Source: Lutibacter sp. B2
Lineage (GTDB): Bacteria > Bacillota > Clostridia > Peptostreptococcales > Thermotaleaceae
Length of the DNA stretch: 64,000 bases
Direction of reading: 5' to 3'
NCBI GenBank assembly: GCA_015686845.1
Contig: JADPRS010000002.1
Coordinates: 1 to 64,000, forward strand
Under the pieces are notes generated by a model. That model was not told the origin of the DNA and searched no databases. It saw only the letters and a list, made by a program, of their open reading frames with translations. The position numbers and the translations under genes are program-made. This document shows positions 1 through 64,000 of the stretch, piece by piece (the first letter of the stretch is position 1; each line of letters starts with the position of its first letter).

Positions 1-36
1 GCATGAATCAATACATATCCTAATATTTTTACTCAT
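1..36 (-). CDS. Possible start of a gene running off the left edge
   Basis: An ATG at 36 opens a minus-strand frame of 12 codons to the window edge (MSKNIRICIDSC). A strong GGAGGTGG ribosome-binding sequence lies at 65-72. It is separated from the ATG by a short inverted repeat (44-62), which if folded would bring the two to normal spacing. Position suggests a further surface-glycan gene downstream of the glycosyltransferase, but nothing in 12 residues identifies a function. Confidence 0.3.
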   Translation of the reverse strand, partial: MSKNIRICIDSC

Positions 37-89
37 TTTAAATTTGACTTAATTTAAGTCAATCCACCTCCAAATTTGGGAATTATTTA

Positions 90-995
90 TTATATATTTC
101 TTTCAATAACTTCAATAATCCGCTCTACCCTCTTTTTAAAAGTATGTTTTCTATTTACTATTTCATATCCTTTGCGTGCTTTTTCTTTTCTCAATATCTC
201 ATTTTTTAAATATTTTTCTATTAAGCTGTCTAATTCTTCTTTTGTTTTATACGTTACTAATGCATCCCCAAATACCTCTTTATATCCTTTAATATTATCT
301 GAAATAATAAAAGCACCAGATGCATATCCGTCAAATAATCTGTTCGATAAGAAACCTTTTTTTCTCATATCATCCCAATGATCATTAAGTAAAATTTTAC
401 ATGAAGAGTATACTTTTCTAAGTTCTTTGTTTGAAATATATCTTCCCTTGATGTATTTCTTATTTATAAACTCGTTCCAACAGGTTCCATATACTGATAA
501 GTCTCTATTCGTTGGCAAGATATCCTTTATTATCTTACGAAATACCTTTCTTGAATTACCTATAAATAATAATTCATGCTTATATTTCATACTTTCTTCC
601 AGATAAAAAAGTCCTGAATCTGTACATTGCAACATAGCCTCTACTTTCACATCACACAATGAAGATATATGCTCTGCCCAAATATTTGAAGCAATAAACA
701 CATAATCATAGTTATTATATTCTTCAACCATTACATCATCTGGATGTGATATATTCCACATAATATTAAAATGATTTCTTTTAGGCATATATCTTTGCAA
801 TCCTCTTAAAACAATCACAACATCATAGGACGAATCATCTTTTGTATTCCATTCAGGATAAATTTGAATTAATACTTTCCAATTTTTTCTCTCAAATTGC
901 TTTTTTATTGCTAAAGCAAAATGATAATCCCCCCATAAATGTGCATTTGACCACTTGGCTACTGGAACTTTTATAACGATCTTTCTTTTAATCAT
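90..995 (-). CDS. CgeB-like glycosyltransferase
   Basis: A 301-residue protein that looks like a GT-B glycosyltransferase of the CgeB / Glyco_trans_1_2 type. The C-terminal half contains the family block NRLFDGYASGAF (about 218-229) followed by a switch to a sugar-nucleotide binding fold, and a preceding NDHWDDM segment near 204. No signal peptide or membrane segment is visible, so it is probably cytosolic. It would transfer a sugar onto a surface polymer or protein; the acceptor cannot be told. The neighbouring dTDP-rhamnose genes make rhamnose a reasonable but unproven donor. A GGGAG sequence precedes the ATG. A terminator (1047-1084) separates it from rfbB, so it may have its own promoter in 996-1046. 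Confidence 0.7.
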   Translation of the reverse strand: MIKRKIVIKVPVAKWSNAHLWGDYHFALAIKKQFERKNWKVLIQIYPEWNTKDDSSYDVVIVLRGLQRYMPKRNHFNIMWNISHPDDVMVEEYNNYDYVFIASNIWAEHISSLCDVKVEAMLQCTDSGLFYLEESMKYKHELLFIGNSRKVFRKIIKDILPTNRDLSVYGTCWNEFINKKYIKGRYISNKELRKVYSSCKILLNDHWDDMRKKGFLSNRLFDGYASGAFIISDNIKGYKEVFGDALVTYKTKEELDSLIEKYLKNEILRKEKARKGYEIVNRKHTFKKRVERIIEVIERNI

Positions 996-1046
996 ATTCT
1001 CTCTCCCTTATTTCATAATACGTTGAAACTATTTTTTTGATACTAT

Positions 1047-1084
1047 AAAAATGTCTAAGAGGCTTAACCTTTAGACATTTTTTT
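1047..1084 (-). terminator. Terminator after rfbB
   Basis: An imperfect hairpin with arms AAATGTCTAA and TTAGACATTT and an inner AGG/CCT pairing lies just past the rfbB stop. A T-rich run follows on the minus strand. It should end most transcripts from the rhamnose operon before the glycosyltransferase. Confidence 0.65.
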
Positions 1085-1099
1085 AAATATATGCTATTT

Positions 1100-2077
1100 T
1101 TAAGAAATTCTACTTTTTAGCTTTTTCCACCATTTTTTATTATCTAAATACCATTTCACAGTTTCTTCTAATCCTCTTTCAAAATCATACTTTGGTTTCC
1201 AACCTAATTCATTCTGTATTTTCCCTGAATCTATGGCATATCTTCTATCATGTCCTAGTCTATCATTTACATATCTTATTAGTGTTTCTGATTTATTTAA
1301 CTTCTCAAGTATAAGTTTTATTATATGAATATTTGCTTTTTCATTATTTCCACCAATATTATATACTTCTCCTATTTTTCCTCTATGAATCACTAAATCT
1401 ATTGCACTACAATGATCTTTAACATGTAGCCAATCCCTAATTTGAAGTCCATCTCCATATACAGGTAACTCTTTATTTTCATATGCATTAGCTATCATCA
1501 ATGGAATTAATTTCTCTGGAAATTGATAAGGTCCATAGTTATTTGAACACCTTGTAATATTTACTGGTAATTTATATGTTTTATAATATGCTCTAACTAA
1601 TAAATCTGCTCCTGATTTACTAGCTGAATATGGACTGTTTGGAGCAAGTTGTGTTCCTTCTTTGAATAATCCTTCTTTTCCTAATGAACCGTATACTTCG
1701 TCAGTAGAAATTTGTACATATTTTTCTATGCCATATTTTTTAGCAATATCTAGCAAAACTTGTGTTCCCATTATGTTTGTTCTAATAAAAACTTCTGGAT
1801 CTTCTATACTTCTATCTACATGTGATTCTGCTGCAAAATTTACTATATAATCTATTCCTTTAGATACTATTTTATCTACTATCTTTTTATCTGCTACATC
1901 TCCTTTTATAAACTCATAATTAGGATTATGTTCTATATCTTTTAAATTATCTAAATTTCCTGCATAGGTTAGTAAGTCTAAGTTAATTATTTTATAATCT
2001 TTGTATTTATCAATCATATATTTTATAAAATTACTACCAATAAAACCTGCTCCACCTGTTACTAATAACTTTTTCAT
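1100..2077 (-). CDS. rfbB: dTDP-glucose 4,6-dehydratase
   Basis: Second step of dTDP-L-rhamnose synthesis: NAD-dependent conversion of dTDP-glucose to dTDP-4-keto-6-deoxyglucose in the cytosol. The 325-residue protein is an extended short-chain dehydrogenase. It has the N-terminal dinucleotide-binding GGAGFIG (8-14), the STDEVYG block containing the family catalytic residues (about 124-130), and a YSASK active-site Tyr/Lys pair (about 150-154). I chose the ATG at 2077 because GAGG lies 8 nt upstream; a GTG at 2086 overlaps that ribosome-binding site. It is the last gene of rfbD-rfbA-rfbC-rfbB, 24 nt after rfbC, and is followed by a terminator. Confidence 0.95.
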   Translation of the reverse strand: MKKLLVTGGAGFIGSNFIKYMIDKYKDYKIINLDLLTYAGNLDNLKDIEHNPNYEFIKGDVADKKIVDKIVSKGIDYIVNFAAESHVDRSIEDPEVFIRTNIMGTQVLLDIAKKYGIEKYVQISTDEVYGSLGKEGLFKEGTQLAPNSPYSASKSGADLLVRAYYKTYKLPVNITRCSNNYGPYQFPEKLIPLMIANAYENKELPVYGDGLQIRDWLHVKDHCSAIDLVIHRGKIGEVYNIGGNNEKANIHIIKLILEKLNKSETLIRYVNDRLGHDRRYAIDSGKIQNELGWKPKYDFERGLEETVKWYLDNKKWWKKLKSRIS

Positions 2078-2101
2078 TTTCTTCACCTCAAGTTATTATC
2101 T

Positions 2102-2659
2102 CTAAAAATCTAATTTCGTTTCCTTTAATGTTTTCCACTTCTTATCTTTTTCTGAAAGTATAATTTCATCAACTTTATCTAAAGGCCAATTAATACCTAG
2201 CTCTGAATCATTCCACAGTATTCCATCCTCATCCTCATGATGATAAAAATCTGTACATTTATAAACAAATTCTACTTCCTCTGATAAAACTAAAAATCCA
2301 TGTGCAAATCTTTCTGGAATATAAAATTGTCGTTTATTTTCTTCAGATAAAATTACACCATACCATTTACCCAAAGTTTTAGAATTTTTTCTAAGGTCAA
2401 CTGCTACATCAAATACTTTTCCTTTTGTAACTCTTACTAATTTTCCTTGAGGATACTTATATTGAAAATGTAATCCTCTAAGTACTCCTTTTTTTGATTT
2501 AGATTGATTATCCTGTACAAAGCACATATTTAGTCCTTCTTCTTTAAAATCTTTTGCGTTATACGTTTCCATAAAGTATCCTCTACTATCTCCAAAAACT
2601 TTCGTTTCAACTATATATAAATCCTTTATTTCAGTTTCTATAAATTTAAATTTCCCCAT
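2102..2659 (-). CDS. rfbC: dTDP-4-dehydrorhamnose 3,5-epimerase
   Basis: Third enzyme of dTDP-L-rhamnose synthesis, a cupin-fold epimerase acting at C3 and C5 of the 4-keto sugar. The 185-residue length is normal for RmlC. Visible family blocks are RGLHFQ (61-66, with the catalytic His), the VDLR strand (87-90) and IPERFAHGF (114-122). GAGGTG lies just upstream of the ATG. The gene sits between rfbA and rfbB with 14 and 24 nt spacing, so the cluster is almost certainly one transcript. Confidence 0.95.
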   Translation of the reverse strand: MGKFKFIETEIKDLYIVETKVFGDSRGYFMETYNAKDFKEEGLNMCFVQDNQSKSKKGVLRGLHFQYKYPQGKLVRVTKGKVFDVAVDLRKNSKTLGKWYGVILSEENKRQFYIPERFAHGFLVLSEEVEFVYKCTDFYHHEDEDGILWNDSELGINWPLDKVDEIILSEKDKKWKTLKETKLDF

Positions 2660-2673
2660 AAATACACCTCTAT

Positions 2674-3543
2674 TTATATACCTTTTGCTATATCCATCAA
2701 GTATCTACCATAATCAGTTTTTAAAAGCGTTTTAGCTAATTTTATAAGTTGTTGTTTGTCGATATATCCCATTTTGTAAGCAATTTCTTCTAAGCATGCT
2801 ATATATAACCCTTGTCTTTTTTGAATTGCTTCCACAAAATTGGTAGCTTGTAGAAGTCCTTCATGTGTTCCTGTATCAAGCCATGCCATACCTCTACCAA
2901 ATGATTCTACTTTTAACTTCCCTCTTTTTAAATATTCTTCATTCACTGAAGTAATCTCTAACTCTCCTCTTTCTGATGGCATTATATTTTTTACAATTTT
3001 AACTACATCATGATCATAAAAATACAATCCAGGCACTGCATAATTAGATTTAGGTTTTTCAGGCTTTTCTTCAATAGAAATAACATTTCCTTCCTTATCA
3101 AATTCTACTACCCCGAATTCTTTAGGGTTTATTACATAATATCCAAATATGATAGCTCCCTCTTTCAATGAAGCTGCTCTTTGAAGTATTTCAGTAAATC
3201 TTTGACCATAAAAAATATTATCTCCTAAAACTAAAACTACCTTATCATCTTTTATAAATTCTTCACCTATTATAAATGCTTCTGCAAGCCCCCTTGGTTT
3301 TTCTTGAACTGCATACGAGAAAGAAATTCCTAATTTACTTCCATCTCCTAGTAATTCTTTATACATTGGTAAATCTCTGGGCGTTGAGATAATCAATATT
3401 TCTTTTATACCTGCAAGCATTAAAACAGATAAAGAGTAATAGATCATAGGTTTATCATATATAGGTAATAACTGTTTTGATACTACTTTTGTAATAGGAT
3501 ATAGTCTTGTTCCTAACCCGCCAGCTAATACTATACCTTTCAT
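2674..3543 (-). CDS. rfbA: Glucose-1-phosphate thymidylyltransferase
   Basis: First enzyme of the rhamnose pathway: glucose-1-phosphate plus dTTP gives dTDP-glucose and pyrophosphate. The 289-residue protein starts MKGIVLAGG with the nucleotidyltransferase loop GGLGTRL (8-14). It continues with the [13 protein letters not shown] segment and LGDNIFYG, all diagnostic of RmlA. The start at 3543 has GAGGT at proper spacing and lies just after the rfbD stop at 3549. An upstream in-frame extension to 3591 overlaps rfbD and has no support. Confidence 0.96.
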
Positions 3544-3548
3544 ATAAT

Positions 3549-4388
3549 TTATACCTCTTTTCTTAAATATTCTTCTAATGCATCTTCCCAATGCCTAAAA
3601 GTATTTAATCCTAATACTTTCAACATAAAATTATCTAAAACAGAATATTTCGGCCTTGATGCTAATCTATTTAATTGTTTGGTATTTATTTTATTTAATT
3701 GAATATCTATACTTTTTAATTCAAATATCTTTTTAGCAAAATCATACCAACTACAACTACCCTTACACGTTCCATGAAATATTCCATAATACTCTGTTTG
3801 CATTAAACTAATTATTAATTTAGCTAGATCAACGGTACTTGTAGGTGTTCCTATTTGATCATCTACTATGCTTAACTCATCCTTATACGATGCAAGATTT
3901 AACATGGTCTTTACAAAATTATTTCCTTCTCCATATAACCATGAAGTTCTTATTATAAAATGTTTTGGATTAAACTTTTCTATCAGTTTTTCTCCTAGCA
4001 ATTTACTTTTTCCATAAATACTTTGAGGATTGGTTACATTATATTCCCTATATGGTCTATTATCTTCCCCATCAAAAACATAATCAGTAGAAATATGAAC
4101 CACTTTACATCCTATTTTATTAGTTGTAATTGCTATATTTTGAGCACTAATTGCATTTACCTTAAAGGCATTTATCTCATTTTTTTCACAACCATCTACA
4201 TTGGTATTTGCAGCACAATTTATAAAAATTTGTGGATGTTCTTTCAAAATAATACGATTAACCTTATTAAAATCAGTAATGTCTAACTCCGATTTATTTA
4301 AAGCTAAGTAATCGATATTGCTATCATTTAGCTGGTTCTTTAATTCTGTACTTAACTGACCATTAGCTCCAGTAATTAATATTTTCAT
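3549..4388 (-). CDS. rfbD: dTDP-4-dehydrorhamnose reductase
   Basis: Last chemical step of dTDP-L-rhamnose synthesis, NAD(P)H reduction of the 4-keto group. The 279-residue SDR protein has an N-terminal GANGQL nucleotide-binding loop, the STDYVFDG block, and a YGKSKLLGE active-site Tyr/Lys motif typical of RmlD. The ATG at 4388 is preferred because GAGG lies about 9 nt upstream; GTG (4403) and ATG (4394) lie in or too near that ribosome-binding site. It is the first gene of the four-gene operon. Confidence 0.95.
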
Positions 4389-4425
4389 TATCATCACCCT
4401 CACCTATTATCTACTATATGATCAT

Positions 4426-4452
4426 AAATAGGTTTGTGTCACAAACCTATTT
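4426..4452 (-). terminator. Hairpin after the DUF3343 gene
   Basis: A near-perfect inverted repeat (arms AAATAGGTTTGTG and CACAAACCTATTT) between the DUF3343 stop and rfbD. The minus-strand tail is only TATTTATG, so as an intrinsic terminator it is weak. It may instead be a stabilising or regulatory hairpin in the rfb leader. Confidence 0.45.
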
Positions 4453-4464
4453 TAAAAAACTGTT

Positions 4465-4752
4465 TCATACTTTTACCTTCTTATAGTCTAGTACATGACC
4501 TATTCTTATAATCTCAAATACTCCTTGAACAGAAATTTTAGCCTGCCTAATCAAGTTAACCGCTTTTTGTAAGTCTGGTTGTTGTATATAAATAGCAGTA
4601 TGACAGGACTTTGCTACAGCCCTTGGGGCTTTTCTAAAGGTATTTTTTATTCCATTTCTTCTAAAAAGTTCTTCTATATAATAACCATGATAATTTGAAG
4701 TAAAAACAAATAAATATTTTTCATTATCATATACCAAATTAATCATCTCCAC
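4465..4752 (-). CDS. DUF3343 family small protein
   Basis: A 95-residue soluble protein matching the DUF3343 pattern: an N-terminal strand YLFVFTSNYHGYYIEELF, a mid-protein PRAVAKSCHTAIYI block with one cysteine (Cys49), and a C-terminal VQGVFEI segment. The family has been discussed as a possible selenium or sulfur carrier because it co-occurs with selenium metabolism; that is literature knowledge, not shown here. It stands alone between two terminators. The start is uncertain: GTG 4752, ATG 4746, or TTG 4737, the last being best spaced from a GTGGAG sequence. Confidence 0.7.
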   Translation of the reverse strand: MEMINLVYDNEKYLFVFTSNYHGYYIEELFRRNGIKNTFRKAPRAVAKSCHTAIYIQQPDLQKAVNLIRQAKISVQGVFEIIRIGHVLDYKKVKV

Positions 4753-4805
4753 TTTCTATTTTTATAACATTATATTCTTGAAAATCATAAAGTGATAGCA
4801 AGTAT

Positions 4806-4845
4806 AAAAAAACGAGAATTCTTTTAAAAGAATTCTCGTTTTTTT
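4806..4845 (-). terminator. Strong terminator after glyA
   Basis: A perfect 40-nt palindrome (20-nt arms AAAAAAACGAGAATTCTTTT and its complement) with T-runs on both strands. It lies 10 nt past the glyA stop and should terminate efficiently. Confidence 0.9.
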
Positions 4846-4854
4846 ATATATTAT

Positions 4855-6087
4855 TTATTTATATAACGGAAATTTAGCACACAACTGACTTACCATTTTT
4901 TTCGCTTCATCTAACTTATCAGGTGTCTCTATTATAGTAGAAATAATCTTAGCAATATCTGTCATGTCTTCTTCTTTCATTCCTCTAGTTGTAACGGCAG
5001 GCGTACCAATTCTAACCCCACTAGTTACAAAAGGACTCTGCGGATCAAAAGGAATTGTATTTTTATTAACAGTAACCCCTGCTTCATCTAATAACTTTTC
5101 TGCTTCTTTACCTGTTATATTCTTGTTTCTTAAATCTAACAATATAAGATGATTATCTGTACCACCAGAAACCAGTTTAAATCCTCTACTTATTAACTCT
5201 GTTGCCAATCTATCTGCATTCTTAATAATTTGTTTTTGATACACTACAAATTCATCCGTTAATGCTTCTTTAAAGCTCACTGCTTTACTTGCAATTACAT
5301 GCATTAATGGTCCACCTTGTATGCCTGGAAAAATGGCTTTATCAATCTGCTTTGCAAATTCTTCTTTACATAAAATAACGCCACCTCTTGGTCCCCTTAA
5401 TGTTTTATGGGTCGTAGTAGTAACAAAGTGTGCATACTCACAAGGATTTTGATGTAGACCAGCAGCTACCAATCCTGCAATATGTGCCATGTCTACCATT
5501 AAGTATGCTCCTACTTCATCTGCAATTTCTCTGAATTTCTTAAAATCAATTTTTCTTGGATATGCACTTGCCCCAGCTACAATCAATTTAGGTTTTACTT
5601 CATTGGCAACCTTTCGAACTTCTTCATAGTCAATGACTTCTGTTTCTGCATTCACTCCATAATCAGCAAAATCAAAATATGTACCTGAAATATTTACTGG
5701 ACTTCCATGGGTTAAATGTCCTCCATGAGATAAGTTCATTCCTAATACTTTATCTCCAGGTTTTAAAATAGCAAAGTATACGCCTAAATTTGCATTGGCC
5801 CCTGAATGTGGTTGAACATTTGCATGTTCTGCATTGAATAATTTTTTTACTCTTTCTCTAGCAAGATCTTCTGCAATATCTACATATTCACAACCACCAT
5901 AATATCGCTTAGCAGGATACCCTTCTGCATACTTATTTGTCAAATGACTTCCCATAGCTTCCATTACTGCTTCACTAACAAAATTTTCAGAAGCAATCAA
6001 TTCAATTTTAGTCTGTTGTCTATTAATTTCCTTTTCGATAGCACTAAAAATTTCTGGATCTACATTTTTTAAGTTTTCAAAATTCAT
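4855..6087 (-). CDS. glyA: Serine hydroxymethyltransferase
   Basis: PLP enzyme interconverting serine plus tetrahydrofolate with glycine plus 5,10-methylene-THF, the main one-carbon entry point. The 410 residues match the family length. Visible signatures are IELIASENF near 30-40, the [12 protein letters not shown] block (about 54-65), and [14 protein letters not shown] with the PLP-binding lysine near 228. AAGGGGTGG precedes the ATG. It follows the RseC-like gene by 49 nt and is closed by a strong terminator. The glycine and serine link is echoed by the serine dehydratase genes at 43-45 kb, but no shared regulation is visible. Confidence 0.97.
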
Positions 6088-6136
6088 TATTTATCCACCC
6101 CTTTTAATTTTATTTTTTTCATATGTCTAAGAAATA

Positions 6137-6568
6137 TTATTCCTCTACTATTTTTGATATTACTGGAATATATCTCTTATCATCTTTTAATTTTCTTTCA
6201 TACAATCTTATACTAAAAAATGATATTGCCAATAATATAAATCCAATACCAGCTGAATACATATCTATATTTGTAGTATACCCCAATTTCTTTAAAAAAT
6301 AATTTCCTCCAACAATTCCTACTACCATAAAAAATAGAGGAATCACATACATTATAAAAGCAGCTCCCAATACATTGGCTGTTTCCATATCTACTTCTAC
6401 CGTATCTCCAATTTTAGCATTCACTTTATTAAATCCTACTATATTCAATTTCATGTTTTCTTCTCCATGTTGACATGCGCCACATTCTCCACATGCAGCA
6501 TGTTTCTTCATTAAAACTTTTGCTCTATTATTTTTAAAAACTTCAACTACTTTTCCAACTTGATTCAC
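6137..6568 (-). CDS. RseC/MucC-like membrane protein
   Basis: A 143-residue inner-membrane protein of the SoxR-reducing / RseC family. It has a small N-terminal domain with the cysteine cluster CGECGAC (26-32), followed by two hydrophobic segments (about 68-90 and 104-122) and a basic tail. In Gram-negatives RseC relates to sigma-E and to redox complexes with Rnf-like systems. In clostridia the role is open, though the Cys cluster suggests redox or metal binding. The start is a GTG with GAGG 8 nt upstream. A possible promoter is at 6646-6651. Function beyond family membership is not claimed. Confidence 0.75.
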   Translation of the reverse strand: MNQVGKVVEVFKNNRAKVLMKKHAACGECGACQHGEENMKLNIVGFNKVNAKIGDTVEVDMETANVLGAAFIMYVIPLFFMVVGIVGGNYFLKKLGYTTNIDMYSAGIGFILLAISFFSIRLYERKLKDDKRYIPVISKIVEE

Positions 6569-6645
6569 AACTTCCGCCTCTTTTCCTTCGTATACTCATC
6601 TATTTTAAAATTTTCACTTGTAACATTTTTCTAAATCTTTATTCT

Positions 6646-6674
6646 ATTATACCTTATTTTATTTGCAGAATAAA
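6646..6674 (-). promoter_or_regulatory. Candidate promoter for the RseC-like gene and glyA
   Basis: A perfect minus-strand TATAAT (6646-6651) lies about 80 nt upstream of the RseC-like start. The -35 hexamer at 17-nt spacing (TTTATT) is poor, so this is a moderate call. Confidence 0.35.
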
Positions 6675-6725
6675 TGTAATCTTTCACTTTAAGTATATTC
6701 AATTATTCATACGAACATACAATAA

Positions 6726-6748
6726 TGGAGTGCTATTTCAGCACTCCA
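6726..6748 (-). terminator. Terminator after aspS
   Basis: A hairpin with 9-nt arms TGGAGTGCT/AGCACTCCA and a 5-nt loop, 7 nt beyond the aspS stop. The minus-strand tail is ATTATTG, a modest U-tract. Confidence 0.6.
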
Positions 6749-6754
6749 AATCAT

Positions 6755-8536
6755 TTATTTATCTTCAACAACTTTAATATGTATCTCTTCTAGTTGACGT
6801 TCTTCAACAACAGATGGATCTTCCGTCATAGGGGAAGATGCATTTTGTGTTTTAGGGAATGCAATCACTTCTCTGATACTATCATTACCAGTAAGTAGCA
6901 TAGCAAATCGATCTAATCCATATGCGATTCCACCATGTGGCGGAGTTCCATATTTGAAAGCTTCAAGTAAGAATCCAAATTTATCCCATGCTTGTTCTTG
7001 CGTAAATCCTAATTTCTCGAACATTTTTTGTTGTAATTCTCCATTATGTATTCTTATACTTCCTCCACCTATTTCTACTCCATTTAACACGATATCATAC
7101 GCTTTTGCTCTTGCTTTTTCAGGCGCAGTATCTAATAGTTCAAGATCTTCATCCATAGGTGCCGTAAATGGGTGATGTTTAGCTACGTATCTTTTTTCTT
7201 CCTTATCATACTCAAATAATGGGAATTCAGTTACCCAAAGTAACTTATACTCATCTTTATTTAATAATTCTAATTTCTTAGCAACCTCAACTCTTAAATG
7301 TCCTAATGAGTCAAATACTATATCTGCTTCATCCGCTACTATCAGAATTAAATCTCCAGACTTAGCTTCAAAACGTTCTAAAATATTATTTATTTCTTCT
7401 TCTTTAAAGAATTTAGCAATAGGTGAATTTACACCTTCTTCTGTGATCTTAATCCACGCTAGACCTTTTGCACCATACGTTTTTGCAAAATCTTCAAGCT
7501 TTGAAATATTTTTTCTGCTAAAACTATCTCCATAACCAGATATATTTATCCCTCTAACTTCTCCACCATTTTTTACGGCAGCACTAAATACTTTGAAATC
7601 ACAGTTTTCAACTAGATCATTGATGCTTTTTAATTCAAATCCAAAACGAATATCTGGTTTATCTGAACCAAATCTTTCCATAGCTTCTTTATAAGGCATT
7701 CTTTGAATTGGAAGTTCAATATCTAAATTCATCATTTCTTTAAACATAGTTTGTAATAATTTTTCATTTATACCTAATATATCTTCTATCTCTACAAATG
7801 ACATTTCCATATCTATTTGTGTGAATTCTGGTTGTCTATCTGCTCTTAAGTCTTCATCTCTAAAACATTTTACGATTTGGAAATATCTATCCATACCTGA
7901 TACCATTAATAATTGTTTGAATAATTGTGGTGATTGAGGTAGCGCATAGAATTTTCCAGGGTTTACTCTACTAGGAACTAAGTAATCTCTAGCCCCTTCA
8001 GGCGTTGGCTTAGTTAACATAGGTGTTTCAATTTCAGTAAACCCACTTTCACATAGAAAATTTCTTGTTAATTGTGCCATCTTATGTCTAAACATTAGAT
8101 TCTTCTGCATTTTAGGTTTTCTTAAATCTAGATATCTATACTTCAATCTTAAATTTTCAGATACATCATCATTATCTTCAATGTAAATAGGTGGCGTTTG
8201 TGCTTGTGAAAAGATTTTTAATTCCTCTACAAATACTTCAATTTGACCTGTTGGCAAATTATCATTTACAGATTCTCTTTTTTTAACAATACCTCTAACG
8301 CCTATTACATATTCACCTCTAATTGGGTCCGCTTTATTGAATGCTTCTTGTGATACATCTGTATCAAAAACTACTTGCGCAATCCCTTCACGATCTCTTA
8401 AATCTACAAATACTAATCCCCCAAGATTTCTTCTTTTTTGTACCCATCCCATTAATACTACTTCTTCACCTATATTATTCTCTCTTAAAGTTCCACACAT
8501 ATGTGTTCTTTTCATATTTCCTAGTGCTTCTGCCAT
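6755..8536 (-). CDS. aspS: Aspartyl-tRNA synthetase (bacterial type)
   Basis: Charges tRNA-Asp (and possibly tRNA-Asn if non-discriminating; this cannot be decided here). The 593 residues fit the bacterial type: N-terminal OB anticodon-binding domain (VVLMGWVQKRRNLGG), class II motif 2 (FRDEDLRADRQPEFTQ), a central GAD insertion domain, and C-terminal motif 3 (GIAYGLDRFAMLL). GGAGGA precedes the ATG at 8536. It follows hisS by only 15 nt, the usual Firmicutes hisS-aspS order. No T-box leader is visible before the pair. Confidence 0.97.
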   Translation of the reverse strand: MAEALGNMKRTHMCGTLRENNIGEEVVLMGWVQKRRNLGGLVFVDLRDREGIAQVVFDTDVSQEAFNKADPIRGEYVIGVRGIVKKRESVNDNLPTGQIEVFVEELKIFSQAQTPPIYIEDNDDVSENLRLKYRYLDLRKPKMQKNLMFRHKMAQLTRNFLCESGFTEIETPMLTKPTPEGARDYLVPSRVNPGKFYALPQSPQLFKQLLMVSGMDRYFQIVKCFRDEDLRADRQPEFTQIDMEMSFVEIEDILGINEKLLQTMFKEMMNLDIELPIQRMPYKEAMERFGSDKPDIRFGFELKSINDLVENCDFKVFSAAVKNGGEVRGINISGYGDSFSRKNISKLEDFAKTYGAKGLAWIKITEEGVNSPIAKFFKEEEINNILERFEAKSGDLILIVADEADIVFDSLGHLRVEVAKKLELLNKDEYKLLWVTEFPLFEYDKEEKRYVAKHHPFTAPMDEDLELLDTAPEKARAKAYDIVLNGVEIGGGSIRIHNGELQQKMFEKLGFTQEQAWDKFGFLLEAFKYGTPPHGGIAYGLDRFAMLLTGNDSIREVIAFPKTQNASSPMTEDPSVVEERQLEEIHIKVVEDK

Positions 8537-8551
8537 AATTATTCCTCCTAT

Positions 8552-9811
8552 CTATAGTCTATTTTTCAGTTCTGTCACTATATTATCTAATTCTACTTCT
8601 ACTTGCTCTCCAATTTCCATATTCTTCAAAGTTACTATCCCTTTTTCTAATTCATCATCACCAATTACCACACAATACTCTGCATTTTTTTTATTGGCAT
8701 ATTTAAATTGTGCTTTTATACTTTTATCCATATAGTCTTTATCTGCAGAAATCCCCTCTACTCTTAATTTACTTAGTAGTTTAGTGGCTTCTTTTTTACT
8801 CTTATCTCCTATTGTAACAATGAAAACATCCATATCTTTTGGCTTTGGAATCTCTATATTATTATTTTTTAAGGTTAATAATAATCTCTCAATACCCATA
8901 CCAAATCCAATACCTGGCGTTTCAGGACCTCCGAGTTCTTCCATTAACCCATCATATCGTCCTCCACCACATACTGTTGCTTGTGCACCAATTTCATTAG
9001 ATATAATTTCAAAAGCAGTTTTTGTATAATAATCCAATCCCCTAACAATCGTAGGATCTACTGTATATTTAATATCCATAAGGGACAAATTCTCTTTTAA
9101 TGACTCAAAATCATCTTTACATTGATCACATATGTGATCAATCATTAAAGGTATATTCGTTAATTGCTCTTTGCAAGTTTCTGATTTACAATCTATAATA
9201 CGCATTGGATTTCTTTCAAATCGATCTTGGCATGTATTACAAAGACTAGGTAATTTATCTTTCAAATATGTTTTTAAAATTTTGTTATATTCTGATCTAC
9301 ATTTTTTGCATCCAACACTATTTATACGTAATTCTAAATTTTTAATCTTTAAAGTTCTAAAAAAGTTCATAGCTAATGCTATTACTTCTGCATCTATTCC
9401 TGGATTTATTGTACCAAATGCTTCAATTCCGAACTGGTGAAAAGCTCTTAATCTTCCGGCTTGTGGTCTTTCATATCTAAAACAAGGAGTTATATAATAT
9501 AACTTTACTGGCTGAGCATCTGCATATAATTTATTCTCTATAAATGCCCTTACTACTGGAGCAGTTCCTTCTGGCTTTAAAGTAATTTCTCTGCCTCCAT
9601 TATCTTCAAAAGAATACATTTCTTTCTGAACTATATCAGTTGTTTCTCCTACGCCACGTTTAAACACTTCAGTATGTTCAAAAATAGGTGTTCTTATTCC
9701 CTTATATCCAAATTTATAGCAAATATCTCGAAATGCTTCTTCTACATAAAGCCATTTGTACATGTCTTCTGGTAAAATATCTTTCGTTCCCCTTGGTGAT
9801 TTAGTTAACAT
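8552..9811 (-). CDS. hisS: Histidyl-tRNA synthetase
   Basis: Class II synthetase charging tRNA-His. The 419 residues contain motif 2 (RYERPQAGRLRAFHQFG), the histidine-specific LDYYTKTAFE block and motif 3 (GIGFGMGIERLLL), with a C-terminal anticodon-binding domain. A cysteine group CQDRF...CKEQ...CDQCKDD (about 194-231) is present in the insertion. GAGGAGGG precedes the ATG. The gene lies just downstream of a terminator that ends hemZ and heads the hisS-aspS operon. Confidence 0.97.
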   Translation of the reverse strand: MLTKSPRGTKDILPEDMYKWLYVEEAFRDICYKFGYKGIRTPIFEHTEVFKRGVGETTDIVQKEMYSFEDNGGREITLKPEGTAPVVRAFIENKLYADAQPVKLYYITPCFRYERPQAGRLRAFHQFGIEAFGTINPGIDAEVIALAMNFFRTLKIKNLELRINSVGCKKCRSEYNKILKTYLKDKLPSLCNTCQDRFERNPMRIIDCKSETCKEQLTNIPLMIDHICDQCKDDFESLKENLSLMDIKYTVDPTIVRGLDYYTKTAFEIISNEIGAQATVCGGGRYDGLMEELGGPETPGIGFGMGIERLLLTLKNNNIEIPKPKDMDVFIVTIGDKSKKEATKLLSKLRVEGISADKDYMDKSIKAQFKYANKKNAEYCVVIGDDELEKGIVTLKNMEIGEQVEVELDNIVTELKNRL

Positions 9812-9844
9812 AATACTCCCTCCTCTAATTAATTTCTCAAATAC

Positions 9845-9873
9845 AAAAACGCTCCTATTCCTACTTTAGGAGT
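9845..9873 (-). terminator. Terminator between hemZ and hisS
   Basis: Hairpin with arms CTCCTA/TAGGAG overlapping the hemZ stop, followed on the minus strand by CGTTTTTG. It separates hemZ from hisS. Confidence 0.6.
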
Positions 9874-11342
9874 TCAATCCTTTTGCGATTTACCATTTCT
9901 TCAATTCTTGAAATATATTGTTCCAAGTTTGTCACATTTGGCACTCTCTCAAATCGATTCTCATGAGGATAAAAAATCTTAGATACAGCACCTGCACCTA
10001 AAGCTATAATGGTTTGTCTTTCATCTATAATCTGTACATTATAAATACACTCATGATTTGGTTTAGTGTATCCTATATTTTCAAGATTTCCAAGCATGTA
10101 TTTTTGTCTATACATATAGTAAGGATTTAATCCCATTTTTTGCGCATATTCTTTTGATATTTTTAACATTTCTTCAGCCTGGTCTTCCGTGCTAAATACA
10201 TATTGATCTTTATTTTGTTTTAAGGCAGAACTTTTTTTTATTGCTAACGTATGTACTGTAAGATTTTCAGGATTTAATTCTTGAATTTTTTTCATGGTAA
10301 ATTCCATCATTTCTGGATTTTCTCCTGGTAATCCTATTATAACATCCATATTGATCGTTTTAAACCCTATATCTTTTGCTAATCTATATGCACAAGAAAG
10401 ATCTTCTATCGTATGATTTCTTCCTATTTTTTCTAGCGTTTCCTGATTCATCGTTTGTGGATTAATACTTATTCTTTCGATTCCATGTTTTTTAAGTACC
10501 ATTAGCTTTTCTTTTGTTATAGTATCCGGCCTTCCAGCTTCAACGGTAAACTCCCTTACATTATGCATATCTATAGTACTTTTTATAGCTCTACAAAGTT
10601 TATCTAATTGAATTTCATTTAAAGTAGTTGGCGTTCCTCCACCAATATATATGGTATCTACCTTCTTATTCAATTCATCCAATACTTTAGTCGTCTCGTT
10701 AATTTCATAAATTAATGCATCTAAATATTTATCCATAATATTACTAGATGAATCTACTTTATTTGAAGGAAAAGAACAATATACACATCTAGTAGGACAA
10801 AATGGAATCCCAATATATAGACTTACATACTCTGAATTATTATTTAAAATGATTGGTCTTTCAATATGTACAACACTAAATAATAGATTTATTTTTTCTT
10901 CACAAATTCTATAATCATTTTTTAGTTTTTTTCGTATTTCATCCTCATCTATACCTTGATCCATGAGTTCATGTACAATTTTTGTTGGTCTAATACCAGT
11001 CAGCATTCCCCACGAATGATATTTATTGTAAAATTTACTAATTACATCATACATACACAACTTAATATTTCGCTTTACCCATTTACGAACTTTTAACAAA
11101 TCTTTTTCATCATTATTAATGCATATCTTTTTTTGTAAAATCACTTCTTTGTTTTTAAATAATTTAGCTTCAAATACATATTCTATTTCATTTTTATAAT
11201 ACTTACTTACTAATAATATTTTTTCTTTATTTATTTGGGATTTTTCTTCAATAAAATTAATTTTATCAGCTTCTATAAAAAGTTTTAATAATTCCCCAAC
11301 ATCATACTTATAATCATGTCCTTCTAAAAAAATATTCAGCAT
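9861..11342 (-). CDS. hemZ: HemZ-like oxygen-independent coproporphyrinogen dehydrogenase
   Basis: A 493-residue radical SAM protein of the HemN/HemZ group. An N-terminal non-radical domain (about 1-165) precedes the cluster motif CPTRCVYC (Cys182, Cys186, Cys189) and GGGTPT near 234. The family converts coproporphyrinogen III to protoporphyrinogen without oxygen, or transfers heme in HemW-like relatives. HemZ is the Firmicutes form with the long N-terminus. I cannot tell from this window whether heme is made. It follows a 60-residue HTH-like gene and is closed by a terminator. A clear ribosome-binding site is not evident before the ATG. Confidence 0.85.
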   Translation of the reverse strand: MLNIFLEGHDYKYDVGELLKLFIEADKINFIEEKSQINKEKILLVSKYYKNEIEYVFEAKLFKNKEVILQKKICINNDEKDLLKVRKWVKRNIKLCMYDVISKFYNKYHSWGMLTGIRPTKIVHELMDQGIDEDEIRKKLKNDYRICEEKINLLFSVVHIERPIILNNNSEYVSLYIGIPFCPTRCVYCSFPSNKVDSSSNIMDKYLDALIYEINETTKVLDELNKKVDTIYIGGGTPTTLNEIQLDKLCRAIKSTIDMHNVREFTVEAGRPDTITKEKLMVLKKHGIERISINPQTMNQETLEKIGRNHTIEDLSCAYRLAKDIGFKTINMDVIIGLPGENPEMMEFTMKKIQELNPENLTVHTLAIKKSSALKQNKDQYVFSTEDQAEEMLKISKEYAQKMGLNPYYMYRQKYMLGNLENIGYTKPNHECIYNVQIIDERQTIIALGAGAVSKIFYPHENRFERVPNVTNLEQYISRIEEMVNRKRIELLK

Positions 11343-11363
11343 TTTATTTTATACCACCTAACA

Positions 11364-11546
11364 TTAATACTCCCTGCTCATATCATTTTTTATTTTTTCT
11401 ATATAACTTTTATGTATGCCTAATTCATTTGCAACTTCTTCATCTTTCATTCCTGCCTGTATCATCTCCACAAAATCATGAAAATCTATTTCTGTAAACT
11501 GATTTGTATTCTTTTTATTTATATAGTCTCCTATTTTCCTTTTCAT
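11364..11546 (-). CDS. Small HTH-like protein of unknown function
   Basis: A 60-residue basic protein starting MKRKIGDYI with GGAGG 7 nt upstream of the ATG at 11546; the longer frame to 11588 has no ribosome-binding site. The second half (DEEVANELGIHKSYIEKIKND) looks like a short helix-turn-helix of the AraC/transposase-resolvase kind. It lies 21 nt before hemZ and 66 nt after the MBL-fold gene. I do not recognise a named family and assign no function. Confidence 0.6.
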   Translation of the reverse strand: MKRKIGDYINKKNTNQFTEIDFHDFVEMIQAGMKDEEVANELGIHKSYIEKIKNDMSREY

Positions 11547-11612
11547 AGAAAAACCTCCTATATTTTGTATTAATACTATTTTTAACACAAAATACAGAAT
11601 GTATTCATCGTA

Positions 11613-12236
11613 CTATCTATTCAAAAAAGGATTTTTAGCTCTCTCAATTCCTATTTCAGATGCAGGTCCATGCCCTGGTAATACTTTAATAGGATCTTCA
11701 TATGTTAAAATCTTTTTCTTTATTGAATCTATAATTTGATCAAATGATCCACCTTCTAGATCTGTTCTACCAATTGAATTTGCAAATAATGTATCCCCTG
11801 TGAATAAAACATCCTCTACCTTTATACATATACCACCTCTCGTATGTCCTGGCGTATGAATAATATGCAATTTTAAATTCCCTAAATTTAAAATATGGCC
11901 ATCTTCTAATAATTTATCAGCTACAATCGCTATAGATGGACCACTCATTAAACTTGAGAGATTTCTATTGGCATCATTTAACATCCCTCTATCTTCTTTA
12001 TGTACGAACACTGGAATATTTAACTCTTCCTTAATTTCACATACTGCTCCAATATGATCTCCATGGGCATGTGTCAATATCATAAAAGAAGCTTCTAAAT
12101 TATTTTTCTTTATGTACTCAAGAATTTCATCCGCATTTCCTGCTGGATCAACAATTGCTGTCTTTTTTGTATCCTCACAAGTTAAAACATAACAATTTGT
12201 TGCATAAATTCCTGCTGGTATTCTTTCAATAATCAT
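11613..12236 (-). CDS. MBL-fold metallo-hydrolase (glyoxalase II-like)
   Basis: A 207-residue single-domain metallo-beta-lactamase-fold hydrolase. The metal ligands are visible in THAHGDH (about 56-62), GHTRGG, FTGDTLF and the final GHGP. Small family members act as hydroxyacyl-thiol hydrolases or similar; the exact substrate cannot be read from sequence. GGAGG precedes the ATG. It lies 11 nt downstream of dtd in the rel-dtd-MBL run, an arrangement common in clostridia and bacilli. Confidence 0.85.
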   Translation of the reverse strand: MIIERIPAGIYATNCYVLTCEDTKKTAIVDPAGNADEILEYIKKNNLEASFMILTHAHGDHIGAVCEIKEELNIPVFVHKEDRGMLNDANRNLSSLMSGPSIAIVADKLLEDGHILNLGNLKLHIIHTPGHTRGGICIKVEDVLFTGDTLFANSIGRTDLEGGSFDQIIDSIKKKILTYEDPIKVLPGHGPASEIGIERAKNPFLNR

Positions 12237-12247
12237 TTTATTTCCTC

Positions 12248-12697
12248 CTAAAAAACCTTCTTACTATCGATCAGTAATGTTACTGGTCCATCATTACATA
12301 AATGCACATTCATATCTGCTTGAAATTTTCCTGTTTCAACTTTCAAACCATAAGTTTTACATTTTTCTACAAATTCAATATATAATTCATTTGCCTTATC
12401 TGGTCTTGCAGCATTAACAAAACTTGGTCTTCTTCCTTTTCTACAATCTCCTAACAAAGTAAATTGTGATACAACAAGCATTTGACCGTTACAATCTATT
12501 AACGATAAATTCATCTTATCATTTTCATCTTCAAATATTCTTAAGTTCACAATTTTTTCAACCATGTAGGTAACATCTTTGGACTCATCACTTTCTTCAA
12601 CACCTAATAACACCAAAATCCCTTTGCCTATTTCTCCAACTGTAGCTTCATCAACTACTACACTGGCAGTACTTACTCTCTGAATTACAGCTCTCAT
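12248..12697 (-). CDS. dtd: D-aminoacyl-tRNA deacylase
   Basis: Editing enzyme that hydrolyses D-aminoacyl-tRNA and glycyl-tRNA-Ala, protecting translation. The 149 residues match the DTD family, with the two active-site motifs VSQFTL (about 75-80) and the cis-proline NDGPVT near the C-terminus. GGAGG precedes the ATG. It lies 19 nt after rel. Confidence 0.95.
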
Positions 12698-12716
12698 ACT
12701 TATCCTCCTTTAATAT

Positions 12717-14888
12717 CTAAGAAGTCACACGATACACATCTATTACGCCTTGCATGGATTTAATTTTTTTGGTCAATTTGTCTAATTGACTAATATCCGT
12801 AATCTCAATGGTTAAATTAACAATTGAAATTTTTTCTTTATTAATTCTTGCATTTACAGCAGTAACCGTTAATTTTGTCTCTGAAAGCATATTAATCACT
12901 TCAGATAGTAGACCCCTTCTATCAGATGAAATTATTTGTATTTCTGTTTGATAGGATTTTTGAGTTCCTTCAACCCATTCAACTTCAATGAACCGCTCTA
13001 GTGCATCCTGATCATTAGCAATATTTACACAATCTTTTCTATGAACAGAAACACCTCTACCTCTAGTAATAAATCCAATAATTTCATCCCCTGGTACAGG
13101 CGTACAACATTTTGAAAAACGAACTAAAATATTATCTGTTCCTTTAACCTTTACTCCTTGAGTACCTATAGTATCCTTTTTTCGTGTATATTGTTTGTTA
13201 TTATTTTCCAATACATTTTCAATGTTTATTTCTTTGCGCTGAGACTCTTTATATTTTTCTTTCAATTTCGGTACGACTTGACCTAATAAAATATCACCAT
13301 ATCCTATAGATGCATATAAATCCTCTATGGAATTAAGTCCTACTTTTTTTACCACACTATTCATCCACTGAGTTTTTAGAAGTTCATGAACTTCATACCC
13401 ATTTCTTTTAATTTCTCGTTCAAGCATTTCTTTGCCTTTTATGCTATTTTCTTCTTTTCTTTCTTTCTTAAACCATTGCCTAATTTTATTTTTTGCTTGC
13501 GTACTTTTAACAAATTTAAGCCAATCTCTACTTGGGCCATTATTATTTTTCGATGTTAAAATCTCGATTATATTTCCATTCTTCAACTTATAATCAATGG
13601 GTACGATTCTTCCATCTACTTTCGCTCCAATACAACTATTTCCTATTGCTGAATGAATTTTATAAGCAAAATCTATAGGTGTAGAACCTGCTGGCAGGTC
13701 TATTACATCTCCTTTAGGCGTAAATATAAAAACTTCATTCGTAAAAAGATCTATTTTTAAAGATTCCATAAACTCTTTAGGATCTTTTAAATCTCTCTCC
13801 CATTCCAATAACTGTCGTAACCATCTAAGCTTATCCTCAAATCCATCTTCCACAGTAGTTCCTTCTTTATATTTCCAATGGGCAGCAATACCATATTCAG
13901 CAATTCTATGCATATCCCAAGTACGAATCTGAATTTCAAGAGGCTCTCCATTAGGACCTATTACTATCGTATGCAACGATTGATACATATTAGGTTTTGG
14001 CATAGCAATATAATCTTTAAATCTTCCTGGAATGGGTTTCCACATAGCATGTACACTTCCTAAAACACCATAACAATCTTTTACACTATCTACGATAACC
14101 CTTATTGCAGTTAAATCAAATATTTCTTCAAATGTCTTATGTTTATAAACCATTTTTCTGTATATACTATAAAAGTGTTTAGATCTGCCACTAATTTCAT
14201 ATCCACAATCTATATTATCCTTTAATGCTTCATTTAGTTGATCGTTTACTTGTTTTATATAAGCTTCTCTTTCTCTTTTTTTCTTTGCTACCTTATCAAC
14301 TAAATCATAGTAACCTTCTTCATCTAAATATCTTAAAGACAAATCCTCTAATTCCCACTTCATTTTTGATATTCCTAATCTATGTGCTATAGGCGCATAG
14401 ATTTCAATCGTTTCTTTCGCTTTTTCTTTCTTTTTACTCTCCTCCATATATTTTAACGTTCTCATATTATGAAGTCTATCAGCTAATTTTATAATAATAA
14501 CTCTTATATCTTTTGCCATAGCTAAAAACATTTTTCTAAGGCTTTCTGCTTGACGTTCTTCTTTTGTTTCATAGGTAAAGCTACTAAGCTTTGTAACACC
14601 CTCTACTAAAAGTGCAATTTCTTCACTAAATTCATTTTTAATTTGTTCATACGTATATTTTGTATCTTCAATCACATCATGTAGCAGTCCAGCTACTATT
14701 GTAGCATCATCCATATCTAACTGCGTTAATATTTTAGCAACTTCAATTGGATGAATGAAATATTTTTCTCCTGATTTTCTACACTGACCTTCATGCGCAG
14801 CTTCAGCAAAATTATATGCCTTAATAATTAGACTTCTATCGCTATGTGGATTGTATTGTTGCATTTGAGCTAACAAATTTTCTAACAT
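12717..14888 (-). CDS. rel: Bifunctional (p)ppGpp synthetase/hydrolase
   Basis: Stringent-response enzyme of the long RSH class (723 residues). Domains in order: HD hydrolase with HPIEVA and HDVIEDT (metal-binding His70-Asp71), synthetase domain with GRFKDYIAMPKPN (about 292-304), TGS domain (TPKGDVIDLP), zinc-finger/helical region, and a C-terminal ACT domain. Both catalytic halves have intact key motifs, so it is probably bifunctional. AGGGTGATG lies ahead of the ATG. It follows apt by 60 nt; apt-rel coupling is the usual Firmicutes order and links purine salvage to alarmone metabolism. Confidence 0.96.
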   Translation of the reverse strand: MLENLLAQMQQYNPHSDRSLIIKAYNFAEAAHEGQCRKSGEKYFIHPIEVAKILTQLDMDDATIVAGLLHDVIEDTKYTYEQIKNEFSEEIALLVEGVTKLSSFTYETKEERQAESLRKMFLAMAKDIRVIIIKLADRLHNMRTLKYMEESKKKEKAKETIEIYAPIAHRLGISKMKWELEDLSLRYLDEEGYYDLVDKVAKKKREREAYIKQVNDQLNEALKDNIDCGYEISGRSKHFYSIYRKMVYKHKTFEEIFDLTAIRVIVDSVKDCYGVLGSVHAMWKPIPGRFKDYIAMPKPNMYQSLHTIVIGPNGEPLEIQIRTWDMHRIAEYGIAAHWKYKEGTTVEDGFEDKLRWLRQLLEWERDLKDPKEFMESLKIDLFTNEVFIFTPKGDVIDLPAGSTPIDFAYKIHSAIGNSCIGAKVDGRIVPIDYKLKNGNIIEILTSKNNNGPSRDWLKFVKSTQAKNKIRQWFKKERKEENSIKGKEMLEREIKRNGYEVHELLKTQWMNSVVKKVGLNSIEDLYASIGYGDILLGQVVPKLKEKYKESQRKEINIENVLENNNKQYTRKKDTIGTQGVKVKGTDNILVRFSKCCTPVPGDEIIGFITRGRGVSVHRKDCVNIANDQDALERFIEVEWVEGTQKSYQTEIQIISSDRRGLLSEVINMLSETKLTVTAVNARINKEKISIVNLTIEITDISQLDKLTKKIKSMQGVIDVYRVTS

Positions 14889-14948
14889 ATCATCACCCTA
14901 TTTAATTACTTCATAAATTCAAATTATGAGCATTGTTAATATTTTGTA

Positions 14949-15461
14949 TTAATATTGTATTAAAGTTTTAACATCATACCCTTTTAATAAATCTCGTCCT
15001 TGTAAATATGTCAATTCAATTAAACATACTATACCTACAACTTCTCCGCCCAATTTCTCAATCAGTTTAATTGTTGAAAGAAGCGTTCCTCCAGTTGCAA
15101 GTAAATCATCTGCAATAATAACCTTTTGACCAGGTTTTATAGCATCTTTATGAATTTCTAAAGAATCACTACCATATTCTAAATCATATTTATTCTGTAT
15201 GGTTTCAGCAGGAAGTTTTCCAGGTTTTCTTACTGGAATAAATCCTTTACTAGTAGCATAAGCTATTGGTGTTCCTATTATAAATCCTCTAGATTCTGGT
15301 CCAGCAATCAAATCAAAATCTTTATCTTCTAATTCTTTCACAAACTTATTAATTGTATACTTAAATACATCTCCATCTTTTAATAACGTTGTAATGTCTT
15401 TATAACGAATTCCCTTCTCTGGAAAATCCATAATAACTCTAATCTTATCCTTTAAATTCAT
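14949..15461 (-). CDS. apt: Adenine phosphoribosyltransferase
   Basis: Purine salvage enzyme making AMP from adenine and PRPP. The 170-residue protein has the PRPP-binding block VIIADDLLATGGTL (about 113-126), the AGPESRGF loop and the RKPGKLP flexible loop of Apt. GGAGG precedes the ATG. A good promoter (15546-15574) lies about 85 nt upstream, and apt probably shares its transcript with rel, dtd and the MBL-fold gene. Confidence 0.97.
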   Translation of the reverse strand: MNLKDKIRVIMDFPEKGIRYKDITTLLKDGDVFKYTINKFVKELEDKDFDLIAGPESRGFIIGTPIAYATSKGFIPVRKPGKLPAETIQNKYDLEYGSDSLEIHKDAIKPGQKVIIADDLLATGGTLLSTIKLIEKLGGEVVGIVCLIELTYLQGRDLLKGYDVKTLIQY

Positions 15462-15545
15462 AAAACGTCCTCCCTAACTCTATTTATTAAAATCAACTTT
15501 CTAATTTTCGATTTTAAAGATCATTCAAATTTGTATCCACATTTT

Positions 15546-15574
15546 ATTATATGTCATATAATAAACGGATTCAA
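15546..15574 (-). promoter_or_regulatory. Sigma-A-type promoter for apt-rel
   Basis: Minus-strand TTGAAT (15569-15574) and a perfect TATAAT (15546-15551) with 17-nt spacing, about 85 nt upstream of apt. Confidence 0.75.
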
Positions 15575-15625
15575 TAACTTTAAATTTTTCTTATATTTTC
15601 AGTCATATTTAACAAGACATATTCA

Positions 15626-15661
15626 AAATGGTGACAATATAAAATAATATCATCACCATTT
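15626..15661 (-). terminator. Terminator after secF
   Basis: A hairpin with arms AAATGGTGA/TCACCATTT around an AT-rich loop, 28 nt past the secF stop. The minus-strand tail (TTTTG) is short. It separates secDF from the apt promoter. Confidence 0.55.
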
Positions 15662-15688
15662 CTTTATACATTATATATATAATAATCT

Positions 15689-16570
15689 TTATCTAGCATT
15701 ATAGCTTCCATTTCCAACTTCTCTATTTTTCCACATTACCCAAATTGGACTTGCTATAAAAATTGAAGAATATGTTCCTGTAGCAATTCCTAAAATCAAA
15801 GGTAGTGAAAATTCTTTAATTGATTCTACTCCTAAGATATATAATAAAACAATTGTAAGAAGTGTCGTTACTGAAGTATTGATTGATCTTACAATGGTTT
15901 GATTAATACTATCGTTTACTAAAGTTGCATAATCTTTCTTTTTTAAATACCTAATATTTTCTCTTATTCTGTCAAATACAACAATTGTATCGTTTATAGA
16001 ATATCCAACAATGGTTAACATGGCAGCTACAAATGAACTATTAATAGGTATCCTCAAAATAGCAAAAAGTGCTAACACAATTAAAATATCATGTAGTAAT
16101 GTTACAATTGCAGATACGCCAAATTTCAATTCAAATCTAAAAGTAATGTAGATTAACATACCTAAAGAAGCAATGAATACTGACATAAGCGCTTTTTTTC
16201 TTATTTCTTTTCCTATGGTTGGTCCAAACTGTTGAGCTTGTTTAAAATTTTCATCTTTTAATTGATATTTTTCTTTTATTACGTTAAAGACTTCATTTCT
16301 TTTATCATTATCTAAATTTTTCTTCGTTTTTATTATTACTTCTTTTTTAGTTTCACCTATATGAACAATATCTGCATCTAATTTAAATTTTGATATTGTA
16401 TCTTGAAGATCTCTTACTTCTACTTTCTTTTCAAGATCAATTTGCAACATTGTTCCACCCGTAAAATCTATTCCAAAATTCAATCCATTTATCATTCCCA
16501 TAATCAATCCAATTACCATAATGGCAATAGAAAGTCCAAACCATAGTTTTGTTTTCTCAATTACCTTCAT
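15689..16570 (-). CDS. secF: Protein-export membrane protein SecF
   Basis: Partner of SecD in the proton-motive-force-driven late step of Sec export. The 293 residues show an N-terminal membrane segment, the GLNFGIDFTGGTMLQ motif (about 29-43), a short extracytoplasmic domain and five further hydrophobic segments with the SINDTIVVFDRIREN RND-type block (about 192-206). It lies 15 nt after secD; the two are separate genes here, not the fused SecDF of Bacillus. Confidence 0.96.
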   Translation of the reverse strand: MKVIEKTKLWFGLSIAIMVIGLIMGMINGLNFGIDFTGGTMLQIDLEKKVEVRDLQDTISKFKLDADIVHIGETKKEVIIKTKKNLDNDKRNEVFNVIKEKYQLKDENFKQAQQFGPTIGKEIRKKALMSVFIASLGMLIYITFRFELKFGVSAIVTLLHDILIVLALFAILRIPINSSFVAAMLTIVGYSINDTIVVFDRIRENIRYLKKKDYATLVNDSINQTIVRSINTSVTTLLTIVLLYILGVESIKEFSLPLILGIATGTYSSIFIASPIWVMWKNREVGNGSYNAR

Positions 16571-16585
16571 TTTCCAGACCCCTTT

Positions 16586-17845
16586 CTATGCCCCGTAGAA
16601 TTTTGTATTTTTAAATAAATTAATATTTATAACTATATTTAATAATATTTTTGTAACAACTAATGCTGTAAACATACTTGCTACTATACCAATCATTAAT
16701 GTTACTGCAAAACCTTTAATCGTTCCTGCTCCAAATTGGTATAAAACGATACCCGCAATTAATGTAGTAATATTTGAATCTAATATAGTTGTAAATGCTC
16801 TTGAAAATCCAGTTCTTACTGAAGCCCTTAAAGATTTTCCATTTCTAATTTCTTCTTTAATTCTTTCAAATATGATTACATTCGCGTCTACAGCCATACC
16901 TATAGATAATATTAACCCTGCAACTCCAGGTAATGTTATCACTGCGTTAAAAGCGACTAATATCCAAAGTACGATTAATATATATAACGCTAAAGCTATA
17001 TTAGCAACTAACCCAGGAATTCTATATACTATTAACATAAACAATAATACTAATGCAATTCCAATTCCAGCAGCTTTTACACTTTTATTTAACGAATCTA
17101 GTCCTAATGTAGGCCCTATTACAGAAGTTTGAACTTCTACTAAATCAACAGGCAAAGCTCCTCCTCTAATTAATGCAGATAAGCTTGAGGCTTCTTCTAG
17201 AGTAAAGTTTCCTGAAATAACAGCTTTTCCATTCGGAATTTCTTTTGATACAGTTGGTGCAGATATAATTTTATCATCTAGTACAATTGCAATCATTCGA
17301 TCCTCTGGTTTTGAAGCCGATGCAGCTTTTTTAGTTGCCATTTGAAATTTTTTTGCACCTTGGCTATTAAACTCTAATGAAACAGAAGGCACATTTCCTT
17401 GATCTCTTTCAAATACAACCTCAGCATTTTTCACTTCTTCTCCCGTTAATATTATTTCTCCATTAGAATGCATAAACTTCAATTGTGCAGTCTCTCCTAT
17501 TGCTTTTATAGCTTGTTGTGAATTTTTTACCCCTGGTAATTCTATTCTAATTCTATTTGTTCCTTCTCTACTAATATTAGGTTGTGTCAGTCCCATAGCA
17601 TCAACTCTTCGCTGAAGAACTTCTCTTGTTTGACTCATAATCTTGTCCAATTCTTTCCCTGTAGCATCTGTTTTTGCTTCTACTACAACAAACACACCAC
17701 CTTTTAAATCTAGTCCTAATTTCATCAGTTCCTTAATAGGACTTATTTTGAAATTCCCAACTTCTAATCCTTTTACTCCTGCAATAGCTCCTGTCGCAAT
17801 AATTGCAATAATTAATAATAAAATAATTGCATTTTTCATTTTCAT
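16586..17845 (-). CDS. secD: Protein-export membrane protein SecD
   Basis: Six-helix membrane component of the SecDF export motor. It has an N-terminal helix, the LGLDLKGGVFVVVEA motif (about 45-59), an extracytoplasmic P1 domain, and a C-terminal RND-like block with GMAVDANVIIFERIKEE. I chose the ATG at 17845 because AGGAGGGG lies just upstream; the longer frame starts with a TTG inside that ribosome-binding site. A textbook promoter is at 17877-17905. Confidence 0.96.
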   Translation of the reverse strand: MKMKNAIILLLIIAIIATGAIAGVKGLEVGNFKISPIKELMKLGLDLKGGVFVVVEAKTDATGKELDKIMSQTREVLQRRVDAMGLTQPNISREGTNRIRIELPGVKNSQQAIKAIGETAQLKFMHSNGEIILTGEEVKNAEVVFERDQGNVPSVSLEFNSQGAKKFQMATKKAASASKPEDRMIAIVLDDKIISAPTVSKEIPNGKAVISGNFTLEEASSLSALIRGGALPVDLVEVQTSVIGPTLGLDSLNKSVKAAGIGIALVLLFMLIVYRIPGLVANIALALYILIVLWILVAFNAVITLPGVAGLILSIGMAVDANVIIFERIKEEIRNGKSLRASVRTGFSRAFTTILDSNITTLIAGIVLYQFGAGTIKGFAVTLMIGIVASMFTALVVTKILLNIVININLFKNTKFYGA

Positions 17846-17876
17846 TACTTGCCCCTCCTCTTTCAATCATAAAATC

Positions 17877-17905
17877 ATTATATCTCGAGTAGAAATGATC
17901 GTCAA
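17877..17905 (-). promoter_or_regulatory. Sigma-A-type promoter for secDF
   Basis: Minus-strand TTGACG (17900-17905) and TATAAT (17877-17882) spaced by 17 nt, about 30 nt upstream of the secD start. The match is near consensus. Confidence 0.8.
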
Positions 17906-17938
17906 TAATGTATATACCTAGAAAATCAAACATATTTA

Positions 17939-18442
17939 CTAATTCTTGTATTTATTTGCTAAATCCACATAGTGAATAGCTGATTTTTTAATTTGTTCTA
18001 TTTCTTCCTCATTTAATTTTCTTATCACTTTTCCAGGAGAACCTATTACTAATGAATCAGATGGAATTTTCTTTCCTGGTGGAATTAAAGTTCCTGCTCC
18101 AATAATAACATTTTCACCAATGATAGCTCCATTTAAAATGATTGCGCCCATACCTACCAACACATTATTACCGATTGTACATCCATGTATTATTGCGCCA
18201 TGTCCAACTGTAACATACTCACCAATTATGGTTGAAAAATCATCATCAATATGAATCGTACAATGATCCTGTATATTCGTATTTTCACCGATTACAACAT
18301 CATTATCATCAGCACGAACAACAGCTCCATACCATACATTTACGTTTTTTTTCAACGTAACCCGTCCTATAACAGTTGCATTTTCAGCAATATAACAACT
18401 ATTATCAATTTCGGGATTGTTTTTTTGATATGATTTAATCAT
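17939..18442 (-). CDS. Gamma-carbonic-anhydrase-like hexapeptide-repeat protein
   Basis: A 167-residue left-handed beta-helix protein of the gamma-CA / YrdA-like group. Repeated [IV]-G-x-N hexapeptides run through residues 20-130. His residues that bind metal in the family are seen in DHCTIHI (about 71-77) and GHGAIIHGC (about 90-98). Many relatives lack proven carbonic anhydrase activity, so catalysis is an inference. The ATG at 18442 has GGAGGAGC just upstream; the longer frame to 18490 overlaps the maturase gene. It is probably cotranscribed with the SCIFF maturase 11 nt upstream. Confidence 0.85.
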   Translation of the reverse strand: MIKSYQKNNPEIDNSCYIAENATVIGRVTLKKNVNVWYGAVVRADDNDVVIGENTNIQDHCTIHIDDDFSTIIGEYVTVGHGAIIHGCTIGNNVLVGMGAIILNGAIIGENVIIGAGTLIPPGKKIPSDSLVIGSPGKVIRKLNEEEIEQIKKSAIHYVDLANKYKN

Positions 18443-18453
18443 TTTTGCTCCTC

Positions 18454-19803
18454 CTATTTTAATAATTTTGCATGTATTGCTAAGGAACATTCTATTCTTT
18501 TCTTTTCCATTTCACAGCCCAATTCATAAGGTTGATTTATATTCTTATGGAAATTATATGCATTTGCATGGCATCCTCCACTACAATAGAATTTTGCCCA
18601 GCAATCATTACATTTTTCTTTCGTATATACATTCGCATTCTTGAACTCTTCACCAATGGTAGAATTTATCTCGTCTTCAAATACACTGCCCATTTTAAAC
18701 TTTTCATTTCCTACAAATTGATGACATGGATAAATATCCCCTTCTGGCGTAACCGCCATATATTCTGATCCAGCACCACAACCAGATAAACGCTTAATAA
18801 CACAAGGTCCTTGGTTTAAATCTATCATAAAATGGAAAAAGCTAAAACCTTTCCCTTCTTTTTTTCTTTTCACATATTCTTTTGCAAGGGTCTCATACTC
18901 ATTAAAAATTTGAGGTAAATCTGCTTCTCTAATAGCATAGCTTTTTTCTCCCGCTTCTACTACTGGTTCTATAGAAGTACTCTCAAATCCAAGATCTGCC
19001 AAGTGTAGTACATCTGATGAGAAATCTAAATTTTCTCTTGTAAAGGTTCCTCTCACAAAATAGTTCTTTCCATTTCTCATGTTAGCCATTTTTTGGAATT
19101 TAGGTATAATTACATCATACGTACCATCTCCATTAATTGTATACCTCATATTATCATTTACTTGTTTTCTTCCATCTATACTTAATACCACATTGTCCAT
19201 ATTTTCATTTATATAATTCATTTTTTCATCATTTAATAAAACACCATTTGTAGTTATAGTAAATCTGAAATTTTTACGGGTCTCCTTTTCTCTTGCTCGT
19301 CCATATTCAACTAATTTTTTTATAACTTCAAAATTCATCAAAGGTTCTCCACCAAAGAAATCCACTTCTAAATTTTTCCTATTACCTGAATTCTCTATTA
19401 ATAAATCCAATGCTTTTTTTCCTACTTCTTCACTCATCAAACTTCTTTGACCTTTAAAGTCTCCTTGGGATGCAAAGCAATATTTACATCTAATATTACA
19501 ATCGTGCGCTATATGAAGACATAGCGCTTTTATTACAGGCTTTCTGTTTACAAAAGAAGAATGATTTACATAAGTATCCTTACTATATAATAGTCCTTCT
19601 TTTTCTAAAAATTTTATTTCTTCTATGGCCTCTACTATTTCCTCATCAGAGTACTTATTCTTTAATTTATCAATTATTTGTTCCTTCGATATTTCCTTAT
19701 AATCATCTAAAATTTCATATATTATTTGATCTATAACGTGTACAGATCCACTATTTACATCTAAAACTATTTTTACATCATCAAATTGAAATTTATGAAT
19801 CAT
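18454..19803 (-). CDS. scfB: SCIFF peptide thioether-forming radical SAM maturase
   Basis: Modifies the SCIFF precursor by forming Cys-to-residue thioether bonds. The 449-residue protein has an N-terminal peptide-recognition-like domain (1-85) and a radical SAM motif CNIRCKYC (Cys102, Cys106, Cys109). The GGEPL block is near 146-150. The C-terminal SPASM domain binds auxiliary clusters (CGAGSEY, YPCHQF, CNDCWAKFYCSGGC). It matches the TIGR03974 group by layout. The gene lies 94 nt downstream of the SCIFF precursor, past a hairpin with a T-run that should make the maturase less expressed than the peptide. The product's biological role is unknown even in studied clostridia. Confidence 0.92.
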   Translation of the reverse strand: MIHKFQFDDVKIVLDVNSGSVHVIDQIIYEILDDYKEISKEQIIDKLKNKYSDEEIVEAIEEIKFLEKEGLLYSKDTYVNHSSFVNRKPVIKALCLHIAHDCNIRCKYCFASQGDFKGQRSLMSEEVGKKALDLLIENSGNRKNLEVDFFGGEPLMNFEVIKKLVEYGRAREKETRKNFRFTITTNGVLLNDEKMNYINENMDNVVLSIDGRKQVNDNMRYTINGDGTYDVIIPKFQKMANMRNGKNYFVRGTFTRENLDFSSDVLHLADLGFESTSIEPVVEAGEKSYAIREADLPQIFNEYETLAKEYVKRKKEGKGFSFFHFMIDLNQGPCVIKRLSGCGAGSEYMAVTPEGDIYPCHQFVGNEKFKMGSVFEDEINSTIGEEFKNANVYTKEKCNDCWAKFYCSGGCHANAYNFHKNINQPYELGCEMEKKRIECSLAIHAKLLK

Positions 19804-19854
19804 TGGTATAATCCTCCTATAGTATCTCGACCTACTTTATAATATAGTACATTT

Positions 19855-19889
19855 AAAAAACAGTAATATTTGATATCACTGTTTTTTTT
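19855..19889 (-). terminator. Partial terminator/attenuator between scfA and scfB
   Basis: A hairpin with outer arms ACAGT/ACTGT and inner ATAT pairing, flanked by A6 and T8 so it works on either strand. It sits between the SCIFF precursor stop (19898) and the maturase start (19803), with no promoter evident between them. It probably limits read-through into scfB. Confidence 0.65.
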
Positions 19890-19897
19890 AATATGTA

Positions 19898-20038
19898 CTA
19901 TCTATTTTCACATTCTTGATTTGCAACAGTACATGAAGTTTTACATGCTGATTGGCAAGAAGTTTGACACTCTCCACAACCACCTTTTACTGCACTTTCT
20001 TTTAATGTTGATTTAGTCAACGTTTTTATATGCTTCAT
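19898..20038 (-). CDS. scfA: SCIFF precursor peptide (six cysteines in forty-five residues)
   Basis: A 46-residue ribosomally made peptide substrate of the adjacent radical SAM maturase. It begins MKHIKTLTKSTLKESAV and then carries six cysteines at 21, 24, 28, 32, 36 and 43 within a Gly/Ser/Thr-rich tail, exactly the SCIFF pattern. GGAGGA lies 9-10 nt before the ATG. A perfect-consensus promoter is at 20074-20101 and an attenuator-like hairpin follows the stop. The family is near-universal in Clostridia, but the mature product's function is not established. Confidence 0.95.
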   Translation of the reverse strand: MKHIKTLTKSTLKESAVKGGCGECQTSCQSACKTSCTVANQECENR

Positions 20039-20073
20039 AAAATTTTTTCCTCCTTCAAAATTGTTTCCACTAA

Positions 20074-20101
20074 ATTATAACACAAAGATAAATTATGTCA
20101 A
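20074..20101 (-). promoter_or_regulatory. Consensus promoter for the SCIFF precursor
   Basis: Minus-strand TTGACA (20096-20101) and TATAAT (20074-20079), both perfect hexamers, with a 16-nt spacer, about 36 nt upstream of the scfA start. Confidence 0.85.
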
Positions 20102-20107
20102 AATCAT

Positions 20108-20500
20108 TTATTTTAAATTCACACCAATTATACCACCAATTCCCGAAGCTACAATTCCTATCAAGCTTTTATATAAAATGTACATTTCTAATTTAAAGTC
20201 ACTGATTAATCCCCAGCTCATAATAATAATAATTGCCATATATATAATCCCTACTATTACGCCATGCAACCAACCTCTTCTCTTCAACTTAGAACCTGTA
20301 TACATACCACTGATTAGCATACTTATTAGCATAACAATAGATGTTGTCATTGGTATAATAGATTCAGATATATTCGTATACGTAATCAGTAATGTCAATA
20401 TAACTAATATTAATAATGCAAAAATGAATGCTGCTAAAATGCCTTTCCCATATATCCCTAAGATCCTTCTTTTAGTTGATACTACACTATTATTTTTCAC
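20108..20500 (-). CDS. TIGR04086-type membrane protein
   Basis: A 130-residue protein with four hydrophobic segments (about 20-42, 50-65, 80-98 and 110-128) and a basic KLKRRG loop between the second and third. It resembles the TIGR04086 family often found beside the SCIFF genes, so a link to SCIFF export or sensing is an inference from neighbourhood. It starts with GTG, with GGAGG 7 nt upstream, and has a good promoter at 20521-20549. No catalytic motif is visible. Confidence 0.75.
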   Translation of the reverse strand: MKNNSVVSTKRRILGIYGKGILAAFIFALLILVILTLLITYTNISESIIPMTTSIVMLISMLISGMYTGSKLKRRGWLHGVIVGIIYMAIIIIMSWGLISDFKLEMYILYKSLIGIVASGIGGIIGVNLK

Positions 20501-20520
20501 ATCTCCACCTCCAAAACATA

Positions 20521-20549
20521 CTTATAAAATATCTATTCTAGTATTTCAA
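20521..20549 (-). promoter_or_regulatory. Promoter for the TIGR04086-type gene
   Basis: Minus-strand TTGAAA (20544-20549) and TATAAG (20521-20526) spaced by 17 nt, about 20 nt upstream of the GTG start. Confidence 0.65.
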
Positions 20550-20585
20550 AAAATATTCCTTTATATATTATATCAAACATACAAA

Positions 20586-20615
20586 AGAAAAAACTCTCAT
20601 CTTAAGAGATGAGAG
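20586..20615 (-). terminator. Terminator after purB
   Basis: Hairpin with arms CTCTCATCT/AGATGAGAG, 14 nt past the purB stop, followed by a TTTTTTCTTTT tail on the minus strand. Confidence 0.85.
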
Positions 20616-20628
20616 CAACTCAAAATTT

Positions 20629-22059
20629 CTACACTTTTAAATCTACTTCTATTCCTAAAATATTTTCATTTGAATCTAAAATCGGTTTAATATATAGGTC
20701 AATAAACTCCTCAACTTGCTCTTCTGATCTTCCGATAAATAATTTAGGATTCATTAAATCTTCTATATCTTCTTTCGTTAATTTAAATGTTTCATCCTTA
20801 AAAATTCTTACTAGTAAATCATTTGGTTTACCTTCTTCTTTTACACATTTTGCCGCTTCCATAGAAAGCAACCTGATTTTTTCATGTAATTCTTGACGAT
20901 CTCCTCCCTTTTTTACAGCTTCCATTAAAATATTTTCGGTTGCCATAAAAGGTAATTCACTCATCACATGCTGATTAATTACATTCTCATATACCACTAA
21001 TCCATCTGTAATATTTATACTTATTTCTAATATTGCATCTACCGCTAAAAATGCTTGTGGTATTGAAATTCTTCGGTTGGCAGAATCATCTAATGTTCTT
21101 TCAAACCACTGAGTTGATGAAGTCATGGCAGTATTCATAGTAGATGCCATTACATATCTTGCTAATGAAGCAACTCTTTCACTTCTCATAGGATTTCTTT
21201 TATATGCCATAGCAGATGATCCAATTTGAGTAGATTCAAAAGGTTCTTCAATTTCTTTTAAATGCTGAAGTAATCTAATATCATTTGTCATTTTATGTAG
21301 TGATTGTGCAATCCCACTCAATATTGATAATACTTTATAATCAAATTTTCTTGAATAGGTTTGTCCTGTTACAGGAAAAACTTTTTCAAAATCTAAATGT
21401 TTAGCAACTAATTGATCTAACTCTTTTACTTTATCATGATTTCCTTCAAATAAATTAAGGAAACTAGCCTGTGTGCCTGTTGTTCCTTTTACACCTCTTA
21501 ATCTAATATTTGATTTCAAGTCTTGTAAATCCTCAAAATCCATCAATAAATCCATCATCCATAATGTAGCCCTTTTACCTACTGTAGTAAGTTGTGCTGG
21601 TTGAAAGTGTGTAAACCCTAATGTAGGAACGCCTTTATAATCCTTAGCAAATATAGATAACTTATGTATTAAATTAATAATCTTTCTTTCTATCATTTGA
21701 AGTGCTTCTCTCATAATAATAATGTCTGTATTATCTCCAACGTATGCACTTGTTGCTCCAAGATGAATAATAGGTTTGGCCTTTGGACACTGTACTCCAA
21801 AAGCATATACATGTGACATCACATCATGACGTGTCTCTTTTTCTCTAGCAATCGCCACATCATAATTAATTTTATCACGAAATTCTTTCATCTCATCAAT
21901 TTGTTCTTGTGATAGTTCTAACCCTAACTCCTTTTGAGACTCCGCTAGTGCAATCCATAATGTTCTCCAAGTTTTAAATTTTTCGTCTGAAGAAAAAACT
22001 TTACACATTTCTTTACTACCATATCTTGTTATTAATGGATTTTCATAAAATTCTCCCAA
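20629..22059 (-). CDS. purB: Adenylosuccinate lyase
   Basis: Catalyses two fumarate-releasing steps, SAICAR to AICAR and adenylosuccinate to AMP. The 476-residue protein carries the fumarase-superfamily signature SSAMAYKRNP (about 281-290), the TTHD-like and HLGATSAYV blocks and the TGTQASF segment. I chose TTG 22059 because GGAG lies 8 nt upstream; an earlier TTG at 22077 lies on the ribosome-binding site. It stands alone, with a PurBox-like palindrome upstream (22092-22122) and a terminator downstream. Confidence 0.95.
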   Translation of the reverse strand: MGEFYENPLITRYGSKEMCKVFSSDEKFKTWRTLWIALAESQKELGLELSQEQIDEMKEFRDKINYDVAIAREKETRHDVMSHVYAFGVQCPKAKPIIHLGATSAYVGDNTDIIIMREALQMIERKIINLIHKLSIFAKDYKGVPTLGFTHFQPAQLTTVGKRATLWMMDLLMDFEDLQDLKSNIRLRGVKGTTGTQASFLNLFEGNHDKVKELDQLVAKHLDFEKVFPVTGQTYSRKFDYKVLSILSGIAQSLHKMTNDIRLLQHLKEIEEPFESTQIGSSAMAYKRNPMRSERVASLARYVMASTMNTAMTSSTQWFERTLDDSANRRISIPQAFLAVDAILEISINITDGLVVYENVINQHVMSELPFMATENILMEAVKKGGDRQELHEKIRLLSMEAAKCVKEEGKPNDLLVRIFKDETFKLTKEDIEDLMNPKLFIGRSEEQVEEFIDLYIKPILDSNENILGIEVDLKV

Positions 22060-22091
22060 TGTTATTGCTCCTTTCAATTCTATAGATTACT

Positions 22092-22122
22092 ATTAATACG
22101 AACATTCTATGTTCTTATTAAT
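22092..22122 (-). promoter_or_regulatory. PurBox-like operator palindrome upstream of purB
   Basis: Arms ATTAATACGAACAT and ATGTTCTTATTAAT (13 of 14 complementary) separated by 3 nt, 33-63 nt upstream of the purB start. The left arm contains CGAACAT, close to the core of the Bacillus PurBox. Regulation by a PurR-type repressor is an inference. Confidence 0.45.
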
Positions 22123-22186
22123 ATAATTGTATTATATTCTATATACTTTTAAAAATCCCTTTTTTTTTCTCACTTTTTTCACGAAA

Positions 22187-22999
22187 TTATTTTTTCATTG
22201 CAATTACTCTATCATAAGGAATATTCACACTTCCTAATGTAGGGATTCCTTTAAACATCCTATCATGATAATCCGAACCACCTGTTATAAAAAGTTTTTT
22301 TTCATTTGCTAACTTTAAATAATTTTCGCTATCTAAGTCTGAATGTTTTGTATGATATACTTCTATACCTTTTATACCTTTACGAATAATATTTAAAATA
22401 TCAATTTGTTTATCAATCAAACCTGGATGTGCTAATACAGGTATTCCTCCTGCTTTTTCTATATAGTAAATAGCATCTTCAATTGTAAATTTAAACCTTT
22501 CTACATAACCGGGTTTTCCTTTTTTAAGCCATTTTACAAATGCTTCTTCCATACATGATGCATATCCATTAGCAATTAGTATACGTGCTATATGTGGTCT
22601 TCCAACGGAACCTTTTTTACAGGCATCTTCCACTTCTTCTAATTTAATATTCAATCCAACACGTTGAAGATTTTGCACCATTTTTTTCGCCCTATCTTGT
22701 CTATCTAATTGTATTTTCTTACAAATATCTAACATTTCTTCATTTTTATAATCAATAAAATAACCTAATATATGCACCTCTTTTTTTTTGTATATTGTAC
22801 TAAACTCTATTCCTGGCACAACAATAAAATCTTCATATTTTTTAGCTCTTTCAAATGCTAGTTCTATTCCATCAACAATATCATGATCTGTAATTGCTAT
22901 TCCTTTCAAACCAAGCTTTACTGCCCAATCTACTATTTCACTTGGCAGAAAAATCCCATCTGACAAGTTTGTATGAACATGCATATCTATTCCATACAT
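22187..22999 (-). CDS. PHP-domain phosphoesterase
   Basis: A 270-residue polymerase-and-histidinol-phosphatase domain protein. The metal-binding motifs are HVHTNLSDG (7-15), AITDHD (about 36-41), VPGIEFST, LAHPG and GSDYHD near the C-terminus. Relatives include nucleoside 3',5'-bisphosphate or 5'-nucleotide hydrolases (TrpH/YciV-like), so an RNase-like or nucleotide phosphatase role is plausible. GAGGTG precedes the ATG. It lies downstream of spoVS, with a terminator between, and is followed by purB after 127 nt. Confidence 0.85.
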   Translation of the reverse strand: MYGIDMHVHTNLSDGIFLPSEIVDWAVKLGLKGIAITDHDIVDGIELAFERAKKYEDFIVVPGIEFSTIYKKKEVHILGYFIDYKNEEMLDICKKIQLDRQDRAKKMVQNLQRVGLNIKLEEVEDACKKGSVGRPHIARILIANGYASCMEEAFVKWLKKGKPGYVERFKFTIEDAIYYIEKAGGIPVLAHPGLIDKQIDILNIIRKGIKGIEVYHTKHSDLDSENYLKLANEKKLFITGGSDYHDRMFKGIPTLGSVNIPYDRVIAMKK

Positions 23000-23091
23000 A
23001 ATTTCACCTCAACTTTATATTTAAATTATACAAAACATAGACTATCTATATTATATCTAAAAAAAAATTTTTTATCTCCTTATACTTTAAT

Positions 23092-23118
23092 AAAAAAAAC
23101 CTGCTAAAAAGCAGGTTT
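23092..23118 (-). terminator. Terminator after spoVS
   Basis: Hairpin AAACCTGCT/AGCAGGTTT followed by a long T-run on the minus strand, 16 nt past the spoVS stop. Confidence 0.88.
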
Positions 23119-23133
23119 CCTTATATTAATTTA

Positions 23134-23394
23134 CTATCTAGGTGCTACAATTAATTTAATTGCTGTTCTTTCTTCCCCATCAATCAATATATCTGTAAAA
23201 GCAGGAACGCATACCAAATCTACACCACTTGGTGCAACAAATCCTCTTGCAATTGCTACAGCTTTTACTGCTTGATTTAGCGCACCTGCTCCAATTGCTT
23301 GCATTTCAGCATGTCCATTTTCTCTTAAAACACCTGCTAATGCACCTGCTACAGAATTTGGACTTGATTTTGCTGATACTTTTAATACTTCCAT
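23134..23394 (-). CDS. spoVS: Stage V sporulation protein S
   Basis: Small (86-residue) Alba-fold regulator highly conserved in spore formers, needed for spore coat and septation steps in Bacillus. The sequence MEVLKVSAKSSPNSVAGALA and the AIGAGALNQAVKA and APSGVDL blocks are diagnostic. A GGGGG ribosome-binding sequence precedes the ATG. It is monocistronic, with a sigma-H-like promoter upstream (23451-23477) and its own terminator. Confidence 0.96.
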   Translation of the reverse strand: MEVLKVSAKSSPNSVAGALAGVLRENGHAEMQAIGAGALNQAVKAVAIARGFVAPSGVDLVCVPAFTDILIDGEERTAIKLIVAPR

Positions 23395-23450
23395 GATTAC
23401 TGCCCCCTTAGATTAATTTGGTTAATTTACAAATATTTTCAATGTTATAT

Positions 23451-23477
23451 ATTCTACATAGTCCTCTAAATTCCTTT
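23451..23477 (-). promoter_or_regulatory. Sigma-H-like promoter for spoVS
   Basis: Minus-strand AAAGGAATTT (23468-23477) and GAAT (23451-23454) with 13 nt between, matching the sigma-H pattern AGGAatt...GAAT. It lies about 55 nt upstream of spoVS. In Bacillus spoVS is sigma-H dependent, which fits. Confidence 0.6.
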
Positions 23478-23488
23478 TTTTTATATAA

Positions 23489-23521
23489 AAAAAATAAAAG
23501 AAGCTTTAAGCTTCTTTTATT
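23489..23521 (-). terminator. Terminator after rny
   Basis: A long palindrome (AATAAAAGAAGCTT arms) overlapping the rny stop codon and followed by a T-run on the minus strand. Confidence 0.8.
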
Positions 23522-25046
23522 TTGCATATTCTATCGCCCTTGTTTCTCTTATAATATTTACCTTTATTTGTCCTGGATACTCTAACTCATTTTCGATTTT
23601 CTTCGTTATTTCTCGTGCAAGATAAATGATATCTTCATCTGACATTTCTTCTGGCTTAACCATTATTCTAATTTCTCTTCCTGCTTGAATGGCAAAAGAC
23701 TTCTCTACGCCAGGACTAGTATTCGCAATTTCTTCAAGTTTTTGAAGACGCTTAATATATGTTTCTAATGTTTCTCTTCTAGCACCTGGTCTCGCTGCAG
23801 AAATAGCATCTGCTGCAGTGACTAATACTGCTTCAATAGTCTGAGGTTCATAGTCCCCATGATGTGTAGACATAGCATGTACAACTTCACTAGATTCTTT
23901 ATATTTTCTAAGTAAATCCATTCCTATTTCCACATGGGTTCCTTCAATTTCATGATCTACAGCTTTGCCTATATCATGAAGTAACCCTGCTCTTTTAGCT
24001 AATTTTATATCTGCACCTAACTCAGCAGCCATTAATCCTGCTAAATGAGATACCTCAATAGAATGCTTTAACACATTTTGACCATAGCTTGTTCTATATT
24101 TTAGCCTACCTAATAATTTTACTAATTCTGGATGAAGGCTATGCACACCTGTTTCAAATGTAACTTGCTCGCCTTCTTCTTTGATTATATTATCCACTTC
24201 TCTCTTTGCCTTTTCAACCATCTCTTCAATTCGAGCAGGATGAATTCTTCCATCAATAATCAGTTTTTCCAAGGCAATCCTTGCAATTTCTCTTCTTATA
24301 GGATCAAATCCTGATAGGATTACAGCTTCTGGTGTATCATCTATAATCAAATCGATTCCAGTTAATGTTTCTAATGCTCTAATATTTCTTCCTTCTCTTC
24401 CGATAATTCTACCTTTCATCTCGTCATTAGGAAGACTCACGACAGATACAGTTGTCTCAGCCACATGGTCTGCTGCACATTTTTGTATCGCATAAGCTAT
24501 AATTTCTTTCGCTTTCTTTTCTCCATCATTTTTTGCCTTTTGCTCAATATCTTTAATCATCATAGCTGCTTCATGCCTTATTTCTTTTTCGATATCGCTT
24601 AAAAGCAATGTTTTTGCTTCTTCTGAAGTTAATCCAGAAATTTTTTCTAACTCTTGAACCTGTTTTAAAATAAATTGTTGGACTTCCTCTTTTTTAGAAT
24701 CTGCTTCTTTAATCTTTCTATTTAAAATTTCATCCTTTTTTTCTAAGTTATCAGATTTCCTATCTAAACTTTCTTCCTTTTGCAAAAGTCTTCTTTCTAC
24801 TCTTTGACTTTCATTTCGTCTTTCTCTATTTTCTTTTTCAATTTCATTTCTTCGACGATGAACTTCCTCTTTTGCTTCAAGTAATATTTCTTTCTTAGAA
24901 GTTTCAGCTTCTTTTCTAGCCTCTACTATAATTTCCTCAGCCTTATTCTCCGCATTATTTATTTTACCTTCTGCAATATTTCTCCTAACAAAATATCCTG
25001 TTCCTATACCTACTCCTGTTAACAATATCAAATAAATAGGATTCAT
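23517..25046 (-). CDS. rny: Ribonuclease Y
   Basis: Membrane-anchored endoribonuclease that starts mRNA turnover in Firmicutes. Domains in order: N-terminal transmembrane segment (about 4-21), a long charged coiled coil (about 25-190), a KH domain ([15 protein letters not shown]) and an HD domain with [12 protein letters not shown], then the C-terminal region. The length (509 residues) is typical. I chose ATG 25046 (MNPIYLI), the family-like start. GGAGG is 13 nt upstream, somewhat far, and an in-frame GTG at 25058 is too close. A promoter and an attenuator-like hairpin lie in the leader. Confidence 0.95.
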
Positions 25047-25083
25047 ACTAATATACACACCTCCCCTAACAAAAATCTAACAA

Positions 25084-25113
25084 ATAATAAAACCGAGAAG
25101 CCTCGGTTTTTTT
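25084..25113 (-). terminator. Terminator hairpin in the rny leader
   Basis: Hairpin with CCGAG/CTCGG arms extended by A4/T4, T-rich on both strands (TTTTATTATT on the minus strand). It sits between the candidate rny promoter (25202-25231) and the rny start, so besides ending yajC transcripts it could act as an attenuator of rny. Confidence 0.65.
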
Positions 25114-25201
25114 AAATCTTTCACTATGTTATTATAGAGTGAAATTTAAAATACTAACTTGGACTCTGCTTTTATACATGTACACACCAATATCTGTTAT
25201 A

Positions 25202-25231
25202 ATTTTATCTCTTTTTTTTTATACTGTCAAG
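25202..25231 (-). promoter_or_regulatory. Candidate promoter for rny
   Basis: Minus-strand perfect TTGACA (25226-25231) and TAAAAT (25202-25207), spacer 18 nt. The predicted leader to the rny start is about 150 nt. Confidence 0.65.
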
Positions 25232-25310
25232 TTGAACTTCTACATCAAACAAGCAATATACATAGTTACATAAATTACAAATTCAATCATTTCCTATTTC
25301 CCTATAATTT

Positions 25311-25343
25311 ATATGAGAAGATGCTTTGATCATCTTCTCATAT
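25311..25343 (-). terminator. Hairpin after yajC
   Basis: Perfect 13-bp stem (ATATGAGAAGATG/CATCTTCTCATAT) 20 nt beyond the yajC stop. There is no proper U-tract, so it may protect the 3' end rather than terminate alone. Together with the rny promoter and leader this accounts for the 25047-25362 intergenic stretch. Confidence 0.45.
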
Positions 25344-25362
25344 ACGATATTATTTAAAATAT

Positions 25363-25632
25363 CTATTTTTCTACAACACTTCCTACTGCCCATCTAGCAA
25401 TTTTAAGATTCACTTTGTCAGTACCAACTTCAATTGTTACAAGATCATCTTTTATTTTTGAAACACTTCCATGAATTCCACCAATTGTTACTATTCTATT
25501 TCCTACTTTTAAATTATCCCTCATATCTTTAACTGTTTTTTCTCTTTTCTTTTGAGGTCTAATAATTAGAAAATAAAAAATTGCAATAAATATTACTGTC
25601 ATAAAAATAGGTGACATTAATTGATTCGGCAT
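25363..25632 (-). CDS. yajC: Preprotein translocase subunit YajC
   Basis: Small single-span membrane protein associated with SecDF. The 89-residue protein has a hydrophobic segment (about 8-24), then the family motif FLIIRPQKKREK and a beta-rich cytosolic tail (GNRIVTIGGIHGSV). I chose ATG 25632 because GGAGG is 10 nt upstream; ATG 25641 is only 1 nt from it. It follows tgt, the standard queA-tgt-yajC order. Confidence 0.94.
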   Translation of the reverse strand: MPNQLMSPIFMTVIFIAIFYFLIIRPQKKREKTVKDMRDNLKVGNRIVTIGGIHGSVSKIKDDLVTIEVGTDKVNLKIARWAVGSVVEK

Positions 25633-25711
25633 TATAAACATTCCTCCTTTACTTACTCTGTAGATTATAATTCGACATCCAAATAAAAATTCCTCTTAAT
25701 TTTAATAAATT

Positions 25712-27876
<2,165 letters not shown>

Positions 27877-27887
27877 ATTCATACTCC

Positions 27888-29516
27888 TTACTCAATTATA
27901 GTATCTGTATAGTAATGTTTTAAAATCTCTTCATAGGTAAATCCTTCTTCTGCCATCTTCTTTGCTCCCCATTGGCTCATTCCTAGACCATGTCCCCATC
28001 CTTTACCAACAAATGTATAGTTGCTTGAACTATTCCCTACGTTCGTATTTGTGTAATTCGTTCCATCATATATATATTGTTTTTCCGTGTTATTAATTTT
28101 TTTGACCTCTTCATCATTAATAACATAACCATTCGCTATATTATTTTTAGTATATGGTTGATCTATATCCCCTAATATGTTTTGCATTGTATCATTGCCA
28201 CCATTAATATCAAACAATGTACTTTTAATATTATTGTAACCAAATATGCTTCTTATTTTGTTTTTTTCTAAAATTTCACTACCTGAAGTTCCTACAATCT
28301 CCATTTTTAAAACTCTTCCACTTTGCGAACGTTCTTTTATGATTAAATTTTCCAATGAACCTACATACAATTCTTTTGAAGCTAAAATTCCTTCTATTTC
28401 TTGTCTTGAATATACTTTTTCCCATCTATCGTTAGGCGCTCCAATAGAATATGGATCCTCTACACCTTTTATGTAATCTAGGGGAGACGACCAAACATTT
28501 TCTGCATTTTCAGTATATCCACCACTATTTGAATGATAAAAAGTTGTAACGATTTTTCCATTGCAGGTTAATACCTTTCCATTGGTTTCATCAACAGCTT
28601 GTATACTTCTTGGATTTTCTGAATCATACCCTCCATAAACTTGACAATGGGTGGTCCCACACAAATCAAATCCATGTTCATCATGATTTCCAATGCTAAC
28701 CATTGCATAATTTCTTGCAGCTACAGCTTGTGCTTTTTGTGCTTCTATAGGCCAATTTCCAGATATTTCTCGAGGTAATACGCCATATAAGTATTCTTGT
28801 AATTTCAGCTTATTTATAATTGTTAAATCGCTATCTGTAAATCTTTTTGCTATTATTTTACCTCTATATTTTTTACCATCTACTGAAATAATTCCATCAT
28901 TATCATTTCGAGAAATTCCTTTATATTCATATACTTTATCTTTCGTATTATAGATAAAACTAACTTTTCCGGTTTCATCTACTACTTGAATTCTCTTATC
29001 ATCCTTATATATGATCTTCAATTCATAGGTTGAAAGAATTGATTTCATGCTATTAATCTCACTTTCCGCCTCAAAAACAGATTCATATAACCCTACCCAT
29101 ACGCTCCAACCATTTTCATAAACAACATACGGATTACTTTTCAGTTTAGGTATATTTTCTAAAAAAACATTGGCTTCATCCTTCGTATTAAATTCATCTC
29201 CTATTTGAATATGTATAGCTCCTTCACTTAAACTATCTGTATTATTGCTAAAACAATCATCTTTTCTTATGATCAATTTACCCTTTGAAGTAAATCTCAT
29301 AATAGAATTAAATTGGCCTTCAATATTCTCACCTATCTCTATTCCAGCATTACTACTCAAAGATACACTTGGCACAGCACTTTCTTTAAATTTCAATCCA
29401 ATCTTAACTTCTTTTTCATCATTATATTTTTCATATGCACTAATTGAAGTTGGCAAAATTCCTATTACTAAAACTATAGCTAACAAAGAATAAATGTATT
29501 TTCTAAAAGATGTCAT
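27888..29516 (-). CDS. SpoIID/LytB-domain protein
   Basis: A 542-residue secreted or membrane-tethered protein with an N-terminal signal segment (about 6-27, [14 protein letters not shown]). It has a middle domain of probable SPOR-like type (about 100-180) and a SpoIID amidase-enhancer domain from about 230 containing [25 protein letters not shown] and the final [15 protein letters not shown] (about 503-517). SpoIID proteins cleave or modify glycan strands during engulfment; this longer protein is the LytB-like relative. It lies between ruvB and queA, as in several clostridia. Its timing and role in sporulation are not shown by the sequence. Confidence 0.85.
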
Positions 29517-29537
29517 TTAAATTTCTCCCCTTTAAAA

Positions 29538-30554
29538 CTATTCTTCAAAAGTCAATCCCAAATGCTCATATCCTGATTTAGTTACGATCCTTCCCTTTGG
29601 CGTTCTTTGTATGAATCCTTGTTGAAGTAGATATGGCTCATAAACATCCTCAATCGTATTCTTTTCTTCCCCAGTAGCTGCACCTAAGGTATCTAATCCT
29701 ACAGGTCCTCCACGGAATTTTTCTATGATTGTAAATAAAATACTTCTATCAACATTATCTAATCCAAAAGAATCAATTTCGAAAAGTACTAGTGCTTTCT
29801 TCGCAATTTCATTGGTAATAATACCATTTCCTTTTACCTGTGCAAAGTCTCTCACTCTTTTTAATAATCTATTTGCAATTCTTGGTGTTCCCCTAGATCT
29901 TTTTGCAATTTCTATAGCTGCACTTTCTTCAATTAAAACATCTAGTATTGTAGCTGAACGAATAACTATTTTGTATAACTCTTCATCACTATATAATTCT
30001 AACTTGCAAATGACACCAAATCTATCTCTAAGTGGAGAAGTTAACAGTCCAGCTCTAGTCGTTGCTCCAATCAATGTAAATTTAGATAAATCCAATCGAA
30101 TAGACCTAGCACTTGGACCCTTTCCAATAATGATATCCAATGCATAATCTTCCATTGCTGGGTATAATATTTCTTCTACACTTCTATTCAATCGATGGAT
30201 TTCATCTATAAAAAGCACATCATTTTCGTTCAAATTTGTAAGAATGGCAGCTAAATCTCCAGCCTTTTCAATAGCAGGACCCGAAGTTATTCTTAAATTT
30301 ACACCCATTTCATTGGCAATAATATTAGATAACGTTGTCTTTCCAAGGCCTGGTGGCCCATACAAAAGGACATGATCTAATGATTCATCTCTCATTTTTG
30401 CAGCTTGAATAAATATATTTAATTTTTCTTTAGCTTTAGATTGCCCTACATAATCGTCTAGTTTTTTTGGCCTTAAGCTATTTTCAATTTCATTGTCTTC
30501 ACTTTTAAGAGATGTTGTTACAATTCTATTCTCTTCCATGTCAAACAAACTCAT
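29538..30554 (-). CDS. ruvB: Holliday junction branch migration helicase RuvB
   Basis: AAA+ motor of the RuvAB branch-migration complex. The 338-residue frame has Walker [10 protein letters not shown] (about 65-73), Walker B FIDEIH (about 115-120), sensor GATTRAG and the C-terminal winged helix ending with PKGRIVT. The start is ambiguous: ATG 30554 is very close to AGAGGG, TTG 30548 is best spaced, and ATG 30539 gives the family-like MEENRIV. It lies 13 nt after ruvA. Confidence 0.96.
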
Positions 30555-30567
30555 CCCTCTTTTCTAT

Positions 30568-31164
30568 CTATTTTGAAAGAAGTTTTAATGATTTTTTTAT
30601 TACATCTTCTAAGCTTGAATTATTGTCATTCACCCTATTTACAGCTTGTTCTGCTTCTGCTTTTTTATACCCTAGACTTATTAATGCACTTATTGCTTCA
30701 TCCATTTCATTTTCTAAAGGCTTGATTAAATCATCAAATCTTGGCTGAAGAATAGCCATCTTTTCATCTACTTTATCTTTTAATTCTAAAGCAATTCTTT
30801 GAGCAGTCTTTTTACCTACTCCTTGCGCCTTCATAAGCGTATTAATATCATTAGAAACAATAGCTCCAATCAACATTCCAAATTCAATAGAAGAGAGAAT
30901 CCCCAATGCTACTTTGGCTCCTACGCCCGACACGGTCATAAGCAATTGAAACATTTTAAGTTCTTCTTTTGTGAAAAATCCAAATATACTCATATCATCT
31001 TCACGATGAATTAGTTGTGTATATAACATAACTTTTTCATCTTTCCCTTTAAGTTGAGCAATAGATGAATTTGATGTATAGATCTTATATCCAATATCAT
31101 TATTTTCAATGACGATATAACCCACTCCTATGTAAACTAAACTTCCTTTGATATATTCATACAA
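30568..31164 (-). CDS. ruvA: Holliday junction branch migration protein RuvA
   Basis: Tetrameric junction-binding partner of RuvB. The 198-residue protein has the N-terminal OB domain, helix-hairpin-helix motifs (VSGVGAKVALGIL and AQGVGKKTAQRIALELKDK) and a C-terminal RuvB-contact domain. I chose TTG 31164, giving MYEYIKG as in other RuvA proteins, with GGAGG 8 nt upstream. The ATG at 31179 lies on the ribosome-binding site. Confidence 0.95.
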   Translation of the reverse strand: MYEYIKGSLVYIGVGYIVIENNDIGYKIYTSNSSIAQLKGKDEKVMLYTQLIHREDDMSIFGFFTKEELKMFQLLMTVSGVGAKVALGILSSIEFGMLIGAIVSNDINTLMKAQGVGKKTAQRIALELKDKVDEKMAILQPRFDDLIKPLENEMDEAISALISLGYKKAEAEQAVNRVNDNNSSLEDVIKKSLKLLSK

Positions 31165-31181
31165 AAAGATCTCCTCCATAC

Positions 31182-31676
31182 CTATTTAATTTTAAAAAGT
31201 CCCCCTAACACGCCAGAATGTGCATGACTAATTGCAACAGCAAGTGCATCTGCAACATCATCAGGTTTAGGTATTGATTTTAAATTCAATATCGCCTTAG
31301 TCATCATTTGTACTTGTTTTTTATCTGCTCTACCATAGCCCACAACGCCTTGCTTTACTTGTAGGGGTGTATATTCGTAAATAGCCAGACCATGATCTAC
31401 ACCAGCTAATAGTATAACCCCCCTTGCTTGTCCTACTACAATTGCAGTTTTTATATTTTTGTTAAAAAACAATTCTTCTACCGCCATAACATCTGGCTTA
31501 TATTCTTGCATGATCTTTTCTAACCCTTTATAAATCTTTTGTAACCTTGTAGGGGTATCTTCTTGAGGCTCTGTAGTAATAGCACCATAATCTAAGGTTT
31601 TAAATTTATTTCCCTTATATTCTATAATACCATATCCCACTATAGCTATCCCTGGATCAATTCCTAGTATTATAAT
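31182..31676 (-). CDS. ruvC: Crossover junction endodeoxyribonuclease RuvC
   Basis: Resolves Holliday junctions by symmetric cleavage. The protein reads [16 protein letters not shown] at its start, with the catalytic Asp7, and continues with AVEELFF (second acidic residue), [12 protein letters not shown] and [13 protein letters not shown] (C-terminal acidic pair). No ATG, GTG or TTG exists in frame between an upstream TAA and the catalytic Asp. The most likely start is ATT at 31676, about 8 nt after AGGGAG. The first canonical start (GTG 31640) would remove the catalytic Asp. The 164-residue length is normal. Confidence 0.92.
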
Positions 31677-31733
31677 GATACCATCTCCCTTTTATGCACG
31701 CAAATCATATATTACTAATTTAGACATCTATTT

Positions 31734-31763
31734 ATTGTACCATAATTTCATGTTTTTTGATAA
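31734..31763 (-). promoter_or_regulatory. Candidate promoter for ruvCAB
   Basis: Minus-strand TTATCA (31758-31763) and TACAAT (31734-31739) with 18-nt spacing, about 60 nt upstream of the ruvC start. Confidence 0.4.
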
Positions 31764-31778
31764 AATATTGCAAAACAA

Positions 31779-31802
31779 AAATGCACCATTGTAGGTGCAT
31801 TT
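31779..31802 (-). terminator. Terminator after the BofC-like gene
   Basis: Hairpin AAATGCACC/GGTGCATTT overlapping the stop codon, followed on the minus strand by TTGTTTTG. Confidence 0.75.
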
Positions 31803-32469
31803 AGCTACTATAATCTTCTAAGATTTGATTTATTTCTTCTTCATCTTTTCTTTCTATACCTTCTTCAATATATTTCAGATCCGTTTCACTTAGGGAAACT
31901 ACGGGGATTTCGGTTTTCTGCATGAGAACCATTTCTTCATTTTCATTTACCTTAAATACGGCAACATATCCATCTTTTTCTTTTATAATATAATAGTTTG
32001 GAGGTGTGTTTTTTGAAACCTGATATAATTCTACTTTTTCTTTGCTAAATTGTCGAATATCCCATTTAGGGTAATTTTCCACAAGGTATTCTTTAAAGTC
32101 ATCTAATTTGCTTCCAATCATAACTGCTGGTATTTCTCTTTCCTTAATGATCGTATCTCTAGCCTTCTCATAATATGTTTTAAATACGATTTGCATACTT
32201 GATGTAGTCAACAATTCATCCTCTTTAATTGGTTGTTCTTTAATGGGTTCTTCCATTTCTTCTTGTTTTACATCTTTTATATTTTTCTGTTTTACTGGCT
32301 TAGGATTTGTTTCCTCTGAATTGATGGCTTTTCCTCCAATATTTATAATATTAGAAGAAAGTTCTTTATTATTATCCTTATCATTCGCAACGTATCCATA
32401 TATAAATCCAATCACCAATAAAATTAAGCATATATTAACTACGCTTCCTTTAGATTTTCGTCTTATCAT
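31801..32469 (-). CDS. BofC C-terminal-domain-like protein
   Basis: A 222-residue membrane-anchored protein. One N-terminal hydrophobic segment (about 11-27) follows a basic start MIRRKSKGS. An acidic/lysine-rich linker (about 40-90) leads to a C-terminal domain resembling the BofC C-terminal fold. In Bacillus BofC lies in the intermembrane space of the forespore and restrains SpoIVB signalling to pro-sigma-K processing. Here only domain similarity supports that role. GGAGGG precedes the ATG. A 26-bp palindrome of unknown function lies 43-68 nt upstream. Confidence 0.7.
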   Translation of the reverse strand: MIRRKSKGSVVNICLILLVIGFIYGYVANDKDNNKELSSNIINIGGKAINSEETNPKPVKQKNIKDVKQEEMEEPIKEQPIKEDELLTTSSMQIVFKTYYEKARDTIIKEREIPAVMIGSKLDDFKEYLVENYPKWDIRQFSKEKVELYQVSKNTPPNYYIIKEKDGYVAVFKVNENEEMVLMQKTEIPVVSLSETDLKYIEEGIERKDEEEINQILEDYSS

Positions 32470-32511
32470 ACTATCCCTCCTATCTATCAGCTTATTATCT
32501 CCACTTTTTAC

Positions 32512-32537
32512 AAAATTATACTCGAGAGTATAATTTT
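32512..32537. promoter_or_regulatory. 26-bp palindrome upstream of the BofC-like gene
   Basis: Perfect inverted repeat with 12-nt arms AAAATTATACTC and GAGTATAATTTT around GA. It contains TATAAT on both strands, so it can overlap a -10 element. It looks like a dimeric repressor operator, but I do not recognise the regulator. Confidence 0.5.
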
Positions 32538-32580
32538 TAGGGAAATATTATTTTGATAGAATAAGACGCAATTGAATAAC

Positions 32581-32610
32581 AAAAAAACTCTGGATTTCCA
32601 GAGTTTTTTT
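32581..32610 (-). terminator. Terminator after selC
   Basis: A perfect hairpin with 14-nt arms (AAAAAAACTCTGGA and complement) and a 2-nt central spacer starts 4 nt past the tRNA-Sec CCA end, with T7 on the minus strand. Confidence 0.92.
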
Positions 32611-32613
32611 AAT

Positions 32614-32710
32614 TGGCGGGAATATGTGAGAATCGAACTCACCTAAGACGCTACTAACGTCTCAAACTGGTTTTGAAGACCAGAGGCAACACCAGCCACC
32701 ATCTACTCCC
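32614..32710 (-). tRNA. selC: Selenocysteine tRNA (anticodon TCA)
   Basis: A 97-nt tRNA reading GGGAGTAG at the 5' end and ending GCCA at the 3' end, with CCA encoded. The anticodon stem-loop is CTGGT-CTTCAAA-ACCAG with anticodon TCA (32674-32676 on the plus strand reads TGA). There is a long variable arm (AGACG/CGTCT), and the T-arm reads GTGAG-TTCGATT-CTCAC. Length, extended acceptor and long variable arm are typical of bacterial tRNA-Sec. It reads UGA with SelB and has its own promoter (32740-32768) and terminator (32581-32610). selA and selB lie 2.6 kb and more upstream on the same strand. Confidence 0.97.
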
Positions 32711-32739
32711 ATGTATACTACTCTCATTGGCACTACTAG

Positions 32740-32768
32740 ATTATACCATATTCCCATTTTTTGTACAA
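32740..32768 (-). promoter_or_regulatory. Promoter for selC
   Basis: Minus-strand TTGTAC (32763-32768) and perfect TATAAT (32740-32745) with 17-nt spacing, ending 30 nt before the tRNA 5' end. Confidence 0.82.
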
Positions 32769-32865
32769 GGATATCATTGCCGCTTTTGACGACATTTTGA
32801 CTCCATAATAGAAATAACTAACAGAAATAAGTTGAAAATTAATTTCCCATATTTCTTATGCTATT

Positions 32866-32902
32866 AAAATAAACCATCTAAGAATATTATAATCTTAGAT
32901 GG
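32866..32902 (-). terminator. Terminator after the integrase remnant
   Basis: Stem CCATCTAAGA/TCTTAGATGG with a 9-nt loop and TTTTATTTT tail on the minus strand, 21 nt past the integrase remnant stop. It keeps upstream transcripts out of selC. Confidence 0.75.
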
Positions 32903-32922
32903 CTTCATTTATTCATTCTCAT

Positions 32923-33168
32923 TTATACCACATCACTTTTGAATATCCCCGATTCAATTTTATTGGCAGCTTCAACCTCTACTTCACTATATATATGAGA
33001 ATACAAATCTAATGTAATTCCTATAGAGGAATGTCCTAATCGTGTTGATGCTACCTTTGCTGCTACTCCGTATTTCAACAATAATGATACATGAGTATGT
33101 CTTAGATCGTGACATCTTATTTCTTTTAATTCATGTGCCTTTAGAAAACTCGTGAATCTATTTTGCAA
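32923..33168 (-). pseudogene. Tyrosine recombinase (phage integrase) C-terminal remnant
   Basis: Only the last 80 or so residues of a lambda-Int-family integrase remain. They contain HDLRHTH (catalytic His-x-x-Arg), LGHSSIGITL (second His) and LYSHIY (nucleophile Tyr). The N-terminal DNA-binding and core domains are missing. The frame opens just after a TAA about 9 nt from the stop of the DEAD-box gene, so the upstream part was deleted. It cannot be an active recombinase. It lies between selC and the helicase, suggesting a past integration or excision near the tRNA gene. Confidence 0.85.
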
Positions 33169-33181
33169 TATTTATTAATGC

Positions 33182-34297
33182 TTATGGATGACTTTTCACA
33201 ACCTCAATTGATTTGCCTTGAAGTTTTTCAATATCTTTCAAAAAAGTTGTTTCTTGATTACTGCAAAATGAAATTGCAGTTCCGCCCATTCCTGCTCTTC
33301 CTGTACGTCCAATTCTATGAATATATACTTCGGGAACATTTGGAATATCCATGTTTACTACATGTGATAATTTATCAATATCAATACCTCTTGCTGCTAC
33401 ATCTGTGGCTACTAAAACCCTTGCTTCCTTATTTTTAAAAAGCTCTAAAGCCTTTTGTCTTTCAGATTGATTTTTATCTCCATGAATAGCTTTAGACCTT
33501 ATATTCGCTATATTAATAGCTTTACTTATTTTATCTGCTTTCTTTTTAGTTCTTGCAAAAACCAATACAGATTCAAATGTTTTATCCTTTAGCAACTGTA
33601 ATAATAATGATGTTTTATCTGGTTCTTCAACAAAATATACTTGTTGTCTAATCCCATTTTCATTTAAAGACTTACTTTCAACTTCTATTTTCACTGGATT
33701 TATTAAAATTGAGTTGACAAGCTTTGAGACCTCTTTAGGCATAGTGGCTGAAAATAACATGTTTTGTCTCACTTTTGGTAATTTTGATATGATGTTTTTA
33801 ACATCTTCTTTCATTCCTAAATCAAGCATACTATCTGCTTCATCAAGTACAAAGAATTCAACACTACTTAAATCAGCATATCCTTTTTCAACCAAATCAA
33901 GAAGGCGTCCAGGTGTTGCAACTAAAATACTTGGCTCTCTTTTCAACACCTTTATATGACGTTTTGGAGTTACTCCTCCAAAAACAACACCAGTTTGAAC
34001 ATCTAGATGTTGTCCATAAGTTTTAAAACTTTCACTAATTTGAGTAGCTAATTCCCTAGTAGGTGCTAAAATCAAAGCTCTAATTTTATTATTACTACTA
34101 TCTTTTGAAAGCTTTTGTAATATAGGAATTGCAAAAGCAGCTGTTTTCCCCGTTCCTGTCTGCGCACACCCAAGTAAATCTTTTCCACTTAATACTGATG
34201 GAATAGCTTTCTCTTGTATTGGAGTTGGTTTTTTATATTTTTGATCCTCTATAGCTTTTATAATAGCTGGATTTAAGTTTAAATCTTGAAATAACAT
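33182..34297 (-). CDS. DEAD-box RNA helicase (RhlE-like)
   Basis: ATP-dependent RNA helicase of 371 residues. Visible motifs: the Q-motif region PTPIQEKAIP, AQTGTGKT (motif I), PTRELA (Ia), VLDEADSML (II), FSATMP (III), VATDVAARGIDID and HRIGRTGRAG (VI). It ends with ...KSIEVVKSHP, close to the usual end of the helicase core, with no basic C-terminal tail. I chose ATG 34297 with AAAGGAG 6 nt upstream; the longer frame to 34348 lacks a ribosome-binding site. The 3' end directly abuts the integrase remnant, so loss of a tail by rearrangement is possible. Confidence 0.93.
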   Translation of the reverse strand: MLFQDLNLNPAIIKAIEDQKYKKPTPIQEKAIPSVLSGKDLLGCAQTGTGKTAAFAIPILQKLSKDSSNNKIRALILAPTRELATQISESFKTYGQHLDVQTGVVFGGVTPKRHIKVLKREPSILVATPGRLLDLVEKGYADLSSVEFFVLDEADSMLDLGMKEDVKNIISKLPKVRQNMLFSATMPKEVSKLVNSILINPVKIEVESKSLNENGIRQQVYFVEEPDKTSLLLQLLKDKTFESVLVFARTKKKADKISKAINIANIRSKAIHGDKNQSERQKALELFKNKEARVLVATDVAARGIDIDKLSHVVNMDIPNVPEVYIHRIGRTGRAGMGGTAISFCSNQETTFLKDIEKLQGKSIEVVKSHP

Positions 34298-34383
34298 TTT
34301 TTTCTCCTTTTTCAGTAATATTATATTACATTTTAACACACTTCTCATAAGATTGGCTAATACTCATCATTTTCTAAATTTAA

Positions 34384-34412
34384 TTCTCACTAGTTTTTTT
34401 ATATTCTATAAT
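34384..34412 (+). promoter_or_regulatory. Candidate promoter for the pseudouridine synthase
   Basis: TTCTCA (34384-34389) and perfect TATAAT (34407-34412) spaced by 17 nt on the plus strand, about 80 nt before the gene start. Confidence 0.5.
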
Positions 34413-34494
34413 ATGATAAAATGATATGTATATTATGAATATAGATAACAATACTAGTCCTAGACTAGAATATGATTACACAAGGAGAAAGATC

Positions 34495-35190
34495 ATGGAT
34501 TTAAATATAGTATTTGAAGATAAACATATTATCGTTGTAGTAAAACCACCTAAAGTTCCTTCACAGAGTGACAAAACAGATGACATTGATATGTTAACAA
34601 TGGTAAAAGAACATCTACTCAATAAATCGAACAAAAACAATGATCCTTATGTAGGATTAATCCATAGACTAGATCGTCCAGTTGGAGGACTAATGGTATT
34701 TACCAAGACAAAAGAAGCCAATTCAAAGTTATCTGAAGAAATTAGAACAAGAAGATTTAAAAAAGAATATCTAGCCGTTGTATGTGGACAACCTGAAATG
34801 GATCATGAGGAGTTAAAAGACTTTCTTATAAAACTTAGAACCGTCAACATGTCAAAGGTTGCTAGTGAAGGAACTAAAAACGCTAAGGAATCTATATTAG
34901 AATATGAATGTCTACACACTACTCCATCTGATGAATTTGGTATGCTTAGTCTTTTAAATGTTAAATTAAAAACAGGTAGACATCATCAAATACGTGTTCA
35001 ACTATCAAATGCTCATTTGCCTCTATGGGGTGATAATAAATATAACAAGCAATTTGTGAAGATGAAAACCTGGACTCAAATTTCCCTTTGGGCAAGTAAA
35101 GTTTCCTTTAGACATCCCTTTAAAAAGACGATTTGTGAATTCGAATCTAAACCAAATGAAGAATTTCCTTTCACTCTATTTGATATTTAA
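34495..35190 (+). CDS. RluA-family pseudouridine synthase
   Basis: Isomerises uridine to pseudouridine in rRNA or tRNA. The 231-residue single-domain protein contains the catalytic block GLIHRLDRPVGGL (Asp in RLD, about residue 63). The KEYLAVV motif follows, and the C-terminal KTGRHHQIRVQLS signature contains the conserved Arg. There is no S4 domain, which points to a short RluA-type enzyme; the target site cannot be assigned. I chose ATG 34495 with AAGGAG 7 nt upstream; an in-frame ATG at 34426 has no ribosome-binding site. It is divergent from the helicase and convergent with selB, sharing a bidirectional terminator. Confidence 0.9.
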   Translation: MDLNIVFEDKHIIVVVKPPKVPSQSDKTDDIDMLTMVKEHLLNKSNKNNDPYVGLIHRLDRPVGGLMVFTKTKEANSKLSEEIRTRRFKKEYLAVVCGQPEMDHEELKDFLIKLRTVNMSKVASEGTKNAKESILEYECLHTTPSDEFGMLSLLNVKLKTGRHHQIRVQLSNAHLPLWGDNKYNKQFVKMKTWTQISLWASKVSFRHPFKKTICEFESKPNEEFPFTLFDI

Positions 35191-35191
35191 T

Positions 35192-35232
35192 AAAATCCAT
35201 TTGAAACTATTAAAAAGTTTCAAATGGATTTT
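35192..35232. terminator. Bidirectional terminator between rluA-type gene and selB
   Basis: Stem of about 17 bp (AATCCATTTGAAACT arm) with A-rich left and T-rich right flanks, between the convergent stops at 35190 and 35236. It serves both genes. Confidence 0.85.
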
Positions 35233-35235
35233 TAT

Positions 35236-37134
35236 TTATTCTTTCAAAACCCGTACTTCTCCTACTCTTTTTGTAATCTTATTCTGATCTAAAAATTCTA
35301 ATAATGGTAATACATATTTTCTTGTAGTTTGAAGGCTATCCCTACATTGTGATAATGTAATAGAACCATTTTGTTTGATATGATCTAAAATCTGCTTAAT
35401 CGCATCTTGATAATTTTCCATATGAAATATAATATCCTCATTAATTTTTATCAATTCATTACGATCAATCATTGATTGCATAACTTGAAAACATTCTTTT
35501 GAATCATCCATTTCTTGTAAAGCTTCATCTATAGAAGGGGTACTAAACCTATTTTTCAAATACATATTTTCTAATTTTTCCTTTATTTTCTTCTGTTTTT
35601 CTGTGTAGCGTACTTTGAAATCTGCAAGTGCTATAAATTTGTTCTCTAATTTTAAAATTTTGTTTTCAGTAAAATAGTTGATCAAATCATCATATATCTT
35701 TATTTTTAAATTAGGCGTAATTTTATTTCTTAATTCTTCTCTTCCCATTCCACCTTTTAGTGGATACTCTTTGTGAAATAAAGTCAATATATTTATAATA
35801 CGTTCTTTTAAGTCTTGTAAATACAATTTATGTACGATTGTATTGTCCGAGAAAATTTCTACTTTATTTTCATTTATAAATTTTTCTATAATATTCTTCA
35901 CTTTCTCTATTTCTTCCCCGGTTTTCAATGCAAAAAAAGTAATTGTTTCAAACTTATTGCTACCTTTTTTTATTGTTTCTTCTATGATTTCTTCTATATC
36001 TCCTTGCTCTTTTATTTTCAAATGATCAATTATTTCATTTTTGTATCTTTTATGCTTAAAAGGTACCGAGTCTAAAATAATTCCTCCTCCAATGGTTTCC
36101 ATAGGTGAATAAAACCTGATTACAACATGGTCTCCTCTTTTTGCAACGATTTCTTCCTCTAGCCTTAACTGTGCATGACAGCTTTCTCCAGGATTCAATT
36201 CTTCTCTATCTAATAAAACAACCCTACACAAAACTTCACTTGTTCCATGATATAGTCTAACCCTACTTCTATTTTGTATCATTCTCTTAGACTTTTTCAA
36301 TAAATTCAGTTTTATATCTAACATCATGGTTGTCTTAAGTGCACCTTCTATGCTTAACACATCACCACGTTTAATCTCTTCTTTTTTTACATTTGCTAAA
36401 TTAATAGCCACTCGTTGTCCTGCATATGAGGTTTTTACACCCACTTCATGTACTTGTAAACTTCTTACTCTCGTTTGTATTCCCTCAGGATATATGGTAA
36501 CTTGATCTCCTTCATTAAGCATTCCTTCTATTTGCGTGCCTGTAACAACCGTTCCAAATCCAACAATCGTAAAGACTCTGTCTATAGGTAACCGAACTGG
36601 TAAATTACTATTTTTTGTCTCTGTTTCTTCCGTCATTTTGTCCATTAATTGAATTAAATTTTCTAATCCTTCTCCCTTTGTAGCGGATACTGGTACGATT
36701 GATGCATTTTCTAAAAAAGTACCAGCTACTTCTTCCCTTATATCTTCTTTTACTAACGCTAACCAATCTTGATCTACTAGATCCGTCTTTGTAAGGACTA
36801 TAATTCCTTTTTTAATATCTAAAATAGATAAAATATCTAAATGCTCCCTAGTTTGAGGCATAAATCCTTCATCCGCTGCAACAACCAATAATACGATATC
36901 AATGCCGCCAACTCCAGCAAGCATATTTTTAATAAATTTTTCATGGCCAGGAACATCAATGATTCCTGCACTTCTTTTACTTGGTAAAATAAATTGTGCA
37001 AATCCTAGTTCTATTGTAATTCCTCTCTTTTTTTCTTCTTTTAAGCGGTCAGGATCTGCTCCTGTTAATGCTTTAATTAATGTGGTTTTTCCATGATCAA
37101 TATGTCCTGCTGTTCCAATTATGACATTCTTCAA
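35236..37134 (-). CDS. selB: Selenocysteine-specific elongation factor
   Basis: Special EF-Tu-like GTPase that delivers Sec-tRNA-Sec to UGA codons next to a SECIS hairpin. The 632-residue protein starts MKNVIIGTAGHIDHGKTT (G1). It has DVPGHE (G3), LTKTD (G4), EF-Tu-like domains 2 and 3, and C-terminal winged-helix domains (about 370-632) that bind the mRNA hairpin. I chose TTG 37134, 8 nt after GAGG, one base beyond the selA stop; the GTG at 37143 lies in the ribosome-binding site. This tight coupling supports one selA-selB transcript. Confidence 0.96.
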   Translation of the reverse strand: MKNVIIGTAGHIDHGKTTLIKALTGADPDRLKEEKKRGITIELGFAQFILPSKRSAGIIDVPGHEKFIKNMLAGVGGIDIVLLVVAADEGFMPQTREHLDILSILDIKKGIIVLTKTDLVDQDWLALVKEDIREEVAGTFLENASIVPVSATKGEGLENLIQLMDKMTEETETKNSNLPVRLPIDRVFTIVGFGTVVTGTQIEGMLNEGDQVTIYPEGIQTRVRSLQVHEVGVKTSYAGQRVAINLANVKKEEIKRGDVLSIEGALKTTMMLDIKLNLLKKSKRMIQNRSRVRLYHGTSEVLCRVVLLDREELNPGESCHAQLRLEEEIVAKRGDHVVIRFYSPMETIGGGIILDSVPFKHKRYKNEIIDHLKIKEQGDIEEIIEETIKKGSNKFETITFFALKTGEEIEKVKNIIEKFINENKVEIFSDNTIVHKLYLQDLKERIINILTLFHKEYPLKGGMGREELRNKITPNLKIKIYDDLINYFTENKILKLENKFIALADFKVRYTEKQKKIKEKLENMYLKNRFSTPSIDEALQEMDDSKECFQVMQSMIDRNELIKINEDIIFHMENYQDAIKQILDHIKQNGSITLSQCRDSLQTTRKYVLPLLEFLDQNKITKRVGEVRVLKE

Positions 37135-37135
37135 T

Positions 37136-38557
37136 CTATTCACCTCTTTGCTGTTTGAATATATTCTTGAAACATTTCAAAATGATTTCAAATTCACTTT
37201 CTTTTATGGTTCTTACATCTATCAATATTTGATCTTCGTTAATTCTTGCAATGATGGGAATTTCATTATTTCTTAACATTTTTTCAAATTTATTTGCAGA
37301 TATATCCTGAGGTTTTATTTTAATCAATGTAGTTGGAAGCATTTCTAGTGGCATTGATCCTCCACCAACTTGAGAGTACCCTTTAACTTTCTCTATCGCA
37401 CATTGTTTAACTTCTTTTACCAAAAGTTCATATAAAATATTTGCTTTTTCTTCTATTTCATCTAACGTATATGTAATCATTCTTAAGGTTGGTATATCTT
37501 TTATAACTTCCTCTTCATTCAAGTATAATCTAAAAGTAGCTTCTAATGCAGCAAAGGTAAGCTTATCTACTCTAATGGCTCTAGTAAGTGGATTTTTTTT
37601 CATGTTATCTATATATTTTTTCTTTCCTATAATGATCCCTGCTTGTGGTCCTCCTAATAATTTATCTCCACTAAATGTTACAATATCTGCTCCTGCTTTA
37701 ACACTTTCCTGTACTGTCGGTTCTTTTGTTAATCCATATTTAGAAAAATCTATCAAAGTTCCACTTCCAATATCTTCTATAACAGGGGTATCATATTTTT
37801 CTCCGATCGATACCATTTCTTTCAATGAAACTTCTTTTGTAAAACCCAGTATTTTATAATTACTAGTATGTACTTTTAACAATATGGCCGTATCTTCATT
37901 TATTACATTTTCATAGTCAGAAATATGAGTTTTATTGGTAGTTCCAACCTCGACAAGTTTTGCTCCACTTTGTTCCATTACATCAGGAATTCTAAAAGCC
38001 CCCCCTATTTCTACTAGCTGTCCACGAGATACGACCACTTCTTTTTCTTTTGCTAATGTACTTAATACAAGCATAACTGCAGCAGCATTATTATTTACTA
38101 CCATAGCAGATTCGGCTCCCGTCAACTTCGTTATAACTTCTTCAATATGGGCATATCTTGATCCTCTTTTTCCAGTATTTACATCGAATTCTAGTGTAGA
38201 ATAGTTATTAGCTACATTCCAAATATCTTCTTTGATCTTATCACTCAATAATGCTCGTCCTAAATTTGTATGAAGAACTACTCCAGTTGCATTAATTACC
38301 CTTCTTAAATTCATTCTATTTTTCTTTTCTATATCCATAATTATATTATTTATTAATTCCACATGCTCTATTTTAAAATTATCAATATTTTTCTCCGTTA
38401 AGTTAATAATATCCGTTCTAATTTTATCAATATTTTCTCTAGCAGCTTCTAAAATAATGCCCCTTGCTACTTTGCTAAATAAGCTTTTAATTTTTTCATC
38501 GTTCAATAAATCATCAATCTTGGGTATCAAACTAAATAAATCCTTTTTAGTAGTCAT
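37136..38557 (-). CDS. selA: L-seryl-tRNA(Sec) selenium transferase
   Basis: PLP-dependent decameric enzyme converting Ser-tRNA-Sec to Sec-tRNA-Sec with selenophosphate. The 473 residues show NATGVVLHTNLGRA (about 86-99), RGSRYAH, the SGDKLLGGPQAGI block with the PLP-binding lysine (about 284), and RAIRVDK. ATG 38557 is 8 nt after GGGAG; an upstream GTG (38566) lies on it. It is followed by selB with 1 nt between. A TATAAT with extended TG lies upstream. Confidence 0.97.
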   Translation of the reverse strand: MTTKKDLFSLIPKIDDLLNDEKIKSLFSKVARGIILEAARENIDKIRTDIINLTEKNIDNFKIEHVELINNIIMDIEKKNRMNLRRVINATGVVLHTNLGRALLSDKIKEDIWNVANNYSTLEFDVNTGKRGSRYAHIEEVITKLTGAESAMVVNNNAAAVMLVLSTLAKEKEVVVSRGQLVEIGGAFRIPDVMEQSGAKLVEVGTTNKTHISDYENVINEDTAILLKVHTSNYKILGFTKEVSLKEMVSIGEKYDTPVIEDIGSGTLIDFSKYGLTKEPTVQESVKAGADIVTFSGDKLLGGPQAGIIIGKKKYIDNMKKNPLTRAIRVDKLTFAALEATFRLYLNEEEVIKDIPTLRMITYTLDEIEEKANILYELLVKEVKQCAIEKVKGYSQVGGGSMPLEMLPTTLIKIKPQDISANKFEKMLRNNEIPIIARINEDQILIDVRTIKESEFEIILKCFKNIFKQQRGE

Positions 38558-38588
38558 GCTTACCACTCCCGTTTGATTATTTTATAAA

Positions 38589-38597
38589 ATTATATCA
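38589..38597 (-). promoter_or_regulatory. Extended -10 promoter candidate for selA-selB
   Basis: Minus-strand TGATATAAT (TG at 38596-38597, TATAAT at 38589-38594), about 32 nt upstream of the selA start. The -35 region (TTAAAG) is weak, as is usual for extended -10 promoters. Confidence 0.45.
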
Positions 38598-38670
38598 TAT
38601 TTCATCTAAACCTTTAAATTTTTCTTCAAAAACATTACTAAAATAACAATAATAGTATATAATATATATA

Positions 38671-38695
38671 TACAGAATGTTATAAATTTTCTGTA
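38671..38695 (+). repeat. Inverted repeat before the AGCS symporter gene
   Basis: Arms TACAGAA/TTCTGTA with 11 nt between, ending 23 nt before the ATG, in the divergent selA/symporter region. It could be an operator or leader hairpin; no known regulator motif is recognised. Confidence 0.35.
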
Positions 38696-38718
38696 CAATA
38701 AAATAAAGGAGGGTTTTT

Positions 38719-40116
38719 ATGAATAGCTTTACGAATCTAGTTGGCATAATAGGTAGCTTTGCTTGGGGTCCAATTATGATTGTGCTTTTAGTTGGAACTG
38801 GTTTAGTTCTAACCCTAGGTACAAGAGTAGTACAATTTAGGAAACTTGTATATGCATTTAAACTTTTATTCTCAAAAGACCATACTGGCGATGGTGATAT
38901 TACTCCTTTCCAAGCTCTTATGACTTCTTTAGCTGCTACGATAGGAACTGGTAATATTGCAGGAGTTGCTACAGCCATTGCCGTAGGTGGTCCAGGTTCT
39001 ATTTTCTGGATGTGGGTTACTGCTGCTGTTGGCGGTGCTACAAAATTTGGTGAAGCATTACTTGCAGTAAAATATAGGATTACAAATGAAAAAGGTGAAC
39101 AATCCGGTGGTCCTATGTATTATGCTAGTATAGGTATGGAAGATAAATATGGTGGAAACTGGAAATGGTTAGGATGGGCTTTTGCATTTTTCGGATTTAT
39201 CGCTTCTTTTGGAATTGGTAATATGGTTCAATCTAATTCAGTTGCTTCTGCTTTAAATAGTTCTATGGGGATTTCTACTTCAATCTCTGGTATCATTATC
39301 GCAATCGCTACTGGTTTGGTAGTTGTTGGCGGAATCAAAAGTATAGGTAAAGTTACTGAAAAAATTGTACCTGTAATGGCTGTAATTTATGTTATTGGTG
39401 CTCTCATTGTATTATTATCTAACGCATCACAAATTCCTGTAGCTTTTGGAATGATCTTTTCAAATGCCTTTAACGCTACTGCTGTTGGTGGTGGACTTAT
39501 AGGTACTGTTATTCGTATGGGTGTTGCTCGTGGTGTATTTTCAAATGAAGCAGGACTTGGTAGTGCGCCTATTGCACATGCGGCTTCTAAAAATAATGAT
39601 CCTGTAAAACAAGGTATTATTGGTTCATTAGGATCTTTTCTAGATACACTTGTTGTCTGTACAATGACCGCTTTAGTTATATTAGTATCTGGTCTTGTTA
39701 AAATTGGTGGAGATGGTTTAATGTCTATTACAGTTGATCCATCTACTGGTGAATCATTTACTGGTGCAGCTTTAACAGCAACAGCATTCAGTGAGGCTCT
39801 TCCAGGTTTTGGTGCTTTTATCGTTTCTTTCGGGTTAGTATTCTTTGCTTTTTCCACAATATTAGGATGGTATTATTATGGCTCTAAGTGCCTCGAATAT
39901 ATAGCTGGCGTAAACGCTATTAACATTTACAAATGGCTATGGGTAATTCTTACTTTTGTAGGTGCAACAATGAAAATAGGTCTTGTTTGGGATTTATCAG
40001 ATGCATTTAATGGCTTAATGGCTATTCCAAACTTAATTGCATTGCTTGCACTCAGTCCTATTATATTTAAAATGACGAAGGAATATGAAAAAAAGCAAAT
40101 CGAAAAAATTAATTAA
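38719..40116 (+). CDS. Sodium:alanine/glycine symporter (AGCS family)
   Basis: Integral membrane carrier importing alanine or glycine with Na+. The 465 residues have about 11 hydrophobic segments. Family blocks include FQALMTSLAATIGTGNIAGVA (about 72-92), GGPMYY and GRTIVF-like segments, here seen as GVARGVFSNEAGLGSAPIAHA (about 268-288). A strong GGAGG is 7 nt before the ATG. It lies alone on the plus strand between selA and selD, with a bidirectional terminator after it. The exact substrate is not resolved. Confidence 0.93.
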   Translation: MNSFTNLVGIIGSFAWGPIMIVLLVGTGLVLTLGTRVVQFRKLVYAFKLLFSKDHTGDGDITPFQALMTSLAATIGTGNIAGVATAIAVGGPGSIFWMWVTAAVGGATKFGEALLAVKYRITNEKGEQSGGPMYYASIGMEDKYGGNWKWLGWAFAFFGFIASFGIGNMVQSNSVASALNSSMGISTSISGIIIAIATGLVVVGGIKSIGKVTEKIVPVMAVIYVIGALIVLLSNASQIPVAFGMIFSNAFNATAVGGGLIGTVIRMGVARGVFSNEAGLGSAPIAHAASKNNDPVKQGIIGSLGSFLDTLVVCTMTALVILVSGLVKIGGDGLMSITVDPSTGESFTGAALTATAFSEALPGFGAFIVSFGLVFFAFSTILGWYYYGSKCLEYIAGVNAINIYKWLWVILTFVGATMKIGLVWDLSDAFNGLMAIPNLIALLALSPIIFKMTKEYEKKQIEKIN

Positions 40117-40146
40117 AATAAGGCATCCTTCTGGATGCCTTATTTT
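40115..40146. terminator. Bidirectional terminator between the symporter and selD
   Basis: A perfect 14-bp stem (AAAATAAGGCATCC arms) with a TTCT loop, overlapping both convergent stop regions. Confidence 0.92.
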
Positions 40147-41174
40147 ACATATATAAACTTTTCTTGTTTTTCTATAACCTCTCCAACTACTGCAAATTCC
40201 GTAGTAAGATTTTCATTATAATAATTGACAAAATCATTTACTTTCTCTTTATCAACAGAAATCAACAATCCTCCAGACGTTTGAGGATCATATAAAATAT
40301 CTTTTATGTAAGTTGAAACTGTAGATTCAAATTCTATATCTTTCCCTACATATTTTTCATTGGCATAGGCGCCTGCAGGAATTAATCCCATTTTAGCATT
40401 TTCAATTACACCTTCAAGAATGGGTAGTTTATTAGATTGAATTACAAAAGATACCTCACTAGCCTTTGACATTTCTACCCCATGTCCTAAAAATCCAAAA
40501 CCAGTAATGTCAGTACAAGAATTTGCTCCTATTTTTTCCATTGCATCAGCAGCTACATTATTTAAGTTAGCCATTACATACATAGCCTTTTTTGTAAAAT
40601 CATCAGATAATATTCCAGCTTTTATTGCAGTGTTTAAGATACCTACACCTAAGGGCTTTGTTAATATCAGCACATCTCCAGGCTTAGATAAATTATTACT
40701 CATTACTTTTTCTGGTGAAATAATCCCTGTAACAGATAATCCATATTTAGGTTCATTATCATCTACACTATGTCCACCTACTAAAAGGGCTCCTGCCTCT
40801 TTTACTTTATCTGCACCACCCTTTAAAATTTGTCCAAGTATGTCCATAGACAAACAAGTAGGAAAACATACTATATTCATAGCTACTATAGGTTTTCCGC
40901 CCATTGCATAAACATCACTTAATGAATTTGCTGCTGCAATCTGTCCAAACATATATGGATCATCAACGATTGGCGTAAAAAAATCTAAGGTTTGTATAAT
41001 TGCCGTATGATCATCTAATTTATATACAGCAGCATCATCTGAATTTTCTAATCCTACTAATAAATTTTCATGCTCTATTTTTGGTAAATGACACAAAACT
41101 TGTGCCAAGGCTTCTGGGCCAATTTTAGCCGCTCAACCTGAACTTCTCGTCATCTCTGTTAATCTTTTAGACAA
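40140..41174 (-). CDS. selD: Selenophosphate synthetase with in-frame UGA (selenoprotein)
   Basis: Makes selenophosphate from selenide and ATP for SelA and for selenouridine. The gene is longer than an ordinary frame search suggests. From TTG 41174, with GGAGGGG 6 nt upstream, it reads 13 codons, then TGA (41133-41135), then continues AAKIGPEALAQVL to 40140. The TGA is read as selenocysteine 14, in the place of the catalytic Cys of E. coli SelD, with the partner Lys at 17. Further blocks are SDDAAVYK, FFTPIVDDPY, GGHSVDD and LYDPQTSGGLL. It follows comEA by 27 nt. Without suppression it would make a 13-residue peptide. Confidence 0.95.
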
Positions 41175-41201
41175 CTGATCCCCCTCCATTCCATAATAAC
41201 C

Positions 41202-41813
41202 TTACTGTGTTCTAATATGTTCTTCTATACTTTTAAATTTTTTATCTCCTATACCAGCTACATTCATTATATCACGAACATCTTTAAACCTTCCATTTTT
41301 TTCTCTATACTCTACAATTCTCTTTGCAAGGACACTCCCTACGCCATCTAACACTTGTAGTTCTGTATCAGAAGCAGCATTAATATTTATTTTTTTAGAA
41401 CTTGTTTTCGCATTCCTTTCATTACAGACATCTTCACTAGCTTCCCCTATTTTCGGAATATAGATTTGTTCACCATCTTCTAATACCCTAGCTAAATTTA
41501 CACATTTTCTATCAGCAGTAGGTAATATTCCTCCTGCTAAGTTTATTGCATCTATTAATCTTGCCCCCTCATCCAACTCAATTACTCCAGAATTTTTCAC
41601 TTCTCCACATAGATCAACCATAATATGTTTGCCTATTTTCTCTTCTTCAATTTCTTTATTAACTTGTACCTCTTCCTCATCTTCATCATCCTCTATTTTT
41701 TCATATACAATATCACTTGACATATTTTTATGATAAGTTACGCCCATAGATAAACAAATAAAAATCGTCAAAACTCCTACTATAATAAATTTATATTTTT
41801 TATTTTTTTCCAT
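41202..41813 (-). CDS. comEA: ComEA-like helix-hairpin-helix DNA-binding protein
   Basis: A 203-residue membrane-anchored DNA-binding protein. It has an N-terminal hydrophobic segment (about 8-24), an acidic linker (EDDEDEEEVQVN), and an SLBB-type domain (about 65-120, DLCGEVKNSGVIELDEGARL). The C-terminal helix-hairpin-helix pair is NINAASDTELQVLDGVG and IMNAVGIGDKKF-like (here NVAGIGDKKF). ComEA binds incoming DNA at the cell surface in competent bacteria; many clostridia keep it without proven competence. ATG 41813 has GTAGGGG just upstream. Confidence 0.88.
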   Translation of the reverse strand: MEKNKKYKFIIVGVLTIFICLSMGVTYHKNMSSDIVYEKIEDDEDEEEVQVNKEIEEEKIGKHIMVDLCGEVKNSGVIELDEGARLIDAINLAGGILPTADRKCVNLARVLEDGEQIYIPKIGEASEDVCNERNAKTSSKKININAASDTELQVLDGVGSVLAKRIVEYREKNGRFKDVRDIMNVAGIGDKKFKSIEEHIRTQ

Positions 41814-42004
41814 ATTTTCCCCTACTTTCAAATTCCATTATCCTCTTATTATTTTTCAGGTTATCTATAAATTATTCATTATAATTGTATAAATATTTTA
41901 TTTTTATACACAAATATGTTTTTTTCATAAATTTTTCTTAAATTTCTTTTTATTTTTTGTTATACTAGTAAAGTAACTTTAATTTTAGCATAAGAGGTGA
42001 CTTG

Positions 42005-43372
42005 ATGAAAAAAATAATAACTATTTTACTAAGCATTTTAATAATTACTTCTAATTCCCTTCCCCTAACTGTATATGCAACTACATCACCTCCATCCATT
42101 ACTGCTCCTTCTGGTATATTAATGGATGCGGATACAGGAGCTATATTATATGAAAAAAATATTCATGAACAAATGTATCCAGCTAGTACAACAAAAATTA
42201 TGACTGCTATTTTGACACTCGAGTATGGAAATCTAAATGATGTTGTAACCATAGATAATAAAACTCCATTTACAGATGGAAGTCGAATTTATCTTATGGA
42301 AGGAGAACAACTAACGGTAGAACAACTTCTTTATTCTCTTTTAATTGAATCAGCAAATGATTCAGCAGTTGCATTAGCAAAATATGTATCTGGCAGTGTT
42401 GATGAATTTACAAAACTTATGAATAAAAGAGCAAAAGAACTTGGAGCACTACATACAAATTTTGAAAATCCAAACGGATTACCTAATGAAAATCATGTTA
42501 CAACGGCTTATGACTTAGCTATGATCGGAAAACATGCTATGACAATTACAAAATTAAGAGAAATCGTTAAAACGGTAAGATATGAAATTCCACCTACTAA
42601 TAAACAAACGATCACCAGATATTTTAAGAATCATAATCGCTTTGTTTCTGGAACGAGTAGTAGAGACAAAATGGATTATAACGGTAAAACCATTAATATA
42701 AAATACGATATTATAGATGGAATAAAAACTGGCTATACAAATATAGCAAGACAATGTCTTGTTACTTCTGCAATGAAAGATGGGCATAGATTAATAAGTG
42801 TTGTCCTAAAAACGGAAGGAAAAAATGTATATTCTGATTCAAGAACACTGATTGATTATGGTTTTGAAAACTTTAAATTCATTAAATTAGTGGATGCTAA
42901 TAAAAAAATAAAAACAGTAGAAATCCAAGAGGGAACTCTTCCTACCATAGATTTAGTAACTAAAAACGAACTATATAAAGCAGTTTCAAAAGAAAATGCT
43001 AATCTCCCTTTAGAAAAAACAGTAGAAATTAATAAAGAAATTAAAGCGCCTATCAAAAAAGGGGATGTCCTTGGAAAAATACTATACAAAGTTAGCTCAA
43101 CTAATTTTGGTGAAATAGAATTAATTGCATCACAGTCTGTCCCTATAAAAGAAAAGAGTTTCTTAGTAAAAATTTTTAATGGAAAAAATTTTTTACGTTT
43201 TGTCCTATTTTTAATATTTGTATTTTTAGCATGGAGATCTATTGTAACTTTTTTCAGATTTAAAAGAAGCAATATGAAACAACTACGAAAAAAGAAATAT
43301 CATAAAAAACATACTAAATATGATTTTTCTAAGAAGTCTATGGATCTAAAATATAAAAATTTCAAGAAATAA
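42005..43372 (+). CDS. dacF: D-alanyl-D-alanine carboxypeptidase (DacF-type)
   Basis: Low-molecular-weight penicillin-binding protein that trims pentapeptide side chains in the wall or spore cortex. The 455 residues include a signal peptide (about 1-27) and the serine-peptidase motifs STTK (Ser61 to Lys64), SAN (116-118) and KTG (about 241-243). A PBP5-like C-terminal beta domain follows. Unusually, a transmembrane segment (about 399-416) is followed by a very basic tail of about 38 residues (KRSNMKQLRKKKYHKK). ATG 42005 is 7 nt after GAGG; the TTG one codon earlier is less likely. It is convergent with sdaAA. Confidence 0.93.
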   Translation: MKKIITILLSILIITSNSLPLTVYATTSPPSITAPSGILMDADTGAILYEKNIHEQMYPASTTKIMTAILTLEYGNLNDVVTIDNKTPFTDGSRIYLMEGEQLTVEQLLYSLLIESANDSAVALAKYVSGSVDEFTKLMNKRAKELGALHTNFENPNGLPNENHVTTAYDLAMIGKHAMTITKLREIVKTVRYEIPPTNKQTITRYFKNHNRFVSGTSSRDKMDYNGKTINIKYDIIDGIKTGYTNIARQCLVTSAMKDGHRLISVVLKTEGKNVYSDSRTLIDYGFENFKFIKLVDANKKIKTVEIQEGTLPTIDLVTKNELYKAVSKENANLPLEKTVEINKEIKAPIKKGDVLGKILYKVSSTNFGEIELIASQSVPIKEKSFLVKIFNGKNFLRFVLFLIFVFLAWRSIVTFFRFKRSNMKQLRKKKYHKKHTKYDFSKKSMDLKYKNFKK

Positions 43373-43404
43373 ATGAGCGTCAGCATGCTGACGCTCATTT
43401 ATTT
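43367..43404. terminator. Palindromic bidirectional terminator between dacF and sdaAA
   Basis: A perfect 38-nt palindrome (19-nt arms starting AAATAAATGAGCG) covers both stop codons, TAA of dacF and of sdaAA. Confidence 0.9.
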
Positions 43405-44283
43405 CTTTGAAAAAATTTGTTTTTTTATTCTTATGCCTGTTGGCGTTGCAGCTAAACCTCCTAAGGCAGTTTCTCTTAATTCACAAGGAAGGCTTTTTCC
43501 TACCTTATACATAGCTTCAACTACTTCATCAAAAGGAATTACGCTTTTGACTCCTGCAAGTGCCATATCTGAACATATAAAAGCATTTGCTACCCCAATA
43601 GCATTTCTCTTTACACAAGGTACTTCTACAAGTCCTGCAAGAGGGTCACAAACCAATCCTAATATGTTTTTAATCGTCATAGCAGCTGCATCTAATGCTT
43701 GTTCAGGACTACCTCCTAAAAGTTCAACAAGGGCACTAGCAGCCATTGCTGCTGCAGCACCAGTTTCAGCTTGACACCCGCCTTCTGCACCTGCAACAGT
43801 GGCATTTTTTGTAATAATATATCCAATTGCTGATGCAGTAAATAGAGCTTTACTTAATTGATCATCGGATATATGAAAATCTTCTCCTACTGTAACCAAT
43901 GCAGCCGGTAAAATTCCACTTGACCCAGCTGTTGGAGCTGCTACAATCTGTCCCATAGAAGCATTTACTTCTAATACTGCAACCGCACTTGCCACTGCCT
44001 TATTCATTCTTTTTCCTGATACAGTTTTTTCATTCTCATATCTTTCTCTTATTAACTTTGCATCTCCACCTACTAATCCACTAACAGACTTAACATCCTC
44101 ATATAGACCTTTCTTAATTGAATTTTTCATAATATTTAAATTCTCTTTCATATAATTCAGAATGGCCTCTCTATCTAACTGTGAATTTTCCACTTCTCTT
44201 TCAATCATTATTTCCCATATTTTTTTATTCGATTCATTGCAAATTTTTGATAATTCTACACCATTGCTAAACTCCGTAAGCAT
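43399..44283 (-). CDS. sdaAA: L-serine dehydratase, iron-sulfur type, alpha subunit
   Basis: Catalytic alpha subunit of the two-subunit [4Fe-4S] serine dehydratase, deaminating serine to pyruvate. The 294 residues contain the GASMGQ-like substrate loop (here NASMGQIVAAPTAGSSGILP, about 102-121) and the cluster-binding cysteines in EGGCQAE (about 168-174), LVCDPLAG and VPCVKRN (about 209-225). It lies 13 nt after the beta subunit gene. Oxygen-sensitive enzymes of this kind suit an anaerobe. Confidence 0.96.
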   Translation of the reverse strand: MLTEFSNGVELSKICNESNKKIWEIMIEREVENSQLDREAILNYMKENLNIMKNSIKKGLYEDVKSVSGLVGGDAKLIRERYENEKTVSGKRMNKAVASAVAVLEVNASMGQIVAAPTAGSSGILPAALVTVGEDFHISDDQLSKALFTASAIGYIITKNATVAGAEGGCQAETGAAAAMAASALVELLGGSPEQALDAAAMTIKNILGLVCDPLAGLVEVPCVKRNAIGVANAFICSDMALAGVKSVIPFDEVVEAMYKVGKSLPCELRETALGGLAATPTGIRIKKQIFSKK

Positions 44284-44296
44284 ACTTTCACATCCC

Positions 44297-44968
44297 TTAT
44301 ATTGATTTTATAGAATAAATATGTATAATTTCTTTTCCGCTATCTTTAATTTTACATATTACTTCCTTTGAAACAACTGTATCCGTTTCTATAATCATAA
44401 AAGCATCTTGTCCTTTACTATGTCTAAACACTCTCATAAACGCCACATTAATTTCAAATTCGTTTAATATTTTTGTAACTTTTGCGATCACACCTGGTTG
44501 ATCTATTTGTCGAACAACTAATGTAGGATATTCTCCCGTAAATTCTACTACTAGTCCATTTATTTGGGTGATCTTTATACTTCCTCCTCCAATGGACGAT
44601 CCTGTAACTTCCGTTTTTTCTCCAACTTTATTAGTCATTATTATTTTAACTGTATTTGGATGTTCATCTCCTAGATCCGTCTTTATAAATTCAAAATTTA
44701 ATCCTTTTTCGCTGGCTATTTCCATAGACATTCTTAAATTTTCATCATTGGGTTCCATCCCTAATATTCCAGCTACTAGTGCTCTATCTGTTCCATGTCC
44801 TCTATATGTTTGAGCAAAGGAACCATGTAGTAAAAATACTACATTTTGTATATCATCTCCTCCTATTTTTGCTGCTACTCTCCCTAATCTTGCGGCTCCC
44901 GCAGTATGAGAACTAGAAGGTCCAATCATACGTGGTCCTATTATATCAAATGCACTGAAATTTTTCAT
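44297..44968 (-). CDS. sdaAB: L-serine dehydratase, iron-sulfur type, beta subunit
   Basis: Beta subunit of the serine dehydratase (223 residues). It has the N-terminal FDIIGPRMIGPSSSHTAGAARLG block (7-29 region, part of the active site with alpha) and a C-terminal ACT domain (about 150-223, LVVRQIDQPGVIAKVTKIL) that may sense an amino acid. GGAGG precedes the ATG. It is cotranscribed with sdaAA. Confidence 0.96.
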   Translation of the reverse strand: MKNFSAFDIIGPRMIGPSSSHTAGAARLGRVAAKIGGDDIQNVVFLLHGSFAQTYRGHGTDRALVAGILGMEPNDENLRMSMEIASEKGLNFEFIKTDLGDEHPNTVKIIMTNKVGEKTEVTGSSIGGGSIKITQINGLVVEFTGEYPTLVVRQIDQPGVIAKVTKILNEFEINVAFMRVFRHSKGQDAFMIIETDTVVSKEVICKIKDSGKEIIHIYSIKSI

Positions 44969-45054
44969 ATTAACCTCCTACTTTTAAGATAACCATTTTA
45001 TTATCTATTATTAATTTTTCTAATTTCATTCTATATCATGCTTATATTTTATAA

Positions 45055-45092
45055 ATATAAAGCATCAGAGCTTAATTTACCCTGATGCTCTA
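45055..45092 (-). terminator. Terminator after ridA
   Basis: Stem AGCATCAG/CTGATGCT with a 13-nt loop, followed on the minus strand by TTTATATTT, 14 nt past the ridA stop. Confidence 0.6.
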
Positions 45093-45103
45093 CATTTATG
45101 AAT

Positions 45104-45484
45104 CTATAAAATCACAGCAATTGCTTCTATTTCAACTCTTACATCCTTTGGTAATCTAGCCACCTCAACGCATGATCTTGCTGGCTTATCATTTGGAAAA
45201 TATTCTGCATAAACCTCATTGATTTTTGAAAACTCATTCATATCCTTAATAAAAACAGTTAACTTTACAGCATTGTCCATTGATGTACCTGCTTGTTCCA
45301 ATATAGCTTTTACATTTTCAAGTGATTGTCTAGCTTGAACCTGAATGTCTCCTTGTGGGATTTCTCCAGTTTCTGGATTAACGGGCATTTGTCCTGAAGT
45401 GTATACCATATTTCCTACAACTACCCCTTGCGAATAGGGTCCTATAGCTGCTGGTGCTTTTTTAGTATCAACGATCTTTTTCAT
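45104..45484 (-). CDS. ridA: RidA family enamine/imine deaminase
   Basis: Hydrolyses reactive 2-aminoacrylate and related imines released by PLP enzymes. The 126-residue protein has the RidA signatures AIGPYSQGV (about 14-22), [10 protein letters not shown], and [21 protein letters not shown] near the C-terminus with the conserved Arg. GGAGGG precedes the ATG. The nearby serine dehydratase generates exactly such intermediates, so placing it here makes metabolic sense. Confidence 0.95.
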
Positions 45485-45519
45485 ACTATCCCTCCATACA
45501 TAATTTTTTTTGTACTTTT

Positions 45520-47982
45520 TTATTTTACTACTATATTAACTAATTTTTTTGGCACTGCAATAATTTTTACAATTTGCTTACCTTCTATTGCAGATACTAT
45601 TTTATCATTTACAAGTGCTTCCTTTTCCATTTCCTCTTTGCTTAAATTAGATGAAATCGTCATTCGATCTTTTACTTTTCCATTCACTTGAATGACAATA
45701 TCTATTTCATCTTTTACGATTGCAGCTTCTTCATATTTAGGCCATGCTTGATTATGAACGCTTGTCTCATATCCTAATATACGCCACAATTCTTCTGTAA
45801 TATGAGGTGCAAAAGGAGCGATTAGAATAACCAACGTATCTACAGCTTCTTTTAATAGATCACTATTTTTATTTTCAATTTCTTTATATTTATAAATTTC
45901 ATTTACAAGTTCCATGATTGCACTAATAGCAGTATTAAAATTAAATCTTTCTTCAATATCTTCTGTTACTCTTTTAATGGTATTATGTATTGTATATTTT
46001 AAATGCTTATCTTCTTTTGTCATATTGGATTGTACTTCTTTACAATTTATAGAATCTTTTAATTCTACAACTACTCTCCATACTCTATTTAAGAATCTAT
46101 GGCATCCATCTACACCTGTATCACTCCACTCTAAATCTCTTTCTGGAGGGGCTGCAAATAATATAAACAGTCTTGCTGTATCCGTACCATATTCATCAAT
46201 AATTTCTTTAGGACTTACTACATTTCCTTTTGACTTAGACATCTTAGCACCATCTTTTAAAACCATTCCTTGCGTTAAAAGATTTTCAAATGGTTCTGAA
46301 ACAGGAGAATGGCCAAGTTTATGTAATACTTTTGTAAAAAATCTTGCATAAAGAAGATGTAGTATTGCATGCTCAACACCACCAATGTATTGGTCTACCT
46401 TCATCCAATATTTTGCTTTGTCTTTATTAAATATCTCTATATCATTATTTGCATCTGTATATCTTAAGAAATACCAAGATGAGTCTACAAACGTATCCAT
46501 TGTATCCACTTCTCTTTTAGCTTTCTGCCCACATTTAGGACAGTCTGTATACATAAATTCTTCGCTCGTTGTTAATGGTGACTCTCCTTCACCTGAAAAT
46601 ACTACATCAGTAGGTAGTTTCACTGGTAAATCACTTTCATTTATTGGAACCATTCCACATTGATCACAATATACAATAGGAATTGGTGTGCCCCAATATC
46701 TTTGTCTTGAAATAAGCCAATCTCTTAATCTAAAATTAATTGTTTTCTTTCCTAATCCCGATTCATTTAAATGCTCTACTATTTTTGTACTTGCTTCTTT
46801 ACTTGATAATCCATTGAATTCTCCTGAATTAATCATAACACCGTTACTTGTAAATGCCTCTTCTAAATGATCCAAATCAACCTTATCATCTTCAGGTTTT
46901 ATTACTGGAATAATATCAATATTATATTTTTTTGCAAATGCAAAGTCTCGATCATCATGTGCTGGTACTGCCATAATTGCACCTGTACCATAATCCATAA
47001 GTACATAATTTGCTATATAAACAGGTATTCTTTTTCCATTTAATGGATTAATTGCATACTTACCTAGGAATACACCTTCTTTTTCTACATCCGTAGCAGT
47101 TCTTTCTATTTCAGATAAATGTTGTAATTTATCTTTGAAATTCATTACTTCTTGTTCATATTCTGTTCCCTTTACCCACTCATTTACAAATGGATGCTCC
47201 GGTGCTAAAACCATGTAGGTAACACCAAAAATTGTATCTGGTCGAGTAGTAAATACTTCTAATTTTTTATAAGCGCCTTCAATTTCAAAGTTGACTTCTG
47301 CCCCTACACTTTTTCCAATCCAATTCTTTTGCATTGTCTTAACTTTTTCAGGCCAACCCTTTAACTCTTCTATATCTTTTAATAATTCATCTGCATAATC
47401 AGTTATTTTAAAATACCATTGCTCTAAATCTTTTTTACCAACTAGACTATCACATCTGTCACAGAATCCTCCCACTACCTGCTCATTTGCTAATACAGTT
47501 TCACAAGAAGGACACCAATTTACTGCATATTTCTTTTTATATGCCAATCCATTTTTATAGAATTGTAAAAATATCCATTGAGTCCATTTATAGTAGTCTT
47601 CATGACAAGTAGCTACTTCTCTATTCCAATCATAGCTAAGTCCTAATTGTTTAAATTGATTTCTCATTTCCTCAATGTTTTCCCATGTCCACTTATTTGG
47701 ATGGATGCCATGCTTAATAGCAGCATTCTCAGCAGGTAATCCAAAAGAATCCCAGCCCATTGGATGAAGAACATTATATCCTTTCATCTTTTTAAATCTT
47801 GCAACTACATCCCCTATTGAATAATTTCTAACATGTCCCATATGAAGCTTTCCAGATGGGTAGGGAAACATTTCTAGTACATAATATTTTTCCTTTCCTT
47901 CATCTGATGTCTCAAATGCATTTGTGCTTTCCCAATTTTTTTGCCATCTTTTTTCAATCTCTGAAAAATTATAATGTGTCAT
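45520..47982 (-). CDS. leuS: Leucyl-tRNA synthetase
   Basis: Class I synthetase charging tRNA-Leu. The 820 residues include the HIGH-type HMGH in [15 protein letters not shown] (about 37-51), a CP1 editing domain with TTRPDTIFG and ADHDDRDF-like block (here PAHDDRDFA), KMSKSKGN (about 580-587), and an anticodon-binding domain. A zinc-type CPSCETV...CDRC segment is near 158-180. GGAGGA precedes the ATG. Expression is controlled by a T-box leader (48040-48236) with a CUU specifier. Confidence 0.97.
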
Positions 47983-48039
47983 ATAAATCCTCCTCTTAAA
48001 GTTTATACTAATTTTACATATAACAAAAAGATACCCAGA

Positions 48040-48236
48040 AAATTTCCCGTCCCATAGTAGGGACGAGGAACTCCCCGCGGTACCACCCTAATTGACATAT
48101 AATGTCCTCTTTCATAGTTTGTAAAGGTAACTAACCTATTTGATCGAGGTAAGTTCAAATGCTCACTTTATCGATTCACACCAACCATCGACTCTCTTAA
48201 AAAGCTACACATTCTACTACTCCCCTGTTTTTATAT
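48040..48236 (-). promoter_or_regulatory. T-box leader of leuS (specifier CUU, Leu)
   Basis: Minus-strand leader with Stem I base GGGGAGTAGTAG near 48210-48226. A specifier loop of pattern GAA-CTT-ACC holds the codon CTT at 48151-48153, a leucine codon that fits leuS. The conserved T-box AGGGTGGTACCGCG is at 48076-48089, and a terminator stem CGTCCC/GGGACG is at 48048-48065. Uncharged tRNA-Leu would favour the antiterminator and raise leuS. A promoter probably lies in or before the 3' end of rsfS. Confidence 0.92.
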
Positions 48237-48240
48237 TTAT

Positions 48241-48594
48241 TTATAAACTATCAGCATCAATGAATTCAGCATCTTTCCATGCTCTTTCTATATTGTAAAA
48301 ATATCTCTCTTCTTCTACAAAAACGTGTACTACAATATCTATATAATCTAATAAAATCCATTTCCCCTCATTATGTCCTTCTTTATGATTTACAAAAATT
48401 CCCATAGATTCTAATTTTTCTTCTATTTCGTCAGCAATTGCTTTCACTTGTCTGTTAGATGTTCCATGTGCAATGACAAAATAATCTGTAAAATTAGATA
48501 TACCCTTTAAATCTAACACCTTAGTTTCTTGTCCTTTTTTATCATCTATAGCATTAATCATCTCTTTTATTGTCTCTTTTGATGTTTTTATCAT
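48241..48594 (-). CDS. rsfS: Ribosomal silencing factor RsfS
   Basis: Binds L14 on the 50S subunit and blocks joining with 30S under low nutrients. The 117 residues contain the DUF143 core LKGISNFTDYFVIAHGTSNRQVKAIADEI-type block (about 24-52), and GHNEGKWILLDYIDIVVHVF. GGAGG precedes the ATG. It lies in the nadD-yqeK-LCP-rsfS row, an order seen in many Firmicutes. leuS follows through its T-box leader. Confidence 0.96.
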   Translation of the reverse strand: MIKTSKETIKEMINAIDDKKGQETKVLDLKGISNFTDYFVIAHGTSNRQVKAIADEIEEKLESMGIFVNHKEGHNEGKWILLDYIDIVVHVFVEEERYFYNIERAWKDAEFIDADSL

Positions 48595-48686
48595 ATAAAG
48601 CCTCCTAATTATCTATAATATTAACCCTATTTACAAATAAAATCAATACTAACATTATATAAATTATTTATTATATTAGCAATGCA

Positions 48687-48713
48687 AATCAATAAATATA
48701 ATATTTATTGATT
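48687..48713 (-). repeat. Inverted repeat at the LCP gene stop
   Basis: Arms AATCAATAAAT/ATTTATTGATT with a 5-nt loop overlap the stop codon of the LCP-family gene. No U-tract follows on the minus strand, so termination is doubtful. The rest of 48595-48704 is AT-rich with nothing else recognised. Confidence 0.4.
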
Positions 48714-49637
48714 ATTCTCCTTAGATTCATTTCTTTTAAATATCTCATCTAACATTTTTTGTGTTTTATCCATGTCTGGAATATAATATGATATTTTATC
48801 AATTGCCTTTGCTTCACCTGGAACAGTGTACATATGAATATCTTCCATATTTATTTCCTTAGCCAACATAGCATAGTAAGTCATTTTAGAAATCGGTATA
48901 TCTGTTTGTACATATGTTTTAAACGTTTTTAATAGTGTAGGTAACTTTATTATTGTTTGAGGTTGCATCATTTTTTTTGATAATGCCTTCAAAAACTCAT
49001 GCTGTGCCTCAATTCTTCCTAAATCTTGATTTTTATATCCTTTTCTAAACCGGACAAACTGCATTGCTTTATTACTATCTAGAATTTGTTTGCCCTTTTT
49101 AAGATTAATTTTAAGAGGAGGTTTTGCATATGGATCATAATATTTCATATCCATGGGAACATCTACCTCTATGCCTCCTATATCATCAATGATTTTTGAT
49201 AATCCTTTATAATTTATTTTAACATAATAATTTACAGGTACAGAAAGAAAATCCTTCACTGTTTTTACAGACAAATCTACGCCACCATAAGCATGTGCAT
49301 GATTTATCTTTTCTTGCTTCTTTCGGCCTCTAATAACAGTTCGCGTATCTCTAGGTATAGAAATAATATCTACTTTCTTTTCTTTTATATCAAAGGTTGC
49401 TAACATCATTGTATCTGTTCTAGCATTTTGTGCACTTTTAAAGTCTTCTGCATCTACCCCTAGTATTAAAACATTCACTCTCTCATTTTTATTAGAATCA
49501 ATACGATCAGTTTTAACGATTTCAGAATTACTAGACTCTTTTTTTTCTACACTATGTAAAAATATATAAGTTCCAGTGCTCATAACCAAAACAAAACAAA
49601 AAAAAGCTACTACTAATACGTTTAGAAATTTTTTCAT
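48705..49637 (-). CDS. LytR-CpsA-Psr (LCP) family protein
   Basis: Membrane-anchored enzyme expected to attach wall polymers to peptidoglycan. The 310 residues have an N-terminal transmembrane segment (about 6-29) and the LCP domain from about 53, with ILGVDAEDF, RTDTMMLATFD (about 77-87), ISIPRDTRTVI (about 98-108) and the RFRKGYKNQDLGRIEAQHEFL block (about 196-216) with phosphate-binding arginines. GGGAGG precedes the ATG. It lies 12 nt after yqeK. Its substrate is not known; the rhamnose genes in the window suggest a surface polysaccharide. Confidence 0.92.
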   Translation of the reverse strand: MKKFLNVLVVAFFCFVLVMSTGTYIFLHSVEKKESSNSEIVKTDRIDSNKNERVNVLILGVDAEDFKSAQNARTDTMMLATFDIKEKKVDIISIPRDTRTVIRGRKKQEKINHAHAYGGVDLSVKTVKDFLSVPVNYYVKINYKGLSKIIDDIGGIEVDVPMDMKYYDPYAKPPLKINLKKGKQILDSNKAMQFVRFRKGYKNQDLGRIEAQHEFLKALSKKMMQPQTIIKLPTLLKTFKTYVQTDIPISKMTYYAMLAKEINMEDIHMYTVPGEAKAIDKISYYIPDMDKTQKMLDEIFKRNESKENNQ

Positions 49638-49649
49638 TTTTGCCTCCCA

Positions 49650-50228
49650 TTAAAAATCTTTTAATTTCATCAAAATATCATTTCTAGCTGTAATAGTCAA
49701 TGGGTGTATTAATTCACCTTTTAAAATCACATAATTAATAGTATGATCAAAGGCACTTATTAAAGCATGGTCTATATTTTCAAAAGCATCACTTCGAATA
49801 TTTTCTACGCCTTCAAAATTTCTATTTGGTTCTATATAGTCTGCTAAATATATTATTTTTTCCATCAATGTCATATTACCCCTACCAGTAGTATGATATC
49901 TAATCGCATTAATTATTTCATCATCTTTTATATTAAAATCCTTTTTGATTAGTTCGGCTCCTACAAATCCATGTAATAATCCTTTTTGATTTATGAATAC
50001 ATCATCTATGCTTATCTCAAATTCTTTTGCACAACAACGCAATTCATTATCACTTAAATTTTTAGCATAATCATGAAGCAATCCTGCTATACTTACCTGT
50101 TCACAAGAAACACCATAAATTTTTGCAAGTTCTACAGCTGTACGTTCAACACCTAAAGAGTGAATGTATCTTTTATGTTTTAATCTATTTTTAAGTACGC
50201 TTTTTATTTCCTCTAAATTAACGCTCAT
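49650..50228 (-). CDS. yqeK: HD-domain hydrolase YqeK
   Basis: Hydrolase of symmetric dinucleoside tetraphosphates (Ap4A) by family assignment. The 192-residue HD-domain protein shows the metal-binding residues in YIHSLGVERTA, LLHDYAKNLS, AIRYHTTGRGNM and ADYIEPNR. ATG 50228 follows GAGGAG by 7 nt. It lies 13 nt after nadD, the usual pairing. Confidence 0.93.
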   Translation of the reverse strand: MSVNLEEIKSVLKNRLKHKRYIHSLGVERTAVELAKIYGVSCEQVSIAGLLHDYAKNLSDNELRCCAKEFEISIDDVFINQKGLLHGFVGAELIKKDFNIKDDEIINAIRYHTTGRGNMTLMEKIIYLADYIEPNRNFEGVENIRSDAFENIDHALISAFDHTINYVILKGELIHPLTITARNDILMKLKDF

Positions 50229-50241
50229 AATACAGCTCCTC

Positions 50242-50895
50242 TTATACATATAGATTATTTTTATATATATAATATTCTACAGGCTCTGGTAACAAATATT
50301 TAATTGATTGTTTGTTTTTTATTCGATACCTTATATCTGTGGAGGATATTGCTAAAACAGGAATATCTATTTTTTGGATAAAAGTATTATAATTTTTATA
50401 TAATTCATGAATTTTTTCATCTACTTCTTTTAATGAATGACCAGGTCTAGTTGCTGCAACAAACTTACATAATTTAGATAAATCATCAACATTCTTCCAA
50501 GTATCTAATTGGCAAATTGCATCCGCACCAGTAATAAAATATAGTTCTGTATCCTTTGGATACATCTCTTTTAATTTTTTGATTGTATTTATGGTATATG
50601 ATATTTCATTACTTTCGATTTCTATTTTCGAAACCTCAAAACAAGGGTTTGTCACCGTTGCTAACAAGGTCATAAAATATCGATGTTTACTATCTATTAT
50701 ATTCCTATTTGATTTATGGGGCGGAGTTCCAGTAGGTATAAATAAAACCTTATCCAGCTTATATTTGCATCTAATTTGTTCCGCAATTACAAGATGTCCA
50801 TTATGGATAGGATCAAATGTGCCTCCCATAATACCAATTTTTTTATATCTATTAACATATTGATCTGCAATGTCTACCTGACTAAAAGCCGACAT
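50242..50895 (-). CDS. nadD: Nicotinate-nucleotide adenylyltransferase
   Basis: Adenylates NaMN to NaAD in NAD synthesis. The 217-residue protein has the nucleotidyltransferase motif GGTFDPIHNGH (about 24-34) and the C-terminal ISSTDIR block (about 189-195). The ribosome-binding site GGAGG is 9 nt before ATG 50895. This gives about 16 extra residues ahead of the usual MKKIGIMGGTFD start; an unusual but well-supported extension. Confidence 0.95.
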   Translation of the reverse strand: MSAFSQVDIADQYVNRYKKIGIMGGTFDPIHNGHLVIAEQIRCKYKLDKVLFIPTGTPPHKSNRNIIDSKHRYFMTLLATVTNPCFEVSKIEIESNEISYTINTIKKLKEMYPKDTELYFITGADAICQLDTWKNVDDLSKLCKFVAATRPGHSLKEVDEKIHELYKNYNTFIQKIDIPVLAISSTDIRYRIKNKQSIKYLLPEPVEYYIYKNNLYV

Positions 50896-51012
50896 ATTTA
50901 TCTTCCTCCAAATTATTTATTCTACATTATTATATTACCACATTTAAATATTGATTATATACTAAAATAAAAATCTAACTTGATTTAGATCCTATTATTA
51001 ATACTAGATAAA

Positions 51013-51036
51013 CAAAAATCGAGTATACACTCGACC
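51013..51036 (-). terminator. Terminator after yhbY
   Basis: Hairpin TCGAGT/ACTCGA with a GTAT loop, extended by flanking A/T pairs, and a TTTTTG tail on the minus strand. Confidence 0.75.
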
Positions 51037-51042
51037 TTTTGT

Positions 51043-51339
51043 TTATTTTGGTAGCTCTATTTGAGAATCTTCTTTTGCTTCTCTATAAATAACAAACTTA
51101 TTACCAATTGCTTGAACAAATTCAGCATTTGTTAATCTAGCCACCTCATTTGCAGCTTCTTTTGTATCCAATAGGCTTGTTTCTAATATGTTTATTTTCA
51201 CCAATTCTCTTACCTCAAGTGCATCATCTAACTGATTAATGAAATTTTCTGTTATTCCACTTTTACCAATTTGCGTAATAGGTTTTATCGAATTTGCTAA
51301 ACGTTTTAAATGGCTTCTTTGTTTCCCTGTTAATTTCAT
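51043..51339 (-). CDS. yhbY: CRM-domain RNA-binding protein YhbY
   Basis: A 98-residue single CRM/YhbY-domain protein associated with 50S precursor assembly. It has the GKQRSHLKRLANSIKP start and the conserved GKSGIT loop (about 26-31). ATG 51339 is preferred, with GGAGG 10 nt upstream; a TTG two codons earlier is the alternative. It follows obg by 21 nt, a common pairing in Firmicutes. Confidence 0.94.
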   Translation of the reverse strand: MKLTGKQRSHLKRLANSIKPITQIGKSGITENFINQLDDALEVRELVKINILETSLLDTKEAANEVARLTNAEFVQAIGNKFVIYREAKEDSQIELPK

Positions 51340-51360
51340 ATTCAAATTGCCTCCATATGC

Positions 51361-52641
51361 TTACTCATAATATTCAAATTCAAAGTCAAATATCTTTACT
51401 ATTTCTCCATCTTGTATTCCTAACGCTCGTAATTTTTCCACAATTCCTTTTTTGATTAAGAAGTTTTGGAAATATCTTAGAGACTCCATATCTTCGAAAT
51501 TAGTAGAGTTAAATAATTTTTCTATAACTGGACCTTCTAAAATATAGTAATCTTCTTCTTTTCTAACGATAATATCGTTTTTCTTATCATCCTTTACAGC
51601 ATAATACTTAAAGCTTTCTTTTTCATCTACCATTGGCTCAGCTTCTATTTGTTCTAATTGCTCTGCTACATATCTCATTAATTCTTGTAATCCCTTATTC
51701 GTTGCAGCAGAAACTGGAAATACTTTTATTCCCAATTTATTCATTTCCAATTCAAATTTAGTATATTGCTCATCTGATTGTAATAAATCTATCTTATTCG
51801 CAACAACTACTTGTGGCTTTTTAGCTAAAAGTTCTGTATGTTGTTCCAACTCTTTGTTTATTGTATTGAAATCCTCAAATGGATCTCTACCTTCAATTCC
51901 TGCAATATCTACTACATGAATAAGTAGTTTTGTTCTCTCAACATGTCGTAAAAATGCTAATCCTAAACCAATTCCTTTATGAGCACCTTCTATTAATCCT
52001 GGAATATCTGCTAATACAAAACTACTTTTATCGATTTCAACAACGCCTAAATTTGGTTTAATCGTTGTAAAATGATAATTTGCAATCTTAGGCTTAGCAC
52101 TAGTTACAGTAGCCAACATTGTTGATTTGCCTACATTAGGAAAACCTACCAAACCTACATCTGCAAGAAGTTTTAGTTCCAAAACAATAAATCTTTCTTC
52201 TCCAACACTTCCTCCTTCTGCAAAGTTTGGTGCTTGTCTTGTAGAAGTTGTAAAGTGTGTGTTTCCTCTTCCACCTCTTCCACCTTTTGCAATTATGGCC
52301 TGTTGTCCATGTTCTGTTAAATCTTCCATAATCAAATTCGTACTCTCATCTCTTACAATTGTGCCAGGTGGTACTTTTAAAATTAAATCTTTTGCATCTT
52401 TTCCATACATTTTTTTCCTTTTTCCATGTTCGCCAGGTTCCGCAATGTATTTTCTTTTATAACGGAAATCCATGAGTGTTCGTAACCCCTCATCTACTTC
52501 AATAATAATATTTCCACCATGGCCACCATCGCCACCATCTGGACCCCCAGCTGGAATATATTTTTCTTTACGGAAAGACAAACATCCATTTCCGCCATTT
52601 CCACCTTTTATAAATATCTTGGCATTATCTACAAACATCAT
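51361..52641 (-). CDS. obg: GTPase Obg/CgtA
   Basis: Ribosome-associated GTPase acting in late 50S assembly and stress response. The 426 residues have the Gly-rich Obg fold (about 1-158, GGNGGNGCLSFRREK-like), a G domain with GFPNVGKST (about 166-174), DIPGLIEGA and NKIDLL. The C-terminal OCT domain extends to the end. Two ATGs are adjacent at the start (52641 and 52638). It lies in the rplU-prp-rpmA-obg region. Confidence 0.97.
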   Translation of the reverse strand: MMFVDNAKIFIKGGNGGNGCLSFRKEKYIPAGGPDGGDGGHGGNIIIEVDEGLRTLMDFRYKRKYIAEPGEHGKRKKMYGKDAKDLILKVPPGTIVRDESTNLIMEDLTEHGQQAIIAKGGRGGRGNTHFTTSTRQAPNFAEGGSVGEERFIVLELKLLADVGLVGFPNVGKSTMLATVTSAKPKIANYHFTTIKPNLGVVEIDKSSFVLADIPGLIEGAHKGIGLGLAFLRHVERTKLLIHVVDIAGIEGRDPFEDFNTINKELEQHTELLAKKPQVVVANKIDLLQSDEQYTKFELEMNKLGIKVFPVSAATNKGLQELMRYVAEQLEQIEAEPMVDEKESFKYYAVKDDKKNDIIVRKEEDYYILEGPVIEKLFNSTNFEDMESLRYFQNFLIKKGIVEKLRALGIQDGEIVKIFDFEFEYYE

Positions 52642-52738
52642 ATATCACCCTTAGTCATATATTCAATATACTTTTTATTATTAATATATCTCATATTCAT
52701 TATACACACTTTTTAATATTTTAATCTATATAATCATA

Positions 52739-52764
52739 AAACCCATGCCATTAGCATGGGTTTT
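52739..52764 (-). terminator. Terminator after rpmA
   Basis: Perfect stem AAACCCATGC/GCATGGGTTT with a 5-nt loop, 3 nt past the rpmA stop. The minus-strand tail is TTATGATT, a short U-tract. It separates rpmA from obg. Confidence 0.75.
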
Positions 52765-52766
52765 TA

Positions 52767-53063
52767 TTATTTTGCTACTACAGTTTTAGGATATACACTT
52801 ACTTGCTTTTTATCCTTACCTTTTCTTTCAAATTTAACTATTCCCTCTATCGTTGCGAAAAGAGTATCATCGCCACCCTTTCCTACATTGTTTCCAGGAT
52901 GAATTTTAGTTCCTCTTTGACGTACAAGAATACTTCCGCCACTAACTAATTGTCCGTCAGCTCTTTTGACACCAAGTCTTTTCGCTGCACTATCACGACC
53001 ATTTTTAGAGCTACCTACTCCTTTTTTACTTGCAAATAGCTGAAGGTTGATATTAAATAACAT
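52767..53063 (-). CDS. rpmA: Ribosomal protein L27 with cleavable N-terminus
   Basis: 50S protein near the peptidyl-transferase centre. The 98-residue precursor starts [10 protein letters not shown] and then [15 protein letters not shown]. In Firmicutes the extension before the Ala is removed by the protease Prp. The expected cut is after Phe10. The gene for Prp is directly upstream (stop at 53067), a normal rplU-prp-rpmA operon. GGAGG precedes the ATG. Confidence 0.97.
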
Positions 53064-53066
53064 TAC

Positions 53067-53396
53067 TTACACCTCCTCGTCATATAACTGTATATAGCTA
53101 CTATACATTCCTTGCGTTCCTTTTATTCCAATCAACATGGTATTTAATATTAGATTCGCTTTTTCTCGCAAATCCTTTGTAATAGAAGGCAATTCACAAG
53201 ACAACCACCCGTCCTTTATATCATACAATATGTCAATAGAAAGCAACTCATGCAATGCCAATAGCGTAGTTTGAGCAAGTATCGATATGCTGGCACAAAC
53301 AATATCTTCGCCATGTTGTGCCGCATTCGCATGCCCTTCAATATAATATTTAACGATATTATTTTCTTTATCTCGTTCAATATGAATTTTAATCAT
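53067..53396 (-). CDS. prp: Ribosomal-processing cysteine protease Prp
   Basis: Cleaves the N-terminus of L27, required for ribosome assembly in Firmicutes. The 109 residues contain the catalytic pair in EGHANAAQHGEDIVCASIS: His21-23 region and Cys34. It lies between rplU and rpmA with 14 and 3 nt spacing. The ribosome-binding site is weak, so translation may be coupled to rplU. Confidence 0.95.
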   Translation of the reverse strand: MIKIHIERDKENNIVKYYIEGHANAAQHGEDIVCASISILAQTTLLALHELLSIDILYDIKDGWLSCELPSITKDLREKANLILNTMLIGIKGTQGMYSSYIQLYDEEV

Positions 53397-53410
53397 ATCA
53401 TCAAACTGCC

Positions 53411-53722
53411 TTATCCAACAATTTTATCAATTGTTATTTTTGTAAACGGTTGACGATGTCCTTGTTTCTTTCTATAGTCTTTTTTAGCTTTGTACTTAAA
53501 TACTATAACTTTTTTAGCTTTTCCATTTTCAACTACAGTTGCAGAAACCTTCGCACCTTCAACAGCTGGTGTTCCTACAGTTAGTTGTCCTTCTTTTGAT
53601 ACAACTAATACTTTATCAAATTCTACAGTTGATCCTTCTGTTACGTCTAATTTTTCAACGAATAAAGTATCACCTTCTTGAACTCTATATTGCTTTCCAC
53701 CTGTTTCAATAATTGCGTACAT
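53411..53722 (-). CDS. rplU: Ribosomal protein L21
   Basis: 50S assembly protein (103 residues) starting [18 protein letters not shown] and containing the [20 protein letters not shown]-terminal signature. ATG 53722 has GAGGAGG upstream; the longer frame (to 53752) lies in the leader. It heads rplU-prp-rpmA. A structured leader (53733-53815) suggests autoregulation. Confidence 0.97.
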
Positions 53723-53732
53723 AATTACACCT

Positions 53733-53815
53733 CCTCGAACCAAACTCGCCAAATGCTAGGTAACATACTGTTTTTAACCCGATTTGAGCGGCTACTTACA
53801 AGTATACATGTTATC
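53733..53815 (-). promoter_or_regulatory. Probable L21 leader
   Basis: Minus-strand 5' UTR with the blocks GTAGCCGCTCAAATCGGGTT and CCTAGCATTTGGCGAG just before the ribosome-binding site. This resembles the conserved L21 leader of Firmicutes (Rfam family L21_leader), where L21 is thought to bind its own mRNA. Recognition here is by pattern memory; a covariance search would decide. Confidence 0.6.
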
Positions 53816-53836
53816 ATAATTCATTTTAAAAGTCAA
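53808..53836 (-). promoter_or_regulatory. Promoter for rplU-prp-rpmA
   Basis: Minus-strand TTGACT (53831-53836) and TAACAT (53808-53813) with 17-nt spacing, just upstream of the L21 leader. Confidence 0.6.
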
Positions 53837-53845
53837 CATTAATGG

Positions 53846-54544
53846 TTAAAACAATTGCTTATGTTTTTTTATATGTCCTTCATATAAATCTGGACGTTTT
53901 TCTTTCGTAATTTCGATTGCCTTTTGCTTTCTCCAGCTATCAATTTCTTTATGATTTCCTGATAATAAAACATCTGGTACTTTTAATCCTCTAAAATCAC
54001 TCGGACGTGTATAATGAGGATATTCTAGTAACCCAGAATAGATGGATTCATCTGTATAGGACTCTTCTTGTCCTAATACACCATGAATCATCCTAGAGAC
54101 TGTATCGATTACAACCATGGCAGGTAATTCTCCACCCGTTAGGACATAATCTCCAATTGATATTTCATCGGTTACCCAATAATCGATCACTCTTTGGTCA
54201 ATTCCTTCATAATGCCCACATAAAAAAATAAGCCTTTCTTCTTTCGCTAATTCTTTAGCAATCGATTGACTAAATATTTTCCCTTTAGGAGACATATGTA
54301 TTACCTTACAATCTTTAGCGCTTATATTTTCTAAGACATTAAAAATAGGCTCTGCTTGCATAACCATTCCAGCGCCTCCACCATAAGGATAATCATCTAC
54401 CTTTTTATGCTTATTTTGGGTAAAATCTCTTATATTTAGAACATTAATATCTAGCAATCCTTTTTTTCTTGCCCTTCCTATAATACTTTCTCCAAGAGGT
54501 ACCTCAAACATATTGGGAAAAAGCGTCAGAACATCTATCTTCAT
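53846..54544 (-). CDS. trmD: tRNA (guanine-N1)-methyltransferase
   Basis: Methylates G37 of tRNAs with SAM, preventing frameshifts. The 232-residue protein shows the SPOUT blocks MKIDVLTLFPNMF, DDYPYGGGAGMVMQ, CGHYEGIDQR and SIGDYVLTGGELPAM, forming the trefoil knot. Its ATG overlaps the rimM stop (ATGA), so the two are translationally coupled. Confidence 0.97.
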   Translation of the reverse strand: MKIDVLTLFPNMFEVPLGESIIGRARKKGLLDINVLNIRDFTQNKHKKVDDYPYGGGAGMVMQAEPIFNVLENISAKDCKVIHMSPKGKIFSQSIAKELAKEERLIFLCGHYEGIDQRVIDYWVTDEISIGDYVLTGGELPAMVVIDTVSRMIHGVLGQEESYTDESIYSGLLEYPHYTRPSDFRGLKVPDVLLSGNHKEIDSWRKQKAIEITKEKRPDLYEGHIKKHKQLF

Positions 54545-55053
54545 TCGATCAATCCTTCAATTAACTTTACAATAATCTTACCTTCTTCGATATCCACTTT
54601 TTTTATAAACTCTTCTACAACTGGAATAAGTATTGTTTTTGTAGGATTTTTTTCACTCGTAATTTCATATAAATCGTTTGCTGTTCCTTGAATAACATTT
54701 TTTAATTTTCCTATCAATTCACCTTCAACAGAATAAACATCAAGTCCGATTAAGTCAACAATCAAATATGTATCCTCTGGTAAAATTCTTGCATCTGCTC
54801 TATCTATTGTCAAATATTTATTTCTATATAATTCAGCTGTATTACAATCATCAATTCCCTTAATTTTTAATATAACTAAATTATTTTTATATCTTACTTT
54901 CTCAATGTAAAATTTTTCTTCAATATTTCCATCCATATAAACCCATTCTAGCTCTTCAAATCGTTCTTTATAATCACTTAATAGATATACCCTTACTTCA
55001 CCACGAATTCCCTGCGTATTTACAATTTGTCCAACTTTTAAAAGGTCTTTCAT
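54541..55053 (-). CDS. rimM: Ribosome maturation factor RimM
   Basis: Binds S19 and assists 30S head maturation. The 170 residues have the N-terminal VGQIVNTQGIRGEVRVY block, and a C-terminal PRC-barrel domain (about 95-170, TYLIVDLIGLDVY). GAGAGGTG precedes the ATG. It lies between khpA and trmD. Confidence 0.95.
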   Translation of the reverse strand: MKDLLKVGQIVNTQGIRGEVRVYLLSDYKERFEELEWVYMDGNIEEKFYIEKVRYKNNLVILKIKGIDDCNTAELYRNKYLTIDRADARILPEDTYLIVDLIGLDVYSVEGELIGKLKNVIQGTANDLYEITSEKNPTKTILIPVVEEFIKKVDIEEGKIIVKLIEGLIE

Positions 55054-55133
55054 ACTACACCTCTCTCATTTGCTAACATAGCATTTTCTATGATTTTGTC
55101 CAAATGGTTTATAGCTTATACTTTTAAATATGC

Positions 55134-55167
55134 TATAAGAGGATTAGGTTTCCCTAATCCTCTTATA
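55134..55167 (-). repeat. 15-bp hairpin after khpA
   Basis: Perfect stem (TATAAGAGGATTAGG arms) with a 4-nt loop that reads GAAA on the minus strand, 1 nt past the khpA stop. No U-tract follows, so it is likelier a stabiliser or processing site than a full terminator between rpsP-khpA and rimM-trmD. Confidence 0.6.
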
Positions 55168-55168
55168 A

Positions 55169-55399
55169 CTATTGAATAATCTCAACGACTACTCTTTTAT
55201 TTTCTTTTGTAGCAGCAGCCTTTGTAACAGTTCTAATAGCCTTTGCTATTTTTCCCTGTTTTCCAATGATTTTACCCATATCTTCTGGGGCAACTTTCAG
55301 TTCTATTATCAGTGATTGTCTACCTTCTGTTTCAGTAACAAAAACTTCATCTGGGTTATCTACTAAAGCTTTAGCTATTGTTTTTACTAATTCGCTCAT
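55169..55399 (-). CDS. khpA: KH-domain RNA-binding protein KhpA
   Basis: Small (76-residue) single KH-domain protein. The GxxG loop is in MGKIIGKQGKIAKAIRT (about 42-58). It forms an RNA-binding complex with KhpB/Jag and affects cell length and division in Firmicutes. GGGGGTG precedes the ATG. It lies between rpsP and rimM, the standard order. Confidence 0.94.
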   Translation of the reverse strand: MSELVKTIAKALVDNPDEVFVTETEGRQSLIIELKVAPEDMGKIIGKQGKIAKAIRTVTKAAATKENKRVVVEIIQ

Positions 55400-55429
55400 T
55401 TATTACACCCCCTGAAAGTGCAATTAAAA

Positions 55430-55693
55430 TTATTTTGACTGCTCCATTTTTTCTATAACTCCATACTTTTTAAATAAATCTCTAACTGTATCAGTTGGTT
55501 GTGCTCCAGTATTTAACCATTTAATAGCTTTTTCATCATCAATCTTCACCTGTACTGGTTCTGTCATAGGGTTATAGTATCCTATTTCTTCAATGAACTT
55601 TCCATCTCTTGGTGAACGAGAGTCTGCAACTACAAGTCTATAAAAAGGTCTCTTGTTAGCACCCATTCTTTTTAATCTAATTTTTACTGCCAT
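55430..55693 (-). CDS. rpsP: Ribosomal protein S16
   Basis: 30S assembly protein (87 residues) starting [19 protein letters not shown] with the [18 protein letters not shown]-like block. ATG 55693 has GGAGG 8 nt upstream; an upstream frame start at 55702 lies in the ribosome-binding site. It follows ffh by 36 nt. Confidence 0.97.
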
Positions 55694-55729
55694 TATATTC
55701 ACCTCCTTTAAAAGTATTTATTTATTTTT

Positions 55730-57067
55730 CTAAAATGGAAATTTTATTTTTCCACCTTTCTTCATACCTTTTTCCATGCCTGAAAACTGTTTCATCATTT
55801 TTTTCGTCTGTGCAAACTGTTTTAATAAACCATTTACCTTCTGCACAGTCATCCCACTGCCTTTAGCAATTCTTTTTCTTCTGCTTCCATTAATAATCGT
55901 AGGATTTTGTCTTTCTTCTTTTGTCATAGATTGAATCATGGCTTCTATGTGAGAAAACTGCTTTTCATCTATTTCCAAATTCTTTAATTGTTTTGTGTTT
56001 AATCCTGGAATCATTTCTAATATCTGACTCATAGGACCCATATTTTTCATTTGCTGTAGTTGTTCTAAAAAATCTTCAAATGAAAATTCTTGATTTCTTA
56101 TTCTCTTTTCTAGTTCTTTCGCTTTCTTTTCATCAAAATTGACCTGTGCTTTTTCAATCAAACTTAGCACATCACCCATGCCTAATATCCTAGAAGCCAT
56201 TCGATCAGGATAAAATGGTTCTAAATCTGTTAATTTTTCACCCATACCTATAAATTTGATAGGCTTTTGTGTCACTGTTCTAACAGATAATGCTGCCCCA
56301 CCTCTTGTATCTCCGTCTAACTTTGTTAAAATGATTCCATCTATTCCTAATCGCTCATTAAAAGTTTCGGCAACATTTACAGCATCTTGTCCTGTCATAG
56401 CATCCACTACTAGAAGAATTTCTTGAGGTTTTACTGCTTTCTTTATGTTCTCTAATTCATCCATTAAATTTTCATCAACGTGTAATCTACCAGCCGTATC
56501 TATAATAACCACATCATTACCATGTTCACATGCATGCTCAATTCCTGACTTAGCAATATCTACTGGACTTACCTGATCACCCATAGAATACACTGGAATC
56601 TCTAATTGTTTTCCTACTACCTGCAATTGTTTTATCGCAGCAGGTCTATAAATATCGCCAGCAACTAACAACGGTCTTTTTCCCATTTTCTTTAAATTAC
56701 CAGCCAATTTACCTGTTGTCGTTGTCTTACCAACCCCTTGCAATCCAACTAACATAAATACTGTAGGCGGTTTAGAAGAAAAGGTTAATTTACTTTGAGC
56801 TGTTCCCATCAAATCCGTCAATTCTTCATTTACGATCTTAATGACTTGTTGCCCTGGTGTAAGACTCTCCATTACTTCGCTACCAACCGCTCTATCCTTA
56901 ACTTTATTGATAAAATCCTTAACAACTTTAAAGTTAACATCCGCTTCCAGTAGGGCTAGCTTTACTTCCCTCATTACTTCTTTCAAATCATTTTCCGTAA
57001 CTTTCCCTTTACTCTTCAGTTTTTGTAATGCAGTTTGAAGTTTATCCGCTAATCCTTCAAAAACCAT
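55730..57067 (-). CDS. ffh: Signal recognition particle protein Ffh
   Basis: SRP54 GTPase that binds signal peptides and SRP RNA. The 445 residues have the N domain, a G domain with GLQGVGKTTTTGKLA (about 107-121), DTAGRL and TKLDGDTRGG. The methionine-rich M domain ends in GMEKGMKKGGKIKFPF. ATG 57067 is 7 nt after GGAGG. It follows ylxM by 19 nt. The SRP RNA gene is not visible in this window. Confidence 0.97.
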   Translation of the reverse strand: MVFEGLADKLQTALQKLKSKGKVTENDLKEVMREVKLALLEADVNFKVVKDFINKVKDRAVGSEVMESLTPGQQVIKIVNEELTDLMGTAQSKLTFSSKPPTVFMLVGLQGVGKTTTTGKLAGNLKKMGKRPLLVAGDIYRPAAIKQLQVVGKQLEIPVYSMGDQVSPVDIAKSGIEHACEHGNDVVIIDTAGRLHVDENLMDELENIKKAVKPQEILLVVDAMTGQDAVNVAETFNERLGIDGIILTKLDGDTRGGAALSVRTVTQKPIKFIGMGEKLTDLEPFYPDRMASRILGMGDVLSLIEKAQVNFDEKKAKELEKRIRNQEFSFEDFLEQLQQMKNMGPMSQILEMIPGLNTKQLKNLEIDEKQFSHIEAMIQSMTKEERQNPTIINGSRRKRIAKGSGMTVQKVNGLLKQFAQTKKMMKQFSGMEKGMKKGGKIKFPF

Positions 57068-57086
57068 TTCCTCACCTCCCAAGGGC

Positions 57087-57455
57087 TTACTTATCTACTA
57101 TATCCAAAGTTAAACTCTTCAGTTTACTAATATCATCTAAAAATATATCTATTTTTTCATTAGGTTTATATTTTGTTTCAATTTCTTCTATAATATTAAT
57201 CAGCATTTGAACTTTTTTCTGGGTTGTTACAAACTTTTGAATCAATCCCATTTTACTTTCATAATCTGATAATAATTTTTCTGTTCTTTTTATAGAATCA
57301 TATACAGCTTGTCTACTTACACTTAGCTGTTCTGACATTTCTCCTAAAGATAAGTCATAATCATAATATAACTGCAATGTATTTTGTTGTTTTTTTGTAA
57401 GTAATTGTCCATAAAAATCATACAAAAGACTCATATGCAGTATTTTATCAACCAT
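57087..57455 (-). CDS. ylxM: YlxM/SRP-operon HTH protein (UPF0122)
   Basis: A 122-residue helix-turn-helix protein resembling sigma-70 region 4. The first half contains LSLLYDFYGQLLTKKQQ, and the HTH GEMSEQLSVSRQAVYDSIKR (about 53-72) is clear. It is a conserved partner of ffh and promotes SRP function in streptococci. AAGGAG precedes the ATG. A near-perfect promoter is at 57510-57538. Confidence 0.93.
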   Translation of the reverse strand: MVDKILHMSLLYDFYGQLLTKKQQNTLQLYYDYDLSLGEMSEQLSVSRQAVYDSIKRTEKLLSDYESKMGLIQKFVTTQKKVQMLINIIEEIETKYKPNEKIDIFLDDISKLKSLTLDIVDK

Positions 57456-57509
57456 TATGACACTCCTTTTTAAACTTATATGTGTAAAGGTTATCTGCTT
57501 TACAGATGT

Positions 57510-57538
57510 ATTCTATACTAGTTTTATTCTCATGTCAA
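57510..57538 (-). promoter_or_regulatory. Promoter for ylxM-ffh-rpsP-khpA
   Basis: Minus-strand perfect TTGACA (57533-57538) and TAGAAT (57510-57515) with 17-nt spacing, followed by a small ATCTG/CAGAT hairpin in the leader. Confidence 0.8.
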
Positions 57539-57548
57539 CATTTTTTTA

Positions 57549-58715
57549 TTATTCTTCTCCAAATAAAGCATTTATAAAGTCCGTCGGCACAAATTCTTGT
57601 AAATCTTCCATTCCCTCGCCTACCCCAATAAGCTTAACAGGAATCTCTAGATCATAGGAAATACTTAAAACTACGCCTCCTTTCGCAGTCCCATCCAGTT
57701 TTGTAAGTACAACGCCACTTATGTTTGTAACTTCTTTAAATACTTTTGCTTGTTGAATTGCATTTTGCCCCGTAGTAGCATCTAATACCAAAAGAATTTC
57801 TTTTGATGCTTCTGGAAATTCTCTTTCTACGATTTTTGTAACTTTCCCTAATTCATTCATCAAATTTTTCTTATTATGAAGTCTTCCAGCTGTATCACAA
57901 ATCAACACATCCATTTGTCTAGACTTTGCTGATTGAATTGCATCATATATTACTGCAGCAGGATCAGCCCCTTCTTGATGCTTTATGACATCAACCCCTA
58001 CTCGATCTCCCCAAATCTCTAATTGATCAATAGCTGCTGCTCTAAAAGTATCTCCAGCAGCTAGCATTACTTTTTTCCCCTGGGCTTTAAATCCATGCGC
58101 AATTTTCCCTATTGACGTAGTTTTTCCAACACCATTAACACCTACCACTAAAATAATTGTTGGTACTGAGCCCACATTTAGTCCTGGTTCTTTATTATTA
58201 TCTAAGATTTCTATCAGTATCTCCTTTAATAAACCTCTTAATTCAGGTGCTTCTGTAATTTTTCTTTCTTTTGCTTTTGTTCTTAAATCATCAATAATTT
58301 TCATCGTAGTATTTACACCTGCATCTGCTGTAATAAGTATTTCTTCAATTTCTTCAAATAATTCTTCATCTACTTTTTTATAGGCTTTTAAAACTTGATC
58401 TACTTTATCTGCTATGCCCATTCTTGTTTTACTTAATCCTTTTTTCAACCTGGTAAAAAAGCTCGTCTCTTCCTTATCTTCTTCTACTAGTTCTTCTTGC
58501 ACTGACTCTTCTTCTACTTCTTCTTCATTTATTACGTTTATTTCACTTCGTTTATCTTCCTCACTATCTTTAACTATTTTTTCCTCTTCCACTACAATCT
58601 CTTCTTGAATAGTTTCTTTTGCGACTTCTGTTTCAGTCTCTAAAACTGGCATTTCTTCACGATCAACTAAAACTTCCTCTTCTTTTTTAAACTTTGAAAA
58701 AAATTTTTTTAACAT
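57549..58715 (-). CDS. ftsY: SRP receptor FtsY
   Basis: Membrane-targeting GTPase receptor for the SRP. The 388 residues begin with a short basic patch (MLKKFFSKFKKEEE), then a very acidic A domain of about 75 residues (repeated Glu-rich segments), an N domain and a G domain with VGVNGVGKTTSIGKIAH (about 197-213), DTAGRLH and TKLDGTAKGG. GGAGGG precedes the ATG. It follows smc by 16 nt. Confidence 0.97.
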   Translation of the reverse strand: MLKKFFSKFKKEEEVLVDREEMPVLETETEVAKETIQEEIVVEEEKIVKDSEEDKRSEINVINEEEVEEESVQEELVEEDKEETSFFTRLKKGLSKTRMGIADKVDQVLKAYKKVDEELFEEIEEILITADAGVNTTMKIIDDLRTKAKERKITEAPELRGLLKEILIEILDNNKEPGLNVGSVPTIILVVGVNGVGKTTSIGKIAHGFKAQGKKVMLAAGDTFRAAAIDQLEIWGDRVGVDVIKHQEGADPAAVIYDAIQSAKSRQMDVLICDTAGRLHNKKNLMNELGKVTKIVEREFPEASKEILLVLDATTGQNAIQQAKVFKEVTNISGVVLTKLDGTAKGGVVLSISYDLEIPVKLIGVGEGMEDLQEFVPTDFINALFGEE

Positions 58716-58731
58716 TTAATTCCCTCCACTA

Positions 58732-61700
58732 TTAACTAACTTTTTCTGAAAGCTTCACAGATATAAGCTTTGATACTCCATGTTCTTCCATTGTTACACC
58801 ATACAATGCATCTACTGATTCCATGGTTCCTTTTCTATGGGTTACTACAATAAATTGTGTTTCTTTTGAAAACTCAATCAAAAAATTTGCATACCTATAA
58901 ACATTAGCATCATCTAAAGCAGCTTCGATCTCATCTAATATACAAAATGGTGTAGGCTTCACTTTTAGTATTGCAAATAATAATGCAATCGCAGTTAATG
59001 CTTTTTCTCCACCTGAGAGCAACGATAAATTTTGCAATTTCTTTCCTGGTGGTTGTGCTACAATATCTATACCTGTTGTTAGTATTGATTCTTTATCTAT
59101 TAAATTTAAGTCTGCTTGTCCACCATTAAATAAACTTTTAAACACTTCACTAAAATTAACCTTTATTTTTTCAAAACATTCCATGAATTGCTTTTCCATC
59201 GTACTTTCCATTTCACGTATAACCTGGTTTAAAGATTTTATCGCATTGGTCAAGTCATCTCTTTGAGATGTTAGAAAAGTATACCTTTCCATTATTTTTT
59301 CATATTCCTCAATAGATTCAACATTTACATTTCCCAGTTCTTTGATCTTTTGCTTTAACTTTTTAATTTGTTTTGACGACTCTCCCAAATTCACATGATC
59401 TTTCTTATATGAAACAGATTGAGCATATGTCAGCTCATATTCTTCTAATAATTTACTAAAATAAGATTGTTGCTGCATCTCCAATCTAGTAAGTCTCACT
59501 TCCATTTTATGACTACTGTCTTGCAATTCTACAATTACTTGATTATTTTTTTTAAACTGACCTTCGATTTCATTATAGATATGAGTAATTTCGCTTTTCT
59601 TTGTTTCTTGTTTTTTTAAATTAAATTCATATTGCTTTTTTAAAACATTTGTATCTTGTATTTCTCTATTTAATACTTTGATTTTTTCAAACATATAATC
59701 TTTATTTTCTAGTAAACGTTTCATTTCTATTTCTTTATTCTTTTTTTGCACCTGTAATTCTTCTATTTTTGAAGAAATCATACTTATATTTTCATAATAG
59801 TGCTGGTTTTTTTGTTCATGAGATGCAATTTTCACTTTAAAATTAGTGATTTCATCATTTAATTTATCCTTTTCTATTTTATCTTTTTCATAAGTATCTT
59901 TATTTATTGATACGGTACTTTGAATATTTTTCTCATCCAATTCTAATTGCTTAATTTCAGATTGTTTATTTAAAATACTATTTTGGGTATCTTCTAAATC
60001 CATATTAAGTTGAGATATTTCTTCATCTATACGTCCCAATTGATTTGAATAATTTTCAACTTCCCTATTTAATCCAATTAACTCATTTTTATTATTCACT
60101 AATTCAATCTCTTTTTCTTTCAATAAAACATCACTTTGTTCTAATTCCTTTTCTTTAACACTGAGTTGTTTTTCATTTTCTAAAACTTCTTTTACTTTTT
60201 CATCATACTTATTTTGCAACAAACTTAAACTGTTTCCCAATTCCTGTATTTCTCTTTTTCTACTTAATATATTGATTGTTCTAGAATTATAACTTCCTCC
60301 AGTCATTGCTCCACTCGTATTAATAATATCGCCCTCTAATGACACTATTTTAAATTTGTGTTTCATTTTTTTAGAAAGTTCTATTCCATTCTCTAATTTA
60401 TCAACGATCACTACATTACCTAATAAATGCCTTACTATTGATTCGAATTTCGTTGGAAATTCAACTAAGTTCATAGCAATTCCTTTTACCCCTTTAAAAT
60501 TTTTCAATTCATCAAGTGGCTTATAATTCAATTTGTTTAAGTTAAATCTATCAATAGGCAAAAAAGTTACTCTCCCTAGATTATTTTTCTTAAGATGGTC
60601 AATCATCCTTCTTGCATCCTCAGCAGATTGACATACAATATTTTGCATAGCGCTACCTAAAGATACTTCTATTGCTACCTCCATACCTTTAGGCACAGTC
60701 ATTAGTTCTGCAACTACACCATGTATTCCTTGTCCTAAAGACTTATCTTTTTTCGCATGAATAAGTGCAGTTTTTACACTTTTATGAAAACCTTCGTATG
60801 CATGTTCCATTTCTAATAATAATCTTTTTCTTGTACTTTGCTCTTGTATTTTTTGGCCTATATTATTCTGATCCATTCTTAACTGTTCATAAATTTTTCT
60901 AAGTTCTTGAATATTATTTATAATTTCTTTCCTATTTTTTTCAGATTCTTTTAATTCTTTTTCCAATTCCTTAAAATATAATTCCACATTTTCTTTTTCT
61001 TTTTCAAACTTTTCTTTATTATTCTTCAACTCTATTTTTTCTTTTTCTACAAACTCTTTTCTCTTTTTTATGTTGTTTTGAAAAGTTGATAAACTATTCA
61101 TTTCACTTTTTTTAGTAGCTGCATTATTTAATGTTTCAATTAAATCACCTTTTTTTTGTTCCATTTCTGATTCTTGTTTTTCAATAGCCTCTGAAATTTC
61201 TTTCAAGCTATCTTTCTTACTTTTTAATAGTTTCTTTGCCTTATCTAAAATCTCTTCTTCGTTACCTAACATTTTCTTCAATTCTTCTAATTGAAGTATG
61301 AATCCTTTTTTATTTTCTTCCACTTCTATCAAATCTTCATCAATTCTTGAAACATTTTGTTCCGTGTTGGAATTTTTTTCATTACTAAGACCTAATTCCC
61401 CGTCTTTTTTCTCTATCAACCGACTTGTCTCAAATATATTATGTTGTAATTGATAAATAGAAGTATCTAATTCCTCAATTTCTTTTTTTATTTTCTCATG
61501 TTTTTTTTCTATTTCTTTTTTCTCTATTATATAATTGTTACACTGCTCTTGAACAATATTTTGCTGTTCTTTTAAAGTATCTATATTATATTTCAAATCA
61601 TCTATCTCATGTATAAATACATTAATTTCTAAATCTTTCAATTCATTTTGTACTTGTAAAAATGTTTTTGCCTTTTTACATTGTACTTGTAAATTAGGTA

Positions 61701-62304
61701 ATCTAGACTCTAACTCTTTAATGATATCCTCTACTCTTACCAAATTTTGATCTGTATTTTCTAATTTCTTTTCTGACTCTTCTTTTCTGGTTCTATATTT
61801 TACAATTCCAGCAGCTTCATCAAAGAGCAGTCTTCTATTTCCTGATTTACTATTTAAAATATCGTCAATTCTACCTTGTCCAATAATTGAATACCCATCA
61901 ATTCCTACGCCTGTATCCATAAACATTTCTTTTATATCCTTTAATCTACATAAAGATTTGTTTATATAATATTCACTTTCTCCAGATCGATATACTCTTC
62001 TAGTAACAGTAACCTCTGAATACTCTATCCCCAATTTATTATTTTTATTATCTAAGGTTAGAGAAACCTCTGCCATACCTACAGGTTTTCTTTCTGTCGT
62101 CCCTGCAAATATAACATCATCCATACGATTACCTCTCAGTGTTTTAGCACTTTGTTCTCCTAATACCCATCTTACAGCATCAAAAACATTACTTTTTCCA
62201 CTACCATTAGGTCCTACGATTGCAGTAATTCCACTTTCAAATTCAATTTCCGTCTTATCTGCAAACGACTTAAAACCATGTATCTCAATTTTCTTCAGAT
62301 ACAA
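58732..62304 (-). CDS. smc: Chromosome segregation ATPase SMC
   Basis: Core of the condensin-like SMC-ScpAB complex. The 1190-residue protein starts (M)YLKKIEIHGFKSFADKT with Walker A GPNGSGKSN (about 32-40), coiled coil to about 500, a hinge near 510-660 (GVVAELMTV, TGGSYN), a second coiled coil, and the C-terminal LSGGEKALTAIALLFAI signature and Walker B FCILDEIEAALDD. I chose TTG 62304, 8 nt after GAGG; the longer frame to 62358 lacks a ribosome-binding site and gives an atypical basic extension. scpA and scpB are not in this window. Confidence 0.97.
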   Translation of the reverse strand: MYLKKIEIHGFKSFADKTEIEFESGITAIVGPNGSGKSNVFDAVRWVLGEQSAKTLRGNRMDDVIFAGTTERKPVGMAEVSLTLDNKNNKLGIEYSEVTVTRRVYRSGESEYYINKSLCRLKDIKEMFMDTGVGIDGYSIIGQGRIDDILNSKSGNRRLLFDEAAGIVKYRTRKEESEKKLENTDQNLVRVEDIIKELESRLPNLQVQCKKAKTFLQVQNELKDLEINVFIHEIDDLKYNIDTLKEQQNIVQEQCNNYIIEKKEIEKKHEKIKKEIEELDTSIYQLQHNIFETSRLIEKKDGELGLSNEKNSNTEQNVSRIDEDLIEVEENKKGFILQLEELKKMLGNEEEILDKAKKLLKSKKDSLKEISEAIEKQESEMEQKKGDLIETLNNAATKKSEMNSLSTFQNNIKKRKEFVEKEKIELKNNKEKFEKEKENVELYFKELEKELKESEKNRKEIINNIQELRKIYEQLRMDQNNIGQKIQEQSTRKRLLLEMEHAYEGFHKSVKTALIHAKKDKSLGQGIHGVVAELMTVPKGMEVAIEVSLGSAMQNIVCQSAEDARRMIDHLKKNNLGRVTFLPIDRFNLNKLNYKPLDELKNFKGVKGIAMNLVEFPTKFESIVRHLLGNVVIVDKLENGIELSKKMKHKFKIVSLEGDIINTSGAMTGGSYNSRTINILSRKREIQELGNSLSLLQNKYDEKVKEVLENEKQLSVKEKELEQSDVLLKEKEIELVNNKNELIGLNREVENYSNQLGRIDEEISQLNMDLEDTQNSILNKQSEIKQLELDEKNIQSTVSINKDTYEKDKIEKDKLNDEITNFKVKIASHEQKNQHYYENISMISSKIEELQVQKKNKEIEMKRLLENKDYMFEKIKVLNREIQDTNVLKKQYEFNLKKQETKKSEITHIYNEIEGQFKKNNQVIVELQDSSHKMEVRLTRLEMQQQSYFSKLLEEYELTYAQSVSYKKDHVNLGESSKQIKKLKQKIKELGNVNVESIEEYEKIMERYTFLTSQRDDLTNAIKSLNQVIREMESTMEKQFMECFEKIKVNFSEVFKSLFNGGQADLNLIDKESILTTGIDIVAQPPGKKLQNLSLLSGGEKALTAIALLFAILKVKPTPFCILDEIEAALDDANVYRYANFLIEFSKETQFIVVTHRKGTMESVDALYGVTMEEHGVSKLISVKLSEKVS

Positions 62305-62370
62305 ACTAAAACACCTCTTTTCATAATTACAATGCAATTTAAAATGTATCCTCTTCAAAATAGATAAATT

Positions 62371-63447
62371 TTAAATTGCATCCTGAATATATTGACTTAT
62401 ACTATAAAGAATCTCATCTAATCCCGTCTGTATCAGTATTTGCCTATCCAACAAATCATTATTTCTAGTCATTTTTATCTTTTGAATTTTGTATTTTTTC
62501 TTAATAAAATCCACATTTTTTCTTTTATGTCCTGCTAAACTAGACATGTCTTTATCATTTGCTTGCAAAGTAATATTTTCTAAATTTCGTATATTATATT
62601 GATCAAATAGGAAATCTAACATATCACAAATAATTTCTGTTTCTACAAGTTGCCTTATAGAAGGGTGGAATGGTCCTGCTATTACTTCATTTCCCATTGT
62701 AATATTTTCTGTTGGTTGAAGTCCAATTCTTATAACAGTAATGTTATTTTTTAAAAATGCTAAAAGGATTTTCTTTAATATTTCAACTGTCCCTTCAACA
62801 TTTAATGGTTCATAGTCTCCCTTTACATACATTTTTTCAAGATATGTATCTTTTACAACCAATGTTGGATATATTCTAACAAAATCAGGCTTTAAAGAAA
62901 TGATTTGTTGTGCAGTATAATAACTCTTTTCAGGAGTATCACTTGGTAATCCAATCATCATTTGTAATCCGATTTTAACATCAAACTTTTTCATGGTCTT
63001 TACTGCATTCATTACATCTTGTTTCACATGCCCTCTTGTGCTTTGTAATAGCACTTCTTCATCCATTGATTGAACGCCAAGTTCTATAATAGATACACCA
63101 TACTCTTTTAAGAACGTCATTATTGATTCATCAATATAATCTGGTCTTGTAGATATACGAATATCTTGAATAATGCCTCTCTTTTTCCATGCAAAAGCTA
63201 CACTTAATAGTTCTTTTTGTTTTTCTTTTTCTATGCCTGTAAAACTTCCTCCAAAAAAAGCAACCTCTACATGTTTATTTTCTATATCCTCTATAGAGTC
63301 TATATATTCTTCGATTCGCATTTCTACGTCTATCCCTGTAACTTCGATTATATTTCCGGTAATCTTTTTCTGATTACAAAAAACACAATCGTGTGGACAC
63401 CCTTTATGGGGTACGAAAATTGGAATAATATAATTTGTTTTAGCCAT
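62371..63447 (-). CDS. Radical SAM protein (Elp3-like) between rnc and smc
   Basis: A 358-residue radical SAM protein with the motif CPHDCVFC (Cys17, Cys21, Cys24), a GGSFTG block (about 66-71) and RISTRPDYI. A long IELGVQSMDEEVLLQSTRGH segment is like those of the Elp3/HemN-related group. It lacks the acetyltransferase domain of true Elp3. The rnc-radicalSAM-smc order is common in clostridia. The substrate is unknown; a tRNA-modifying or coproporphyrinogen-oxidase-like role is possible and not assigned. Confidence 0.8.
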   Translation of the reverse strand: MAKTNYIIPIFVPHKGCPHDCVFCNQKKITGNIIEVTGIDVEMRIEEYIDSIEDIENKHVEVAFFGGSFTGIEKEKQKELLSVAFAWKKRGIIQDIRISTRPDYIDESIMTFLKEYGVSIIELGVQSMDEEVLLQSTRGHVKQDVMNAVKTMKKFDVKIGLQMMIGLPSDTPEKSYYTAQQIISLKPDFVRIYPTLVVKDTYLEKMYVKGDYEPLNVEGTVEILKKILLAFLKNNITVIRIGLQPTENITMGNEVIAGPFHPSIRQLVETEIICDMLDFLFDQYNIRNLENITLQANDKDMSSLAGHKRKNVDFIKKKYKIQKIKMTRNNDLLDRQILIQTGLDEILYSISQYIQDAI

Positions 63448-63448
63448 A

Positions 63449-64000
63449 TTAAATCACCTTCTTCAAAGCCTCTTTTGCAGCTTTTTGTTCCGCTTCTTTT
63501 TTACTTTTTCCTGAACCTTGTCCAACTACTTTTTCCCCTATTTTCACTTGAATATAAAATACTTTATTATGATCTGGACCTTTTTCATTAATTACTTCAT
63601 ATTCAATTTTTTCTCCCTCTTTACTCTGTACAATCTCTTGTAAATGCGTCTTATAATCTTGAAAAATTCTGCCTTCAATTGCATCTTTAATTGTAGTTTC
63701 TAATCTATTCAAAATAAATTTACTTGCCTGTTCCAATCCACCATCTAAATAAATAGCTCCTATAATAGCTTCAAATGTATCTGCAAGGATGGAAACTCTT
63801 TCGCGTCCCCCTGTAACTTCTTCTCCTTTTCCAAGTAAAAGATACTCCCCTGCATTCATAATCATAGAAGCCTTTGCTAATGATGGTTCACAAACAATAC
63901 TCGCTCGTATCTTTGTTAATTCTCCCTCTTGAAAGGTTTCAAGATTGTTGTACAAATAATCACTAATAACTATACTCAGTACAGAGTCTCCTAAAAATTC
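63449..64000 (-). CDS. rnc: Ribonuclease III (5' end outside the window)
   Basis: Double-strand-specific endoribonuclease processing rRNA precursors. About 183 C-terminal residues are visible. From the edge it reads EFLGDSVLSIVISDY (the RNase III signature), then the second acidic block DTFEAIIGAIYLDGG, and a C-terminal dsRNA-binding domain with the GSGKSKKEAEQKAAKEAL end. The N-terminal part lies beyond 64000. The stop is 1 nt upstream of the radical SAM gene start. Confidence 0.96.
   Translation of the reverse strand, partial: EFLGDSVLSIVISDYLYNNLETFQEGELTKIRASIVCEPSLAKASMIMNAGEYLLLGKGEEVTGGRERVSILADTFEAIIGAIYLDGGLEQASKFILNRLETTIKDAIEGRIFQDYKTHLQEIVQSKEGEKIEYEVINEKGPDHNKVFYIQVKIGEKVVGQGSGKSKKEAEQKAAKEALKKVI

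Follow-up and report, generated by a model that had tools for sequence, protein, structure and literature searches.

Selenophosphate synthetase gene selD of a clostridial genome as a probable selenoprotein gene with an in-frame UGA at the catalytic position

Introduction

Is the selD gene of Lutibacter sp. B2 itself a selenoprotein gene, i.e. one whose in-frame UGA codon is read as selenocysteine (Sec) in the active site of the enzyme? The question is raised by a selD reading frame that is interrupted by one TGA codon and lies on the minus strand of the stretch of DNA analysed here, 64,000 nucleotides of contig JADPRS010000002.1 (hereafter, the window). The original prediction, made from the sequence of the window, answered it in the affirmative. 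Homology, conservation of the codon, a covarying hairpin and a complete Sec-decoding set support this answer, and the gene almost certainly codes for an ordinary Sec-containing selenophosphate synthetase of Clostridia, in which Sec would be inserted at the UGA by means of the hairpin downstream.

Among these bacteria a SelD that contains Sec is widespread and has been described before. In two surveys (PMC5029168, PMC13188914) only one other bacterial selenoprotein family is more common; the former counts 394 such proteins from 383 bacteria and ranks them behind formate dehydrogenase. In a further study (PMC4561486), 19% of the SelD genes found in a reference set had Sec, the position being always identical. 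SelD also appears for Clostridium difficile and C. perfringens in a published table. The practical value of the present analysis is the correct gene model for an already known selenoprotein.

Gene model of selD and position of the UGA codon

The selD gene (selenide, water dikinase) was located at positions 41174-40140 of the minus strand. Its frame, running from TTG 41174 to the stop codon at 40142-40140, was confirmed to contain a sole internal stop, the TGA at 41135-41133. With this codon read as Sec the product comprises 344 residues and gives a full-length match to TIGR00476 (397.6 bits, cut-off 125). Translation past the TGA yields AAKIGPEALAQVL, identical to the sequence given earlier, and the motif GGAGGGG, resembling a ribosome-binding site and reported upstream of the TTG, was read at 41187-41181 of the minus strand, 6 nt 5' of the start codon. 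The number of the UGA codon is uncertain, because an in-frame ATG at 41189-41187 is also a possible start: the predicted codon 14 holds for TTG 41174, and the UGA becomes codon 19 if translation begins at the ATG. Numbering from TTG 41174 is used below.

When ORFs are called mechanically, the gene begins at TTG 41108 and its product of 322 amino acids is devoid of the active site, with both Sec14 and Lys17 missing, just as had been pointed out for an automatic annotation. The record of the gene should therefore span 41174-40140 and carry a Sec exception.

The UGA (41133-41135, minus strand) had been placed at the catalytic Cys position of SelD, with the active-site Lys three residues further on. 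Both assignments agree with the alignment to chain 3u0o_A, which we take to be SelD of E. coli: up to this point the alignment is gap-free, the UGA coincides with Cys17 and query Lys17 with Lys20, presumably the catalytic residues of the E. coli enzyme. The best solved relatives by sequence were 3u0o (query residues 3-334 aligned, E = 3.8e-73) and 2yye, presumably SelD of Aquifex (E = 2.3e-70), whose chain 2yye_A has the near-identical context RSSGCAAK around the UGA and Lys positions. The window protein thus has the family and the catalytic Lys in common with the Cys-type SelD of E. coli and differs in the predicted Sec14, where the latter has Cys17. No difference was seen from the family "Selenophosphate synthetase" (TIGR00476, motif UxxK) as described in PMC13188914, the window showing a TIGR00476 match and the motif U-A-A-K.

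Conservation of the UGA codon among relatives

A TGA codon is one base away from TGC or TGT, and the frame might represent a pseudogene or a sequencing error, in which a Cys-type selD has only recently acquired the nonsense codon. Alignment with other SelD sequences, proposed earlier as a check, points the other way: TGA occupies the site in 102 of 104 distinct homologous loci and TGC in two (one site per locus, by strict motif pattern; 110 SelD loci minus six identical over 410 nt). The sample is weighted towards near relatives, since its 80 named loci are the best 80 of 567. The TGC loci, L105 from a sheep rumen MAG and L106, are 53-54% identical to the window SelD. In the 14 other same-family genomes with SelD, the best matches are 67-76% identical over nearly the full length. 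Moreover, when the organism's own genome (77 contigs, 98.38% complete) was searched with the protein and TIGR00476, no second SelD was found, and hence no intact Cys-type copy, named in the original prediction as evidence against it, that could replace the one with the UGA. The sole other match was a weak relative with AIRS domains; we take it to be a purM-like gene because of these domains and the ORFs beside which it lies, read as putative purF and purN. A recent mutation or an error is exceedingly improbable as the source of the TGA.

Across the relatives, 51 of 59 genomes (own included) harbour SelD at E <= 1e-20; 50 of their 52 matches have exactly one internal TGA and two have none, and 49 of the 51 SelD-bearing genomes possess the Sec type only. 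At the level of the class, 59 of 243 genomes had a SelD match at E <= 1e-40, and the 61 matches comprised 38 with one TGA and 23 without an internal stop, the latter being taken as putative Cys-type. Counted by genome, 36 of these 59 had the Sec type only, 22 had matches without a stop and one had both; the two samples share some genomes, and copies more distant than the E limits fall outside the counts. Two SelD matches with in-frame TGA were present in genome G013 (the second copy at 47% identity) and in G128, and G194 had one match with TGA along with one without a stop.

Sec-decoding genes and gene neighbourhood

A complete Sec-decoding set is present within the window, all on the minus strand. 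It consists of selA for L-seryl-tRNA(Sec) selenium transferase (37136-38566; TIGR00474, 634.4 bits), selB for the Sec-specific elongation factor (35236-37143; TIGR00475, 384.4 bits) and the tRNA-Sec gene selC with anticodon TCA (32614-32710; ARAGORN; Rfam RF01852, 69.7 bits against a gathering threshold of 47). Two further members of known selenoprotein families were seen on contig C77 of the same genome (locus L112), namely grdA with one in-frame TGA and grdB, whose frame ends at a TGA followed by GTCTRC. The use of UGA as a general sense codon was considered and rejected: of the 57 ORFs picked as genes, one (54541-55053, presumably rimM) is terminated by TGA, and UGA is therefore not evidently a general sense codon.

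Some other features of the window may be recorded here. A small protein with the domain PF11823 (Se_S_carrier, DUF3343) is encoded at 4465-4752 of the minus strand; a role of this protein in selenium or sulfur trafficking is proposed in PMC5322559. About 210 bases from tRNA-Sec, at 32923-33168 of the minus strand, lies a partial gene for a phage-type integrase, of which only the C-terminal part (PF00589) is present. Exact copies of tRNA-Sec, including its 3' end (12 bases or longer), were not found in the window except for one internal 12-mer.

Directly upstream of selD, a comEA-like gene is located at 41202-41831 of the minus strand (TIGR00426, 62.9 bits, cut-off 53.1; TIGR01259, 110.4 bits, below the cut-off of 152.35). 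Between selD and selA, a sodium:alanine symporter gene occupies 38719-40116 of the plus strand (PF01235, 485.1 bits). The pattern scan pointed to a hairpin resembling an intrinsic terminator at the end of selD (40114-40147, minus strand; 15 pairs, T-rich tail), the only one found, against a mean of 0.5 (sd 0.9) in shuffles. Given the symporter gene on the opposite strand and this terminator-like hairpin, selD is probably not co-transcribed with selAB in this genome.

In the best 80 of 567 relatives, selD has selA nearby in at least 72, selB in at least 69, the comEA-like gene in at least 26 and the symporter in at least four; these are lower bounds, since flank lengths vary and selB matches below 28% identity were left out. 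The nearest named organism among the matches listed, a Marinisporobacter sp. MAG (L032), has a SelD with 76% identity and TGA at the equivalent codon. It resembles the window in the comEA-like gene upstream, the symporter between selD and selA, and selA with selB downstream; the two differ in where the frame starts and in gene spacing, with nothing of consequence seen. Elsewhere in the window, a radical SAM protein with a SPASM domain, possibly a peptide-modifying enzyme, is encoded at 18454-19803 of the minus strand, and a T-box leader (RF00230, 107.9 bits) at 48056-48234 of the same strand lies just upstream of the same-strand ORF 45520-47982, read as leucyl-tRNA synthetase.

Hairpin downstream of the UGA codon

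A search for a bacterial SECIS hairpin just 3' of the TGA had been suggested, with a lack of such folding regarded as counter-evidence. A SECIS-like hairpin was found at 41107-41089 of the minus strand from folds, pair counts and synonymous-codon controls. Its 8-bp stem is formed by 41107-41100 and 41096-41089 and closed by the apical loop GUU (41099-41097), at a spacing of 33 nt between the UGA and the loop. The bacterial SECIS limits, as given in PMC13188914, are a loop of 3-9 nt, a stem of 4-16 bp, a spacing of 16-37 nt, G in the first two loop positions and a minimum free energy (MFE) at or below -7.5 kcal/mol. The window hairpin conforms in loop (G first, then U), stem length and spacing; its bare stem has -7.0 kcal/mol against the limit of -7.5. 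Longer segments, of 51-66 nt and with the complete hairpin inside, reach -13.6 to -19.1 kcal/mol. For the window alone, dinucleotide shuffles were not decisive (z from +0.84 to -1.92 over five choices of ends), and, out of 2000 synonymous permutations of the gene, 60 did as well as the native stem with its -7.0 kcal/mol.

The hairpin could also be a by-product of codon and amino-acid constraint, with the real signal situated elsewhere, for example in the other helix predicted beside the UGA. Indeed, the lowest-energy 62-nt fold of the window has a second stem-loop, the outer helix of which includes the U of the UGA, and RNAalifold returned no consensus structure on all 102 rows of Sec-type homologues. 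The pairing in the same alignment (99 distinct rows) speaks for the hairpin itself. The share of paired cells in its helix is 83.6%, where shuffles give 71.5% and slid registers 28.1-48.3%, and 116 cells are changed on both sides, versus 53.7 and 14-61, respectively; the count includes one extra outer pair, absent in the window and unformed in 49 of the 99 rows, and the shuffles ignore the relatedness of rows. Of the 99 distinct rows, 44 show changes on both sides of pair 33-43. Five measures were taken for the structure as a whole, and two of them were not above shuffles, namely pairs with a double change (183/500) and further pair types (120/500). At least seven of eight pairs are kept in 82 of the 102 rows; the remaining 20 are without the stem in this register, and some Clostridium rows have none.

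The effect may extend to the protein. Ala24 (or the equivalent residue) has a codon whose wobble base pairs with the first base of codon 28, and residue 28 covaries with that base; the pair is broken in only two of the 82 stem-keeping rows. Cys (36), Ser (22), Gly (21) and Arg (3) occur at position 28 in these rows, and nine residues are found there in the other 20. It looks as if RNA pairing constrained residue 28 of SelD (alignment columns 33/43).

Folding was further compared with synonymous permutations that keep both protein and codon usage, in 48-nt windows over the first 597 nt past the UGA of every second sequence (51 of 102). Mean z was about -2.0 in windows 1-3, -1.10 and -1.44 in the next two and -0.54 to +0.41 beyond; the selD studied here had z of -2.91 in its first 48-nt window. 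The excess does not reach beyond about 70 nt past the UGA. A strict bSECIS test was passed by 69 of 102 native rows versus 225 of 5100 permutations (238 of 5100 in a rerun), and failed by 33 rows, the window included; a bSECIS-like stem at or below -7.0 kcal/mol was present in 82 of 102 native rows versus 283 of 5100 permutations. Native sequences thus fold better than coding constraint would require, and an origin of the hairpin as a mere by-product is unlikely. The Clostridium Sec-type selD loci L048, L049, L050, L052 and L059 showed a very weak bSECIS-like stem, or none, in the strict test.

It may further be supposed that Sec plays little part, with the UGA read through as an ordinary amino acid such as Cys without any SECIS, or with translation starting at TTG 41108. 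Stop-free homologues do exist (23 of 61 class matches, with TGC in L105 and L106), and a third of the Sec-type rows (33 of 102) are without a hairpin that passes the strict test. Against this stand the presence of tRNA-Sec, selA and selB, the selection on the hairpin beyond coding, the loss of Sec14 and Lys17 upon a start at TTG 41108, and the two TGC loci, which have no such stem (best +1.2 kcal/mol). Read-through or a downstream start is very unlikely to account for the gene.

Dependence of SelD on its own product

With Sec insertion as the preferred reading, the ribosome would meet the UGA at codon 14, and the downstream hairpin would recruit SelB with Sec-tRNA(Sec). Selenocysteine would be inserted instead of termination, giving the 344-residue enzyme, whose Sec14 and Lys17 would match the catalytic Cys17 and Lys20 of E. 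coli SelD. SelD would make selenophosphate, used by SelA for more Sec-tRNA(Sec), and full-length SelD would in this way depend on its own product. We infer Sec insertion at codon 14, the enzymatic activity and the feedback loop with its size from sequence data.

The original prediction went beyond the evidence in calling the pathway autocatalytic and in stating that SelD needs selenocysteine. Stop-free homologues in the class (23/61), together with the two homologues carrying a Cys codon at 53-54% identity, indicate that Sec is not chemically necessary to the SelD family. Since homologues without the UGA exist, "selenium-gated feed-forward loop" would be the better term. A few Cys-bearing read-through products could start such a loop. 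Thiophosphate-driven insertion of Cys is known from mammalian work, and no bacterial case surfaced among the entries listed by one literature search on thiophosphate and Cys insertion. Self-dependence itself is an old idea: the title of a 1996 PNAS paper, as it appears in a reference entry of PMC8659212, asks about an autoregulatory mechanism.

A more speculative proposal, and a long shot, is that selenium activation in these Clostridia may act as a bistable positive-feedback switch, the sole SelD found being Sec-dependent. If so, once its full-length SelD was all gone, a cell could restart only if the loop were seeded, by a trickle of UGA read-through or by Cys inserted on tRNA-Sec, and selenium status would be remembered over generations. 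The idea is testable because a Cys-type back-up is often undetected (Sec type only in 49 of 51 SelD-bearing genomes among relatives and in 36 of 59 genomes of the class sample). The first synthesis of a Sec-dependent selenophosphate synthetase poses a real and general puzzle, and Clostridia with no detected Cys-type copy would be good places to test it.
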